Positions 1-60,951 of a DNA stretch of 60,951 bases are shown here, in pieces; positions within the stretch are counted from its first letter, which is position 1; every line of letters begins with the position of its first letter. The translations under genes and the position numbers were made by a program. Below the pieces are notes generated by a model. It was not told the DNA's origin, did no database searches, and saw nothing but the letters and a program-made list of their open reading frames with translations. Location: positions 1 to 60,951 of the forward strand of contig NZ_RCWC01000037.1 of the NCBI RefSeq assembly GCF_018448935.1, written 5' to 3'. This DNA is from Photorhabdus noenieputensis (lineage in GTDB: Bacteria > Pseudomonadota > Gammaproteobacteria > Enterobacterales > Enterobacteriaceae).

Positions 1-135
1 ACCGCAGTCAACTCGGTTTTTTATTGGAAATCGTCGCTGGCCTAATTGCTTATACATTCCAACCTAAAAAACCGAGCTTGAATTTACGGGATTGTGATAT
101 CGCTATTTTTAAACGAAGCTGAGGTTAATTAGGGT
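1..135 (+). mobile_element. 3' end of an insertion sequence, probable IS982-type transposase tail
   Basis: A reading frame is open from the window edge (base 3) to a TGA at 120-122 and encodes 39 residues with a hydrophobic stretch and the segment LIAYTFQPKKPSLNL, which resembles the C-terminal end of IS982-family transposases. The sequence AATTAGGGT follows the stop and ends at about 135. IS982 elements commonly end in such an inverted GGGT/ACCC terminus, so this may be the right end of the element. Most of the element lies outside the window, so family and completeness are inferred. Confidence 0.45.
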
Positions 136-156
136 TATTGCAGTAATTTATTGAAT

Positions 157-226
157 AGTATGGTGATAATGGTCATGTCGCAACAGAGCATTTTACGCTT
201 TTTAGCCCATTATCACCATTCATACT
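157..226. repeat. Inverted repeat between the IS end and nlpE
   Basis: Two 12-base arms, TGGTGATAATGG at 161-172 and its exact complement at 207-218, are separated by 34 bases and can be extended outward through a small bulge (AGTAT/ATACT). The structure lies just downstream of the nlpE stop on the minus strand, so it may act as its transcription end, but it has no U-tract. It could also be a relic of the neighbouring insertion sequence. Confidence 0.4.
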
Positions 227-235
227 AAGCTGGAA

Positions 236-901
236 TTATTTCTTCATATTACAAGATTTCGATTTATCGAAATGGATTTTACCTGTCTGAATCAAGGCAG
301 GATCAAATTGTCCATCTTCCATTGAAGGACGGATGCTGTAATAGCCTTCAACTTCAACATAAACCGGCGTTCCACCTTCCACACCAACTTGGTGATAGCC
401 TTGCTCCAAATCCAGGCTTTCCGTTACCGCATACTGCTTACCTGTACTACAATCAGTAAATGAAGCAGCATCAGCCATATAACTGTATTCACCCATTAGT
501 TTCTTCGGTTTTACCCGCTGTAGTTCATAGTTGAATGATGATTCAATTGTATTGCCTTCAATATCCAGCATTACCAAATTTTCACCTTTCGACTGATAAT
601 AAGATTTCTGGTCGTCTGAATTTGTCAGGCGAATTTTCGCTCCATCTTTTGCCCATAGACCGGATTCAAAGAACGACTGGTCACCATCACGAGCGCCAAG
701 ATAAGTTTGTTCCAGAATATAAGTACCGTCATTATCCAATAACAGTGTGGTATCAATACCAGAACAATCAGCGCAAGGAAGAGCGCCATGAAAAGTCTGA
801 TCTACTGGCTGTGAACTCGTTTGCTGTGCTGAGTTACCTTTACATCCCATCAAAGCAGATACGCCCACAGCAACTAACGCGGTCAAAAGTTTTTTATTCA
901 C
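236..901 (-). CDS. nlpE: Copper homeostasis/adhesion sensor lipoprotein NlpE
   Basis: Outer membrane lipoprotein of the NlpE/CutF family. In E. coli it activates the Cpx envelope stress response and is linked to surface sensing and copper tolerance. The start chosen is the GTG at 899-901, preceded by GGAG at good spacing, which gives 221 residues; a longer frame upstream lacks a ribosome site. The product has a short signal peptide ending in the lipobox LMGC, then the typical CADC motif (LPCADCSG) of the N-terminal domain, the YLGAR motif, and a C-terminal domain with YMADAASFTDC. It is divergent from rof, and the IS end lies immediately downstream. Confidence 0.9.
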   Translation of the reverse strand: MNKKLLTALVAVGVSALMGCKGNSAQQTSSQPVDQTFHGALPCADCSGIDTTLLLDNDGTYILEQTYLGARDGDQSFFESGLWAKDGAKIRLTNSDDQKSYYQSKGENLVMLDIEGNTIESSFNYELQRVKPKKLMGEYSYMADAASFTDCSTGKQYAVTESLDLEQGYHQVGVEGGTPVYVEVEGYYSIRPSMEDGQFDPALIQTGKIHFDKSKSCNMKK

Positions 902-1103
902 ATTTATCTCCACACAGTATAATGAGCTCATAATTCTCATCTTATAAGTAACACAAGGAACATAGTGATTATTCAAGCTTAATAGCGTAAATACTGTCCT
1001 TCTTAAGGATGTTACTCAATAATAGCAAAATAACGTAGGCCGATTTTAATCCTTTTGTCAGGAACTTGCTGTGAAATAAGACTTTTATTTATTTACTGTT
1101 CAG

Positions 1104-1155
1104 AATGAATAACCAAAGTTATTCATTAATCACGATTGATTTCCTGTGCTATAGT
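1104..1155 (+). promoter_or_regulatory. Candidate rof promoter with an upstream palindrome
   Basis: The nlpE-rof gap (902-1234) holds a perfect 10-base inverted repeat, AATGAATAAC at 1104-1113 and its complement at 1118-1127 with a 4-base spacer. An extended -10 element, TGCTATAGT, lies at 1147-1155. The palindrome centre is about 46 bases before the predicted transcript start near 1162, where an activator or repressor could bind. The palindrome and the -10 box are seen; their function is inferred. Confidence 0.45.
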
Positions 1156-1195
1156 CATTAATAGTGCTTTTGAGTTACAATTTTTAACAACCACG

Positions 1196-1228
1196 GGCGG
1201 CAATAACCGCCACTAACCATAGTGGTGA
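1196..1228 (+). promoter_or_regulatory. Two small hairpins at the rof ribosome site
   Basis: In the 5' leader of rof a GGCGG/CCGCC hairpin (1196-1211) is followed by a CCACT/AGTGG hairpin (1210-1225). The two share bases 1210-1211, so they cannot both form fully. The second borders the GGTGA ribosome site at 1224-1228, seven bases before the ATG. This suggests possible translational control, but there is no direct support. Confidence 0.3.
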
Positions 1229-1234
1229 GCGAAT

Positions 1235-1501
1235 ATGTCTATAAATACTGAATATCAACCAATTAACTGTGACGACTACGACAATCTTGAGTCAACTTGC
1301 CAACATCAGCTCCATCTCCACATAAAGTTGCGGGGCGGGGAAGTTATTGAAGGAAAAGCCTGTGATTTGGTTTTAAGAAAAAAAGCTGAATACTTGATAA
1401 TTGAAACAGAAGGTAAACCCCGTGAGTTGCGGTTAGATCATATTGCTAGTTTCAGTCACCCTAAAATTGGCACTATTACTATTGAACCCTCTGAATCTTG
1501 A
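1235..1501 (+). CDS. rof: Rho-binding antiterminator Rof (YaeO)
   Basis: Small acidic 88-residue protein of the Rof family. In E. coli it binds Rho hexamers, blocks their RNA binding and so reduces Rho-dependent termination. The start ATG follows a GGTGA site. The product has the family's Sm-like beta-rich core, with LRGGEVIEGKACDLVLR and a conserved LRLDHIASF segment near the C terminus. In E. coli rof is preceded by yaeP, but no yaeP-like frame is visible here. The gene is monocistronic and ends in a strong terminator that overlaps the convergent tilS stop. Confidence 0.9.
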   Translation: MSINTEYQPINCDDYDNLESTCQHQLHLHIKLRGGEVIEGKACDLVLRKKAEYLIIETEGKPRELRLDHIASFSHPKIGTITIEPSES

Positions 1502-1509
1502 TAGAAAAC

Positions 1510-1538
1510 AGCCGCCTTTGGCGGCTTAACTTTTTATT
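1510..1538 (+). terminator. Rho-independent terminator of rof
   Basis: AGCCGCC at 1510-1516 pairs with GGCGGCT at 1520-1526 around a TTT loop, followed by TAACTTTTTATTTT. It lies nine bases after the rof stop and reaches into the end of the convergent tilS gene. Confidence 0.85.
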
Positions 1539-2862
1539 TTAACAGCGTTTTATGCCAGTTAATTGTTAACATCACCCTTCCTTCTGCCGTTTCACTTTCC
1601 TTGGTAACAAAAACACCTAACGCCGCGATCAATTGTTCGTTGTAATAAAGCAGTGGAATTCTCTCTCTAAGCCACGGGGCAACCCCAAGCTCTTGCCACA
1701 ATTTTTTACTATGCCGGGAGTGTTGACGCCCCACAATACTTATCATTCCTTGGACACCAAAGCGAATAGTCACTCGTTCATTATCAGCCGGGGCCCTTAC
1801 TTGAATACCGCAATCAGCAATATTCAATTCTCCTAAGTGATCCGGTAATACCAAAGTATTGCAAATATCCCACTCAAGAATAATCTCTCTCAAAGATTGC
1901 CACTGAGGAACCAACCAGAGTTTTTGCTTATAACGGCGTACATCATATTTACCAAATTGTAGACGAGGCTCAGCATCGGTACGAGCAAGCGCCACCTCAT
2001 ACCAAAGCCGGTTAAGCTGCTCTCGTGAAGGCATTTTCATCTCATGGTAACCAAACCAACGGCGTAACAAAGCATTTCGTTTGGCTTCTGAACATACAGC
2101 CAAAGACGAAATACCCAAAGCACCATCTTGAGTTATCAGCTCTTTCAGAGACTCATTCAGTAATTCATCCAGAAGCTGCTCTTGTTCACCACATAAACTT
2201 GCACTACGAGCAACAGATTGTGGGAAATGCGGCCAACGTTGATTCAGTAACGGCATGATATGTAAGCGCAGAAAATTTCTGTCATAACGATCATCTTGAT
2301 TACTGTCGTCTTCAATCCAATTCAGACGATGTTTACTGGCATACATTTCCAATTCATTCCGGCCATAGCCAAGTAACGGACGTAACAATAATGTATCAGC
2401 AAACACAGCGATTGAAGGCATAGAAGCAAGACCTGCCGGACCACTACCTCGCTTTAATGCCAGTAAAAAAGTCTCCGCTTGATCATCAAGATGTTGAGCT
2501 GTTACCAAAACTTCATCTTTTTGTAATTCGCGCTTGAATACCTGATATCGAGCATCGCGAGCCGCAGCCTCAATCCCCTTTTGACGAGCATCTATCGTGA
2601 CTCTTGCAGAATGAAACGCCACTTTCCAGTCATCACAAATCTGCTGGCAATGTTCAACCCACTGATCTGCTTTTAGGTTTAAACCGTGGTGAATATGCAT
2701 TGCTCTTAGTTGAATTTCCTGATTATGTTGATTACGCCAATTAACCAGCAAATGAAGCAAAACAGAGGAATCTAGCCCACCACTGAATCCAACCAGAATT
2801 TTCTTATATTCACCAAGCTGTTTAGCCAAAGTGACAAATAGTCGCTCATTAATGTTTGTCAT
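1534..2862 (-). CDS. tilS: tRNA(Ile)-lysidine synthase TilS
   Basis: Uses ATP and lysine to convert C34 of the minor tRNA-Ile(CAU) anticodon to lysidine, which changes both its charging and its decoding from Met to Ile. It acts in the cytosol and is essential in most bacteria. The 442-residue product has the N-terminal PP-loop ATP-binding motif SGGLDS at residues 27-32, the HHGLN segment, AQHLDDQAETFLLALKRG in the catalytic core, and the C-terminal TilS domain. Length fits the family. In E. coli tilS lies close to accA with ldcC and yaeR between them; those two genes are missing here. Confidence 0.95.
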   Translation of the reverse strand: MTNINERLFVTLAKQLGEYKKILVGFSGGLDSSVLLHLLVNWRNQHNQEIQLRAMHIHHGLNLKADQWVEHCQQICDDWKVAFHSARVTIDARQKGIEAAARDARYQVFKRELQKDEVLVTAQHLDDQAETFLLALKRGSGPAGLASMPSIAVFADTLLLRPLLGYGRNELEMYASKHRLNWIEDDSNQDDRYDRNFLRLHIMPLLNQRWPHFPQSVARSASLCGEQEQLLDELLNESLKELITQDGALGISSLAVCSEAKRNALLRRWFGYHEMKMPSREQLNRLWYEVALARTDAEPRLQFGKYDVRRYKQKLWLVPQWQSLREIILEWDICNTLVLPDHLGELNIADCGIQVRAPADNERVTIRFGVQGMISIVGRQHSRHSKKLWQELGVAPWLRERIPLLYYNEQLIAALGVFVTKESETAEGRVMLTINWHKTLLK

Positions 2863-3000
2863 TACAGATTCAAGCGTTCTCTAATATGCAATAATATGAA
2901 TTTGTTATCACTTATTTTATTCAGTTTAAGATCACTGCCCGTTAATAACGTTTTTCGTCACTTTCATTAAAAAGACAAAATAAATAAAACAGAAATAATA

Positions 3001-3048
3001 AGGGATGGAAGTAGCTGAAATTTATCAGTTACAATCATTTCCATCCCT
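3001..3048 (-). terminator. Long hairpin downstream of accA
   Basis: AGGGATGGAA at 3001-3010 pairs with TTCCATCCCT at 3039-3048. An inner stem (GTAGCTGA with TCAGTTAC) extends it, with one bulge. It lies 24 bases past the accA stop, and the minus strand beyond it is T-rich. It is the probable end of the dnaE-accA transcript. Confidence 0.6.
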
Positions 3049-3071
3049 CATTCAAACAATGAGTTCAGATA

Positions 3072-4031
3072 TCAACAATAACCATATTGCATTAAGCGCT
3101 GATATCGGCGGTCGATTAACTCTTCTGATGTCAAATGATCAAGCTCTGCTAGATCAACCAACAACTGAGCTTTCAACGACGCAGATATTACTTCATAGTC
3201 ACGATGAGCGCCACCTAATGGCTCTGAGATCACAGTATCGACCAACTCCAACTCTTTCAAACGAGGTGCAATAATCCCCATCGCTTCTGCCGCCAAAGGT
3301 GCTTTTTCCGCGCTTTTCCACAAAATTGAGGCACAACCTTCTGGGGAGATAACAGAATAAGTACTATATTGCAGCATATTCACTTTATCACCAACACCAA
3401 TCGCCAATGCACCACCAGAGCCACCTTCACCAATCACGGTACAAATAACAGGCACAGACAGGCGAGACATTTCACGCAAGTTGCGAGCAATCGCCTCAGA
3501 TTGGCCACGCTCTTCTGCACCAACCCCTGGATATGCACCAGGAGTATCAATGAAAGTAATGATTGGCAGTTTAAAGCGCTCTGCCATTTCCATCAGACGC
3601 AAAGCCTTACGATACCCTTCTGGCGCTGGCATACCGAAATTACGGCGAATTTTTTCTTTGGTTTCACGACCTTTTTGGTGACCAATAACCATCACTGGAC
3701 GCCCATCAAGACGAGCCAGACCACCAACAATTGCTTTGTCATCAGCATAAGCACGATCACCAGCAAGCTCTTCAAAATCAGTAAAAATATGCTGAATGTA
3801 GTCCAACGTATAAGGACGACGTGGGTGCCTAGCAAGCTGAGCAACTTGCCAGGCACCTAAATCTGAAAAGATTTTACGAGTCAATTCCAGACTTTTTTCT
3901 CGCAAACGTTGTACTTCTTCATCCAGATTTATATCTAATTTTTCACCTTGACGGCTAACTGCGGTTAGCGAATCAATTTTCGCTTCCAGCTCGGCAATCG
4001 GCTGTTCAAATTCAAGAAAATTCAGACTCAT
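3072..4031 (-). CDS. accA: Acetyl-CoA carboxylase carboxyltransferase subunit alpha
   Basis: Alpha subunit of the carboxyltransferase (alpha2-beta2 with AccD) that moves the carboxyl group from biotin to acetyl-CoA to make malonyl-CoA, the first step of fatty acid synthesis. The 319 residues match the E. coli length. Visible family segments are [37 protein letters not shown] and the [11 protein letters not shown] region. The start has AGGA upstream. It follows dnaE by 12 bases, as in other enterobacteria, and is probably cotranscribed with it. Confidence 0.97.
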
Positions 4032-4043
4032 AACATTCCTATT

Positions 4044-7000
4044 TTAGTCAAATTCTAATTCTACCTGCTCATTACCCAGCAGAGTTCGCAAATCTGTCAG
4101 AAGGTTATCCGTTGGCGTTACCCTCCACGTCGCGCCAAATCTTAAACGGGCGCGGGCGTCTTCCCTCTGGTAATAAAGATGAACTGGTATCGTTCCCGAA
4201 CGGTGTGGTTCCAATGCACTACGAAGACGGCTCAACAATTGATCATCAATTTGCCTGTCTGACAGCGAGATAGCAAGCCCACGCGCATATTTTTCACGCG
4301 CTTCACTAATATCCATTAATTCACGAGCTGTCATTTTAAGACCGCCATTGAAGTCATCAAAGCTGACCTGCCCTGTAGCAATTAATATCCGGTCTTGTTC
4401 TAACAAATGCCGATATTTCTCCAAGGCATCGGAAAATAACATAACTTCTAGACGTCCTGAACGGTCATCTAAGGTACAAATACCAATCCGGTTACCCCGT
4501 TTGGTTATAATCACTTTGGACGCTAACACCAAACCTATCACAGTCGTTGCCTGACCGCGCGGTGTTGGGTTCACATCTTTTAACCTCAATCCATTAGTAT
4601 AGCGCTCAATTTCTTTTAAATAACGGGTGATAGGATGCCCAGTTAAATAAAGTCCCAACGTTTCCCGTTCACCATCAAGAACAATTTGTTCCTGCCATTG
4701 AGGAATATTGGCATAAGAGCGTTCCACTTCTTCTGGCTCTTCAGCTAATACACCAAACATATCAGTCTGACCAGTAGCTTCCGCTTTAGCATGTTGATCT
4801 GCCGCTTTTAAGGCATCTTCCAACGTAGACATCAGTGCTGCACGATGTGGCCCCAAACGATCAAATGCCCCTGACATGATCAGTTTTTCCATCACTCGGC
4901 GATTTAACTTCTTGATGTCAACACGGGCACATAAATCAAACAGTTCTCTAAAATAACCACCTTTCTGACGAGCTTCAATGATCGCTTCAATTGGCCCTTC
5001 ACCTACCCCTTTAATTGCGCCGATACCATATACGATCTCCCCGTCATCATTAACGTGGAAATGATACAAGCCACTATTGATATCAGGAGGTAAGATTTTC
5101 AGCCCCATGCGCCAGCATTCATCAATCAAACCAACAACTTTTTCTGTATTATCCATATCAGCAGTCATTACCGCAGCCATGAATTCAGCCGGGTAATGTG
5201 CTTTCAACCATAAGGTTTGATAAGAGACCAAGGCATATGCAGCAGAGTGAGATTTGTTAAATCCGTAACCGGCAAACTTCTCTACCAGGTCAAAGATTTT
5301 CATTGCCAGTTGGCCATCAATACCCAGTTTTTTTGCGCCGTCTTCAAAGACAGAACGCTGCTTAGCCATCTCCTCCGGTTTTTTCTTGCCCATCGCTCGT
5401 CGGAGCATATCTGCACCACCGAGAGTATATCCCGCCAGCACCTGAGCAATCTGCATCACTTGTTCTTGGTAAAGGATAATGCCGTAAGTTGGCTCTAACA
5501 CTGGCTGTAAAGATTCGTGCTGCCACTGTATATCCGGGTATGAGATCTCTTCCCGACCGTGTTTACGGTCAATGAAGTTATCCACCATGCCTGATTGCAA
5601 AGGACCTGGACGGAATAAAGCAACAAGCGCGATCATATCTTCAAAGCAGTCGGGACGCAGACGTTTAATCAGGTCCTTCATACCACGGGATTCAAGCTGA
5701 AATACCGCTGTTGTTTCAGCGCGTTGCAGCATATCAAAGCTTTTAGCGTCGCTCAGCGGAATTGCTGCAATATCAATCGGCTCTAGATCTTTCTTCGCCC
5801 TACGAGCGTTGATCATCTCTAATGCCCAGTTGATAATGGTCAGTGTCCTCAGCCCGAGGAAGTCAAATTTCACCAACCCTGCATATTCCACATCGTTTTT
5901 ATCAAACTGAGTAACCGGGTTCAAACCTTCCGGGTCACAATAGAGAGGCGAAAAATCAGTGATCTTAGTTGGAGCGATAACCACCCCACCCGCGTGTTTC
6001 CCGGCATTACGAGTAACACCTTCCAATTTACGCGCCATATCTATCAGCGCCTTAACTTCCTCATCCGCTTCATAGATTTCAGGAAGTTGAGGCTCTGCGG
6101 CAAATGCTTTCTCCAACGTCATACCTGGATCAAGCGGTATCAATTTGGAAATCCTATCAACAAATCCGTATGGATGCCCTAGCACACGGCCAACATCCCG
6201 GATTACCGCTTTCGCAGCCATTGTACCGAATGTGATGATCTGAGATACGGCGTCACGACCATATATATCAGCCACATGATCAATCACCAGATCGCGTTTT
6301 TCCATACAGAAATCGACGTCAAAATCGGGCATAGAAACACGTTCAGGGTTAAGGAATCGTTCAAATAGCAGATCAAACTCCAAAGGATCAAGATCGGTTA
6401 TTTTCAGGGCATAAGCCACCAGAGAACCCGCACCCGAACCACGTCCAGGGCCAACAGGAACACCGTTGTCTTTCGACCACTGAATGAATTCCATCACGAT
6501 CAGGAAGTAACCTGGAAACCCCATCTGGTTGATAACCCGAAGTTCAACATCGAGTCTCTCATCATATTCAGGGCGTTTTTCTGCGCGTACCTTAGGATCT
6601 GGATAGAGAAATGCTAAGCGTTCTTCCAACCCTTGTTTAGATCTATCTATCAGATAATCTTCAGTACTCATTTCTCCCGTAGGGAATTGCGGCAGAAAAT
6701 ATTCACCAAGGCGAATAGTGACATTACAACGCTTAGCAATTTCTACACTGTTTTCCAGCGCTTCAGGAATATCAGCGAATAGTTCACACATTTCCTGTTC
6801 ACTACGCAAATATTGCTGAGGACTGTAATTTTTCGGGCGTTTGGGGTCAGCCAAAGTATAGCCATCATGAATCGCTACGCGAATCTCATGTGCATCAAAA
6901 TCTTCGCTATCAATGAAACAAACATCATTAGTTGCAACGACAGGCAGGTTTCTTTCCGTTGCCAGTGCAACCGCTGCGTGCAGATAACTTTCTTCATCTG

Positions 7001-7526
7001 CACGCCCAGTGCGGATCAACTCCAAATAATAACAGCCGGGAAAATGCTCCTGATAAAACTCAAGGCATTGGTCCACCATAACCTGATTACCACGTAGCAA
7101 GAATTTACCCACATCTCCCATACGGCCACCGGAGAGCAAGATTAGCCCTTCTTTATGGTTTATCAGCCATTCCAGCTTAATTGTCGGACCAATCGCACCA
7201 TATCCCTTTTGATAAGCCTCTGATATCAGCAACGTCAGATTATGATAACCAGTATTATTGCGCGCAAGAATGGTGAGGCTAGCGTACTCATCACCAAGCA
7301 GTTCACTTTCTACATAGAAATCAGCACCAATAATCGGTTTTATTCCTGCCCCATGAGCACTGCCGTAAAATCTCACCAACCCACACAAATTAGTAAAATC
7401 AGTGATCGCAAAAGCCGGCATACCTAACTGCGCAACCTTTTTCACTAAAGGGCTGGTTTTGGCTAAGCCATCAATCATTGAATAGTCGCTGTGAACACGT
7501 AAGTGCACAAAACGGGGTTCGGCCAT
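4044..7526 (-). CDS. dnaE: DNA polymerase III alpha subunit
   Basis: Catalytic subunit of the replicative polymerase, acting in the core with epsilon and theta. The 1160 residues equal the E. coli length. Order seen: an N-terminal PHP domain ([13 protein letters not shown]), the palm with the catalytic acid motif PDFDVDFC near residue 400, the [11 protein letters not shown] segment, the fingers and tandem helix-hairpin-helix region, then the OB fold and tau-binding C-terminal part. It lies between rnhB and accA in the conserved lpxB-rnhB-dnaE-accA arrangement. Confidence 0.97.
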
Positions 7527-7579
7527 ATATTTATCCAGATGATATCAATTTGAAGAATAGCTGTATTCAGTCAACAAGT

Positions 7580-8173
7580 TTACTTAAGGCCAATTGCTCT
7601 CTTAACCGGCGCAAAACTTTTACGATGATGTTCTGTCGCTCCCAACTGAGCCAACTTTTCTAAATGAAATGCCGTCGGGTAGCCTTTATGCTTAGCAAAT
7701 CCATATTCAGGAAACAGTTGATCAAGTTCAGCCATTTCCCGATCTCTGGTAACTTTCGCCACAATAGAAGCGGCACTGATTTCAGCAACCAGCCCATCGC
7801 CTTTTATCACCGCTTGTGCCGGCATGGGCAATTTAGGGCAACGGTTACCATCAATCAGTACATATTCAGGAGAAATAGGCAAATTAGCCACAGCCCTTTG
7901 CATCGCAAGCATAGTTGCATGCAGGATATTCAATTGATCAATTTCTGCCGGTTCTGCACGCCCTAAACTCCAGCACAATGCTTTTTCTGTGATCTCCAGA
8001 TACAGTGCCTCACGGCGTTTTTCACTAAGTTTTTTAGAATCAGCCAAACCAACTATCGGCCGTAATGGATCTAAAATAACCGCCGCAGTTACAACTGCAC
8101 CCACTAACGGGCCTCGACCAACTTCATCAACCCCAGCAATCAGACTCGCCCGAGGATATATAAATTCCATCAT
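7580..8173 (-). CDS. rnhB: Ribonuclease HII
   Basis: Endonuclease that cuts the RNA strand of RNA-DNA hybrids and single ribonucleotides embedded in DNA. The 197-residue product begins ATG-ATG and either codon may be used. It carries the RNase HII motif [13 protein letters not shown] with the catalytic Asp-Glu pair, the [10 protein letters not shown] segment, and the [13 protein letters not shown] motif with a further catalytic Asp. Its ATG overlaps the lpxB TGA by four bases, which indicates translational coupling. Confidence 0.96.
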
Positions 8174-9354
8174 TTTCCTGCCAATTCCAACACCGCTTGT
8201 GCTGCTTGTTCGTCAGCATTACAACGAATGCTTTCATGCAAATGTAAAAATGTCTGCTTCAATATTTCAACTTTTTCATTGCTTTGTAGTAACGGCAACA
8301 ATTCATCTGCAAGTTTTTGCGGCTGACATTCTTGCTGCAATAATTCTTTAACTAACTCTTCACCGGATAATAAGTTAGGCAATGAAACATAAGGCGTTTT
8401 TACCAAGCGTTTTGCCAACCAGAAAGTCAATGGCCTCATCCGGTAACCAACCACCATTGGACATTTTGCCAACATACATTCCAAGGCAGCAGTACCAGAG
8501 GCCAAAAGTGCGGCATCACTTGCGATCATGATTTCTCGCGCTTTACCGTCCACAAGATGAACATTCAGCTCTGACGCAACTTCTTGTTTAATGCACTCAA
8601 ATTGTTCACGCCGTTTAGCATTCACTAATGGCACAAATACATGCAGATCAGGTATGCTTCGCTGCAATAACTGAGCAGTTTTAAGAAAATCCTCACTCAG
8701 CATCTCAACCTCGGAATGTCGACTTCCCGGCAATAAAGCCAAGCAAACAGCCTCTGGCGGAATACCTAATAACTCACGTGCCGCCGCTTTATTCGGTTGC
8801 AATGGCATAGCATCCGCCATGGTATGCCCAATAAACCGACACGGAACATTAAACTTATCGTAAAACGCTTTTTCAAAAGGTAAGAAAGCCAGTACCATAT
8901 CTGTGGCTTTACCAATTTTGAAAACACGTTTCTGCCGCCAAGCCCATACCGACGGACTAACATAATGAATAGTGCGGATGCCCCGCTGTTTTAACCGACC
9001 TTCCAAGGTAATATTGAAATCCGGTGCATCGATGCCTACAAACACATCAGGTTTCAATTCAGTGAAGCGGGTTGTCAGATCCTTACGTATTTTCAACAAA
9101 CGAGGTAAACGTTCGAGAACTTCGACAATCCCCATTACTGCTAGCTCTTCCATCTCATACCAAGCTTCACAACCTTCAGCCTGCATAAGAGGACCTGCCA
9201 CACCAACAAAACGGGCATTAGGCACTTTCGCTTTTAAAGCACGAATTAAGCCTGCACCAAGGATATCACCGGAGGTTTCTCCGGCGATTAATCCAATAGT
9301 CAACGGACGCAGACTATCAATAGAAGAAATGGTAGCCAAAGGAGTATCCTTCAT
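8170..9354 (-). CDS. lpxB: Lipid-A-disaccharide synthase
   Basis: GT19 glycosyltransferase that condenses 2,3-diacyl-GlcN-1-P (lipid X) with UDP-2,3-diacyl-GlcN to form the lipid A disaccharide at the inner face of the cytoplasmic membrane. The 394 residues include the N-terminal [13 protein letters not shown] motif, [13 protein letters not shown] and [13 protein letters not shown] in the nucleotide-binding half. It starts five bases after the lpxA stop and overlaps rnhB, inside the lpxD-fabZ-lpxA-lpxB cluster. Confidence 0.96.
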
Positions 9355-9358
9355 CTAC

Positions 9359-10147
9359 TTAACGGATAATGCCGCGGGTAGAATTTGCCAAAAAATCGCT
9401 GAAGATCTTCACATGCTGATTATTTTCAGCCAACTCAGCAATTTCTCGTTGTGCTTCTTCTAACGTTTTTCCGTTACGATACAAAATCTTGTACGCATTT
9501 CTAATTGCATGCAATGAATCTTTATCAAAACCACGGCGTTTCAGACCTTCGACATTAGTACCAAAAGGTGTTGCATGATTCCCCTGAGCAATAACATATG
9601 GCGGAATATCCTGTACCACACCAGAACATCCTCCCACCATAGCATGAGAGCCTATCTGACAGAACTGATGAATCGCACTCATACCACCAATGATGACATA
9701 ATCACCCAGGATAACATGCCCCCCCAAAGTACCATTATTAGCAATGACACAACGATCACCGAGAATACAGTCATGAGCGATATGGGCATTAATCATCAGC
9801 AAATTATCATTGCCGATTTTCGTTACACCGCCACCCTGCTCGGTACCACGATGAATAGTGACACTTTCGCGGATACGGTTACGATCACCAATTTCAACTC
9901 GGGTTGGTTCACCGTGATATTTCAGGTCCTGATTCATTTCGCCAATAGAAGCAAACTGAAAAATCTGGTTATCACGGCCTATTTTGGTTATTCCATTGAC
10001 AACAACATGAGACTTCAGCTCTGTACCTTCGCCAATTTCAACCTGTGAACCAATACAACAAAATGGCCCAATACGAACATTGGCACCAATAACCGCACCA
10101 TCTTCCACAATAGCGCTAGGATGTATATAAGCGGTTTCATCAATCAT
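9359..10147 (-). CDS. lpxA: UDP-N-acetylglucosamine O-acyltransferase
   Basis: First enzyme of lipid A synthesis; it transfers 3-hydroxyacyl from ACP to the 3-OH of UDP-GlcNAc. Its 262 residues match the E. coli enzyme. The N-terminal two thirds is a left-handed beta helix with hexapeptide repeats (for example [14 protein letters not shown]). The catalytic His lies in the NAHIAHDC segment, and the C-terminal helical part includes [13 protein letters not shown]. It lies three bases after fabZ. Confidence 0.97.
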
Positions 10148-10150
10148 AGA

Positions 10151-10603
10151 CTAAACCTCACGACGGCGAGCACACATCATTTCTGCTTCGCAAGCCACTT
10201 CTCCATCGACTTTCGCTACGCCTCTACAACGCGCAACCCCTCGACGCTCTTTAATAAATTCTACTTCTAATATCATTTGATCCCCAGGCACTACCGGACG
10301 TTTAAAACGGGCACCATCGATAGCGGCAAAATAATAGAGCTCATTTGGCTCTAGTTTACCCACACTCTTAAATGCCAGAATTCCGGTAGCCTGCGCCATA
10401 GCTTCAAGGATCAGAACACCTGGGAAAATAGGTTTGCCGGGAAAATGCCCCTGAAAGAAGGGTTCGTTAAAAGATACATTTTTTACTGCACGTAAGAATT
10501 TACCTTCCTCAAAATCAAGAACGCGATCCACCAATAAAAACGGATAACGATGTGGAAGTAAATCTAAAATTTCTTCAATGTGCAGAGTATGATTATCACT
10601 CAT
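10151..10603 (-). CDS. fabZ: 3-hydroxyacyl-[ACP] dehydratase FabZ
   Basis: Hot-dog-fold dehydratase of type II fatty acid elongation; it competes with LpxA for the hydroxyacyl-ACP pool. The 150-residue product shows the [11 protein letters not shown] segment and the active-site loop [11 protein letters not shown], whose His, with the Glu in LILEAMAQ, forms the catalytic pair. It is placed between lpxD and lpxA as in E. coli. Confidence 0.97.
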
Positions 10604-10712
10604 CTAAATACTCTTCCTGTCAAAAAGGACTAATTGTATTAACGACACGGCCCGCTTAAACCCCAAATCCAGAGTTCCCAGGCAGGCCGCAAAATAAGAC
10701 ACAACCAAAAAT

Positions 10713-10755
10713 AAAAATATAGTGCAATTAAATCTAGTACAATTAAATATAGTGC
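10713..10755. repeat. 15-base tandem repeats between lpxD and fabZ
   Basis: Units AATTAAATCTAGTAC (10726-10740) and AATTAAATATAGTGC (10741-10755) follow a partial unit ending ATATAGTGC (10713-10725). They fill the end of an unusually long gap (10604-10757) between two genes that are close in E. coli. No hairpin or promoter function is evident, and slippage expansion is the simplest reading. Confidence 0.55.
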
Positions 10756-10757
10756 AA

Positions 10758-11786
10758 TTACTCGTTTTCGCCTTCCAGTTTGTTCTCCATTGACTTAAGA
10801 CGTTTATTCATTTCATTGATATTCATGACTAAAGCTGCCGTCTTACGCCAAACTTTATTTGGTTGTGCCGGAATACCAGAGGAGTATACACCAGGTTCAG
10901 TGATGGGACGCATCACCATACTCATCCCCGTGACTGTTACCTTATCACAGATTTCCATATGTCCATTAATTACACTGGCACCACCAATCATACAGTAACA
11001 ACCAATTTTCAGACTACCGGCCATGATCACACCGCCAGCAACCGCTGTATTGTCACCAATGATAACATTATGAGCAATCTGACACTGGTTATCGATAATG
11101 ACACCATTACCAATAATGGTATTATCCAAAGCTCCCCGATCGATCGTTGTACAAGCGCCAATCTCAACCCGGTCACCAATAATGACTGAACCTAATTGAG
11201 GGATTTTAACCCACTTGCCACGATCATTCGCATAGCCAAAACCATCAGATCCAATCACTGCTCCTGACTGGATCAAACACTGTTCACCCATTTCAACATT
11301 ATGATAAATCGAGACATTCGCCCAAAGGCGACTTCCCGCACCAATGCGCGTATTTTTACCAATAAAGCAGCCTGCACCGATAACAACATTGTCACCAAGA
11401 ACAACGCCAGATTCGATAACAGAATTGGCTCCGACAGCAACGTTTTTACCCAAAGTTGCCTGAGGTGAAATCACCGCAGAAGAGTGAATATCTTGTGCGG
11501 GAACTGGTGTTGTATCCATAATCTGAGCCATATAGGCATATGCCAGATAAGGATTGGCGACAACCAACGCTGGAATATTGCAATAAGGAAGATCTGACGC
11601 TTGGAGAACGACAGCGGCAGCCTGACATTCACCTAAACGTTCACGATAACGACTGTCAGACAAAAAAGTGATCTGTTCGCCATTGGCCGAATGCATTGGT
11701 GCAATACTGGTGATAACAATATCGCCATCACCATGTAATTGTGCATTCAACTGCTGAGCTAAATCAGCCAATCGAATTGAAGGCAT
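10758..11786 (-). CDS. lpxD: UDP-3-O-acylglucosamine N-acyltransferase
   Basis: Third step of lipid A synthesis, adding a 3-hydroxyacyl chain to the 2-amino group of UDP-3-O-acyl-GlcN. The 342 residues comprise an N-terminal uridine-binding domain ([13 protein letters not shown]), a long left-handed beta helix of hexapeptide repeats with the catalytic His in NQCQIAHNV, and a C-terminal helix. It follows skp by three bases in the conserved rseP-bamA-skp-lpxD order. Confidence 0.96.
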
Positions 11787-11789
11787 CTG

Positions 11790-12287
11790 TTATTTAACCT
11801 GTTTCAATACACTTGCAGTAATATTTTTGCCAGATACTGAATAAGCAACAGCATTCGCATCAATAACAACATCATAGCCTTCTTTGCCAGCAACCACTTT
11901 GATTGCGTCCTGAATACGACTTAGAATTTTGTTGCGTTCTTCCATCTCGCGACGACGGTGATCTTGTTCAAAAGCTTGAGCTTTTTTGGCAAATTCTTCA
12001 CGCTTAGCCATCACATCTTTTTCCAGCTTAGTACGCTCACTGGATTTCATAGTGGAACCATCACGCTGTAATTTCTGGATCTTGGATTGCAAGTCAGTTT
12101 CCATCCGTTGCAATTCAGATGCGCGGTTTTTAAACTCATTTTCCAACTGCTTCGCAACAGCTTCGCGGGCTGGCAACTGCTGGAAAATCTCACCAACATT
12201 TACAACGGCAATTTTGTCTGCTGCCTGAGCGCCAACAGAGAAAGCTAATGCAATACCAAAGCTTGCTGCACACAACCATTTTTTCAC
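11790..12287 (-). CDS. skp: Periplasmic chaperone Skp (OmpH)
   Basis: Trimeric jellyfish-shaped chaperone that holds unfolded outer membrane proteins in the periplasm and hands them to the Bam complex. The GTG at 12285-12287 with AAGGAG upstream is chosen over a longer frame. It gives 165 residues with a signal peptide ([17 protein letters not shown], ending AQA) and a mature protein dominated by charged coiled coils (residues 50-125). It lies between bamA and lpxD and is probably in one operon with them. Confidence 0.93.
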
Positions 12288-12397
12288 TATAAACTCCTTA
12301 AACCACGCTATCTGTAACCTATTGGAAAACTTAGTCAATGCTCTGAAACTTACGATTTCAGAGCTTGCTCTATCAATAATAAGATAAAAACGCATTA

Positions 12398-14791
12398 TCA
12401 CCAGGTTTTGCCAATATTAAATTGGAATTGCTCTGATCTATCGCCTTCATAGTCTTTGATCGGCTTAGCATAAGAGAACACCAGCGGACCTAAAGGAGAC
12501 ATCCATTGCAATGCAATACCCGCCGAAACGCGGATATTACCCGGTTTGCCGTAATCAGGTATACCATTGTTTTTCATCGCAACAGAATCATTCCAATAGG
12601 TATCCCAAACCGTACCTGAATCAATAAAGAATGAAGTTCGGACAGAATTCGAATACTTACTATCGAGGAATGGCGTCGGAGTAATCAACTCAAGGCTGGC
12701 TACCGCCATTGCGTTCCCCCCCACGGCATCACGAGATGGACTATCTTTCTTAGGCAGCCCGTCCTTATTCAAGTAAATAGCCTTAGGACCGATATTGTTC
12801 GAGCGGAAACCACGAACCGTACTGGAGCCACCTGCATAAAAGTTTTCATAGAATGGCAACTCTTTACCACCTAATCCATCACCATAACCTAAACGGCTGC
12901 GCCCCAAAATCACCCACGTACGATCATCATTAATCGGATAGTACGCAGAAGTGTCAAGAGTCACTCTATAGAATTTATTATCCGAACCAGGAATAGTCAC
13001 TTTACCATTCAGTGTCGATTTCACACCAGATGTTGGGAAGAAACCGCGGTCAAGGTTGTTATATGTCCACCCCATGCTTAGAGCAAAGTCATCCGCTTTG
13101 AATTCAGCTTTACTTACAAAATCTGGTTTTTCACCCATAGACCTCAGATAACGCCACATGCCTGCCTGAGGAAGCATATCAGACAGCGAGTTATGAATAT
13201 AATTTAATCCAAAATTCAGGGAATTATTTTCATTAATCGGGAAACCGAGAAAACCATTTACACCATAACTTTGGTTAGTATAACCGGATAATTCAGCATC
13301 ATCGGCTTTGAAATCGTTGAAGAATACCCGGCCACCAAGACTCACACCATTAACTGTGAAGTATGGATCAGTGAAGGAAAGCTCCGCATAGGTTGAATAA
13401 TCGTTCTTACTAGCATTAATCCCCACAGCATTACCTGTACCTAACCAGTTATCTTGCTGAGCACCAATCTGGAAACTAACGCCACTTTCTGTACCAAAAC
13501 CAACACCAAAGTTCAAAGAACCGGTATTACGTTCTTTAACTTTATAAACGACATCTACCTGATCAGGGCTGCCTGGTACACGCTGAGTTTCAACATCTAC
13601 CGTTTCGAAATAACCCAAACGGTTAAGACGCTCTTTACCCAGTTCAACCAGATCACTCCCTAACCATGCTCTTTCCATCTGACGCATTTCACGACGCAGA
13701 ACGGAATCTTTAGTGGTGTCATTACCAGAGAAACGAATTTTACGAACATAGAAGCGGTTACCTGCATCAATATTGACATGCAGTCTTACTGTTTTATCCT
13801 GATCATTGATTTCCGGTTGCGTCATCACCCGTGGGTAAGCATAACCATAGCGACCAAGCAGGTTCTTGATGTCATTTTCCATTTTAGTCACCTGAGTCCC
13901 GTTATACAGAGATCCAGGCTCAATGGCAGCCAGTTTAGTAATTTCTGACTGATAACCCGCCATATTACCGTTGATGTCAATACCTGATATTTTGTATTGA
14001 TCCCCTTCAGTCATATTTATCGTGACATAAATACCTTTTTTATCTGGCGTCAAACTGACCTGAGTCGAATCAATGTTGAAACGGGCATAACCGCGATCAA
14101 GGTAAAAACTGCGTAATGCTTCAAGGTCACCAGTCAGTTTTTGTTTCTGATATTTCTGATCGGCGGTCAGATTCCACCACGGCACATCATCTCTAAGTTG
14201 GAAACGATTCAATAATTCATCAGAAGAAAATGATTTATTACCGACAATGTTAATTTGCTGGATTTTTGCCGAAACACCTTCAGCGAAAACCAGTTTTAAA
14301 TCGACACGGTTACGTGGAAGTGGCGTAACAACCGCTTTTACACTAGCGTTGTATTTACCCACACTGTAGTAGAAATCTTCCAACCCTCTTTCGATATTGG
14401 ACAGCATCGTGCGGTCAAGGGCTTCTCCGACCCGAACATGAGATGCCTCAAGGTTTTGTTTCAACATGTCATCTTTCACCGATTTATTGCCGGAGAAAGT
14501 GATGCTGGCAATAGTCGGCCGTTCTTTTACCTGAACAATAAGTGTATTGCCATCACGCAGGACACGAACGTCTTCAAAGTTACCAGTAGCAAATAGTGCA
14601 TGAATGGTACGACCGATATCTTCATCGCTAACCGTATCACCTACGCGAACTGGCATATTCAATAATGCTGCACCTACGGCGACGCGTTGAAGACCTTCAA
14701 AGTGAATGTCCTGAACTACGAATCCGTTTGCACCGTATGCAGTGGCGCTGCCGAACAGCAGCGACGCTATGAGTAACTTTTTCATCGCCAT
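12398..14791 (-). CDS. bamA: Outer membrane protein assembly factor BamA
   Basis: Central component of the Bam machine that inserts beta-barrel proteins into the outer membrane. The start taken is the codon for [13 protein letters not shown], equal to the E. coli start, rather than a frame 22 codons longer. It gives 797 residues: signal peptide, five POTRA domains (about 20-420), and a 16-strand barrel. The lid-loop motif VRGF is seen in STVRGFRSN, and the protein ends in NIGKTW with the expected terminal aromatic. The longer frame would overlap rseP. Confidence 0.96.
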
Positions 14792-14825
14792 CGTTGTAAT
14801 GCGTCTTCCTAACCAGTCTTCCGCT

Positions 14826-16181
14826 TTAAAAACGGGAGAAATCATTGAAAAGTGCAAGCCCCATCAATAACACCAGTATCATAGCACCGATGCGATAGCT
14901 GAAGTCTTGTACACGCTCGGAAACCGGCCCACCCTTTATCTTTTCGATAAACAAGAAGAGCAGATGTCCACCATCTAACACAGGTAATGGAATTAGGTTA
15001 ATAATCCCAAGATTGACGCTTATTAGCGCCAAAAACATCAAATAATACACCAAGCCGGAATCAGCCGACACCCCCGCCCCTTTGGCGATAGAGATAGGCC
15101 CACTCAGGTTGTTAATTTTCACATCACCAACGATCAGCTTACCAATCATACTGACAGTTAATCGCATCAGTTGCCAAGTCTTATCTCCTGCCTGATACAT
15201 GGCGGAGAAAGGCCCGTATTGCTGAACGATTTTATATTCATCGGCTAATGGCACAACTCGCAGCTCCACACCGGCAAAACCAACTTTCCTGCCACCGGAC
15301 TGTTGTCTTACTTCCGGCGTCATAGAGAGGGAAATAATATGACCAGCCCGATCCACGGAAAGTTCCAGCGGGACATTCGGATTATTACTGACAAAGGATG
15401 TAAAAGTATGCCAAGCATCTATTTCCTGGTCACCGACTTTAACTATCCTATCCTCCTTTTGCAAACCCGCTTTTTCTGCTGCGGAGCCAGGGATAACTTT
15501 TTCCACCAGAGAATCCAAATAAGGGCCGACAGGCATAATTCCTAGAGACAACACAGGATCTTGCTTATCAGGATCAAAGTTCCATTGCTGCAAATCCAAA
15601 ATTTTCTCTACCGGATATGATGAACCTGGAGAGATAACCTGAACGGTCATGTTATCATCACCTATCTTACCCACCAGAGCAAAACGAACTGAATTCCAAT
15701 CAGGCGTTTCGATACCATCTACGGATTTTAGTTCCATTCCTGATGAAATATTTGCTTGCGCAGCGATAGAATCCGGTTTGATATCCGCAACAACAGGACG
15801 GATTGCCGGCACACCAATAATAAACACTAACCAATAAACCACAGCCGCCAATAAAAAGTTAGCAATTGGCCCGGCACTGACAACCGCGGCACGCTGCCCA
15901 AGTGTTTTATTATTGAATGCCATATGACGGTGTTCAGGAGAAACAGGTGAAACACGCTCATCAAGCATTTTCACATATCCCCCCAGCGGGATAAGGGCTA
16001 TAACATATTCCGTCCCCTGGCGATCCATACGCCGCCATAGCGCTTTACCAAAACCAATGGAAAAACGCTCAACGTAGATACCACACTTTCTAGCTACCCA
16101 AAAATGACCGAACTCATGCACAGTGATCAATATGCCTAGCGCAATAATAAAAGCCGCCAGATTCCAGAGAATTCCCATCAT
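14826..16181 (-). CDS. rseP: Site-2 protease RseP
   Basis: Inner membrane zinc metalloprotease that makes the second cut in anti-sigma factor RseA during the sigma-E response and also clears signal peptides. The 451-residue product has the HEFGH zinc motif at 22-26, in the first transmembrane segment, two periplasmic PDZ domains (about 115-310), and the second conserved motif [11 protein letters not shown] near the end. It begins ATG-ATG. It lies between cdsA and bamA, the usual envelope cluster. Confidence 0.96.
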
Positions 16182-16209
16182 ATTTTTTAAACGCCGTCAA
16201 ACAGAGAGA

Positions 16210-17058
16210 TCAAAACACCAGCAATATCATGCCGGCAAAGACAGGGATCGCAGCAGTCAGACTATCAATACGATCCATAACACCGCCATGTCCCGGAATT
16301 AGCTGGCTGCTATCCTTAATACCTGATTCACGTTTGAACATACTCTCAGTCAAATCACCAAATACAGAAGCGATAACAACAATAGCAGAACACAACATAA
16401 GTTTTTCAGGCATTGCAGGTACTGGAGCATATTTCCCAAACAACCATGAAATAACGGCCGCTGTCATTAATCCCCCGATTAATCCTTCCAGCGTTTTTCC
16501 TGGAGAAACTTTCGGTGCCATTTTACGTTTACCTAAAGTACGTCCGAAGAGATAAGCACCGGAATCCGCTCCCCATACCAACAACATGACATACAGTAAC
16601 CACCATGCACCATAATATGAATTATCATCATATCCCTGAGTCCGCAAGACCATCATTCCACAGTAAAACGGCACTAATGTCAGGACACCAAACAAAAGGC
16701 GCAATAGAATGGATTTCTTCCAAATTGCAGCGGAAGAAGGATAGGTAACAACCAGAAGCGTCGCAACAACCCACCAAATCATCCCCCCCCACAGGATAAA
16801 AGTGATTTGCGGTTGTCCAACTAAATCAGTGAAATCTGGCAGAGTATACTGTAGGGCTAATAAACCAATAGCAAACAGAACTGCCAGAATAACCCGTTTC
16901 GTTTGACTAAATAAGCCAGCGAATTGCCCCCATTCCCATGCAGCAAGGGCTGAAACAGCAATAATAACCAGCCCAAACGCTACTGGCGGCAGCAAAAACA
17001 AAGCGGCAATCACAAGAGGGATTAATATCACAGCCGTTATAAGGCGGTACTTCAGCAA
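16210..17058 (-). CDS. cdsA: Phosphatidate cytidylyltransferase
   Basis: Makes CDP-diacylglycerol from phosphatidate and CTP, the branch point to all phospholipids. It is a 282-residue integral membrane protein with about eight transmembrane helices. The family signature is seen near the C terminus (MFKRESGIKDSS, then PGHGGVMDRIDS). The start is TTG preceded by a perfect AGGAGG five bases away, and the resulting N terminus MLKYRLI matches E. coli. It lies nine bases after uppS. Confidence 0.95.
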   Translation of the reverse strand: MLKYRLITAVILIPLVIAALFLLPPVAFGLVIIAVSALAAWEWGQFAGLFSQTKRVILAVLFAIGLLALQYTLPDFTDLVGQPQITFILWGGMIWWVVATLLVVTYPSSAAIWKKSILLRLLFGVLTLVPFYCGMMVLRTQGYDDNSYYGAWWLLYVMLLVWGADSGAYLFGRTLGKRKMAPKVSPGKTLEGLIGGLMTAAVISWLFGKYAPVPAMPEKLMLCSAIVVIASVFGDLTESMFKRESGIKDSSQLIPGHGGVMDRIDSLTAAIPVFAGMILLVF

Positions 17059-17067
17059 GAGTTCCTC

Positions 17068-17832
17068 CTATGATCCCATATTGGCATCGTCTGGTATTGT
17101 TCCGCCAAACCGGCGTTCTCTTTTGGCAAAGGCATTAATTGCACCTTCAAAAACAGTTTCATCAAAATCAGGCCAGAGTATATCGGTAAAATAGAATTCT
17201 GCATAAGCTATCTGCCATAATAGAAAATTACTGATACGATGCTCACCTCCGGTTCTGATGACTAAATCAACCTGAGGTTGCTGGCTTAGATTCACATAAT
17301 TATTAACTAATTCTTCAGTAATATCCTGCGGCTCAAGGGAATTATCTTTAATCTGCCGAGCAATTTTCTGAACACTTTGAACAATATCCCAACGACCACC
17401 ATAGTTTGCAGCAATATTAAGTTGCAGCCCCGTATTATTAGCAGTCAACTTAACTGAGCGGCAGATACGATCCTGTAAACGCTCACTGAACCGGCTGATA
17501 TCACCAATAACAGATAATCTAATATTATGCTTATGTAAACTTTTGACTTCGCTATCTAGTGCAAAAATAAATAATTCCATTAAAGAACTGACTTCTTGCT
17601 CCGGCCGATTCCAGTTTTCACTACTGAAAGCGTATAGCGTCAGTGACTCAATTTTATGTTTAGCCGAGAAACTCACCGCACTCCGTACCGCTTTAATCCC
17701 CGCACGATGACCAAAGGCTCTTAATTTCCCTCGTTTCTTTGCCCAACGGCCGTTACCATCCATAATAATGGCAACATGTTTAGGTAATAATGACGATAAA
17801 TCGTTCTGATGATGATTGCTGGATAATATCAC
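17068..17832 (-). CDS. uppS: Undecaprenyl diphosphate synthase
   Basis: Cis-prenyltransferase that adds eight isopentenyl units to farnesyl diphosphate, giving the lipid carrier for peptidoglycan and O-antigen. The 254 residues carry the diphosphate-binding motif [14 protein letters not shown] (Asp about residue 25), [11 protein letters not shown], and [15 protein letters not shown]. The GTG start is preceded by AGGA at eight bases. It is the first gene of a uppS-cdsA-rseP-bamA-skp-lpx unit; dxr, its E. coli neighbour, is separated from it by a terminator. Confidence 0.95.
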
Positions 17833-17889
17833 TCAATTAATCCTTTACTGGTCAGGGTAATTCTCTTACAAGTTCAGGCATCCAAACAT

Positions 17890-17916
17890 AAAAAAGCCGT
17901 GTCTGGTATCCACGGC
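17890..17916 (-). terminator. Rho-independent terminator of dxr
   Basis: On the minus strand GCCGTG and CACGGC (17896-17901 with 17911-17916) form a stem followed by six T residues (17890-17895). It lies between dxr and uppS and implies separate transcription of uppS. Confidence 0.8.
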
Positions 17917-18046
17917 CTGGGTAAAAGCCTAATTATCTGGAAGAGAACTTCCAAAATCTGGACCGTTAATTATATCAACCAACAGTTATACGCAAACTAT
18001 ACCATCAGGTAAAAATGCGGACAAATACCCATTTGCCAATCAAAGA

Positions 18047-19243
18047 CTATCTGATAAACGAACGAATAGTCTTCATAGCCAAATCTCTTGCGAGATTGTC
18101 AATCTGTAAGACTTCCTCAATGCTCTGAGGTTCCGGTAAATTTAGTTTTTCTACAACCAGCCGGTTTATAATTGCAATATCTGTGAAAGAGATTCCATTT
18201 TGTAAAAAAACCTTAACGATTTCTTCATTCGCTGCATTCAAGGCTGTCGTTGCAGCCTGACCTGCGTGGCAAGCTTCAATAGCTAGTTTCAAACATGGAT
18301 ACCGTTCATAATCTGGTTTCGAGAACGTCAGTGTACCTAAAGAATAAAAATCAAGAGGTTCAACACCAGAAGCAATACGATTTGGGTACGCCATCGCATA
18401 GGCAATTGGTGTACACATATCCGGCGTTCCTAATTGAGCAATAACGCTGCCATCCTGATAACGAACCATAGAGTGAATAACCGATTGAGGATGGATTACT
18501 ACTTCCATTTCCGCAGCAGATGCATTGAACAAGCAACACGCCTCAATATATTCCAATCCCTTATTCATCATTGTTGCAGAATCTACCGAAATCTTACGCC
18601 CCATCGACCAATTCGGATGAGCACAAGCCTGGTCCGGTGTGACAAAAGCCAATTGCTCCAAAGGAGTATGACGAAAAGGCCCACCAGATCCTGTCAGAAT
18701 GATATTAGCAATTCCATGTTGTTTTAGATCTCCGCGCCCAAGGTTTCGCTGTATGACCTCAGGTAAACTCTGGAAAATAGCATTATGTTCACTGTCTATG
18801 GGTAATAGTTGAGCATTATGTTGCGCCACCGCATCCATAAAAAACCGACCACTGGTAATCAGCGACTCTTTATTAGCAAGTAAAATCTGTTTACCCGCTC
18901 GGATGGCAGCCAGCGTTGGCAATAAACCAGCAACACCAACAATCCCAGACATCACCTGATCAACATCATTCAAAGCAGCTAAATCACACGCAGCCTGTTC
19001 CCCGAAAAATACCTCGGTTTTACAACCTTGTTCAATGAGCAACTGACGCAACTCTTTTGCAGAAACTTCGTCCGCCATCGCAGCATATTGAGGCCGAAAT
19101 TCCAGACATTGTTCAGCCATAACCTGGACATTTTTTCCAGCGGCAAGCGCTGTTACTTTAAATTTATCAGGATTATTGCGAACTACAGTAAGTGTACTTT
19201 TGCCTACCGAACCTGTGGAACCAAGAATGGTCAACCTTTTCAT
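18047..19243 (-). CDS. dxr: 1-deoxy-D-xylulose 5-phosphate reductoisomerase
   Basis: NADPH-dependent enzyme converting DXP to 2-C-methyl-D-erythritol 4-phosphate, the committed MEP isoprenoid step. The 398-residue product begins with the nucleotide-binding motif [11 protein letters not shown]. It contains [13 protein letters not shown] with metal ligands, [12 protein letters not shown] near the flexible flap, and [13 protein letters not shown]. In sequence with frr and uppS it preserves the pyrH-frr-dxr-uppS order. Confidence 0.96.
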
Positions 19244-19334
19244 ACTGATGCTCTGAATTGTTTTATTTGGTGTGTATTGATACTTGTCTGATTTGCCTGG
19301 CTATGAGCGCTCATGACTTCAGAGAAATGCCGAA

Positions 19335-19364
19335 TAAAAAATAGCGCCGCACGATAGCAGCGCT
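19335..19364 (-). terminator. Terminator-like hairpin between frr and dxr
   Basis: AGCGC (19343-19347) and GCGCT (19360-19364) form a short stem with extra internal GC pairs. On the minus strand it is followed by ATTTTTTATT. It sits on the dxr side of an ERIC element. Confidence 0.55.
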
Positions 19365-19367
19365 TGA

Positions 19368-19494
19368 TATACCCGTCATCTTTCAAGTTGCCTCTTTGTT
19401 GGCTGCACTCTCTCACCCCGGTCACAGAGTTATCTATACTCCCGGGGATTCGCTCCCTTGCCGCCGCGATGCATCTTGAAATCCATAGGGTATA
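19368..19494. repeat. ERIC element, reverse orientation, 127 bp
   Basis: A complete enterobacterial repetitive intergenic consensus unit running from TATACCCGTCAT to CCATAGGGTATA. It contains the central CTCACCCCGGTCAC and GGGGATTCGCTCCCTTGCCG segments. The length equals the canonical ERIC length. It lies in the frr-dxr gap, in the opposite orientation to the other two copies in the window. Confidence 0.92.
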
Positions 19495-19510
19495 TATCTT
19501 ATGAAAGAGA

Positions 19511-20068
19511 TTAGAACTCCATCAGTTCTTCTTCTTTCTTCGTTAAAGCTTCATCAACTTTTTTGATGAAATTATCCGTCAGCTTTTGAATATCATCCTG
19601 CGCACGACGCTCATCATCTTCACTGATCTCTTTGTCTTTCAACAGCGCTTTGATTTTGTCGTTAGCATCACGACGAATATTACGTACAGAGACACGCCCC
19701 TGCTCAGCTTCGCTACGAACCACCTTAATCAAATCCTTACGGCGCTCTTCTGTCAATGCTGGCAAAGGAACACGGATTGTAGTCCCCGCAGAAGATGGAT
19801 TCAGCCCTAAATCAGAAGCCATGATTGCCTTTTCAATCGCCGGCGTCATAGTACGATCAAATACCGTGATAGCCAGGGTACGTGCGTCTTCAGCGACGAC
19901 GTTAGCAAGCTGACGCAAAGGCGTTGGCGCACCATAATACTCAACAGTGATACCATCCAGCAGACTAGGAGAAGCTCGGCCAGTACGAACCTTGCTAATT
20001 TGGTTTTTAAGTGCTTCGACGCTCTTTTCCATGCGGTCTTGTGCGTCTTTTTTGATTTCATTAATCAC
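19511..20068 (-). CDS. frr: Ribosome recycling factor
   Basis: With EF-G, splits post-termination ribosomes. The GTG at 20066-20068 with AAGGG upstream is chosen; it gives 185 residues beginning [16 protein letters not shown], the normal family length. Visible blocks are the three-helix bundle with [14 protein letters not shown] and the [14 protein letters not shown] region. A longer frame reaching the pyrH stop exists but has no family match. It lies downstream of pyrH. Confidence 0.96.
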
Positions 20069-20187
20069 GTTACAAACCCTTGGGAACTGGTTGTTTTCAA
20101 GCCATAAATCATTATGGCCATAATTTATTAAATTTGGCGTATCAGGCGACTCATCATACCGCCAAACATCTCTGGTGTCTTTGAACA

Positions 20188-20916
20188 TTACTCATGAGAA
20201 ATCAGGGTACCTTCATTTTCCCCCATCACCACACGACGCAATGCCCCCGGCTTATTCATGTTAAATACGCGAATGGGTAAGCTATGATCACGAGCCAACG
20301 TGAATGCCGCCAAATCCATAACTTTCAATTCACGCTCTAATACCTGCTGATAGGAGAGCTTATCAAACAATACCGCTTCCGAATCTTTAGCCGGATCAGC
20401 CGAATAAACACCATCTACTTTAGTTGCTTTTAGCACAACATCTGCTTCAATCTCAATACCACGCAAACACGCTGCCGAATCTGTAGTAAAGAACGGATTG
20501 CCGGTACCCGCAGAGAAAATAACAACACGACCATGACGTAACAAACTAATCGCTTCTGCCCAACTATAGTTATCACAAACGCCATTTAAAGGAATGGCAG
20601 ACATTAGACGGGCGTTCACATAGGCGCGGTGTAATGCATCCCGCATTGCCAGCCCATTCATTACTGTTGCCAACATGCCCATGTGGTCGCCGACTACACG
20701 GTTCATTCCTGCTTCTGCCAAGCCAGCACCACGAAACAGATTACCACCGCCAATGACGACACCGACCTGTACGCCTAACTCAACCAGTTCTTTGATCTCC
20801 TGAGCCATACGATCTAAAACGCTGGCATCTATACCAAAACCTTCTGCACCTTGCAGGGCTTCTCCACTGAGTTTAAGCAGGATACGCTGATATACGGGTT
20901 TTGCATTGGTTGCCAT
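20188..20916 (-). CDS. pyrH: UMP kinase
   Basis: Bacterial-type hexameric UMP kinase of the amino acid kinase family, activated by GTP and inhibited by UTP, making UDP. The 242 residues show KLSGEALQG, the glycine-rich [12 protein letters not shown], and [16 protein letters not shown] around the phosphoryl-transfer site. It lies between tsf and frr as in E. coli. Confidence 0.97.
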
Positions 20917-21028
20917 GATGTTCTGTCCTAAGCAGAAAAGTATATTGGGGATTTACATACATCCGGGTCATTCTGACCAGATGCAAAAACTCAAAACCTA
21001 CTGGAATAGGCGGTTTAGATTAGATAAA

Positions 21029-21054
21029 ACAGAACCGCCATTTGGCGGCCCTGT
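21029..21054 (-). terminator. Terminator downstream of tsf
   Basis: An 11-pair stem with two G-U pairs (21029-21039 with 21044-21054, AAAT loop on the minus strand) is followed by TTTATC on the minus strand. It marks the end of the rpsB-tsf transcript ahead of pyrH. Confidence 0.75.
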
Positions 21055-21069
21055 TTGTAAAAATTAAGA

Positions 21070-21921
21070 CTATTTACTCATTGCAGCAACTTCTGCTGCG
21101 AAATCAGTCTCAACTTTCTCAATACCTTCACCCACTTCATAACGGATGAAGTTGGTCACTTTAGCATTGTTTTCTTTCAACAGATCGCCAACTGTTTTGC
21201 TTGGGTCCATCACGAAATTCTGACCTGTCAGAGAGATCTCGCCGGTAAATTTATTCATACGGCCAGAAACCATTTTCTCTGCGATTTCACGTGGTTTACC
21301 AGACTGCATGGCGATATCAAGTTGGATTTGGTGCTCACGCTCAACAACATCAGCAGGTACATCGCTTGGGTTAACATATTCAGGCTTGCTTGCAGCGATG
21401 TGCATCGCCACATGCTTAATCAGCTCTTCATTAGCGCCTTCAGCCGCAACCAGAACACCGATACGCGCACCATGCAGATAAGTACCCAGTTGTTCGCCTT
21501 CTAATACAGAAACACGACGAATGTTGATGTTTTCACCGATTTTAGCAACCAATGTGGTACGCTGTTCTTCGAACTTAGCTTTCAGCGCTTCAATATCAGA
21601 GACTTTATCAGCCAATACTGCCGCCATAACTTCTTTACCGAAAGCGATGAAGCCAGCATCTTTAGCAACGAAGTCAGTTTCACAGTTCAGCTCAACCAAA
21701 GCGCCGAATTTGCCATCAGCAGCCACTTCCGCCAGGATGATACCTTCAGCAGCAACACGGCCAGCTTTCTTAGCAGCTTTCGCTTGACCTGATTTACGCA
21801 TGTTGTCAATAGCTAACTCGATATCACCATTAGCTTCAACCAGCGCTTTTTTACATTCCATCATACCTGCGCCAGTACGCTCACGCAGTTCTTTTACCAA
21901 AGCAGCGGTAATTCCAGACAT
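21070..21921 (-). CDS. tsf: Elongation factor Ts
   Basis: Guanine nucleotide exchange factor for EF-Tu. The 283 residues match the E. coli length. Seen are the N-terminal UBA-like domain ([19 protein letters not shown]), the TDFVAKD motif of the core, the coiled-coil insertion ([20 protein letters not shown]), and the C-terminal module. It is second in the rpsB-tsf operon, separated from rpsB by 150 bases that contain an attenuator-like hairpin. Confidence 0.97.
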
Positions 21922-21991
21922 TTGTTTTATTCCTCGATGTATCCCGCAGGAAGAGAGTATTCCGCATGGATAGTTCTTATATTAGATACGT

Positions 21992-22016
21992 AAAAGGGGG
22001 CCATAACAGGCCCCCC
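21992..22016 (-). terminator. GC-rich hairpin between rpsB and tsf
   Basis: GGGGGCC (21996-22002) pairs with GGCCCCC (22009-22015) and on the minus strand is followed by TTTTAC. Its position inside the operon suggests an attenuator or RNA-processing stop that lowers tsf relative to rpsB. It could also be a full terminator with a separate tsf promoter. Confidence 0.65.
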
Positions 22017-22071
22017 TAACCAATATATTTCAATACCTGGTTAATAAGGGCTCAATAATGAGCTTGCCTTA

Positions 22072-22921
<850 letters not shown>

Positions 22922-23190
22922 ACAGTGAGTATATTTAACGTCACTCTATTTTGCCTCAGTAGCAAATACAGAGAACGCCGGCGCGCTTTATATCATAAAC
23001 CCACCTAAGACACCAACTTTTGTTGCCATTTTCTGACAGCTCAATGTGAAAAGAAAGGCAGGGTGACGAAAGGTATTCTTGATAGGCAAAAAGGTAACGA
23101 GGGAAATAGGGCCGCCAACTGTTATTGGCAGATATTCTGTAGGCTGATACCATTAGTTCAATAATTTTTTCCTTGTTGAAAAACAATACA

Positions 23191-23208
23191 GCCAGCAGAT
23201 TCGCTGGC
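23191..23208 (+). promoter_or_regulatory. Hairpin in the map leader
   Basis: GCCAGC and GCTGGC (23191-23196 and 23203-23208) form a six-pair stem 19 bases before the map ATG, after an AT-rich promoter zone. It has no T-tract and so is not a terminator. It could influence initiation. Confidence 0.3.
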
Positions 23209-23226
23209 CTTGAATGGACAAGTTTC

Positions 23227-24024
23227 ATGGCAATCTCAATTAAAACCCCTGAAGATATTGAAAAAATGCGCGTCGCCGGTCGATTGGCGGCAGAAGTGTT
23301 GGAAATTATTGAACCTTACGTCAAACCCGGTGTAACAACAGGTGAATTAGATCGTATCTGTCACGATCACATTACCAATAAACAACAGGCTGTCTCTGCC
23401 TGCCTTGGTTATAATGGTTTCCCAAAATCCGTTTGTATTTCTGTTAATGACGTAGTGTGTCATGGTATCCCTAGTGATGATAAGGCATTGAAAGATGGCG
23501 ATATTGTTAATATCGATGTGACTGTCATCAAAGAGGGCTTCCACGGTGATACATCAAAAATGTTCATTGTTGGCAAACCAACCATTCAGGGTGAGCGCCT
23601 ATGCCGCATCACTCAGGAAAGCCTCTATCTGGCCTTGAAAATGGTGAAGCCCGGTATTCGCCTGCGCACCCTTGGTAGAGCCATCCAACAATTTGTTGAA
23701 GCTAACGATTTTTCTGTAGTCCGTGAATATTGCGGTCACGGCATCGGCGAAGGGTTCCATGAGGAACCACAGGTACTGCACTATGACGCCGATGATGGTG
23801 GTGTTGTTCTGCAAAAAGGTATGGCTTTCACTATTGAACCAATGGTTAACACCGGTGACTACCGTATCCGTACCATGAAAGATGGCTGGACAGTCAAAAC
23901 GAAGGACCGCAGCCTGTCTGCACAGTATGAACATACAATTGTTGTTACTGATAACGGTTGTGAAATCATGACATGGCGTAAAGAAGAAGAACCAACACTT
24001 TCCGCAGTCTTGGTAAATGAATAA
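23227..24024 (+). CDS. map: Methionine aminopeptidase type I
   Basis: Removes initiator methionine from nascent proteins after deformylation; dimetal hydrolase. The start at 23227 gives 265 residues beginning MAISIKTPEDIEKMRVAG. The metal ligands of the family are visible: Asp in NIDVTVIK and in HGDTSKMF, His in GHGIGEGFHEEP, Glu in TIEPMVN and in QYEHTIVV. A frame extending 18 codons upstream is not supported. It is divergent from rpsB, as in E. coli. Confidence 0.96.
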   Translation: MAISIKTPEDIEKMRVAGRLAAEVLEIIEPYVKPGVTTGELDRICHDHITNKQQAVSACLGYNGFPKSVCISVNDVVCHGIPSDDKALKDGDIVNIDVTVIKEGFHGDTSKMFIVGKPTIQGERLCRITQESLYLALKMVKPGIRLRTLGRAIQQFVEANDFSVVREYCGHGIGEGFHEEPQVLHYDADDGGVVLQKGMAFTIEPMVNTGDYRIRTMKDGWTVKTKDRSLSAQYEHTIVVTDNGCEIMTWRKEEEPTLSAVLVNE

Positions 24025-24163
24025 TTAAAACAACAAACTACGAAGCCTTGCTAAAATCATACAAGGCTTCTATTTCCTCTACTCCGCAATATACCCTTGT
24101 TTAGCACCCTACTTTCTCAGTAATCTGGCCGTTACGATTCGCCTTTTTCATAGGTCTATACTT

Positions 24164-26812
24164 ATGTCAGCAGATATCGCCACAATTCAGGCCCCTATCC
24201 CGCCACTGTCTCCCGCTGATTTTTCTAGTGAGGAGCTTCACTACCCCGTGTTGAAACAGCACCTCGAAGAATTTCAACTTTGGCTGGAACATGCATTTAA
24301 AGCAGGGATTTCCGCAGAAGCCTTGATTTCTGCACGCAGTGATTACATAGACCAGTTATTACAACAATTATGGTATACCTATGGATTTGATAAAATTTCA
24401 TCACTTTCATTGATTGCCGTCGGCGGATATGGCCGGCGGGAACTGCATCCACTATCTGATATTGACGTGTTGATACTCAGTGAACAACCGCTCACACCAC
24501 CTCAAGCTCAGAATGTTGGACAATTTATCACTTTATTATGGGATATCCGACTGGAAGTCGGCCACAGTGTTCGCACACTTGAAGAATGCTTACTGGAAGG
24601 GCTGTCAGACCTAACTATTGCGACGAATTTAATCGAATCACGGTTAATTTGTGGCGATCTATCCATTTTTCTTCGGTTACAGCAATATACCTTCAGTGAT
24701 GGTTTTTGGCCTTCCACTGACTTCTTTGATGCCAAAATTGTCGAACAACATGAGCGCCATCAGCGCTATCACAGTACAAGTTATAATCTGGAACCTGATA
24801 TCAAAAGTAGCCCAGGAGGGTTGCGAGACATTCATACCCTACTGTGGGTTGCCCGTCGCCATTTTGGTGCAACCTCCATAGATGAAATGGTTGACTTTGG
24901 TTTCCTAACAGCGGAAGAGCGTAATGAATTAAATGAATGCCAAAGTTTCCTTTGGCGTATCCGTTTTGCTCTTCATCTAATAGTCAATCGTTATGATAAC
25001 CGTCTGTTATTTGATCGCCAGTTCAGTATTGCTCAATTATTAGGTTATCAAGGAGAGCGTAATCAACCGGTAGAACGAATGATGAAAGATTTCTACCGGA
25101 TGACACGCCGCGTTAGCGAACTCAACAATATGCTACTGCAACTGTTTGATGAAGCTATTTTGGCACTAGAAACCAATGAAAAATCCCGCCCACTGGATAG
25201 TGAATTCCAGCTACGGGGGCAACTTATTGATCTCATCGATGAAACTCTGTTTATCAAAGAACCCGCAGCTATTATGCGGATGTTTTATCGCATGGCAGAA
25301 CATGAGGAAGTTCAAGGCATTTATTCTACTACGTTACGTCACCTCCGTTATGCACGCCGCAACCTGTCTCAGCCACTGTGCGAATTACCCGAAGCTCGCC
25401 AAATCTTTATGGATATCCTACGTCACCCTAGAGCGGTTGAAAGCGCATTTGTGCCTATGCATCGTCACAGTGTTCTTGGCGCTTATACACCGCTTTGGGG
25501 AAATATTGTCGGTCAAATGCAGTTTGATCTGTTTCACGCTTATACCGTTGACGAACATACCATCCGCGTACTGAGAAAACTGGAAAGTTTTGCCGATGAG
25601 AATAACCGCCCAGCCCATCCACTCTGTGTTGAGCTATATCCTCGTCTGCCTCAACCTGAGCTTCTACGTCTTGCCGCACTATTTCATGATATCGCCAAAG
25701 GGCGTACTGGCGACCATTCAGAACTTGGCGCTGACGATGCGCTAGCATTTTCACTGCAACATGGGCTTAATTCACGAGAAGCTGATTTGGTCGCCTGGCT
25801 GGTCCGTCATCATCTGTTAATGTCAGTCACAGCTCAACGGCGAGATATTCAGGACCCGGAAATCATCAAGCAATTTACCCATCAAATCCTCAATGAAACC
25901 CGGTTACGCTATCTGATCTGCCTGACAGTCGCTGATATCTGCGCAACCAATATCAACCTATGGAATAGTTGGAAGCAGAGCTTGTTACGGGAACTCTATT
26001 TCTCTACAGAGAACCAATTACGCCAGGGAAACACGCCAGATTTTCGGGATCGCATCCGTCACAACCGTTTTCAGGCGCTTGCTCTGTTGCGCCAAGATAA
26101 TATTAACGAACAGAAACTTCATCAGCTCTGGAGTCGTTGTCATGCAGATTATTTCGTTCGCCATACACCAAAACAACTTGCCTGGCACGCCCGTCATCTA
26201 GTGCAACATGATTCTCAAGAGTCGCTGATACTGATAAGCACCAAGCCAACCCGCGGCGGTACAGAAATTTTTATCTGGAGCTTAGATCGTCCTTCCCTGT
26301 TTGCAGCGGTTGTCGGCGAACTGGATAGACGTAACCTGAGCGTTCATAATGCTCAAATATTTACCAATCGTGATGGTATGACAATGGACACTTTCGTGGT
26401 ACTGGAACCCAATGGTCATCCTTTAGCATTAGATCGTCACGAAATAATACGTAATGCACTTTTACAAGCCGTTCTGGAGCCTCATACCAAAACACCAAAA
26501 ATACGAAAATTACCAACCAAACTGCGCCACTTCAACGTACCAACAAAAGTGACCTTCTTACCTACCCATAACGAACGACGAACCTATATGGAACTATTTG
26601 CCCTGGATCAACCGGGGCTACTGGCAAGAGTCGGTAATATTTTCGCTGAAATGGGGGTTTCACTACATGGCGCACATATCACCACGATTGGTGAGCGTGT
26701 CGAAGATTTTTTTGTTCTGGCGGATAAAGATCACAAAGCTTTAAATAAAAAAGTCAGAGAAGAATTATCAGAAAGGTTGACAGCAACCCTAAATCCAAAG
26801 GATAAAATATAA
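24164..26812 (+). CDS. glnD: Bifunctional PII uridylyltransferase/uridylyl-removing enzyme
   Basis: Primary nitrogen sensor. It uridylylates PII when glutamine is low and removes UMP when glutamine is high. The 882 residues show, in order, a nucleotidyltransferase domain ([20 protein letters not shown], near residue 86), the adjacent helical region [19 protein letters not shown], an HD phosphohydrolase domain ([15 protein letters not shown]), and two C-terminal ACT domains ([15 protein letters not shown] and [16 protein letters not shown]). It lies between map and dapD as in E. coli. Confidence 0.97.
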
Positions 26813-26819
26813 CTCAATA

Positions 26820-26946
26820 TATACCCTATGGATTTCAAGATGCATCGCGGCGGCAAGGGAGCTAATCCCCGGGAGCATAGAGAACTATGTGACCGGGGTG
26901 AGTGAGTGTAGCCAACAAAGAGGCAACTTGAAAGATGACGGGTATA
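26820..26946. repeat. ERIC element between glnD and dapD, 127 bp
   Basis: Full-length ERIC running TATACCCTATGG to GATGACGGGTATA with the central GGCAAGGGAGC and GACCGGGGTGAG blocks. It begins eight bases after the glnD stop and fills most of the glnD-dapD gap, so it is transcribed with them if the genes are cotranscribed. Such insertions can alter stability of the flanking mRNA. Confidence 0.92.
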
Positions 26947-26983
26947 AGCCCATGATTCGGACGATAACCAAGGAACCGATGCA

Positions 26984-27808
26984 ATGCAGCAATTACAATC
27001 CATTATCGAAAGTGCATTTGAAAACCGCGCAACACTTACTCCAGCAACAGTCAACCATGAAACACGTGATGCTGTTACTCAAGTCATCAACCTGCTGGAT
27101 AGTGGAAAACTACGCGTTGCAGAGAAAATTGACGGTCAGTGGGTCACTCATCAATGGCTAAAAATGGCTGTACTGCTCTCTTTCCGTATTAATGAAAATC
27201 AGATCATCGATGGCACAGAAAGCCGTTATTTCGATAAAGTTCCGATGAAATTCTCTGACTATGATCAGGCTAGATTTGAAAAAGAGGGCTTTCGCGTAGT
27301 GCCTCCTGCGGCGGCGCGTCAAGGGGCCTTTATTGCCCGTAACTGCGTACTGATGCCTTCCTATGTCAACATCGGCGCTTATGTTGATGAAGGGACAATG
27401 GTAGATACCTGGACAACTGTCGGCTCCTGTGCCCAAATTGGTAAAAACGTCCATTTATCCGGTGGTGTCGGCATCGGCGGCGTATTGGAACCATTACAAG
27501 CTAATCCAACCATCATTGAAGACAACTGCTTTATTGGCGCTCGTTCTGAAATTGTAGAAGGTGTGATTGTCGAAGAGGGTTCAGTGATTTCAATGGGCGT
27601 CTATATCGGACAAAGCACCAAAATCTATGATCGTGAAACAGGCGAAATCCATTATGGTCGCGTCCCTGCGGGTTCCGTTGTTGTCTCTGGCAACCTCCCA
27701 TCAAAAGATGGTAGTTACAGCCTGTATTGTGCTGTCATTGTCAAAAAAGTGGATGCCAAAACACGAGGAAAAGTGGGCATTAATGAACTACTTAGATCGA
27801 TAGATTAA
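26984..27808 (+). CDS. dapD: Tetrahydrodipicolinate N-succinyltransferase
   Basis: Succinylates tetrahydrodipicolinate in the diaminopimelate/lysine pathway. The 274-residue product has an N-terminal helical domain, the [15 protein letters not shown] segment and a left-handed beta helix of hexapeptide repeats ([45 protein letters not shown]-like turns), ending in the trimer-exchange tail. The start has AGGA upstream. A strong terminator follows. Confidence 0.97.
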
Positions 27809-27813
27809 ACTTT

Positions 27814-27849
27814 AAAATAGCGGATAATAAATAAATCCGCTATTTTTTT
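27814..27849 (+). terminator. Rho-independent terminator of dapD
   Basis: AAAATAGCGGAT (27814-27825) pairs with ATCCGCTATTTT (27835-27846), followed by a run of T residues. It starts six bases after the dapD stop. Confidence 0.88.
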
Positions 27850-27899
27850 GCTTTTTATCATCATTACCGACCTCAGTCAGTGTTATTAATATAGGGAGT

Positions 27900-27973
27900 T
27901 TGAATGCGGACAACGCGCACAACCCGAAACGTACACAGAGTACGTAAGGCACTTGGCGACAATCCGAATTCAA
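27900..27973. repeat. 74-bp imperfect palindrome upstream of yaeH
   Basis: The segment starts TTGAATGCGGA and ends with the near-complement TCCGAATTCAA. Its centre carries ACGTAC and GTACGT around ACAGA, so the two halves can fold into one long interrupted hairpin. The GC content is above that of its surroundings. It contains no frame or ribosome site and looks like a mobile, MITE-like intergenic repeat unit rather than a regulatory site. No second copy was seen in this window. Confidence 0.5.
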
Positions 27974-28022
27974 AATGACACATAAAATAACCTACTGGGA
28001 AAAATACCCTTAAGGTGGTGCT

Positions 28023-28409
28023 ATGTACGATAACTTAAAGAGTCTGGGGATCACATATCCCGAAGAAATTGACCGCTATAGTCTGCGTCAGGAAGCTAAC
28101 AACGATATTCTGAAAATCTATTTCCGCAAGGATAAAGGTGAATTCTTTGCTAAAAGCGTGAAATTCAAATATCCACGTCAACGCAAGACGGTAACTGCAA
28201 ACAATACAGAGCAAGGATACAAAGAGATCAACGAAATTAACACTAACCTGCGTTATGTGATTGAAGAGTTAGATCAAATTTGCAAACGTGACCAAGCAGA
28301 AGTCGATTTGAAACACAAAATTCTCGATGATTTGCGTCATCTTGAACACGTTGTTGCCAACAAGATTGCCGAGATTGAAGCCGATCTGGAAAAACTAACC
28401 CGTAAATAA
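28023..28409 (+). CDS. yaeH: YaeH, DUF3461 family protein of unknown function
   Basis: 128 residues, highly charged and predicted mostly helical, with a C-terminal coiled-coil-like stretch ([23 protein letters not shown] shortened here to its first and last parts). It starts [21 protein letters not shown] as in the enterobacterial YaeH family, whose function is not established. AAGGTGG precedes the ATG. In E. coli it is also a neighbour of dapD. Confidence 0.9.
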
Positions 28410-28425
28410 AACGGTTCGATTAGTT

Positions 28426-28459
28426 ACACCGCTTATATCTTATTTGGTATAAGCGGTGT
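28426..28459. terminator. Hairpin between convergent yaeH and yqcA
   Basis: ACACCGCTTATA (28426-28437) pairs perfectly with TATAAGCGGTGT (28448-28459). It lies in the 57-base gap between the two stops. There is no clear T-run on either side, so it is a shared, possibly processed, 3' end rather than a textbook terminator. Confidence 0.6.
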
Positions 28460-28466
28460 ATTGAGA

Positions 28467-28916
28467 TTATTCAATTAATTCTCCCCATTGCCTGATCCAA
28501 GACTGAGCAAAAACTTCCGGTTCAGCTTCTTCCACCGCATCCACCATCAAAACCTCACCGATTCTTATTGCCCCTTGCTCTTGTAGCAACTCATCAAAAG
28601 CGCGGCCACCACCACAAAAATTCTCGTAACTGCTATCACCCAAGGCGATCACACCATAGCGTAATTCTGGTTGATACCCCAGTTCATCTCGCAAGGCATA
28701 GTAAAGAGGCCGGATATTATCGGGCAAATCTCCTTGTCCGGTAGTTGAAGTGATAACTAAAACCATTTGATCAAGATAGGATTGCCACTGTTCCAGCTCT
28801 CCTTCTTCAAAGACTTCTACATCATGACCTTGTTGTTCAAGGATCTGCTGTGCTTCTTCTGCAACAGCAAGCGCGTTACCATAAACAGTACCAACAAAAA
28901 TACCTATCTTTGCCAT
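28467..28916 (-). CDS. yqcA: Flavodoxin-like protein YqcA
   Basis: Short-chain flavodoxin of 149 residues binding FMN. The phosphate loop GTVYGNA, the [10 protein letters not shown] loop and the [14 protein letters not shown] loop are seen. Its electron partner is not known. In E. coli yqcA directly follows truC in a yqcC-truC-yqcA run. Here truC is 6 kb away, beyond an accessory islet, so yqcA must have its own promoter. Confidence 0.92.
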
Positions 28917-29079
28917 AATTTATTATCTCTTTTTAAAGGAATTATTTAGTTATCCTCGCTGGCAACAGCAGAAAACTCAACCCTTCCCAAATCAGGGATA
29001 ATTACCTTTACCAGCTAAGCCGTCGTATCAAATCAAATATTGCCACTATTAAGTTCACTCTGTCATGTAAACAGTATCC

Positions 29080-29206
29080 TATACCCTATGGATTTCAAGA
29101 TGCATCGCGACGGCAAGGAAGTGAATCCCCGGGAGCATAGATAACTATGTGACCGGGGTGAGCGAGTGCAGCCAACAAAGAGGCAACTTGAAATATAATG
29201 GGTATA
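29080..29206. repeat. ERIC element upstream of the islet, 127 bp
   Basis: Third full ERIC, same orientation as the copy at 26820, from TATACCCTATGG to TATAATGGGTATA. It lies in the 626-base gap between yqcA and the 29543 gene (28917-29542), near the left border of the accessory islet. The rest of the gap is AT-rich with no gene seen. Confidence 0.92.
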
Positions 29207-29542
29207 TCAGCACTAATGACTAATCATATATCTGTTAAGCCAATTACGAATAGATGTAGCGATCAATAACTGTGGTTATTCTACATAAAACGGTAACAGG
29301 TAATCATCAAAAACATTGTTTTCTGTGACAACCAAGATCAAGTCACAGAAGTGAAGTCATCCTAAATCAAGCTATTTAGCCAATAATAATTCAGTGTTAA
29401 AATCATTTTTTTAAACAACTTTAGTTTATGACATTGATATTAATATGAAAAATGACCATATATTTTATTTCAAGATCAACAATAGTATTATCAGATTAAT
29501 AGAACGGCACAAATAAGCGCTAAATACAGGAAAACCATCACT

Positions 29543-30709
29543 ATGTTTAACAATAGAGCTGTTGTGCTAAGTATACTATTAAGTGCCGCAAATATTACCG
29601 GCTCATCTGGCCTGATGATTTGGGTAGATACCGTGCTTAAAGATGGAGGCATGATTTTAAACGCTTATATTCCTGTTTTTTCCTATTTATTGGGGTTATC
29701 TCTGGGATGTATGACTGTATCCTTTTTTATTCGAAAAATGAATATTACTTTTTTTGAAAAAAATATTTTTTGCTTCTTCTTATTACTAGCAACCATAAAC
29801 TGCATTCTCTTTGCAAAAGAAACAACACTTATTCCAGTTTGGCTGGATGCTCCACATAGAATATTATGGGGAGTAATAAGTGGATTTATTGTTATAATGG
29901 GAAGAAACATTCTTATAACCGCAGGCAATGAAAAGAAAACGAATAGTGATTTTTCTATTTTAAGCCTGGCGTTATTAAGCCTGCCATTTTTAATCCCCGT
30001 TATTTTTTCTCTTTTAAGTTTAAATTCCCGTACATCAGCAGATTTTTTCGCTGCTTTTATTTATTCTATTGCTTCAATTATCTATTTCACTGGCTTTAAA
30101 AGCCATAATTTAAAAAAACAAAAACAGGATATTAAAGACTCTGTTAAAACAACCAATAAATTAGTTATTTTATTTGCCTTTTCCAGTTTAGTTATCATCA
30201 ATGTTTGCTTTTTTCTATCCTTAATGATTATGCCAGCAATGCGAACAAAATATTTTGAACATATTGACATGATTAAAATGTATATCATATTACTGATTAT
30301 ATGGTTTCCCTGTGCAATTGGCATCATGAAAATCATTAAATCTGTACTTTTAACCAAAAGAATCATGATAGGTAATATCATGCAATTATTTTCCCTCGGA
30401 TTCTATTTATTTGGCATTATGATAAATTCTGGCATACTCTATTTACTATTCACAATTATGGTATTTTTAGCTAATACTATTATGCAACCTGTTTTTTTCT
30501 CTTATTTGGGATTATATTCAAAAAACTCTCTTTATACTTTGGGTATGCAATCAGGTATTTATGTATTTATTACTATGGTCATTCTTTTTTATACTATTTA
30601 CTCAGGTGTTGGCGTTGAAGAAATCATTGCTGGATTTACAATATTATTAGTTTCTTCAATAGTTATATCGATAATTTTTCTCTTTACTATTAACTCTAAA
30701 AAACAATAA
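29543..30709 (+). CDS. Polytopic membrane protein, MFS-like, unknown function
   Basis: 388 residues with about eleven or twelve hydrophobic segments spread over the whole length and short loops, rich in Ile, Phe and Lys. An MFS-like transporter is the best guess but no family motif is definite. The ribosome site is weak (AGG about 12 bases before the ATG). Base composition is far more AT-rich than the core genes, suggesting transfer. It is convergent with the hydroxylase-racemase-MFS operon and separated from it by a bidirectional terminator, with a 67-codon frame between. Real gene likely; function unknown. Confidence 0.7.
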   Translation: MFNNRAVVLSILLSAANITGSSGLMIWVDTVLKDGGMILNAYIPVFSYLLGLSLGCMTVSFFIRKMNITFFEKNIFCFFLLLATINCILFAKETTLIPVWLDAPHRILWGVISGFIVIMGRNILITAGNEKKTNSDFSILSLALLSLPFLIPVIFSLLSLNSRTSADFFAAFIYSIASIIYFTGFKSHNLKKQKQDIKDSVKTTNKLVILFAFSSLVIINVCFFLSLMIMPAMRTKYFEHIDMIKMYIILLIIWFPCAIGIMKIIKSVLLTKRIMIGNIMQLFSLGFYLFGIMINSGILYLLFTIMVFLANTIMQPVFFSYLGLYSKNSLYTLGMQSGIYVFITMVILFYTIYSGVGVEEIIAGFTILLVSSIVISIIFLFTINSKKQ

Positions 30710-30766
30710 AACCAGCGTAATTATTATATTAAAACACTTATGGATCAATGAAGAGACATAATAATA

Positions 30767-30970
30767 ATGGGTATTTCACCAGAATACAAATCAGCCGCAC
30801 TGACCAATAATACAGCCGTATTTCCTCTTTTAAATAGAAGAAACATTCATAATCTTCAACGAAGCTTTTGCATCATTTTAGACTACAATCAATCAGTGCC
30901 TTCAATTATATCATCTAAAAAATTTAAATATTTATATGCTTATAGAAAATATTTATTTTATATCAAATGA
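30767..30970 (+). CDS. Small ORF downstream of the membrane protein, unknown
   Basis: 67 codons starting MGISPEYKSAALTNNTAVFP, with GAAGAG about nine bases before the ATG. It lies 57 bases after the membrane protein stop and ends before the shared terminator, so it would be on the same transcript. No family is recognised. A second overlapping frame (start 30936) continues for a few dozen codons as if the gene were frameshifted, but it runs through the terminator. It may be a small protein, a peptide product or a degraded gene. Confidence 0.35.
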   Translation: MGISPEYKSAALTNNTAVFPLLNRRNIHNLQRSFCIILDYNQSVPSIISSKKFKYLYAYRKYLFYIK

Positions 30971-31043
30971 TGAAGATGGTATAGATATCATACAATTGAA
31001 AGATATTCTATTACAAATGGTCAGTTTGGTGCTCATAAAGGAT

Positions 31044-31067
31044 AAAAAGCACCCTAAAGTGCTTTTT
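31044..31067. terminator. Bidirectional terminator inside the islet
   Basis: AAAAAGCAC (31044-31052) pairs with GTGCTTTTT (31059-31067) around CCTAAA, giving a U-run in both directions. It serves the plus-strand unit from 29543 and the minus-strand operon ending at 31117. Confidence 0.85.
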
Positions 31068-31116
31068 ATACAACCATTAATGACAAACAGTAAAGATACA
31101 ATAACAATACCCTATA

Positions 31117-32328
31117 CTAGCTTGCTAATACCTTTTTATTTCTAAAATAAGTAGTTAGTAAAGCAAAGAAAGTAAAAAGCATCAGTAATATCCAACTTAA
31201 GTTATAACTACCTGTAATATCTCTTAATATCCCTATTAATGGCGCAATAACAATCACAGATACTTGATTAGCAGTCATAGCTAAACCTAAAGCAAATCCC
31301 ATCCTATCCTTTGGGGCTGTGTCTGCTATATAAGCTACCCAAGGGCCATACCAACCTACTCCAAAGAAACCAAGTAAGATCATTAATGGGAATAAAAAAT
31401 AATAACTATCAGTTTTAATAAAAAATAAAATCGTGATTCCAATTAAAGAGAAAAATAAGCAACATAATACTTGAAAATATCTATTTGTTTTTGTTCTATC
31501 ACTCCAAGCAGCTAAGGCTATTCTTCCTAAAACCCCAGAAACAAGAGCTGAGAATAATAAAGTTGCACCTATAGATGGAGAAATTTTTAGTTCTTCATAA
31601 AAATAAGAAATTAGATAAATAACCACACTATATTGAATGGCTGTCAAACAAGCCCCAGACAACATAATATTAAACATCGCAGGCTCTTTAACCATTAACA
31701 TTTTATTTCTGATAGTCGATATAATATTAATGCGCCCTATTTTCTTTGCTCCAGGATCTTTATCTTTATAAAATATAAAAAAAAGTGTAGCCCCAAAAAT
31801 AGCAATGCATCCACTAGCAAAGAAAGCGAAATGCCAATTAAAACGTATTGCCAAAAATGGTAGGATTAAACTTGCTAAAGCCCCTCCTAGAGGTAATCCT
31901 GCTTGTCTAATCCCCATAGCAAAACCTAACTGGCTTTTTGGAAACCAATTAGAAACAGACTTGGCCCCACCTGGTTGCGCAGAACTATACCCAATCCCAA
32001 GAATAAATAAGAGTATGAGAATCGCATAATAGTTATCAAAAAATAGGGTAAAACATAGAGTCATTCCAACTAAGAAAACACCTATACTTACCACGTACTT
32101 TTCATTAAACCTATCAAGTAATTCTCCAGCTACTAGTAAACCAACTAATGGTGCAAGTTGAGCAGACGATACTAGTAACCCAATTTGGAATGCAGATAAC
32201 GACATCTGTTGTTGCAATAGTGGAGCGATAGAACCTATCCCTTGAACAAAAAAACACGCACATGCCTGAGTTATCGTAGCTATAAATAACACTGTCCATT
32301 TATAATTTTCAATATTTTGATTTATCAC
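31117..32328 (-). CDS. Major facilitator superfamily transporter
   Basis: 403 residues with twelve predicted transmembrane helices. The loop after helix 2 carries AGELLDRFNEKYVV, a variant of the MFS loop signature. Helix 4-5 shows LGIGYSSAQPGGAKSVSNWF, and the second half shows DTAPKDRMGFALGLAMT. The start is GTG with AGGA ten bases upstream, 23 bases after the racemase gene. As last gene of an operon with an amino acid hydroxylase and a racemase, it is most simply an exporter of, or importer for, that pathway's product. The substrate is not predictable. Confidence 0.85.
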   Translation of the reverse strand: MINQNIENYKWTVLFIATITQACACFFVQGIGSIAPLLQQQMSLSAFQIGLLVSSAQLAPLVGLLVAGELLDRFNEKYVVSIGVFLVGMTLCFTLFFDNYYAILILLFILGIGYSSAQPGGAKSVSNWFPKSQLGFAMGIRQAGLPLGGALASLILPFLAIRFNWHFAFFASGCIAIFGATLFFIFYKDKDPGAKKIGRINIISTIRNKMLMVKEPAMFNIMLSGACLTAIQYSVVIYLISYFYEELKISPSIGATLLFSALVSGVLGRIALAAWSDRTKTNRYFQVLCCLFFSLIGITILFFIKTDSYYFLFPLMILLGFFGVGWYGPWVAYIADTAPKDRMGFALGLAMTANQVSVIVIAPLIGILRDITGSYNLSWILLMLFTFFALLTTYFRNKKVLAS

Positions 32329-32351
32329 GAATTAACTATCCTAGAAGATCT

Positions 32352-33212
32352 TTATAAAAAACCACTATATGAATATGGAAAAGTAAAGTTATCGGCTTTA
32401 CTTTGTTCTGTTAAGAATAAAAATTTCTGAATTCCCTTTTGAGAGTTACTTTGGTTAATCGCTTGATAAAGGGAGTTAACGGCATCATAGGCAGGATCCA
32501 CCCACTCATTAACATTTTTAAAAATATACTTTAATTCATCTTTAATATTAGGAAAGTGAGTGCACCCTAAAATCACTACATCTACATTATCAATCTCTTC
32601 TTTTGTCATTGATTTTAGTATTAAACTTTCTATTTCATTGGTTTTTAATAGTATTCCTCTTGATTTCATCTCTGAAAAGTTAACTAGCTCTGTTAAACCT
32701 AACTTTTTAAAGATGAACTTATCATAAATTAACTTTTCACATATATTATTAACATATTCACTGTTAATTGTATTAGGTGTAGCAATCAGAAGAACATTTT
32801 TTTTTGAAGAGATCTGAAAGGCTTCTAAAATAGGAGGGAGCACTTTAATACAAGGCAATTTTAGTTTTTCTATAAAATTGTTACTCAATAAAGTTGATGC
32901 TGTATTACAGGCAATAATTAAACCAATTGGCTTAAATACTTGTACTGCTTGCTCTAACAAATCTTCTATTCTTTCTAGTAGTAAAGTTCTATCCTTATTT
33001 CCATAAGGATAGAACTTATTATCAGCAATATAAACGACGTCAGTACCTAAAAAAAAATTCTCTACATATTTAGATACTGATAAACCACCAACTCCCGAAT
33101 CAAAAATCAATATTCTAGGGGTATCGGTGTTTATTTTTTCTACAGAATCACCATTAGAATTGTAAAATTCTATATTTTTTTTTTCTAAAATAATCGTATC
33201 TTCAACTAACAT
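32352..33212 (-). CDS. Glutamate racemase family protein (second MurI-like)
   Basis: 286 residues of the Asp/Glu racemase superfamily, closest in motifs to MurI: ILIFDSGVGGLSV at about 30, then KFYPYG, the first catalytic Cys in IIACNTAST, and the second in VILGCTHFP. Both catalytic cysteines are present, so activity is likely, interconverting L- and D-glutamate or a related acidic amino acid. The usual chromosomal murI lies next to btuB in enterobacteria, so this is probably an extra copy. It is cotranscribed with a VioC-type hydroxylase (nine bases upstream) and an MFS transporter. It is AT-rich and shows an N-terminal extension of about 25 residues. Confidence 0.85.
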   Translation of the reverse strand: MLVEDTIILEKKNIEFYNSNGDSVEKINTDTPRILIFDSGVGGLSVSKYVENFFLGTDVVYIADNKFYPYGNKDRTLLLERIEDLLEQAVQVFKPIGLIIACNTASTLLSNNFIEKLKLPCIKVLPPILEAFQISSKKNVLLIATPNTINSEYVNNICEKLIYDKFIFKKLGLTELVNFSEMKSRGILLKTNEIESLILKSMTKEEIDNVDVVILGCTHFPNIKDELKYIFKNVNEWVDPAYDAVNSLYQAINQSNSQKGIQKFLFLTEQSKADNFTFPYSYSGFL

Positions 33213-33221
33213 AAAAACCTC

Positions 33222-34193
33222 TTACGCAATGATAGCTCGACTTTGAACAGATCCTCGCATTCCTCGAGATTTCTTTAAATCAGTTGTAAATACAACTCTT
33301 GCTAACCAACGTGCTTTTTCTCCAAAGAAAGGTTCATATGCATCCCTGGCGTGTACACATCTAAAGTTATCAACAAATATACAATCTGAAGTATTTAAAA
33401 CAATTGACTCCTTATTTTTATTAAAAAAATCAATTACCTTATTGACTGCTTTTATTTCATCTAACGAATTGTTATCTAGGTTCAAAGCAGCAGCATTAAT
33501 TCTTACATAAGGCTCTTCTTTTGCACCAAATAATATTGCTTGACCTTCTTCATCAACAATATTTGAAGTTGAATGAATTGGATTATGAGAAATATAAAAC
33601 CTGTCCTGAAAAAGAAGTTCTTTTTCCTTGTCAGTAAGTTCAATACCGTCAATACAAGAAATTGTTGTTGGTGCTCTTTCTTCATTTCGCATACAGACAA
33701 GTCCCAAGAATTCAGCTCTTGCTGGGTGAAAGGCATCTTCTACATGAAACCCAAAATCTTTATTTGAACCACTGCTTGAATTAGGGACATTTTGTAATTC
33801 TTCGAAAGGGATAATATTATTGTATATACTACCATTTCGTTGGGAGGTAAATCCCATACCTTCTCCCAATAAAGATCCATATAGACCTAATAATATTTTT
33901 GCATCATTAATTTTATATCCATCTTCTAATTCTATTAATTTTCTCGGAGTTGGTTGAACACCATTAAGTAAAACAGGGTTATCTTTAACATGAATAGCAG
34001 CATATTTCTCATGCCGCTTAAAATGATAAAACTCTTCTCTAATACTACGAGGCAACTCTTGTGCGAAAATTGGGGCTCTTTCTAGAAAGTCATATTGATT
34101 ATCTAATTTCTCATCAAAAACAATATGATCTATTAAACCTTTAATCACTTTACTTTCATTTTGATCAGGTTTAATTTCCTTAATATATGTCAT
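33222..34193 (-). CDS. Fe(II)/2-oxoglutarate dioxygenase, VioC/AsnO-type amino acid hydroxylase
   Basis: 323 residues of the clavaminate synthase-like/TauD superfamily. The iron ligands are seen as His150-Val-Glu152 (in FHVEDAFHPARAEFLG) and His281 (in DNFRCVHARDAY), and Arg295, fourteen residues later, fits the 2-oxoglutarate carboxylate site. The His-X-Glu form rather than His-X-Asp is characteristic of the L-arginine (VioC) and L-asparagine (AsnO) beta-hydroxylases. Probable reaction: C3 hydroxylation of a free amino acid; the substrate is not resolved. It is the first gene of an operon with a racemase and an MFS transporter. AGGA lies two bases from the ATG. Confidence 0.85.
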   Translation of the reverse strand: MTYIKEIKPDQNESKVIKGLIDHIVFDEKLDNQYDFLERAPIFAQELPRSIREEFYHFKRHEKYAAIHVKDNPVLLNGVQPTPRKLIELEDGYKINDAKILLGLYGSLLGEGMGFTSQRNGSIYNNIIPFEELQNVPNSSSGSNKDFGFHVEDAFHPARAEFLGLVCMRNEERAPTTISCIDGIELTDKEKELLFQDRFYISHNPIHSTSNIVDEEGQAILFGAKEEPYVRINAAALNLDNNSLDEIKAVNKVIDFFNKNKESIVLNTSDCIFVDNFRCVHARDAYEPFFGEKARWLARVVFTTDLKKSRGMRGSVQSRAIIA

Positions 34194-34500
34194 CTTCCTA
34201 CTCTAATATAGTTAATTTAATAAAAACCAATTTGGTTCAGGGAATTTATATTTTTTTAGTTTAAAACAAAATTTACTTTACATTTATTTACATTTTTATT
34301 ATTTCCAAAATTTTATTTTATTCATAAATTTCAAAAAGTTAAATTATCGTTGTAGAAAAAACATCTTTTTTAAAATCGAACGAAATATTTACGGAAATAA
34401 TATTTAAATCCATTTTTTCAAAAAATCATGCATTTTTTATTTAAATACTAACGTAATATTACACTAGGAAACTTTTAATCTAAACAAGGTAGAAACTGAG
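34194..34500. promoter_or_regulatory. AT-rich region upstream of the hydroxylase operon
   Basis: About 300 bases of very AT-rich sequence with many A and T tracts precede the hydroxylase gene on the minus strand. No clear -35/-10 pair stands out. The composition is typical of promoters bound by H-NS, which would fit silencing of a transferred operon. No coding frame is seen. Confidence 0.35.
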
Positions 34501-34747
34501 TGTTTGTTTATTACTCATCGTATTAAAACCAACTATCAGTACCTTATCCATATAGGCGCTATTCATGTTGGCCTGTTTTCGTTTGCCGCGAATACTGGCT
34601 TTTTTGTTGTTTCCGCACGAAACATATTCAAAGTCAGATCATATACAAGCCAGAATTTCAGCAGTATCACCAGACTGGTTCTTAAATTTACGCCTAACTC
34701 AACGCAATAATACTTTGAGCAGATCGTTTCTCTTGTAGCTTTACTAA

Positions 34748-34861
34748 GCCTCGGCTGACAAGGTATATCCAAGGAAGTCGAAACGGGTGTGTTCATACCC
34801 GTCCTTTTGTTTCCCGTCTTTGCACTTTGCAATAGGTAATTCTGGTTTTGTCAGGGTGAAA
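34748..34861 (-). pseudogene. Fragment of a group II intron reverse transcriptase/maturase
   Basis: Read on the minus strand, 34861-34822 encodes HPDKTRITYCK and 34824-34748, in another frame, encodes CKDGKQKDGYEHTRFDFLGY followed by TLSAE. Together these match the conserved end of the reverse transcriptase domain in group II intron proteins (the usual form is HPDKT-I-YCKDG then F-FLGYTF). The frames are joined by a tandem duplication of the seven bases TGCAAAG, which explains the shift. Nothing complete of the intron is seen around it. The rest of 34500-34985 has no other recognisable gene. Confidence 0.6.
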
Positions 34862-34985
34862 CATTCCATCTACTACGCCAGCAACATACCTATTTACGGG
34901 TACAAAACAAGACTAGGTTACTACCGTAGAAAGCTTGCTTTGCTTGTAGTACTGGCGGGGTGGAGAGAGTCAACGACGGCTTTCG

Positions 34986-35732
34986 CTAATTACTATCATA
35001 CTCCAAATCGGGGATAATACCTTGCCAGCCAAATTGTTGTATTAAATGCTGCCATGACGCATCCCATTTTGCCGTAAGCGATAATTTCTCCCCCGTAACA
35101 GGGTGATCCAACTCAAGACAACTGGCATGAAGCATCAACCGGTTGGTTTGATAATGAGCGGCAACCCCTCTGTTTTGCCGTAAATCGCCATGCGTTGTAT
35201 CACCAATAATGGGGTGACGAATATGTGCCATATGGCGTCTTAATTGATGTTTTCGGCCTGTTTTCGGTGTCAACTCCAACAAACTAAAACGTGATGTAGG
35301 ATAACGACCTATTTCTACCGGACACTCCACCGTTGCCAGTGGCCGGTAATAAGTCACACTGGGTTGAGCTTCTTTATCGCCATCTGCAAATTTATCTGCG
35401 ATCTTATCCAGTTCCTCAACCAGAGCGTAATCAATAATAGCTGGTTCCAGCACATAACCACGCACGACAGCGTGATAAGTTTTTTGTAACTGATGATGTT
35501 CAAACTGTTGGGAGAGCTGGCGGGCAACATCGCTGGAAAGCGCCATCAGCAATACACCTGACGTTGGTCTATCCAGACGGTGTACCGGGAAAACATGCTG
35601 ACCAATCTGATCACGCAATGTCTGCATGACAAAGACAGTTTCGTGACGCGCCAACCAGCTACGATGAACTAACCACCCCGCTGGCTTATTAACTGCCACA
35701 ATATAATCATCCTGATATAACACTTCCAACAT
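34986..35732 (-). CDS. truC: tRNA pseudouridine(65) synthase TruC
   Basis: Isomerises U65 of tRNA-Ile and tRNA-Asp. The start chosen is the ATG at 35730-35732, one base past the yqcC stop, giving 248 residues beginning MLEVLYQDDYIVAVNKPAG; a longer frame overlapping yqcC is not supported. RluA-family motifs are seen: WLVHRSWL, the catalytic HRLDRPTSG near residue 55, and the TGRKHQLRRHMAHIRHP block. It lies downstream of yqcC, but yqcA, its usual neighbour, is displaced by the islet. Confidence 0.93.
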   Translation of the reverse strand: MLEVLYQDDYIVAVNKPAGWLVHRSWLARHETVFVMQTLRDQIGQHVFPVHRLDRPTSGVLLMALSSDVARQLSQQFEHHQLQKTYHAVVRGYVLEPAIIDYALVEELDKIADKFADGDKEAQPSVTYYRPLATVECPVEIGRYPTSRFSLLELTPKTGRKHQLRRHMAHIRHPIIGDTTHGDLRQNRGVAAHYQTNRLMLHASCLELDHPVTGEKLSLTAKWDASWQHLIQQFGWQGIIPDLEYDSN

Positions 35733-35733
35733 A

Positions 35734-36066
35734 TCAAACGTTATCCTGCATAAATAAGCGATCCAACGCACGAAGATGTTCAAGCAGTTGCTGATAACGT
35801 CCGGTAGTATCTTCTTTATAAGATTCCTCAAAGTAAGGCGCGATAGCAAATGCCGTAGGCAACGCTAATCCCTGCTCCAACAATGCATACATTCTCGGAA
35901 TTAATATCCACTGTAACCACTCTTCAGCTAACATTGTATCAATGGAAAATGGCTCAACACTTTCGAAAGCTTCTGGTTTAGGCGGATGGCTCTGCCACAG
36001 GCCAATTTCCCTCATGGCTTCTTCAATTAACTGTAATTTATGCAGAATTTGTTTTGTGGCACTCAT
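35734..36066 (-). CDS. yqcC: YqcC family protein
   Basis: 110-residue protein of the YqcC family (four-helix-bundle like, no known catalytic residues). Characteristic parts are LWQSHPP, PFSIDTMLAEEWLQWILIPRM and the acidic C terminus. The function is not established. It is the first gene of the yqcC-truC pair, with the CsrB RNA gene upstream as in E. coli. Confidence 0.9.
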   Translation of the reverse strand: MSATKQILHKLQLIEEAMREIGLWQSHPPKPEAFESVEPFSIDTMLAEEWLQWILIPRMYALLEQGLALPTAFAIAPYFEESYKEDTTGRYQQLLEHLRALDRLFMQDNV

Positions 36067-36159
36067 ATTTTCAGCCTGACTCAGTTTTTACTCAAAACAA
36101 CCAAGTTCGCAAGAATACCATCGATACCCCTTAAGCTGAAAATTTACTTGCCCCACCAA

Positions 36160-36400
36160 ATAAGAGAAGGGAGCGAACAAGCGCTCCCCTTAAGTTGATT
36201 TTATAGCAGTCCCGCTAATAATAAGATGCTCCCTGCTCACTCCTTGACAAACTTGTCCTTAGTTTGGCTATCCCTACCCATCATTTTATTTATATTGCAT
36301 ACGATCCTGTTATGCATTGGTGTCATCCTGACCATCATCACTTATCTGTCCTTGAGAAATTGTGCGCAATGATTCCTTTCCTGCTGAGGACAGCATGAAT
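36160..36400 (-). ncRNA. csrB: CsrB small RNA
   Basis: Lies between yqcC and syd, the E. coli csrB position. Read on the minus strand it has about eleven AGGA/GGGA motifs, several in hairpin loops such as GTC-AGGAT-GAC and GCATA-ACAGGATCG-TATGC. It shares the block AGCAGGGAGCA and the 3' end with E. coli CsrB, and stops at a terminator, GGGAGCG/CGCTCCC (36169-36175 with 36182-36188). These GGA sites bind and sequester the global translational regulator CsrA. At about 240 bases with eleven motifs it is shorter than E. coli CsrB. The 5' end is estimated. Confidence 0.85.
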
Positions 36401-36536
36401 TAATTCGTTCGATGAAACAAGCTACACATAATGAAACCAGTAAGTGAAGATAGTGAATAAAATCTGTGACTATTTATAGCCTATTGAAATAAAATGGAAA
36501 TAATAAACTAATGTGAAGCTCACAAAAGTAAACAAT

Positions 36537-36572
36537 GATATCTCTTACATGAAGTGTAAGAGATATCTCACA
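36537..36572. promoter_or_regulatory. UvrY/GacA box upstream of csrB
   Basis: Bases 36555-36572 read TGTAAGAGATATCTCACA, closely matching the TGTAAG-N6-CTTACA box bound by the BarA-UvrY (GacS-GacA) response regulator, which in E. coli lies about 190 bases before csrB. Here it is at a similar distance from the predicted csrB start. The site also forms a 13-base hairpin with GATATCTCTTACA (36537-36549), 30 bases after the syd stop, so it could double as a syd transcript end. Confidence 0.7.
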
Positions 36573-36595
36573 AATACAACGTTAAAAATCCAACC

Positions 36596-37150
36596 CTAGC
36601 GAATAAAGACGGGTTCAACTGCGCCAAGAAACCCAATTAAGTCGGTAAATAACCGCGTTCGTTTATGACTACCAAATTGTTCCAAAATCACTTCACCGCT
36701 CAAATTACACAGAGAAATGATCCCCATATCATCTGACTCCATCGTCGCAATAAATGCCGTTGGCGACAGTTTCAGCCGCTTCTGCGTCACCAAATGTCCT
36801 ATCAGGTTTTCCTGTAAACGGATAAAGTCATCTTCACTCCAGACCTGAATCAAACTAAAACGTTGTCCTTCAAACGTTACCGTCATATCACCGGCCAATT
36901 GTGATGTATAAAAATCATGAATTGCCGGTTGTAATTGAATATCCAGTGCAACTTCGACGCTATTCAGCTTATCCTCTAAAGGAAAAGGCTGTGGAAGCCA
37001 ATAAACCATGTTGTCACCAGTCTGGGTAATACAAGGTGATGGTACGCCATAAAGTTCACGGCTGGCAGGGGGGGCTCCGGTTTCCTTTTGCCACAAATCA
37101 ACATAACAACGGGTAAAATTAGACAACGCTTCTGTAACATTAGAAATCAT
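36596..37150 (-). CDS. syd: SecY-interacting protein Syd
   Basis: Soluble protein bound to the cytosolic face of SecY, thought to check translocon assembly. The 184 residues carry family blocks [28 protein letters not shown], and the C-terminal [17 protein letters not shown]. It is divergent from queF, and csrB lies downstream. Confidence 0.95.
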
Positions 37151-37297
37151 ATTATTTTCAACCGGTAACTGTTAGGGTGTACTTAGCAATTTTATAGTAA
37201 ACCAAAGATAGTGAACTGAGCGAACAAATAAAATTCAGACAAACGCGCTAACTTGCTAAACTTAAGCCATCACTAATATCAGATTTTGAGGAATAAC

Positions 37298-38146
37298 ATG
37301 TCGTTATATCGGGATCACCAAGCTCTTGAGCAGCTTACTCTGGGTAAAACCACTTTATATCGTGATCAATATGATGCCAGCTTATTACAAGCTGTACCCC
37401 GCAATATGAACCGTGAGCCGCTAGAAATTTTCCCTGATAATTTGCCATTTCATGGTGCCGATATCTGGACGCTATATGAACTATCATGGCTAAATAGCCG
37501 TGGTTTGCCACAAGTTGCTGTCGGGCATGTTAGTTTAAATGCAGCAAGCAAAAACCTGATTGAATCTAAAAGTTTTAAGCTCTATCTGAACAGTTTTAAC
37601 CAAACTCGTTTTGAAAACTGGCAAGCCGTTGCAGAAACACTACAGCGCGATCTGGCTGCTTGTGCTGAAGGCGAGGTGGAAGTGACTCTTCATCATTTAG
37701 ATCATTTCAATAACCAGCCAATCTCCGCTTTTACAGGTGAATGTATTGACGATCAGGACATTGAAGTGACTGAATATGATTTCAAGCGTCATTATCTGCA
37801 AGATGCAGCACAAGGCCCGTTGGTGGAGGAAGTTTTGGTTAGCCATCTGCTGAAATCTAATTGCCTGATTACCCATCAACCTGACTGGGGATCTGTCCAG
37901 ATTCACTACCAAGGGGCAAAAATCAATCGGGAAGCATTGTTACGCTACCTAATATCATTCCGGCATCACAATGAGTTTCACGAGCAATGCGTCGAGCGTA
38001 TCTTCAACGATTTACAACAGTTATGTGCACCAGAAAAGCTCTCAGTCTACGCTCGTTATACCCGTCGTGGGGGATTAGATATCAACCCGTGGCGTACAAA
38101 TAATGCAAGCTTTATTCCAGCTATAGGCAGACTGGCACGTCAATAA
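37298..38146 (+). CDS. queF: NADPH-dependent 7-cyano-7-deazaguanine reductase
   Basis: Reduces preQ0 to preQ1 in the queuosine tRNA modification pathway. The start with GAGG upstream gives 282 residues beginning [16 protein letters not shown]. The QueF motif is seen as [15 protein letters not shown] (substrate-binding Glu), the catalytic Cys in [13 protein letters not shown], and [13 protein letters not shown] follows. This is the long two-domain E. coli type. It is divergent from syd. Confidence 0.96.
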
Positions 38147-38257
38147 ATCTGTTTTTCTAAACGCAATTTTTGAAAAATAAGCTGAAATAGGGTATGTAAT
38201 ACATTCAGTTTAGTGCTATTGATATGTAATCCATACACGGTATACAAGGAGTCATTC

Positions 38258-39625
38258 TTGATCACACATATCAACCCACTCGGCTCAATGGATTTATTAT
38301 CTCAACTTGAAGTAGATATGCTAAAGAGTACCGCAAAAAGTGATCTGTATCGCCTGTTCCGTAACTGCTCACTGGCCGTACTCAATTCAGGTAGCCAAAC
38401 CGATAATAGCAAAGAGCTGCTCTCTAAATACACCGATTTTGAGATTAACGTACTGCGCCGTGAGCGTGGAGTAAAACTGGAACTGATAGATCCACCAGAA
38501 GACGCATTCGTTGATGGAAAAATTATTCATTCACTACAAGCTAACCTGTTCGCAGTGCTGCGGGATATTTTGTTTGTCCATACACAGATTACCGATCCGG
38601 GACAACAGGATTATTCCGATTCAGAGAATAGCGCACATATCACCAACAGAATATTCTCTATTCTGCGCCATGCCAGAGCGCTGCATACCGATGACGATCT
38701 CAACATGATCGTCTGTTGGGGAGGCCACTCAATTAGTAAGCAAGAGTATCAATATGGCCGTAAAGTCGGTAATCAGCTTGGGTTACGTGGACTAAATATC
38801 TGTACCGGCTGTGGCCCCGGAGCAATGGAAGCACCGATGAAAGGTGCTGCTGTCGGCCATGCCCAACAAAATTACAAAAATAGCCGTTTTATTGGTATCA
38901 CCGAGCCATCAATCATTGCGGCTGAACCCCCAAATCCATTAGTGAATGAACTGATTATCATGCCAGACATAGAAAAACGTCTGGAAGCTTTTGTTCGTAT
39001 TGCTCATGGTATCGTTATTTTCCCTGGTGGTGTCGGTACAGCGGAAGAATTACTTTATTTGCTAGGTATTCTGATGAATCCAGAAAATCAGGAGCAAGTA
39101 CTGCCATTGATTCTTACCGGACCGAAGGAGAGTGAGGACTATTTCCAGGTTCTGGACGAATTTATTGTTCATACATTGGGCGAAGAGATGCGACGCTACT
39201 ATCACATCATCATTGATGATGCGCCTGAAGTTGCCAGAATAATGAAAGAAGCGATGCCATTAGTGAGAGATAGTCGCCACAGTACCGGTGATGCATATAG
39301 CTTTAATTGGTCAATGAAGATCAATTATGATTTGCAACAGCCGTTTGAACCATCCCATGAAAACATGGCTGATCTTAATCTCTATCCTGATCAACCATCT
39401 GAAAAACTGGCCGCGTCACTGCGCCGGGCTTTTTCCGGGATTGTTGCCGGTAATGTCAAAGAGGTGGGTATTCAAGCGATTGAAAAACAAGGTCCATTCA
39501 AAATCCACGGGGATGCTAAAATAATGCGCCATATGGATAAACTACTGAAAGACTTTGTGGAACAGCATCGAATGAAACTACCGGGAGGCACCGCCTACGA
39601 GCCTTGCTACGAAATTATCAAATAA
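38258..39625 (+). CDS. ppnN: Pyrimidine/purine nucleotide 5'-monophosphate nucleosidase
   Basis: LOG-type nucleosidase (YgdH) that splits nucleoside monophosphates and in E. coli is activated by (p)ppGpp. The TTG at 38258 with AAGGAG six bases upstream gives 455 residues starting [16 protein letters not shown], matching E. coli. The LOG motif [15 protein letters not shown] and the phosphate loop [16 protein letters not shown] are clear. An upstream frame of 15 codons is rejected. In E. coli sdaCB separates this gene from xni; here they are absent. Confidence 0.95.
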
Positions 39626-39688
39626 AATTACCTGAAAAAATATCTGCGCTCCACGGATGGAGCATTATGCTATTTAAAGTGATCCCAT

Positions 39689-40447
39689 ATGATACACCTT
39701 CTTATTGTTGATGCCCTTAACCTTATCCGACGCATTCATGCTGTGCAGGGCAGCCCATGCATTCCTGCTTGTGAACATGCACTAAGGCAGCTTATCCAAC
39801 ACACTCATCCCACACATGCGGTTGCAGTATTTGATGAAGAGAATCGCAGTCACAGTTGGCGTCACCAGATATTACCTGACTACAAAGCTGGTCGTTCGCC
39901 CATGCCTGATAATCTGCAACAAGAAATGCCACAAATCAGAACATCATTTGAACAACAAGGAGTCACCTGCTGGCACGCAAAAGGGCATGAAGCTGACGAT
40001 CTTGCAGCGACACTGGCGGTAAAAGTGACCTCTGCTGGTCACAACGTGACGATTGTTTCTACTGATAAAGGATATTGTCAGTTACTTTCACCCAATATCC
40101 GTATCCGTGACTACTTTCAAAAACGCTGGCTGGATATGCCATTTGTTCAACAAGAGTTTGGCGTTTTACCAGAACAACTGCCTGATTATTGGGGGCTGGC
40201 GGGGATAAGTAGCAGTAAAATTCCGGGTATTCAGGGGATCGGGCCGAAAACCGCCGCCACTTTACTGCAACAAGCCGGTACACTGGATAATCTGTTCCAG
40301 AACCTCGACCAACAACCCGATAAATGGCGCAATAAGCTAGAATCCAATAGAGAAATGGCGTTTATCAGCCGGGAAGTTGCGTCATTACGTACCGATCTGG
40401 CTTTAAATGGTAATCTGCAACAACTCCGGCTGACAACAGCAACCTAA
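39689..40447 (+). CDS. xni: Flap endonuclease Xni (ExoIX)
   Basis: Homologue of the 5' nuclease domain of DNA polymerase I. The 252 residues include the acidic site [13 protein letters not shown] region, [23 protein letters not shown], and the helix-hairpin-helix [15 protein letters not shown] that binds DNA. Some acids of the second metal site are missing in this family, as known for E. coli Xni. Its stop overlaps the convergent prt operon by four bases, showing where that operon was inserted. Confidence 0.95.
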
Positions 40448-41817
40448 CGAAAATACTTCGCTATCTTATCCAGGTGTTCGCCTTTTAATTCTCCGGCCTC
40501 ACTAAGGAGGCCGATCCAAGATTTAATATAATTATATTTTGCTTGTGAGAGATCACGTCGAGCAGTATATAACTGCTGTTCAGCGTTCAAGACATCCACA
40601 TTAACCCTCTGCCCAAGCGCAACACTTTTACTGGTCGCGTCTACCTGCAAGCTAGCTGATTCAACCGCCATTTCATAAGCACTAATCCGTTTTTCACTAT
40701 TCAAGTACTGATTATAATTGCGGCGTAATGCATTGAGAATTTCTCCAGCCTGAGCATCAAGATCATATTTAGTCCTGCCATAGTTGGCCGCCGCCTGACG
40801 TACAGAGGCAGACGTAGCACCACCATTATAGATATTCATGCTCATCCGCAGGCCAATAGTATCGGTTCGATATTTTTGATCTATGGTATTGTCGCTGCTG
40901 GATTCATTTTCAGAATGGGAGGCGTAAAACTCCAGTCTAGGTAAATAGCCCGCCCGATTACGTTGCACTTCATGGTACGCGGCTTGCACTTCCTGACGAG
41001 AAGCAGCCAAAACCGGATTGTTAGCCAATGCCAATTTTTCCCACTCCTCATAACGCTCAGGCGATAACCTCAAGATATGGAAACGCTTTTTATCTGATAG
41101 CCGTTGTACAGGCAGATCAACAGGGAGGGGAGCGCCCACAATTAGCTGTAAACTTCGGATTGCCGCATCCAAATCGTCTTTGGCTGCTATCTCATCGGCA
41201 ATCGCCTGACTATAGCGGGATTGCGTTTCCACCACATCAGTACGTGTCCCTTCGCCAGAAATAAACAATTTCTTATTCAGTTCCAGTTGCTTTTCATAAG
41301 CCATTTTCTGCCGTATGACTAAATCAATCTGATCCTGCGCATAAGCCACATCCACGTAAGCATTCACGACTCGAACAGCCAGTTGCTGAAAATTTGCTCT
41401 AAAACGCTCATTGCTCATCAAAGTGTGAGCCTGGCTGGCTTTATAGCGAGCCCATATTTCAAAATCGATCAATGGCTGAGTCAACACAACAGCCGCGTTA
41501 TAACTGTTATATTGACGATCCCGGCTGCTAGTCGTCTTCCTGCCCCAGAGGTCATACCCAACAGACTCCATATGTTGCCAATTCCGCGGTGAATTCTGAT
41601 AAGACATTATGACTTTAGGTAACAGTTCTGCCCTGCCGAGCTTTTCATACTCTTCACCGCCTTCCCGCTCTTTCACAGCAGCGAGAAAAGTGGGATCATT
41701 TTCTAACGCCAGCGCATAGGCTTCAGTCAAACTCAATGACCATGCAGGAAAAGAAAACAAACTGACGCTGAAAAGAATCAGCAAACCCATTGAGAAAGAA
41801 GCATTATTCAGTTTCAT
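40444..41817 (-). CDS. prtD: TolC-type outer membrane channel of the protease exporter
   Basis: Outer membrane efflux protein that completes the type I secretion channel. The start at 41815-41817 with GAGGAG upstream gives 457 residues and a clear signal peptide ([16 protein letters not shown]); the frame 13 codons longer starts inside prtC. Two OEP repeats follow: the first holds [18 protein letters not shown], the second [15 protein letters not shown]. The symbol follows the published Photorhabdus prtA-inh-prtBCD naming as recalled; in Erwinia the equivalent is PrtF. It is the last gene of the operon. Confidence 0.88.
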
Positions 41818-41819
41818 AA

Positions 41820-43148
41820 TCACTCCTCTATCAACGATGTTGAAGCCCGATCCCACAGTGGCTTAAACAGATAGCTCAACAGAGAGCGGGAACCCGTTTT
41901 GACAAAGACTTCAACCGGCATTCCTGGCCTGATATCCAACCCTTTCAGTTTTTCCATTCCCTCAGGAGAGACAACCACCCTCATCTGATAATAAGGTTGA
42001 CTGGTTACAGGATCGACCAACCTATCCGCGGAAATCACGGCAACTTTTCCTTCAACTTTTGGTGTCCGATTCTGGTTAAAAGCGGTGAACATCAGATCCA
42101 CATTCAACCCTTTACTAATCTTATCCGCTAAATTAACCGCAACACGAGTTTCCACTTCAAGCGCCATCTGGCCCGGCAGAATTTCCATTAGTTTTTCGCC
42201 GGGAGCAACAACCCCACCTTGGGTAAAAATATTTAATCCCACGACAGTGCCGTCAACCGGTGCCACAATTGAAGTATGAGTCAGTTCAAACTGTGCTGTA
42301 TCTAGCTTATTTCTATATTCACTGGCAGAGACCTGCACCTCTGCTAATTGTGTACGCACTTCCCGCTGATAGTCTGCTTTACGCTGAACAATACGCTGCT
42401 GTGTTTCCTGTAACTGTTTTTCAAGCTGACCAGCTCGTCCTTCCATTTCCGCTATGCCGCTGTTGAGTTCAGCCTGTTCACGCAGAAGCTCCAGATAGCG
42501 ATTACGCGGAAAATAGCCCTCATCCGCTAAAGATTTCAGATTAGTTATCTGCTCTTTAAGCGCCGCCTGCTGCATGCGCTTACTGAGAAGAGAAGATTTC
42601 AGCCCTTTAATCTGGAAATTTATTCCTTCGACAGACTGCTCAAGCCCTGCCAAGTCGCTTCTCAGTACTTCACGGCGTGATACAAAAAGTTGTTTTTGCA
42701 GTTCGATAATCTCATTCACCCGCGGTTCAGATTGTAATTGCTGTAATATGTCGGGGAAAATTAGCGCTTCATCACCATGCTGCTCGGCTAATAAACGAGC
42801 TTCCGTTGCCAGCGTGGTATACAGTTGATCTTGAAGTGCATCGACCTGTGCCTTTGCCTGCACCTGACTGAGCTGGACGAGTGTCTGACCTGCTTTTATT
42901 GTTTCTCCTTCAACAACCTTAATCTGACTGATAATACCGCTTGCCGGGGCCTGAACTGTTTTACGATTACCATCTACAACCACCACACCGGAAGACGCAA
43001 CCCCTTTATCCAACGGTGCTAACGCGGCCCAAATGAGAAACCCCAAGATCCCCACACCAATCACTAACCATCCTAGTCGTAAAAAATGCCTTTCTTCCAA
43101 AGGCAATAATCCTTTTTCATCTCTTACCGGCGTAATCTGATCAGACAT
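41820..43148 (-). CDS. prtC: HlyD-family membrane fusion protein of the protease exporter
   Basis: Periplasmic adaptor joining the ABC transporter to the outer membrane channel. The ATG at 43146-43148 with GGGAG upstream gives 442 residues; an in-frame GTG two codons earlier overlaps the ribosome site. One transmembrane helix (about 28-48) is followed by a lipoyl/barrel-sandwich half (VQAPASGIISQIKVVEGE), a long coiled coil (100-270), the second half (THTSIVAPVDGTVVG), and the beta-barrel domain. Confidence 0.9.
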   Translation of the reverse strand: MSDQITPVRDEKGLLPLEERHFLRLGWLVIGVGILGFLIWAALAPLDKGVASSGVVVVDGNRKTVQAPASGIISQIKVVEGETIKAGQTLVQLSQVQAKAQVDALQDQLYTTLATEARLLAEQHGDEALIFPDILQQLQSEPRVNEIIELQKQLFVSRREVLRSDLAGLEQSVEGINFQIKGLKSSLLSKRMQQAALKEQITNLKSLADEGYFPRNRYLELLREQAELNSGIAEMEGRAGQLEKQLQETQQRIVQRKADYQREVRTQLAEVQVSASEYRNKLDTAQFELTHTSIVAPVDGTVVGLNIFTQGGVVAPGEKLMEILPGQMALEVETRVAVNLADKISKGLNVDLMFTAFNQNRTPKVEGKVAVISADRLVDPVTSQPYYQMRVVVSPEGMEKLKGLDIRPGMPVEVFVKTGSRSLLSYLFKPLWDRASTSLIEE

Positions 43149-43223
43149 ATCCACTCCCGGACAGAAAGCTCCGTCTCAGCTATTTGATATTATTATAATT
43201 AAATGCACATTTACCTATTGTTA

Positions 43224-44954
43224 CTATGATGCCTGCGCGACTGCTTTGGTCGCAGAATGTCCCTGACTATTATTTCTTTGTGATAAAGCGGCCATCACCT
43301 GCTGAGATGGACCGAACATTTTCATTTTCCCCTGAACCAGTAACAATATTTTGTTTGTCTGTGATAGCAATGAGGTACGGTGAGTGATCACAATCACTGT
43401 CTTTCCTTGTGCCTTTAGTTGAGAAATCGCCTCATTCAATGCTCTTTCTCCTGCCTCATCCAAGCTGGAATTAGGTTCATCCAACACCACCAATGACGGA
43501 TCATCATATAAAGCACGAGCAAGGCCAATTCGCTGTTTCTGCCCGCCAGATAATCCAACCCCCCCGGCACCAATTACGGTGTCATAACCCTTATCAAGGG
43601 CCAATATCAGCTCATGAACACCCGCTTTCCTTGCCGCTTGCACCACCTTTTCTGACTCCACTTCATTAAAACGAGCAATATTCTCAGCAATGGTGCCGCC
43701 AAATAGTTCAATATCTTGCGGTAAATAGCCGATTGAAGAGCCCAACTCATCTTTGTTCCACTGATAAATATCTGCATTATCCAGACGAACAACGCCTTCT
43801 TGTGCAGGCCATATCCCCACCAACAACCGGGCAAGAGTCGATTTGCCAGACGCACTGGGGCCAATTAACCCCATTACATCACCGGCATCCAACGAAAAGC
43901 TAATATCCTCTAACACAACCTTGCTGTTTCTTCCCGGAGGTGCCGCGGAAACTTTATCCACGGACAAATTTCCTTTTGGCGCGGGCAATGACATGCCCGG
44001 TTTACGTTCCGGTTGTTGTTCCAACAAATTGGTTAAACGTTGCCATGACAAACGAGCACCACTCCAGCCTTTCCAGGCTTGGATCAGTTGTTCAATCGGT
44101 GAAAGTGCACGTCCCATCAAAATTGAAGCCGCAATCATCATGCCCGGCGTAATATGTCCACCAATCGCTAACCAGCCCCCTAATCCAAGGATCAGTGACT
44201 GCAAGGCCAAACGCACTGTTTTAGTGACTGAATTAATCACGGAAGCCCGCTCACTCGCAATGCGCTGGAAATCTAGAAAACGCTCATGTAACCCAAACCA
44301 TCTCCGGCGTAACACCGGTAACATACCTAATGCCTCTATGACTTCGGCATTACGTAAATTGGTGCTGGCAAGACTCGCTGAACGTAGAGAGAGTTTACTG
44401 GCTTCGGATAACGGATGACTTGATAACCACTGATTCAGCACAGCCAAGGCAATCAATACCAGCGCGCCTCCCAGTGATAACAGACCAAGCCAAGGGTTAA
44501 AAAGAAAAATGACCAGCAGATAGATTGGAAACCAAGGGGCGTCAAAAAAGGCAAACAAGGCGTTACCCGTCAGAAACTGGCGGATATTTGCCAAGTCATT
44601 GAGCATTTGACCGGCATCAGTGGTGCCATTTTTCAGATTTGATTCATAAGATGCGGTATAAACCCGGTTATTCAGCTTCATATCAAGCTGACTACCAATG
44701 CGGATGACAATCATGCTACGGATATATTCCAGCATTCCCATCATGGCAAACATGCCGAGGGTAATCAGAGTTAACATCAGCAAAGTGATTTCATTGCCCG
44801 ACGGCAATACTCTGTCATAAACCTGCAACATATAAACAGACGGAACTAGCATCAGCAGGTTAATAAAGGCAGTGAACAACCCGATAGCCCAAAATACTCG
44901 GCTACGAGCACGAATGACATCAGTAATTTCATCCTTCGGGAGCAGTAATTTCAC
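43224..44954 (-). CDS. prtB: Type I secretion ABC transporter of the protease exporter
   Basis: Inner membrane exporter of 576 residues powering PrtA secretion. The N-terminal half has six transmembrane helices (for example FTAFINLLMLVPSVYMLQVY). The ATPase half has Walker A GPSASGKST, signature LSGGQKQRIGLARAL, Walker B LVVLDEPNSSLDE and the H-loop ITHRT. There is no N-terminal peptidase C39 domain, as usual for exporters of RTX proteases. It follows inh by about 60 bases. Confidence 0.93.
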   Translation of the reverse strand: MKLLLPKDEITDVIRARSRVFWAIGLFTAFINLLMLVPSVYMLQVYDRVLPSGNEITLLMLTLITLGMFAMMGMLEYIRSMIVIRIGSQLDMKLNNRVYTASYESNLKNGTTDAGQMLNDLANIRQFLTGNALFAFFDAPWFPIYLLVIFLFNPWLGLLSLGGALVLIALAVLNQWLSSHPLSEASKLSLRSASLASTNLRNAEVIEALGMLPVLRRRWFGLHERFLDFQRIASERASVINSVTKTVRLALQSLILGLGGWLAIGGHITPGMMIAASILMGRALSPIEQLIQAWKGWSGARLSWQRLTNLLEQQPERKPGMSLPAPKGNLSVDKVSAAPPGRNSKVVLEDISFSLDAGDVMGLIGPSASGKSTLARLLVGIWPAQEGVVRLDNADIYQWNKDELGSSIGYLPQDIELFGGTIAENIARFNEVESEKVVQAARKAGVHELILALDKGYDTVIGAGGVGLSGGQKQRIGLARALYDDPSLVVLDEPNSSLDEAGERALNEAISQLKAQGKTVIVITHRTSLLSQTNKILLLVQGKMKMFGPSQQVMAALSQRNNSQGHSATKAVAQAS

Positions 44955-45013
44955 ATTATTTCCTTATTTTTATTTTTTAAAAATATAACTATCTGATGTT
45001 AATTCTTCCCTTT

Positions 45014-45418
45014 TTATTCATTTTTCTTATTAGTCTTGTTGGGCTTCATCATTAATTCCCGACCATCAGCAAAGCGGGCAAACCAGCCGTCTGGCTCATT
45101 AGCAAAGAAAGCCAAACTACTACCCTGTTCATCAGTAATTGTGAGACCGTCAGGAGTCGGCCGCCAACCGGCAGGCACTTCGCCAAACATATACGCCAAA
45201 CAATCGTTATCACCATTAAGTGACCAAATTGATCCCTCAGGTAAGGGTTGGTCAGTCAATGACACATCACATTGTTGATGTTTATCCGACAGTTGCCACA
45301 CGCCTTTCAATTCACTGGCGTGTGGGAGAGCAAGACTACTTGCCATACTTCCTCCGATAATGCTGAATGCAAGAGCAACAAAGAATACAAATTTCAGATA
45401 CCAAGCCGCAAAAACCAT
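45014..45418 (-). CDS. inh: Periplasmic inhibitor of the alkaline protease
   Basis: Small beta-barrel inhibitor of serralysin proteases that protects the producer in case of leakage into the periplasm. The start at 45418 gives 134 residues with a signal peptide (WYLKFVFFVALAFSIIGGS) and a mature SELKGVWQLSDK N terminus of the kind that inserts into the protease active site in Inh/AprI. Two cysteines (QQCDV and NDCLA) can form the family disulfide. It lies between prtA and the exporter genes. Confidence 0.9.
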   Translation of the reverse strand: MVFAAWYLKFVFFVALAFSIIGGSMASSLALPHASELKGVWQLSDKHQQCDVSLTDQPLPEGSIWSLNGDNDCLAYMFGEVPAGWRPTPDGLTITDEQGSSLAFFANEPDGWFARFADGRELMMKPNKTNKKNE

Positions 45419-45435
45419 GCCGCCTCCAAACAAAT

Positions 45436-45461
45436 AACCGCATCCAAAATCAGATGCGGTT
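45436..45461 (-). terminator. Intercistronic hairpin between prtA and inh
   Basis: AACCGCATC (45436-45444) pairs with GATGCGGTT (45453-45461), followed on the minus strand by ATTTGTTT. It lies just past the prtA stop. A leaky terminator or stabilising 3' hairpin here would give more protease than inhibitor and exporter from one promoter. Confidence 0.65.
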
Positions 45462-45472
45462 GTGTTGTTATG

Positions 45473-46921
45473 TTATGAAAGAATGAAATCAGACTCTAAG
45501 ATTGGCTCTCCGACAATCTTCACCCAAAAATCATCGTAGGAAAATTCACCGCCCAAATTAATGGCGAAATCATTCACCTTATCAACAGTGTTATAACGAA
45601 GCACCGCTTCTCCGACTTCACCCGTGAATTCCCTTACAAATTTAACGCCCCCCTTCCCGGCTTCACCCAGATCGAACAGTGACACATCGATCTTGTCTTT
45701 ACCGGAAACAAAGTCATGGATCCAATCACGCTCAAGAGGAGGTGATTCCTTGGCGCTCAGGTAGACAAATGTATCGTTGCCCTCCCCGCCCCAAAGATTA
45801 TCCGCTCCCAAGCCGCCGTAAATGATGTCATCACCAGCCCCGCCCTTCAGAGTATTGGCAGCATCATTGCCGATCAAAACATCATTACCACTGCCGCCAA
45901 TCGCATTTTCAATCGTGACGCCACGAGCAATAGAGACGTTCCCTTTCAGCCCACCGACATCAGAGAAAGAGGCTTCATTCAGATTGATGCGTTGATCTTG
46001 AGTAAAACCAGAGAAATCAAACGTATCATTGCCACCGGTATCCCAAGCAGTGAACAACAGTTTGCTGTTCTCATCTTTTGCGGTATAGAAGTCACGATCT
46101 GTGTTGGAATTAAAGCCATACACTGTGTCATCAGCACGAATGGTATTGTTCGCGCCATATACCTCCTGAATGGCGGAAATATCGTTAAGTAATGGTGCAG
46201 AAGAATAAATACCTTTAAAGTCCTGACCGGTATTTTTCTCACTGAAATAACTCATGACGGTATAAGCACGGCTATCTTCAAAATAAGTAGCGCTGTTCTT
46301 ATAAGTTGGGCTTACCTTATCAGACGCATTATAATCAGCCGGATGTTGTAACCCCAGAGTATGACCAATTTCATGAGTAAACGTTTGACGGCCATAACCA
46401 TTCACGTCAATATCATTGTTTGAGAAAGTACGGCTTTTGGCGTTATACCAAGTCCCTAACTGTGTTTTCTCTGGCCTTGGCAGATAAGCAAACGCATAAC
46501 TCCCCGTCAAACTAACATCAAAGAACCCAAAGGTGATATTTGCCTCTTTGGCATCAGTGGTTTCGACAAAATTGATATTAGCAACATCAGCCCAAGATTG
46601 TATTGACAATTTTGCAGCAGCTTTTTGTTCTTCATTAAATGCTGAAAATTCAGAAATATGCCACGGCATATCATCCGGCTTACTTTCCAGGAAAGTATAC
46701 TTCAATTGGAAAGCTTTAGATTTATCGTCGTCCTGATGCCCCCAACGATAATCACCCCGGATTAATTCTTTAGCAGCATCTTTACTGGGCTCATGCTCAA
46801 CGACAATATTAGAATCCTTACCTGGTATATAAGCCTGTAACCATTTAAGCAACTCATTTGCTTTTGCTGAACCGCTAACGTCTTTGTCTTCCGAGTATGA
46901 AATTTTCTTCTTTAAAGACAT
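45473..46921 (-). CDS. prtA: Serralysin-type alkaline zinc protease PrtA
   Basis: Secreted RTX metalloprotease of peptidase family M10B. The start at 46919-46921 (GGAG six bases upstream) gives 482 residues; another ATG four codons before it overlaps that site. The zinc motif HEIGHTLGLQH is near residue 180 with the Met-turn in VMSYF about 45 residues on. Calcium-binding nonapeptides follow at about 340-380 (GGSGNDVLIGN, GGAGDDIIYGG, GGEGNDTFVY), and the hydrophobic C-terminal secretion signal is SDFILS. It is first in an operon with its inhibitor and dedicated secretion system. Confidence 0.95.
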   Translation of the reverse strand: MSLKKKISYSEDKDVSGSAKANELLKWLQAYIPGKDSNIVVEHEPSKDAAKELIRGDYRWGHQDDDKSKAFQLKYTFLESKPDDMPWHISEFSAFNEEQKAAAKLSIQSWADVANINFVETTDAKEANITFGFFDVSLTGSYAFAYLPRPEKTQLGTWYNAKSRTFSNNDIDVNGYGRQTFTHEIGHTLGLQHPADYNASDKVSPTYKNSATYFEDSRAYTVMSYFSEKNTGQDFKGIYSSAPLLNDISAIQEVYGANNTIRADDTVYGFNSNTDRDFYTAKDENSKLLFTAWDTGGNDTFDFSGFTQDQRINLNEASFSDVGGLKGNVSIARGVTIENAIGGSGNDVLIGNDAANTLKGGAGDDIIYGGLGADNLWGGEGNDTFVYLSAKESPPLERDWIHDFVSGKDKIDVSLFDLGEAGKGGVKFVREFTGEVGEAVLRYNTVDKVNDFAINLGGEFSYDDFWVKIVGEPILESDFILS

Positions 46922-47966
46922 ATATTTCTCCATAAATTCAGGACTTAGATATAAAAATCTTTTTATTTTATTAAATACAAGTCAATAAAACCTGAAAACA
47001 ACAGACCGCCCCTGGTCATCCAAATTAACAGCTAAAATCCCTTTCACATAAACGTAACATTAAAGTTAATTATGTAAAAAGCAATTAACATATTTTTTTA
47101 ATATAAACGTGATAAAAATAACATAAAACAAATAAGCGATTGTTTTATATAACATAACTATTTAAGGCGAAAAAAATACCGCTAATTTCATGGCGGTATT
47201 TTCTTACGAATTAATTATCTATTTATTTAACTATCTATGAAGTAAACTTTAAAAAATTTATAGCATTATTACTGATAATTTTAATCAGCAATTATCCCAA
47301 GCCGTTATATAAATAGACAAAATCAGAATAATCTACCACCTTCGACTGAAATATTGAACGATATGACGTATATAGAAAGACTCTAAACCAGTAAACACCT
47401 ATATATTATCAAACAAATTAATATAAAATTAATAAAAGCTTAATTAAATCAGTAAAAAACATATATCACAGAGTGGTTAATATTTAATTTAATTATAAAT
47501 CATCCAAGCCCAATACAATTAAATAACACTTGTATTTTTTGAACACAAAATAACAAAATATAAATAAGAAATTTAATTTTGATATAATTCAGTATTATTT
47601 AAATTTAATATCATAATTAAATCTCATACTTTAAATATTAATTAAACCCATTAAAAACACGATCTATTTCATTATTTCCCATTTTATAATCTTAATTTAT
47701 TAAGTTATTTCACATTAATTTTACGTTTAATTAAACGATTATAATAATATATTCATTTCGCTATTTACCTTAAGTCAAGTAAAAAAATCAACAATTTTGA
47801 GACACAAATCATACAATAATTCATTGTCACATTAAATAATAATCACCTCATAACAGAGCATTATGTGATACTTTCTTAACTGAAAAAATGAATTAAATCC
47901 TTCTAATACACTCATTTTACTCCACACAGTAATGAGAGACAAAATGCAATAATGTTATTCAATATT
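46922..47966. other. 1-kb AT-rich intergenic region upstream of prtA
   Basis: No coding frame of credible length or ribosome site is seen on either strand. The region is extremely AT-rich with many A and T tracts and must contain the prtA promoter near its left end. One orphan terminator-like hairpin is at 47173-47202. It joins the conserved rlmM block to the inserted prt operon. Confidence 0.6.
47173..47202 (+). terminator. Orphan terminator-like hairpin upstream of prtA
   Basis: AAAATACCGC (47173-47182) pairs perfectly with GCGGTATTTT (47193-47202). It ends in four U residues on the plus strand and is symmetric on the minus strand. No gene ends at it. It may terminate an unannotated small RNA or be a relic of a lost gene. 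Confidence 0.5.
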
Positions 47967-47996
47967 GAAAAAAACGCCTCAGAATATAACTGAGGC
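47967..47996 (-). terminator. Rho-independent terminator of rlmM
   Basis: GCCTCAG and CTGAGGC (47976-47982 and 47990-47996) form a seven-pair stem followed by GTTTTTTC on the minus strand. It lies 58 bases after the rlmM stop. Confidence 0.82.
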
Positions 47997-48053
47997 ACTT
48001 TAGGAAATCTTATGTTATCGGTTTATTCCAGAATGGTGATGAACAATCGTGAA

Positions 48054-49154
48054 TTAGTAATCATTTCGGCTAGCTGCATAAGCAGACCAAATACGACGGA
48101 CATGAACCGTTATTTCTTCCCTGTCATGATAAAGGTGTTTTGCCTGAATTTGTGCATTTACCCCCCCCTCTTTTAATTGCAAGTTCATTTTCTGCAAATT
48201 ATGAGCAACTTCTTCATAACGCTTTTTCATCGGTAATTTGAGATTAAAAATGGCTTCCCGGCACCAGCCATTAACCAACCAATCTGCCATTAACTGCGTC
48301 ACTTTTGCTGGTTTTTCCACCATATCGCATACTAACCAATAAATGTTTTTTGTCGAAGGCTCAAACTTAAAACCATCAACTTTGTGATGCTTAACTTGCC
48401 CCGTATCCATCAAACTTTCCGACATCGGGCCATTATCTACCGCATGAACCATCATACTCCGTTTCACCAGTTGATAAGTCCAACCACCTGGGCAAGCGCC
48501 TAGATCAACCGCATATAAACCGCTAGCTAATCGTTCTTCCCATTCATCATATGGGATAAACACATGAAACGCTTCTTCCAGTTTCAATGTTGAACGACTT
48601 GGCGCATCCGAAGGAAATTTCAACCGAGGAATACCCATATAAAATGGCGAGTTATTGTTACTGTAAGAATAACCAACATAACAACAACCCGGAGCAATAA
48701 AGAAAACGTGTATTACCGGGCGGTTAACGTTTTCCCGAATCAGCAAGATCTTCTCCTGCCGCATAGCATTACGCAACGGAACAGTAAATTTTCGGCAGAA
48801 TTTTAATAACTCTTTACTTTCATTCGTATCAGGTACCTCAACCCGTAACTCACCTGCACGCTCAATGACGCCATGCAGCATACCTATAATCGGGCTTATC
48901 CGATCTTCAGAGGGCAAATCTCGCAATAATTCACCCACGACCAACATCTGACGAGCAAAAATCAGCTCACGAAATGGGATCTCACGGATTAGCCGATCGG
49001 CATCTTCATGTTGATAACACTCAAACAGGACATAGCCACTGTTATCTTTCACCCGGGCAAAACCGTAAATCTCTTTTTGACCCGCTTTATCAGTGATTTC
49101 TGCTGCACACTCTTTTTCAAAACCAGGGCGGCAATATAAAGCAATTTTATTCAT
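48054..49154 (-). CDS. rlmM: 23S rRNA 2'-O-ribose C2498 methyltransferase
   Basis: Methylates the ribose of C2498 in 23S rRNA using SAM. The 366 residues hold an N-terminal THUMP-like part ([20 protein letters not shown]), then a Rossmann methyltransferase with SAM motif [17 protein letters not shown] and the catalytic Lys in [13 protein letters not shown]. It overlaps ygdD by eight bases, as in E. coli where ygdD-rlmM are adjacent. Confidence 0.96.
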
Positions 49155-49542
49155 GGCGAAGCGCCGATTTCCTTAGACGCAAAGCGCCAATTAATACTAA
49201 AAACCAGCCGATAAGAAAGCTGAACCCTCCAACTGGCGTAATATAAGTGAAAAATTTAACCTGCAATAAAGCCATACAATAGAGACTGCCACTAAACAAC
49301 AAAATACCTACTGCAAAAAAGACGCCACTCCAGTAAAACCAGAGCACAACTTTACGCATTAGCATGGCAGATATCGCCATCATTGCCAGAGTGTGAATAC
49401 CCTGATATTGCAGACCGAGATCAATCCAACTTATCTGATATTTTTCCATTATCGGGGATAATAAATGTGACCCTACAGCACCAAACGCCACGTAGAAAAA
49501 ACCACTAAAGCCAGCAAAGATAAGCATTAAGCGACTATTCAC
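49147..49542 (-). CDS. ygdD: DUF423 inner membrane protein YgdD
   Basis: 131 residues with four transmembrane helices. The family motif is seen as [10 protein letters not shown], followed by GIHTLAMM and the [10 protein letters not shown] and [12 protein letters not shown] helices. Function unknown. The GTG start is preceded by AAGGAAG. It is cotranscribed with rlmM by overlap and lies downstream of gcvA. Confidence 0.92.
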
Positions 49543-49602
49543 TGTTATCTTCCTTTTTCTTCTATCTGAGAGCTTTTACAGCTCGAATGCCTTATTCCGG
49601 TC

Positions 49603-50523
49603 TTACTCATTGGTAATAAAGCCCAATTTCTCCTGCTCACTGGCTGCCTGTGCCAAAACCCACTGTCTGAATGCGGCAATTTTCCCCAATTCAGCCTGAC
49701 TGTCATGACAAACAAGGTAAAATGCATTCTTACTCACTAACACATCATTAAATGGGCAAACTAAGCGTCCCGCATCAATTTCAGTCCGAGCCATGACATT
49801 ATTTGCCAGCGCAATACCCTGCCCGTGAACAGCGGCCTGGATCACCATTGCACTATGGCTAAATATCGGTCCTTGCTGAACATTTATCTGCTGCTGCATA
49901 TCAAGCTGGCGCACATACGCTTGCCAGTCACGACGAGAAGAATCGTGCAACAGCGTATGACGCGCCAAATCTGCGGGGGTTTTCAAAGGATTTTCTCCGG
50001 TCAGCAACGAAGGAGAACAAACGGGAAGCAAATATTCTGCGTAAAGGCGATCAGTACGTAACCCCGGCCAATTTCCACGACCATAAAATATGGCAACATC
50101 AACATCATCAGCAAGCTTATCTTCTTCTCTGTCTACCGCCTGTATTCTGACATCAATACCTGGATAAGCTAAATTAAAACTGGATAGCCTTGGAACTAGC
50201 CACTGGATAGCAAAGCTAGGTGAAAGGCTAACCGTCAAAGCCCCTTTGGCACTTCTGGCTTGAAGTTTACGTGTTGCTTCATTTATCGCCGTGAATATCT
50301 CTTTGATGTCCAGATAGTAGCTTTGACCTTCTTCAGTCAATAATAGTGATCGATTGCGACGACGAAATAACTTCAACCCAAGAAAATCCTCCAGACTTTT
50401 CATCTGGTGGCTAACTGCGGCCTGCGTCACAAATAATTCTTCTGCCGCCTTAGTAAAACTTAAATGGCGCGCTGCGGCATCAAAAACCCGCAACGCATTA
50501 AGTGGTGGTAAACGTTTGGACAT
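49603..50523 (-). CDS. gcvA: Glycine cleavage system transcriptional regulator GcvA
   Basis: LysR-type regulator that activates gcvTHP with glycine, represses with purines through GcvR, and activates the divergent GcvB RNA. The 306 residues show an N-terminal winged helix (LPPLNALRVFDAAARHLSFT then ELFVTQAAVSHQMKSLEDFL) and a periplasmic-binding-type effector domain. The GcvB promoter lies in the 430-base gap upstream. Confidence 0.95.
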   Translation of the reverse strand: MSKRLPPLNALRVFDAAARHLSFTKAAEELFVTQAAVSHQMKSLEDFLGLKLFRRRNRSLLLTEEGQSYYLDIKEIFTAINEATRKLQARSAKGALTVSLSPSFAIQWLVPRLSSFNLAYPGIDVRIQAVDREEDKLADDVDVAIFYGRGNWPGLRTDRLYAEYLLPVCSPSLLTGENPLKTPADLARHTLLHDSSRRDWQAYVRQLDMQQQINVQQGPIFSHSAMVIQAAVHGQGIALANNVMARTEIDAGRLVCPFNDVLVSKNAFYLVCHDSQAELGKIAAFRQWVLAQAASEQEKLGFITNE

Positions 50524-50610
50524 GTGAGCCCTTATGTAATGTTAGCGATACCGGTAACTCTTTATATTTAATTATTAGTTTTTGTAATCCGAATCATTAT
50601 AAATTGTCCA

Positions 50611-50639
50611 TTGAGGATACTCCAGTAAATCCCTATAGT
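50611..50639 (+). promoter_or_regulatory. GcvB promoter
   Basis: TTGAGG (50611-50616) and TATAGT (50634-50639) are separated by 17 bases and lie six bases before the predicted GcvB start. The region faces gcvA, where GcvA should bind. Confidence 0.8.
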
Positions 50640-50645
50640 GGCGCC

Positions 50646-50843
50646 ACTTCCTAAGCCGGAACGAAAAGTGAATCAGCTTAACGCTATGAAACTTTTGGCT
50701 TTGTGGTTGTGATGTTGTGTTTGCAAGTTGTCTGGGAAACCAGACCCTGTAGCTTAAGCTACTGTTTTTTTTCACTTCCTGTACATTTACCCTGTCTGTC
50801 CATAGTGATTTTTTAATGCACCGCAGTTGCGGTGCTTTTTTTT
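50646..50843 (+). ncRNA. gcvB: GcvB small RNA
   Basis: Begins ACTTCCTAAGCCGGAACG, close to the E. coli 5' end. It includes the single-stranded GU-rich R1 target-pairing region (TTGTGGTTGTGATGTTGTG, near 50698), the highly conserved CTTCCTGTACATTTACCCTG block with ACCCTGTCTGTCCATAGTGA after it, and a terminator GCACCGC/GCGGTGC plus eight T (50818-50843). Hfq-dependent GcvB represses many amino acid and peptide transporter mRNAs. Position divergent from gcvA agrees with enterobacteria. Confidence 0.95.
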
Positions 50844-50953
50844 GGCATAAAGGCCGGAACATGGCAATATTATTCAATGTAATAACCTATCCATTTTCAG
50901 CCAGAAACAAAGTGGTTAAGCACCATCACCACCAAAACAAAATTAATACATCT

Positions 50954-52207
50954 ATGAAAAAGTTCGAACCAGAACAGTTCCGCCAGCAATTTCCAGCGCT
51001 ACAGCAATTGCCTACACAACAATTTCCAAAACAACCATTTTCTACACAAGAACGGACAGTATTTCTGGATAGTGCAGCCACTGCCCTCAAACCACAAGCC
51101 ATGATACAGGCAACACAAAATTATTATCAAAACAGTAGCGCTACCGTACATCGCAGCCAACACCAAGCAGCGCTGGAAATCACATCCCGCTATGAACAGG
51201 CCCGACAACAAGTTGCTGAACTCATCAACGCTCCACAAGCTGAAAATATTATCTGGACAAAAGGAACAACGGAATCCCTCAATCTGGTTGCTCAAAGTTA
51301 TTTCCGTACTTATCTCCAGCCTGGTGATGAAATTATAGTGAGTGAGCAGGAACATCATTCCAACCTGATCCCTTGGTTAATGTTGGCAGAACAAATCGGC
51401 GCTAAGGTTATTAAATGGCCTCTAGGCAATGGCAAACTGCCTGATATCAACATCCTGCCTGAACTGCTAAACAAACACAGTCGATTGATAGCAATCAGCC
51501 AAATGTCCAACGTGACAGGTGGAACAGTTGATCTCGCTGCAATAACAGAAATAGCACACCAACATGGCTGTCTGGTCGTTGTTGATGGCGCACAAGGCGT
51601 TGTTCACAATCCCATTGATGTCCAGCAATCAGATATCGATTTCTACGCATTCTCCGCTCACAAACTCTACAGCGCGAACGGCGTTGGTGTACTTTACGGC
51701 AAAAGTGAGTTACTTAATGCCATGTCTCCCTGGCAAGGTGGCGGGAAAATGCTCTCCCACACTTCATTCAGCGATTTTATACCAGAAAAGGTACCTTTCC
51801 GGTTTGAAGCAGGCACACCGAATGTTGCTGGTATTATTGGTTTTTCTGCCACACTGGAATGGTTGAAAGATATTGATATTGCCAAAGCCGAAATCCATGC
51901 GGTCACTCTGGCTGATTATACCGAAGAACAACTCTCCGCTTTACCCGGATTTATCAGCTATCGCATTGCCGGTTCCTGCTTACTAGCGTTTAATTTTACC
52001 GACATTCATCACAGTGATTTGGCCGCCATTCTGGCAGAACAAAATATTGCTTTACGTTCCGGTCAGCATTGCGCTCAGCCCTTGATCGAAGCGTTAGGTA
52101 TCAGCGGCTGTTTACGCGCCTCCTTTATGCCTTACAACAACCAACAAGATGCCGATACTTTAATTCAAGCCGTAAAATTTGGCCTTTCTCTATTACAGGA
52201 TGAATGA
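50954..52207 (+). CDS. csdA: Cysteine desulfurase CsdA
   Basis: PLP enzyme of the SufS/CsdA class that takes sulfur from cysteine and passes it to CsdE. The start at 50954, after the GcvB terminator, gives 417 residues beginning MKKFEPEQFRQQFPALQ; an upstream frame runs through GcvB and is rejected. The PLP Lys is in SAHKLYSANGVG, HH in SEQEHHSNLIPW, and the catalytic Cys in LRSGQHCAQPL. It overlaps csdE by four bases. Confidence 0.95.
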   Translation: MKKFEPEQFRQQFPALQQLPTQQFPKQPFSTQERTVFLDSAATALKPQAMIQATQNYYQNSSATVHRSQHQAALEITSRYEQARQQVAELINAPQAENIIWTKGTTESLNLVAQSYFRTYLQPGDEIIVSEQEHHSNLIPWLMLAEQIGAKVIKWPLGNGKLPDINILPELLNKHSRLIAISQMSNVTGGTVDLAAITEIAHQHGCLVVVDGAQGVVHNPIDVQQSDIDFYAFSAHKLYSANGVGVLYGKSELLNAMSPWQGGGKMLSHTSFSDFIPEKVPFRFEAGTPNVAGIIGFSATLEWLKDIDIAKAEIHAVTLADYTEEQLSALPGFISYRIAGSCLLAFNFTDIHHSDLAAILAEQNIALRSGQHCAQPLIEALGISGCLRASFMPYNNQQDADTLIQAVKFGLSLLQDE

Positions 52208-52227
52208 ATTACAGGACGAATAACATT

Positions 52228-52683
52228 ATGACTCAAACCACTGAAAACCGGATTGCACCACACCCATTTGGCCGGGAAATCAGCCAACAACAGCTCATTG
52301 CAACCTTTGACCAATGCCGCCAATGGGAAGATCGTTATCGCCAATTAATCTTACTGGCAAAGAAACTGCCTGCACTGCCCGATAACTTGAAACAACAAGA
52401 CACGGAAATGTCCGGCTGTGAAAACCGGGTTTGGTTAGGGCATCAATTACTGCCAGATGGTCATCTGCATTTTTATGGCGACAGCGAAGGCCGCATTGTA
52501 AAAGGCTTACTGGCGGTGATCTTGACTGCCGTAGAAGGCAAAACACCGGAACAAGTTTTAGCAACTAACCTGTTGGCACTGTTCCACCAACTTGGGCTGG
52601 AACAGCAGATAAGTGGCTCACGGTTGAACGGCGTGAAATCACTGATTAATACCGTGCAAAACGCCGCAAAACATTATACGTAA
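52228..52683 (+). CDS. csdE: Sulfur acceptor protein CsdE
   Basis: SufE-family partner that accepts persulfide from CsdA. Two starts are possible: the ATG at 52204, overlapping the csdA stop, or the ATG at 52228 with AGGA upstream. The second, giving 151 residues starting MTQTTENRIAPHPFG, fits the E. coli length better. The acceptor Cys is in MSGCENRVWLG and the FYGDSEGRIVKGLLA block is typical. Confidence 0.92.
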   Translation: MTQTTENRIAPHPFGREISQQQLIATFDQCRQWEDRYRQLILLAKKLPALPDNLKQQDTEMSGCENRVWLGHQLLPDGHLHFYGDSEGRIVKGLLAVILTAVEGKTPEQVLATNLLALFHQLGLEQQISGSRLNGVKSLINTVQNAAKHYT

Positions 52684-52685
52684 GA

Positions 52686-53498
52686 TTAAAGATCACCTTG
52701 ACGTTGCGCCTTAGCAACCATTTTTTTCAGTGCATGGGAAACCGCCACAAATCCAAATGTCGCCGTGACCATCGTTGCGGCACCAAAACCAGAAGCGCAA
52801 TCCATACGCTTAGTGCCTTCTGCGGTACTTTTCGCGGCACAAACAGAACCATCACTCTGCGGATAAACCAATTGCTCGGTTGAGAACACACAATCAATGC
52901 CCAATTTACCTTTACCATTCTTCACAACACGATAATCAGATTTCAGCCTTTCTCGCAGTTTAGCCGCTAAAGGGTCCTGAACCGTTTTCGCCAAATCAAC
53001 AACCTGAATCTGTGTCGGATCAAGTTGCCCACCTGCGCCACCGGTTGTCACCAGCGGAATTTTATGGCGACGGCAATAAGCCAACAGCGCCGCTTTTGGC
53101 CTGACACTATCGATAGCATCAATCACATAACTGAATCCAGCCGCCATCATCTCTTCAACATTATCGGGTGTGAGAAAATCATCAACACAAGTCACTTTGC
53201 ACTCTGGATTAATTGCCAGAATACGTTCGGCAATCACTTCGGTTTTTGGTTGCCCAATATGCTGTTTTAAAGCATGCAATTGGCGGTTAGTATTGGTGAT
53301 ACAGACATCATCCATATCAATCAAAGTGATCGCACCGATTCCCGTTCGAGCCAGAGCCTCAGCCGCCCAGGAGCCGACACCACCGATGCCCACAACACAA
53401 ACATGAGAATGGCAAAACAAAGAAAGCGCTTTTTGTCCATATAAACGGGCAGTCCCCGCAAAGCGCTGCATATATGCATCAGAAAGAGAAGTTTGCAT
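52686..53498 (-). CDS. tcdA: tRNA threonylcarbamoyladenosine dehydratase TcdA
   Basis: E1-like ATP-dependent enzyme (CsdL) that dehydrates t6A37 of tRNA to the cyclic form; it works with CsdA-CsdE. 270 residues, with the Rossmann nucleotide motif GIGGVGSWAAEALART at about 36, the Asp of LIDMDDVCITNTNRQ, and VIDAIDSVRPKAALL. It is convergent with csdE with only two bases between, matching the csdA-csdE-tcdA grouping in E. coli. Confidence 0.95.
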   Translation of the reverse strand: MQTSLSDAYMQRFAGTARLYGQKALSLFCHSHVCVVGIGGVGSWAAEALARTGIGAITLIDMDDVCITNTNRQLHALKQHIGQPKTEVIAERILAINPECKVTCVDDFLTPDNVEEMMAAGFSYVIDAIDSVRPKAALLAYCRRHKIPLVTTGGAGGQLDPTQIQVVDLAKTVQDPLAAKLRERLKSDYRVVKNGKGKLGIDCVFSTEQLVYPQSDGSVCAAKSTAEGTKRMDCASGFGAATMVTATFGFVAVSHALKKMVAKAQRQGDL

Positions 53499-53547
53499 TA
53501 CTGAATATCAATCCTGAAAACCTAATTATAAAATTTATGAAGAGTTA

Positions 53548-54645
53548 TCACTGACTTACCATCAGCATAGTAGGCTGCGCTTTTTTTAACACCCAAACCC
53601 GACCGTAGTGGTTATAGAAACCTGCCGCTATACCTGCCGCATCACCAATACCATGATAGATATCGAAATGATGTCCTTTTATTGCCCCACCAACATCTAA
53701 TGCAACCATCAGGCGCATTTGGTACTGACCGGTAAATTTACCCTCTTTATCCAATAAAGGAACCTCTACCAACAGGGTTGTTCCCGGTGGAATAAGCATT
53801 TTATCAGCAGCTACAGAAGCTTTTGCAATTAAAGGAACACCACTCGCACCCCGTACCGGTGCAAGGTTTTCAGGTTTAAAGAAAACAAATGATGGGTTCT
53901 GCTCCAACAGTTCACGGACTTCTGCCTCACTGTGAGATTCTGTCCATTTACGAATCGCCAGAATGGAGATATCTTCTTGCGCGATCTCTCCACGCTCAAT
54001 CAGTAATTTACCAATACTCCGGTAAATATGTCCATTCTTACCGGCATAACCCAAAAAAGTCAGTGGTCCACCATCACCAAAATCGACATAACCACTACCC
54101 TGTACCTCCATAATATAATTATCAATCAGTGAACGACTATAACCAATAATCAAACTGGGGCTAAGAGCGCCATTGTATATTTCGGTTCGGTTTGGTAAGC
54201 GATATTTACTCTTAGGCGGCATTCGGTACAGAGGATATTTAAATTCCCCCTGTTTAACACGGCGAGCTTGTAGCACCGGCGTATAGTAGCCGGTAAATTG
54301 GACATTACCGTAATTATCCACACCTTCCATCTGGTAAGCGCGTAAATTAAACAGATTCAACTTACTGGTTTCACCACCCGCTAACATCCAGTTTTGAACA
54401 GCGTCAAAAGTTAAGCTATTACGATTATACAGACGAGGAGCAACCTGATTAATCAGGGCAACCTGCTCTGAAAAATCCTTTGCATTAACTGGCTTACCCT
54501 GCGCATTGGGTTGATTAACCAGCCGTAAATCCTGAGCGATATGGCCATCTCTATATTGTTGGCCTTGTGCTGTTGGGCGAGAATGACATCCAACTAACAG
54601 TGAAATCACGGTTCCACACAGCAGATACTTACCCCAGTATTTCAT
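53548..54645 (-). CDS. mltA: Membrane-bound lytic murein transglycosylase A
   Basis: Outer membrane lipoprotein that cleaves peptidoglycan to 1,6-anhydromuropeptides. Of three candidate starts the ATG at 54643-54645 is preferred (GAGAAG upstream, 365 residues as in E. coli), giving a lipobox LLVGC in the signal peptide. The MltA barrel segment NYGNVQFTGYYTPV and the C-terminal 3D domain with the catalytic Asp in FDIYHGIGDAAG are seen. The initiator tRNA cluster lies upstream. Confidence 0.94.
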   Translation of the reverse strand: MKYWGKYLLCGTVISLLVGCHSRPTAQGQQYRDGHIAQDLRLVNQPNAQGKPVNAKDFSEQVALINQVAPRLYNRNSLTFDAVQNWMLAGGETSKLNLFNLRAYQMEGVDNYGNVQFTGYYTPVLQARRVKQGEFKYPLYRMPPKSKYRLPNRTEIYNGALSPSLIIGYSRSLIDNYIMEVQGSGYVDFGDGGPLTFLGYAGKNGHIYRSIGKLLIERGEIAQEDISILAIRKWTESHSEAEVRELLEQNPSFVFFKPENLAPVRGASGVPLIAKASVAADKMLIPPGTTLLVEVPLLDKEGKFTGQYQMRLMVALDVGGAIKGHHFDIYHGIGDAAGIAAGFYNHYGRVWVLKKAQPTMLMVSQ

Positions 54646-54828
54646 TGTCATCTTCTCTACACTTGCCAACATGACTCAACGGCAAACCATACCAAACCAA
54701 TAAAAATAATGAAACCTACCATAAAAAAATAACTTAACAAAACAACGACACAAACGAATAAAAAAACTCCAACATGCAGAGTAACCCATCAAAAAAGTAA
54801 CGAAACAAACAATTTTTAATAAAAAAAC

Positions 54829-54856
54829 TTGCAACGGCTCTTATCCTGAGTATAGT
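54829..54856 (+). promoter_or_regulatory. Promoter of the initiator tRNA cluster
   Basis: TTGCAA (54829-54834) and TATAGT (54851-54856) are 16 bases apart, followed by a GC-rich discriminator GCCCGC, the hallmark of a stringently controlled stable RNA promoter. It lies 13 bases before the first tRNA. Confidence 0.8.
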
Positions 54857-54869
54857 GCCCGCTATCGGA

Positions 54870-54946
<77 letters not shown>

Positions 54947-54974
54947 ACGCAATAAAGTAGTTCGATAAAACGGA

Positions 54975-55051
<77 letters not shown>

Positions 55052-55080
55052 ATTTTCGCTATTCAAAATATCAAAACGGA

Positions 55081-55157
<77 letters not shown>

Positions 55158-55281
55158 ATTCTCTATGCGTTTCAGCATATAAACTCCCAAAAGCAACTTC
55201 ATAATGACTTTTAGATAATTTTTTCGTCATCGTATCTGCTCTCAGTTTAATGATAAATATCCACATATAGTCATTTCTGGC

Positions 55282-55310
55282 TTGACAGATTATCGTTTAT
55301 AAACGATAAC
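55282..55310 (+). promoter_or_regulatory. Promoter and perfect palindromic operator of the toxin-antitoxin operon
   Basis: TTGACA (55282-55287), 17-base spacer and GATAAC (55305-55310). The -10 end and spacer are covered by a perfect 20-base palindrome, TTATCGTTTA then TAAACGATAA (55290-55309). The toxin ATG is seven bases after the -10 box and has no ribosome site, so the mRNA may be leaderless. The palindrome is the expected site for autorepression by the antitoxin or the complex. Confidence 0.75.
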
Positions 55311-55316
55311 AAAGCT

Positions 55317-55640
55317 ATGAATGAGATACGACACTATATCGACAACAACGGACGTGATGTCTTTGAAGAATGGCGAGAACAAATACGTGACACCAAGGCT
55401 CAAATTGCCATTGACCGACGCATTATGCGCATGGAACTGGGTAACTTTGGCGATCACAAACCCTTGTCCGAGGGTGTCTGGGAACTGCGCATTGACATAG
55501 GGCCGGGGTATCGGGTCTATTACGCCAAATCTGGCTTAACTGTAGTTCTTCTGCTCTGTGGCGGCGACAAACGTAAGCAAAACGCAGACATAGCCAGAGC
55601 ATGTGAATACTGGCGTGAATGGAAGAGTAGAAACAGATAG
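55317..55640 (+). CDS. RelE/HigB-superfamily toxin, addiction-module killer protein
   Basis: 107 residues of the phage-derived Gp49-like/HigB family, ribosome-dependent mRNA interferases. Family blocks: RDVFEEWREQIRDTKAQIAI at the N terminus, LGNFGDHKPLSEGVWELRID, then GPGYRVYYAK and LLCGGDKRKQNADI near the end. Toxin first, antitoxin second is the HigBA order. Composition is less AT-rich than its surroundings and there is no upstream ribosome site. It lies right after the tRNA cluster. Confidence 0.9.
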   Translation: MNEIRHYIDNNGRDVFEEWREQIRDTKAQIAIDRRIMRMELGNFGDHKPLSEGVWELRIDIGPGYRVYYAKSGLTVVLLLCGGDKRKQNADIARACEYWREWKSRNR

Positions 55641-55651
55641 GAGAACAAATA

Positions 55652-55951
55652 ATGAAAGATAGATCACACGACGACGCAATGGCCGAGGTGTTCCGCAAAG
55701 ACCCGGCTTACGCGATTGAGCTACTAAACAGCATCCTTGAAGATGGCGAACAAGCCGAGTTACTGATTGCCCTTCGCCAAATGACCAAGGCTTTCGGCGG
55801 AGTTCGTAACGTGGCCAAGGAAGCTGAGTTGAATCCGAACCAGCTCTATCGCACCTTGTCAGCCGAGGGCAACCCGGAAGTTAGAAGTCTAAGCGCGATT
55901 CTGCGTGTCATGGGCTTGCGCCTGGCAGTTCAACCTATCACTACCCACTAA
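55652..55951 (+). CDS. HigA-like antitoxin with HTH domain
   Basis: 99 residues, addiction-module antidote family. The helix-turn-helix is seen in FGGVRNVAKEAELNPNQLYR with LSAEGNPEVRSLSAILRVMG beyond. AGGAG precedes the ATG. It begins 11 bases after the toxin stop. It probably neutralises the toxin and represses the operon through the palindrome at 55290. Confidence 0.9.
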   Translation: MKDRSHDDAMAEVFRKDPAYAIELLNSILEDGEQAELLIALRQMTKAFGGVRNVAKEAELNPNQLYRTLSAEGNPEVRSLSAILRVMGLRLAVQPITTH

Positions 55952-56028
55952 ATAGGGCGGGGAGTATAGGCTAAAGGAAAATAGCCTCCTTCCCTGTTTA
56001 ACAGCAAAAATTACCCATAGCGGCAAGC

Positions 56029-57273
56029 TCAAATTGCCAAACTACCGCCATTCTTAAAATAAGCTTTGATACCCGCAAAAATTGACTCTGCTACTTGCTG
56101 CTGGAAACGCGCGGTTTTCAGTTTCCGCTCCTCTTCCAAATTGCTAATAAAAGCAGTCTCTACCAGAATCGAGGGGATATCCGGCGCTTTCAGTACCGCG
56201 AATCCAGCTTGATCCACCCGGTTTTTATGCAGTTTATTCACTTTGCCCATACGTTTAAGCACTTCACTACCAAATTTAAGGCTGTCATTGATTGTCGCAG
56301 TCTGCAACAAATCAAACATCGTATGATCCAGATACTTATCACCGCTTTTACTCACGCCGCCAATTTGGTCAGCTTCGTTTTGCGTCTGGGCCAGAAAGCG
56401 TGCGGTATTACTGGTTGCACCTTTAGTAGAAAGCGCAAAAACCGAAGAACCACGTGCCGCCCGGTTAGCAAAGGCATCAGCATGAATAGAAACAAATAGA
56501 TCAGCTCGCATTTTACGCGCTTTTGCCACCCGAACTTTTAATGGGATAAACACATCTTCATTACGGGTCATATAAACTTTCATACCCGGCTCACGCTGAA
56601 TAAGCGTTTTTAATCGACGGGCAATTTTCAGAACAACGTCTTTTTCACGAGTTTTATATTTGCCAATAGCGCCGGGATCTTCCCCGCCATGCCCAGGATC
56701 AAGCATGATAATGATCGGCCTGTCTTTACCTGCCTTACCTGACCTTGGCCTTTCCACTGGCAGATCCTCGGCCAAATGACCTTTATTGTATTCTTCGAGT
56801 AGAGCAAGCAATGGATCATCATCCGTATTAACCCCCGCAGCGGGATAAATATCCAATACCAGACGATGTTTAAACTCTGCCACTGGCTTCAAAGTAAACA
56901 TATGTGGGCTGACGGCTTGTTTAACTTCGAACACCAGACGAACGGTTTTAGGATCAAACTGTCCTACCCTGACCAATTTAAGATAAGGATCGCGGGATTG
57001 AATCTGCTCTCCCATCCCACTTAGGGTATGATTCAGTTGTACACCTTCAAGATCAACGACAATTCTATTTGGATTTTTTAACGCAAACTGGCGATATTTG
57101 AGTGGAATATTGGATTCAAGAGTCACACGGGTATAACTGGATGCTGGCCAAATACGTACCGCTATAACTTTTGCTGACGCTGCGTAACCCACCTGGCTAA
57201 CACTGAGTAACCACATCGCTGCGGCTCCCTGCAACAAACGACGTCGTGACAGACTATGCTCTGAATGACTCAT
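56029..57273 (-). CDS. amiC: N-acetylmuramoyl-L-alanine amidase AmiC
   Basis: Septal peptidoglycan amidase activated by NlpD in daughter-cell separation. The 414 residues start with a twin-arginine signal ([15 protein letters not shown]), then the AMIN domain (about 35-140) that targets the septum, a linker, and an Amidase_3 zinc domain. That domain has [14 protein letters not shown] (His), the Glu of [15 protein letters not shown] (His) and the catalytic Glu in ETAFISN. It is divergent from argA, as in E. coli. Confidence 0.96.
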
Positions 57274-57450
57274 CTACTTAATATTCCATTCATAAAATAC
57301 AAACATTCAGGGTGATATTCACCAAATGAAACGATCAAATGAAAAACTTTAACCAATCAGCATTATGCTGTCATCAATAAACAGCATTTTATATTTTGCA
57401 AATTATTAACGTCTACAGGTATATGAAAATGTTTTTATCTGAATTGCCTC

Positions 57451-57506
57451 TTGCCATTTTCTCTCAAAAGGAATAAAAAAGCATAAATCACGAATAAAAA
57501 TTCAAT
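57451..57506 (+). promoter_or_regulatory. Tandem ARG boxes and promoter of argA
   Basis: Two ARG-box-like 18-mers, 57468-57485 (AAGGAATAAAAAAGCATA) and 57489-57506 (CACGAATAAAAATTCAAT), are separated by exactly three bases, the usual ArgR hexamer spacing. The second fits the consensus at 14 of 16 fixed positions, the first at 13. A possible TTGCCA/TAAAAA promoter (57451-57456, 57474-57479) overlaps the first box. Arginine repression of argA is therefore expected. Confidence 0.75.
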
Positions 57507-57518
57507 CGAGAGTCTGTT

Positions 57519-58853
57519 ATGAAAGAACGCAGCACCGAATTAGTTGAAGGATTTCGTCATTCTGTTCCGTACATCAATGCACATCGTGGTAAAACCTTTG
57601 TTATTATGCTTGGTGGTGAGGCTATTGCTCATGATAATTTTACCAATATTATCAATGATATAGGTTTGCTACATAGTTTAGGTATCCGTCTGGTCGTCGT
57701 TTATGGTGCCAGACCTCAAATTGAACAAAATCTTGCAGAACATCATTACAAACCGGTTTACCACAAACATACCCGCGTAACCGATAATAAAACATTAGAA
57801 TTAGTCAAACAATCTGCTGGTTTGCTGCAACTGGATATTACCGCACGTCTTTCTATGAACTTGAATAATACCCCGTTACAAGGAGCCAATATTAATGTTG
57901 TCAGCGGTAACTTCATTATTGCTCAACCTCTTGGTGTTGATGATGGTGTGGATTATTGCCACAGCGGAAAAATTCGCCGTATCGATGAGAATGCCATAAA
58001 TCGCCAATTAGACAATGGCGCAATCGTGCTAATTGGCCCTGTTGCAGTTTCTGTCACCGGAGAGAGTTTCAATTTGCCATTTGAAGATGTTGCTACCCAA
58101 TTAGCTATCAAACTACAGGCTGAAAAATTGATTGGTTTCTGTTCTACTCAAGGTGTACAAGACAAAGACGGAAAAATTCTATCGGAAGTTTTTCTTAATC
58201 AAGCACCGGAACTAATTAAAGAGCTAGAAGTTAAAGGTGACTACTATTCAGGTACAGTCCGTTTTTTACGGAGTGCAGTAAAAGCTTGCCGTCGTGGCGT
58301 TCGTCGCAGCCATTTATTAAGTTATCAGGCAGATGGTTCTCTACTGCAAGAATTATTCTCCCGAGATGGTATTGGCACTCAAATAGTGATGGAAAGTGCA
58401 GAACAAATACGTCGGGCTAATATCAATGATATTGGTGGTATTCTCGAACTTATTCGCCCACTGGAACAACAAGGTATTCTGGTTCGCCGTTCAAGAGAAC
58501 AACTTGAGAGAGAAATTGATAAATTCATCATCATCGAACGCGATAACCTGACTATCGCCTGTGCTGCGCTCTACCCTTATCCTGAGGAGAAAATTGGCGA
58601 AATGGCTTGTTTAGCGGTGAATCCTAAATACCGCAGCTCTTTAAGAGGTGAAGTATTACTGAATCGTATTGCGGAACACGCCAAACAGTTCGGACTGGAA
58701 AAACTGTTTGTTCTGACTACCCGCAGCATTCATTGGTTCCAAGAGCGGGGTTTTGAGCCCGCAGAACTCTCAATGCTACCGATTCAGAAACAAGTGTTAT
58801 ACAACTATCAGCGCCGTTCTAAGATTCTTATGCTGAATTTGGAACCACAGTAA
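57519..58853 (+). CDS. argA: N-acetylglutamate synthase
   Basis: First step of arginine synthesis, feedback-inhibited by arginine. 444 residues: an N-terminal amino acid kinase-like domain ([15 protein letters not shown]) that binds arginine, and a C-terminal GNAT acetyltransferase domain ([21 protein letters not shown] region). The start ATG has GAGAG upstream. In E. coli recD follows; here it does not, and an RTX gene region begins 530 bases on. Confidence 0.96.
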
Positions 58854-58864
58854 TAAACGTATCC

Positions 58865-58923
58865 ATGCCGAAAGGTTTACATTGCCCTTAATTCAGCGGT
58901 TAATGATATTAAACCTACGGCAT
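58865..58923. repeat. Imperfect palindrome downstream of argA
   Basis: ATGCCG and AGGTTTA near 58865-58880 are matched by TAAACCT and CGGCAT ending at 58923, so the 59 bases can fold into one long hairpin with a large loop. No T-tract follows. The remaining gap to 59386 has no gene seen. It may be the argA 3' end structure. Confidence 0.4.
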
Positions 58924-59237
58924 CATACTTTCGTGTGGATCTGTTAATTCAGTGATTAATCGACGAAATAAATAATTCTTATATTTGGTTTTGTAAATGG
59001 TATTTTATATCTTCATTGCTTATTGCAAAATATCGGTACTTTAATCGGTATAATTCAAGACAATGGTAAATTCACATAATAAGCTAACCACCATAATTAC
59101 TATGATACAAGTGCAACACCGTTAATCTGGAAGCAAACATGTTCGTATTCCCTTAAACTTTCACCCAAACAAACCTGCAACGGACTGATAAAATAATCAA
59201 TTACCCGACGTCCATCTGTTTTCTAACAATTACCTCG

Positions 59238-59330
59238 TAAACCCTGCCCCAATTAAAGTGCGCCCCAAAGGTTAGACATTTTGCCTGTCGAAAGACAGAA
59301 GTCCTCATATGGGGCGCTTACATTTAAACG
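59238..59330. mobile_element. Possible insertion-sequence terminal relic
   Basis: GCGCCCCA (59260-59267) and TGGGGCGC (59310-59317) are inverted arms enclosing CTGTC-GAAA-GACAG, a GNRA-loop hairpin. The segment CTGCCCC then AAAGTGCGCCCCAAA resembles the ends of IS3-family (IS150 group) elements, which often carry a -GCNCCCCAAAA- start. No transposase frame is present. Low confidence. Confidence 0.3.
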
Positions 59331-59350
59331 GCGCAATTCACCTATTTATG

Positions 59351-59378
59351 AAGACCCGCGATAACCATCGCGGGTCTT
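59351..59378 (-). terminator. Terminator-like hairpin at the end of the RTX gene
   Basis: AAGACCCGCGAT (59351-59362) pairs perfectly with ATCGCGGGTCTT (59367-59378) around AACC. It starts nine bases after the RTX stop on the minus strand. The T-run is short but the stem is long and GC-rich. Confidence 0.75.
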
Positions 59379-59386
59379 GTTACCGA

Positions 59387-60951
59387 TCAGTGCCAGTTGG
59401 CTGCCAGCACAGGTTGCAGCCGCTGTTGCTCGACATCGCTGAGCATTGTGGTCGCAGGCGCTGGTGGCGCGAAGGCAGCCATCGCCTGGACAAGATTTTC
59501 GACATTACTGTCCATCAACCGATGACCGTCACCAGCCATGATGCTACCTGGTCGTTCGGGGTGACTGGCATACCAATTATGCAGTGTTACCTCCTGCTTG
59601 CTGCCAATGACCGAAATTTGCAGATCCTGCCCTTCATGCTGGAACCACAGACGCTCAGGGCTGATGTCCTTTCCGAACACCAAGTTCCCCATCCTACCAC
59701 TAAATTCCAAATCGTTGTCCCCATGCCCGACTTCTACCGTCGACATAGTACCACTGGTCACAATATTGTTATTACCATCCCCGACTTTCACTTTCGACAT
59801 AGTACCGCTGGTCACGATATGGTTATCACCATTTCCTACTTCCACTCGCGACATAGTACCATTAGATACTATATGGTTATAACCGTCCCCTACCTTCATT
59901 GTCGCCCTCCCTTCTGTATCAGTGATACTATTGTTACCATGTCCGACTGTTAGTTTGTCGATATCTCCGACAATGACGTTATTACCATTACCCAGCGTAA
60001 TATTTGACATCAATTCTGCCACATTGACTGTATTGTCACCGTTACCCGCAACCATTTTGACACCTACAGCTTTCACATTGATAGTCTTGCTCTCGTCCCC
60101 CAAGGTAATCTCGCCAAAAGTTTTTTGGACCGTAATGGAATTAGGGTCAGTGGTCACCGGTGTAGGTTCCACTGCTGGCTCAATTTTCGGAACGTTAAGC
60201 GTTGTGCTCGGCTCAACAGGAGGAGTGCTAATCGGCTTCCGGTCAATCAGTGACATCCGGTCAACATTCTGGTTTAAACGCGACCTCAGGTCGACAAGGC
60301 CAGTGCCAACTCTAATCGGCTCCAGATTAACAGGGGTAACTTTAATCATATCCCGGTCAATATCAATAGAAGACATTTTAGTCAGATTCCAGTCAATAAG
60401 GGGAATGCTAACCGGCTTCCTTGGGGGAATACTAATCGGCTTCAGGTCGATAGGGGAAAGTGGTAAAGGCTTATCAACGCCAAGAGGGTCGACAATTGGT
60501 GTCAATGAACCCGGTACAGTCACCGTCGGTTTATCAAGAGATTGCGTCACCACTGGCTTGACCGTTGGGACCAAATCCGGCGAAGGCTCCGCAAAGAGGA
60601 AGTCGGCCGCATCGACCTGCGAAATGTCCAAGGTATCGAGATACAGTAACTTCACGTTTGAATCAGTACCGCTGGCCCCATTAAAGATAACTTCAACGCC
60701 ATGAATTTGCGACAGGCCGTTGATCGTGCCACGATTACTCTTAGCAATTGTGAGTTGGCTGAAATCAGTGACACCGGTTTGACGCAAATCAATTTTATCA
60801 ATGCCGTGACGGAACCCACGTAACGCATTCTTGTAGTCCTTGACACCCGGTTGGGCTGCCACCACAAAAACGTCTGACGCCGCACTGTCATGACTATAGA
60901 TCGTCCCATTCAAGCTAAATTTCATCTGACCCTGAGCATCGCTAGTGAGCA
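59387..60951 (-). CDS. C-terminal part of a large RTX-like type I secreted protein (runs off window)
   Basis: At least 521 residues. An ATG sits at 60923-60925, but the frame stays open upstream to the window edge (codons for LTSDAQGQ before it), so the true start is probably outside. Order: a serralysin-like segment (DIYRGFRHGIDKIDL-like, seen as LRGFRHGIDKIDLRQTG, then FSQLTI), a Pro-rich linker of about 170 residues, glycine-rich VGNGDN repeats of 18 residues, and a C-terminal haemolysin-associated domain (LWFQHEGQDLQISVIG, SNVENLVQAMAAF and VLAANWH) found at the end of large RTX adhesins. Export by a type I system is inferred. Confidence 0.75.
   Translation of the reverse strand, partial: LTSDAQGQMKFSLNGTIYSHDSAASDVFVVAAQPGVKDYKNALRGFRHGIDKIDLRQTGVTDFSQLTIAKSNRGTINGLSQIHGVEVIFNGASGTDSNVKLLYLDTLDISQVDAADFLFAEPSPDLVPTVKPVVTQSLDKPTVTVPGSLTPIVDPLGVDKPLPLSPIDLKPISIPPRKPVSIPLIDWNLTKMSSIDIDRDMIKVTPVNLEPIRVGTGLVDLRSRLNQNVDRMSLIDRKPISTPPVEPSTTLNVPKIEPAVEPTPVTTDPNSITVQKTFGEITLGDESKTINVKAVGVKMVAGNGDNTVNVAELMSNITLGNGNNVIVGDIDKLTVGHGNNSITDTEGRATMKVGDGYNHIVSNGTMSRVEVGNGDNHIVTSGTMSKVKVGDGNNNIVTSGTMSTVEVGHGDNDLEFSGRMGNLVFGKDISPERLWFQHEGQDLQISVIGSKQEVTLHNWYASHPERPGSIMAGDGHRLMDSNVENLVQAMAAFAPPAPATTMLSDVEQQRLQPVLAANWH
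59706..59905 (-). repeat. 54-bp tandem repeats in the RTX gene
   Basis: The sequence GACATAGTACC recurs at 59742, 59796 and 59850, exactly 54 bases apart. It encodes an 18-residue unit of the form V-x-V-G-x-G-D/N-N-x-I-V-x-x-G-T-M-S-x, with weaker units before and after. The DNA-level identity suggests recent duplication and possible copy number variation. Confidence 0.85.

Follow-up and report, generated by a model that had tools for sequence, protein, structure and literature searches.

A hydroxylase-racemase-MFS gene cassette in Photorhabdus as a candidate amino acid-modifying mini-pathway

Gene content and genomic setting of the cassette

The window analysed here, i.e., the whole stretch of 60,951 nucleotides from Photorhabdus noenieputensis (contig NZ_RCWC01000037.1), carries three intact minus-strand genes at 31117-34193, just as the original prediction had placed them. 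The cassette and its surroundings comprise the following features:

28467-28916: flavodoxin gene (PRK08105 match), on one side of the cassette
29543-30709, plus strand: membrane-protein gene, within the flavodoxin-truC interval
30710-34985: stretch missing from the four cassette-free Photorhabdus genomes examined, between the membrane-protein gene and truC
31044-31067: perfect 9-bp inverted repeat (AAAAAGCAC / 6-nt loop / GTGCTTTTT), immediately 3′ of the MFS stop codon
31117-32328, minus strand: MFS transporter (PF07690), 403 aa, GTG start, third cassette gene
32352-33212, minus strand: MurI-like racemase, 286 aa, second cassette gene
33222-34193, minus strand: clavaminate-synthase-like (CSL) Fe(II)/2-oxoglutarate hydroxylase, 323 aa, first cassette gene
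34986-35849: truC (NF008321 score above cut-off), on the other side of the cassette

The tight spacing and AT-richness attributed to these genes were confirmed, with spacers of 9 nt (hydroxylase-racemase) and 23 nt (racemase-MFS) and a GC content of 31.6% vs 42.8% in the remaining window. The proposed location between yqcA and truC also held, the flavodoxin gene presumably being yqcA, and the membrane-protein gene lies in the same interval. Judged from the spacing, it is plausible that the three genes constitute one transcription unit. A promoter scan returned 14 sigma-70-like sites vs 20.5 in shuffled sequences, giving no promoter evidence, and the inverted repeat, which resembles a terminator by eye only, was missing from the scan's list. 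The membrane-protein gene was considered as a fourth cassette gene and rejected, as homologous DNA occurs in cassette-free Photorhabdus genomes; it had no significant match in X. szentirmaii or in five Pseudomonas-like loci.

Distribution, mobility and decay

The original prediction looked to co-occurrence in other genomes for support, and this was found. P. luminescens and P. heterorhabditis share with the window both the order hydroxylase, racemase, MFS and the genomic site, and the order is preserved in all five Pseudomonas-like loci carrying the hydroxylase, which supports joint inheritance of these genes as one unit. Since this unit is conserved in other genera and the pairwise dN/dS values lie between 0.07 and 0.22, the genes are not chance open reading frames. 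These values were 0.10-0.18 for the hydroxylase, 0.15-0.22 for the racemase (within Photorhabdus) and 0.07-0.14 for the MFS gene, with dS to X. szentirmaii (0.98-1.50) being near saturation.

The surroundings of the cassette differ from locus to locus: tblastx of the 3-kb flanks of the five Pseudomonas-like loci, X. szentirmaii and P. luminescens gave no cross-locus matches, and the GC content of the cassette was 8.8-16.2 points under that of the surrounding locus in 9/9 loci. Moreover, the site was empty at 30710-34985 in the four cassette-free Photorhabdus genomes examined. A tblastn search of plasmids matched 53 records, all below 60% identity.

The intact cassette copies compared are under purifying selection, and gene decay has occurred repeatedly. 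X. szentirmaii retained the hydroxylase and MFS genes and reduced the racemase to a remnant; in two Pseudomonas-like cassettes the hydroxylase gene is split and the other two are unbroken, and in a third (G1428) it is the racemase gene that is split. In the eight three-gene loci, neither a ligase, a release enzyme or a regulator nor a catabolic enzyme was found within the unit. Downstream of the G1361 cassette, on the same strand, lie aspartate ammonia-lyase and asparaginase-like genes, and these could serve catabolism in G1361.

The hydroxylase and its pocket

The iron triad (H150, E152, H281) and the 2-oxoglutarate arginine (R295) named in the original prediction are all present, together with R299, the counterpart in the alignment of the Arg that binds the substrate carboxylate in CmnC and VioC, and these five residues recur in the seven unbroken cassette hydroxylases. 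The window enzyme thus displays the HxE...H triad, 2-oxoglutarate Arg and substrate-carboxylate Arg that define a CSL hydroxylase. Its designation as VioC/AsnO-type was accurate at the family level only, since it lacks both the PPSD sub-pocket of AsnO and the Asp residues that bind arginine. In place of the latter, N233 and A235 align with CmnC D247/D249 (VioC D268/D270), and an arginine or guanidine substrate was rejected owing to the loss of this Asp pair. The window enzyme scored 183.7 bits against the VioC model TIGR03946, below its cut-off of 418.6.

Since an AlphaFold2 model built on a 4-row alignment reached a mean pLDDT of only 34, the pocket was read directly from the residues. Q118, R119, H203, N204, (P/A)205, I206, N233 and A235 occur in the seven unbroken cassette hydroxylases, with Ala at P13 (residue 205) in X. 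szentirmaii, and this signature was found in none of the 56 other CSL relatives. The comparison covered 63 loci after removal of duplicate entries, gene fragments, genes that are split and a number of weak matches (L003, L015, L018, L023, L024, L029, L032, L035-L041, L092, L095 and L098-L100). With Q118 as P2, R119 as P3, H203 as P11 and N204, P205, I206 and N233 as P12-P15, the enzyme would fall into CSL group G4, in an alignment whose lid (residues 203-207) is ambiguous, the gap being placed differently by the CmnC and OrfP alignments. This group (Arg at P3, His at P11, NPIN) is described by Bastard et al. 2018 (PMC6224419), in the part of that paper available, as predicted to be C4-selective and not beta-selective. 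The beta-hydroxylated product originally proposed would thus be disfavoured by the pocket signature.

A pathway common to the cassette and the 320-aa Xenorhabdus relatives was also considered and rejected, as these lack the pocket signature and have different neighbours, annotated on an X. bovienii plasmid as blsG, a PLP enzyme and a PKS.

The racemase and the transporter

Both catalytic cysteines expected of the racemase (C102 and C217) are present, and the window protein keeps all eight named MurI residues (D38, S39, C102, T104, E181, C217, T218 and H219), corresponding to Asp7, Ser8, Cys70, Thr72, Glu150, Cys181, Thr182 and His183 in H. pylori numbering, a correspondence established from motifs and from an alignment with the host MurI, not with the H. 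pylori sequence. Six further active-site positions are kept as well. One of the seven cassette racemases, that of G1361, has Glu in place of the catalytic Asp. The cut-off of the glutamate racemase model TIGR00067 (146.65 bits) was exceeded by the proteins of the window (161.6), G1361 (157.7) and G1365 (159.5), and those of G1137 (141.5) and G1270 (145.2) fell short of it.

In the racemase tree, the seven cassette racemases were split from six housekeeping MurI sequences by a branch with 100/98 support, carrying a long-branch and odd-composition warning; under the same long-branch warning, independent recruitment of the racemase was not favoured by this tree. A second, separate MurI was found in the four hosts of a cassette racemase that were tested (the window genome, G004, G1137 and G1361), and the X. 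szentirmaii genome had a single racemase match.

The third protein belongs to the MFS (223.5 bits against PF07690, gathering score 33.4). Among named models and solved structures, those nearest to it are mostly carriers of organic anions, such as D-galactonate and phosphoglycerate, and drug exporters (Bcr/CflA, NorA) rank lower.

Possible roles of the cassette

The reading we tentatively prefer, at slightly less than an even chance, is that of a horizontally moving three-gene mini-pathway by which a probably C4-hydroxylated acidic or amide amino acid is made and most likely exported. The hydroxylase would oxidise a free L-alpha-amino acid, its residues contacting the alpha-amino and carboxylate groups being conserved in the alignment; the position attacked would probably be C4, given Arg119 and His203, and the substrate would not be arginine. 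Because the named glutamate-racemase residues are kept, the ligand of the racemase would probably be glutamate or a glutamate-like amino acid, and the product may be a small hydroxy-amino acid of the 4-hydroxyglutamate or 4-hydroxyglutamine type. The MFS protein would carry it across the membrane, most likely outward, with the direction not fixed, as several models close to it are uptake H+ symporters. Of the make-and-export scheme originally suggested, the fit of the parts to amino acid modification and membrane transport stood, and export is an assumption, the nearest MFS models being mostly organic-anion carriers. Against the preferred reading stand the prediction of hydrophobic substrates, not glutamate, for G4 in the available part of Bastard et al. 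(PMC6224419), with the pocket read from sequence, the Glu at the catalytic Asp position of the G1361 racemase and the lack of a ligase, release enzyme or regulator in the unit.

The role of the racemase is the point at which several explanations diverge. It may be biosynthetic, epimerising the hydroxylated amino acid or supplying D-glutamate so that a D-amino acid is exported; this is unlikely but has a modest chance, being in agreement with the position of the gene between the other two, with hardly any gap to the hydroxylase gene, throughout the eight three-gene loci, with the single racemase group in the tree and with the dN/dS in Photorhabdus. However, the racemase shows the lowest identity of the three genes, its spacer to the MFS gene exceeds 100 nt in 3/5 Pseudomonas-like loci vs 23 nt in Photorhabdus, and its loss in X. 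szentirmaii and splitting in G1428 left the other two genes in place. Because of these two cases the racemase need not belong to synthesis, and since X. szentirmaii keeps the other two genes, under purifying selection, it may be optional or protective; the D-configured product originally envisaged is accordingly doubtful. In a self-protecting arrangement, which we also regard as doubtful, the hydroxylase alone would make a putative glutamate-like antimetabolite hitting the glutamate racemase that supplies cell-wall D-glutamate, with an insensitive cassette racemase and an MFS pump. The separate second MurI in the four tested hosts, the retention of hydroxylase and MFS in X. szentirmaii, the two cassettes with a split hydroxylase (the immune non-producers to be expected) and the persistence of the MurI residues while the remaining racemase diverged to ~32% all argue for it. 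On the other hand, self-poisoning would be expected in X. szentirmaii, whose hydroxylase seems intact and whose genome gave one racemase match, the single splits could be of recent origin, and the literature match for glutamate racemase and self-resistance concerned a different Photorhabdus cluster. The fuller version, a minimal antibiotic unit in which glutamate or glutamine is turned into a cell-wall antimetabolite, an insensitive racemase protects and the MFS protein exports, is speculative and rather improbable.

The published prediction for the NPIN pocket (Bastard et al., PMC6224419, in the part available) points instead to a hydrophobic amino acid, such as leucine, isoleucine or methionine, as substrate; the racemase would then have drifted from glutamate to the same compound, as its ~32-35% identity to the host MurI would allow. 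The eight named and six further active-site positions kept in the window racemase and the anion carriers that predominate among the closest MFS models argue against this doubtful reading. Uptake followed by detoxification or catabolism, with the MFS protein importing an amino acid-like compound for conversion by the two enzymes, is quite improbable: H+ symporters among the nearest MFS models and the genes downstream of the G1361 cassette favour it, but the eight three-gene loci have no catabolic enzyme or regulator in the unit, no flanking gene is common to the seven loci compared and CSL enzymes are so far known only from biosynthetic roles.

Whichever role applies, the cassette is a mobile three-gene unit complete in itself, present in bacteria rich in natural products, and with only three genes it is simple to express and test. 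Should the racemase turn out to be protective, a natural inhibitor of glutamate racemase would be suggested, and if the minimal-antibiotic interpretation is true, it would provide a first function for CSL group G4.

Comparison with known systems

The literature search returned no described pathway combining a CSL hydroxylase, a MurI-like racemase and an MFS transporter, in line with the original claim, and no such pathway was among the matches listed for 4-hydroxyglutamate with a hydroxylase or racemase. The best PDB sequence matches of the hydroxylase were VioC, CmnC and OrfP (E ~1e-34 to 1e-32), which share its metal triad, 2-oxoglutarate Arg and substrate-carboxylate Arg and differ in their guanidinium-binding Asp pair. 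The best NCBIfam model was that of GntD, an L-enduracididine beta-hydroxylase (NF041363), yet the window enzyme (242.9 bits, E 5e-72) and that of G1137 (253.6 bits) remained under the cut-off of 345. AsnO belongs to the same CSL family (phmmer E 6.8e-20), with PPSD in the sub-pocket where the cassette enzyme has NPIN; its D241N variant, for which aspartate is given as substrate in the available part of PMC9968057, is a lead only for the cassette substrate.

As far as the published description goes, the pocket resembles that of CSL G4 (representative B0KR96), through Gln/Arg at P2/P3, His at P11 and NPIN at P12-P15. The available part of Bastard et al. 2018 (PMC6224419) names no characterised member of this group, for which the cassette supplies a genomic context. 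The window racemase resembles MurI in its eight named active-site residues and exceeds the TIGR00067 cut-off, as only some of the cassette racemases do, but groups apart from the host MurI, with the hinge VGVVPAI replaced by IKVLPPI. Finally, in P. temperata the speirobactin cluster (PMC12406682) likewise has an MFS gene and a gene for an aspartate/glutamate racemase family protein side by side; by its description, it differs from the cassette in being an NRPS cluster with a 244-aa racemase and no CSL hydroxylase in the described part.

Composition of the cassette

The three open reading frames of the original prediction were found at the positions claimed, all on the minus strand and tightly spaced, with 9 nt between the hydroxylase and racemase genes and 23 nt between the racemase and MFS genes:

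33222-34193, minus strand, hydroxylase
32352-33212, minus strand, racemase
31117-32328, minus strand, MFS transporter

In the window, they are flanked by the PRK08105 flavodoxin gene and the TruC gene. The hydroxylase matched TauD (PF02668) with an E-value of 5e-7, scored far better on models of the clavaminate-synthase-like (CSL) hydroxylase family (GntD, 242.9 bits; VioC, 183.7 bits), and matched the solved CmnC, OrfP and VioC chains at E-values of about 1e-34 to 1e-32. The racemase obtained 161.6 bits on the TIGR00067 glutamate racemase model, exceeding its cut-off of 146.65 bits, and its closest solved structure was the glutamate racemase 2jfn (E 9e-29), while profile matching indicated a complete MFS protein for the third gene. 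The active-site residues previously named for the hydroxylase and the racemase were all present in the window proteins, and alignment revealed that the racemase kept every residue of the MurI active-site list taken from PMC11801594.

Distribution and co-occurrence

Searching the genome collection at the protein level with the hydroxylase retrieved P. luminescens DSM 3368 (97%), P. heterorhabditis SF41 (93%), X. szentirmaii DSM 16338 (80%) and, as a fragment, P. bodei LJ24-63. Among 12 Photorhabdus genomes (the window's own plus 11), the hydroxylase was full-length in two and fragmentary in one, the remaining nine carrying distant paralogues at most. An ortholog was found in one of 30 Xenorhabdus genomes (X. 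szentirmaii, 703.7 bits) and, outside Photorhabdus, in none of the 392 sampled genomes of the window's family; in 369 genomes of its class the top match, the window's own excepted, reached 89.7 bits. In the family reached with an OprI probe (398 genomes), a single ortholog was detected at 438.7 bits, with 42 further matches at 58-78 bits, and its genus, probably Pseudomonas by the OprI probe and here called Pseudomonas-like, yielded five orthologs among 363 genomes, the first one counted.

The predicted co-occurrence was borne out in both groups: P. luminescens and P. heterorhabditis hold the three genes in identical order at the identical site, and all five Pseudomonas-like loci carry them on one strand in the same order. 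Identity to the window proteins was 55-61% for the unbroken Pseudomonas-like hydroxylases (n=3), 29-32% for the unbroken racemases (n=4) and 48-53% for the MFS proteins (n=5).

Decay, selection and mobility

Cassette decay was common across loci. For example, the P. bodei hydroxylase is reduced to its first third, with an internal stop, and in X. szentirmaii the hydroxylase and MFS genes are unbroken and enclose a shortened, collinear remnant of the racemase gene. Among the Pseudomonas-like draft genomes, the hydroxylase is split across two frames in G1365 and G1270, and the racemase in G1428. Pairwise dN/dS of unbroken genes was 0.10-0.18 for the hydroxylase, 0.15-0.22 for the racemase and 0.07-0.14 for the MFS gene; against X. 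szentirmaii, where dS is near saturation, it was 0.10-0.11 (hydroxylase) and 0.07-0.08 (MFS).

Cassette GC (31.6-50.3%) was 8.8-16.2 points lower than that outside the cassette (42.4-63.3%; remainder of each fetched locus or of the window) in nine of nine loci. By tblastx at E 1e-6, the 3-kb flanking regions gave no match between loci in a comparison of seven cassettes, the five Pseudomonas-like ones and those of P. luminescens and X. szentirmaii. The window also contains the following features:

29543-30709, plus strand, ORF for a 388-aa membrane protein (no Pfam or NCBIfam match)
29080-29206, 26820-26946 and 19368-19494, 127-bp repeat, three copies, 92-100% alike, TATACCC/GGGTATA ends
54870-55157, three tandem tRNA-Met genes

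Cassette-free Photorhabdus carry DNA homologous to the membrane-protein gene at the same site, and in all four examined, homology restarts about 125-280 bp past the end of this gene, at truC; the missing cassette could be an ancestral absence or a loss. The 127-bp repeat is ERIC-like in length; one copy also borders the truncated hydroxylase of P. bodei (locus L018, 10311-10437), and another interrupts the counterpart of this membrane-protein gene in that species. An accessory small-molecule pathway would be consistent with the co-inheritance of the genes, the small size of the unit, its low GC and its frequent loss.

Hydroxylase pocket and proposed product

In CmnC, the two ends of arginine are gripped by Asp247/Asp249 and Arg313/Ser138 (PMC9513391), and N233 and A235 of the window hydroxylase align with the Asp pair; in NapI, the second pair position is also Ala and the first is Asp (PMC10884159). 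Bastard et al. split the CSL family into groups (PMC6224419), of which G4 is marked by Arg and His at pocket positions P3 and P11, respectively, and by a sub-pocket that reads NPIN instead of being acidic; both its C4 regioselectivity and its hydrophobic substrate are predictions. Read from its sequence, the window enzyme resembles G4 in R119, H203, N204-P205-I206 and N233. In an alignment of 63 CSL relatives, the G4-type set was found in all seven unbroken cassette enzymes, that of X. szentirmaii having Ala at P13 within an otherwise G4-type set, and in none of the 56 non-cassette relatives.

The placement of columns 204-206 is supported because the PYR that starts the G6 motif (PMC6224419) aligns there in L007-L009 and L013, four further proteins from Photorhabdus. 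These show Ser at column 233, not the Ala/Val of G6 at the corresponding position (PMC6224419), and therefore the alignment is imperfect there. The four are CSL proteins from 334-aa ORFs with this PYR in the pocket columns, and G6 is predicted to act on acidic amino acids (PMC6224419). The lid region aligned weakly with CSL structures. B0KR96, the representative of G4, is a Pseudomonas protein.

The new chemistry is defined by the hydroxylase alone. Since the racemase suggests a glutamate-like ligand and the MFS protein is closest to anion carriers in model and structure matches, drug exporters scoring weaker, the favoured product is a hydroxy-amino acid of acidic or amide type, with its hydroxyl group most likely at C4, in place of the β-hydroxylated one originally proposed.

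Role of the racemase

A single branch (support 100/98) separated seven cassette racemases from six housekeeping MurI in a tree built once and flagged for long branches and odd composition. The catalytic Asp is Glu in one of the seven, that of the Pseudomonas-like genome G1361 (L101, 7529-8443); in this locus the cassette is followed, in the same orientation, by an aspartate ammonia-lyase gene and an asparaginase-like gene (L101, 2259-4843). Two racemase matches each were found in the window's genome, G004, G1137 and G1361, and one in X. szentirmaii.

The enzyme may yield a D-product or may shield the cell against the product. That X. szentirmaii has lost the racemase speaks against an obligatory biosynthetic step, and also against a strictly needed protection, unless housekeeping MurI or efflux suffices there.

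Comparison with other loci

Other CSL and dioxygenase genes were observed in these genera:

L051 9036-10817 (P. bodei) and L050 3096-4775 (a Xenorhabdus), long CSL hydroxylases, about 560-595 aa each, extended far at the N-terminus
L054 5406-16807, consecutive genes annotated as blsG (arginine 2,3-aminomutase), a PLP enzyme, a TauD/TfdA dioxygenase and a type I PKS

By eye, the long CSL genes adjoin a LysE-type exporter-like gene, and a gene for a protein of about 295 aa also lies beside them. The L054 block is on the X. bovienii megaplasmid NZ_FO818638.1, and similar blocks were seen by eye on Xenorhabdus chromosomes (L047-L049).

No paper describing a hydroxylase/racemase/MFS unit was found among the open-licence PMC papers searched. 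P. temperata has an NRPS cluster, for speirobactin, in which an MFS transporter is listed beside an Asp/Glu racemase family protein (PMC12406682); so far as described in that source, this cluster is a different unit from the cassette.
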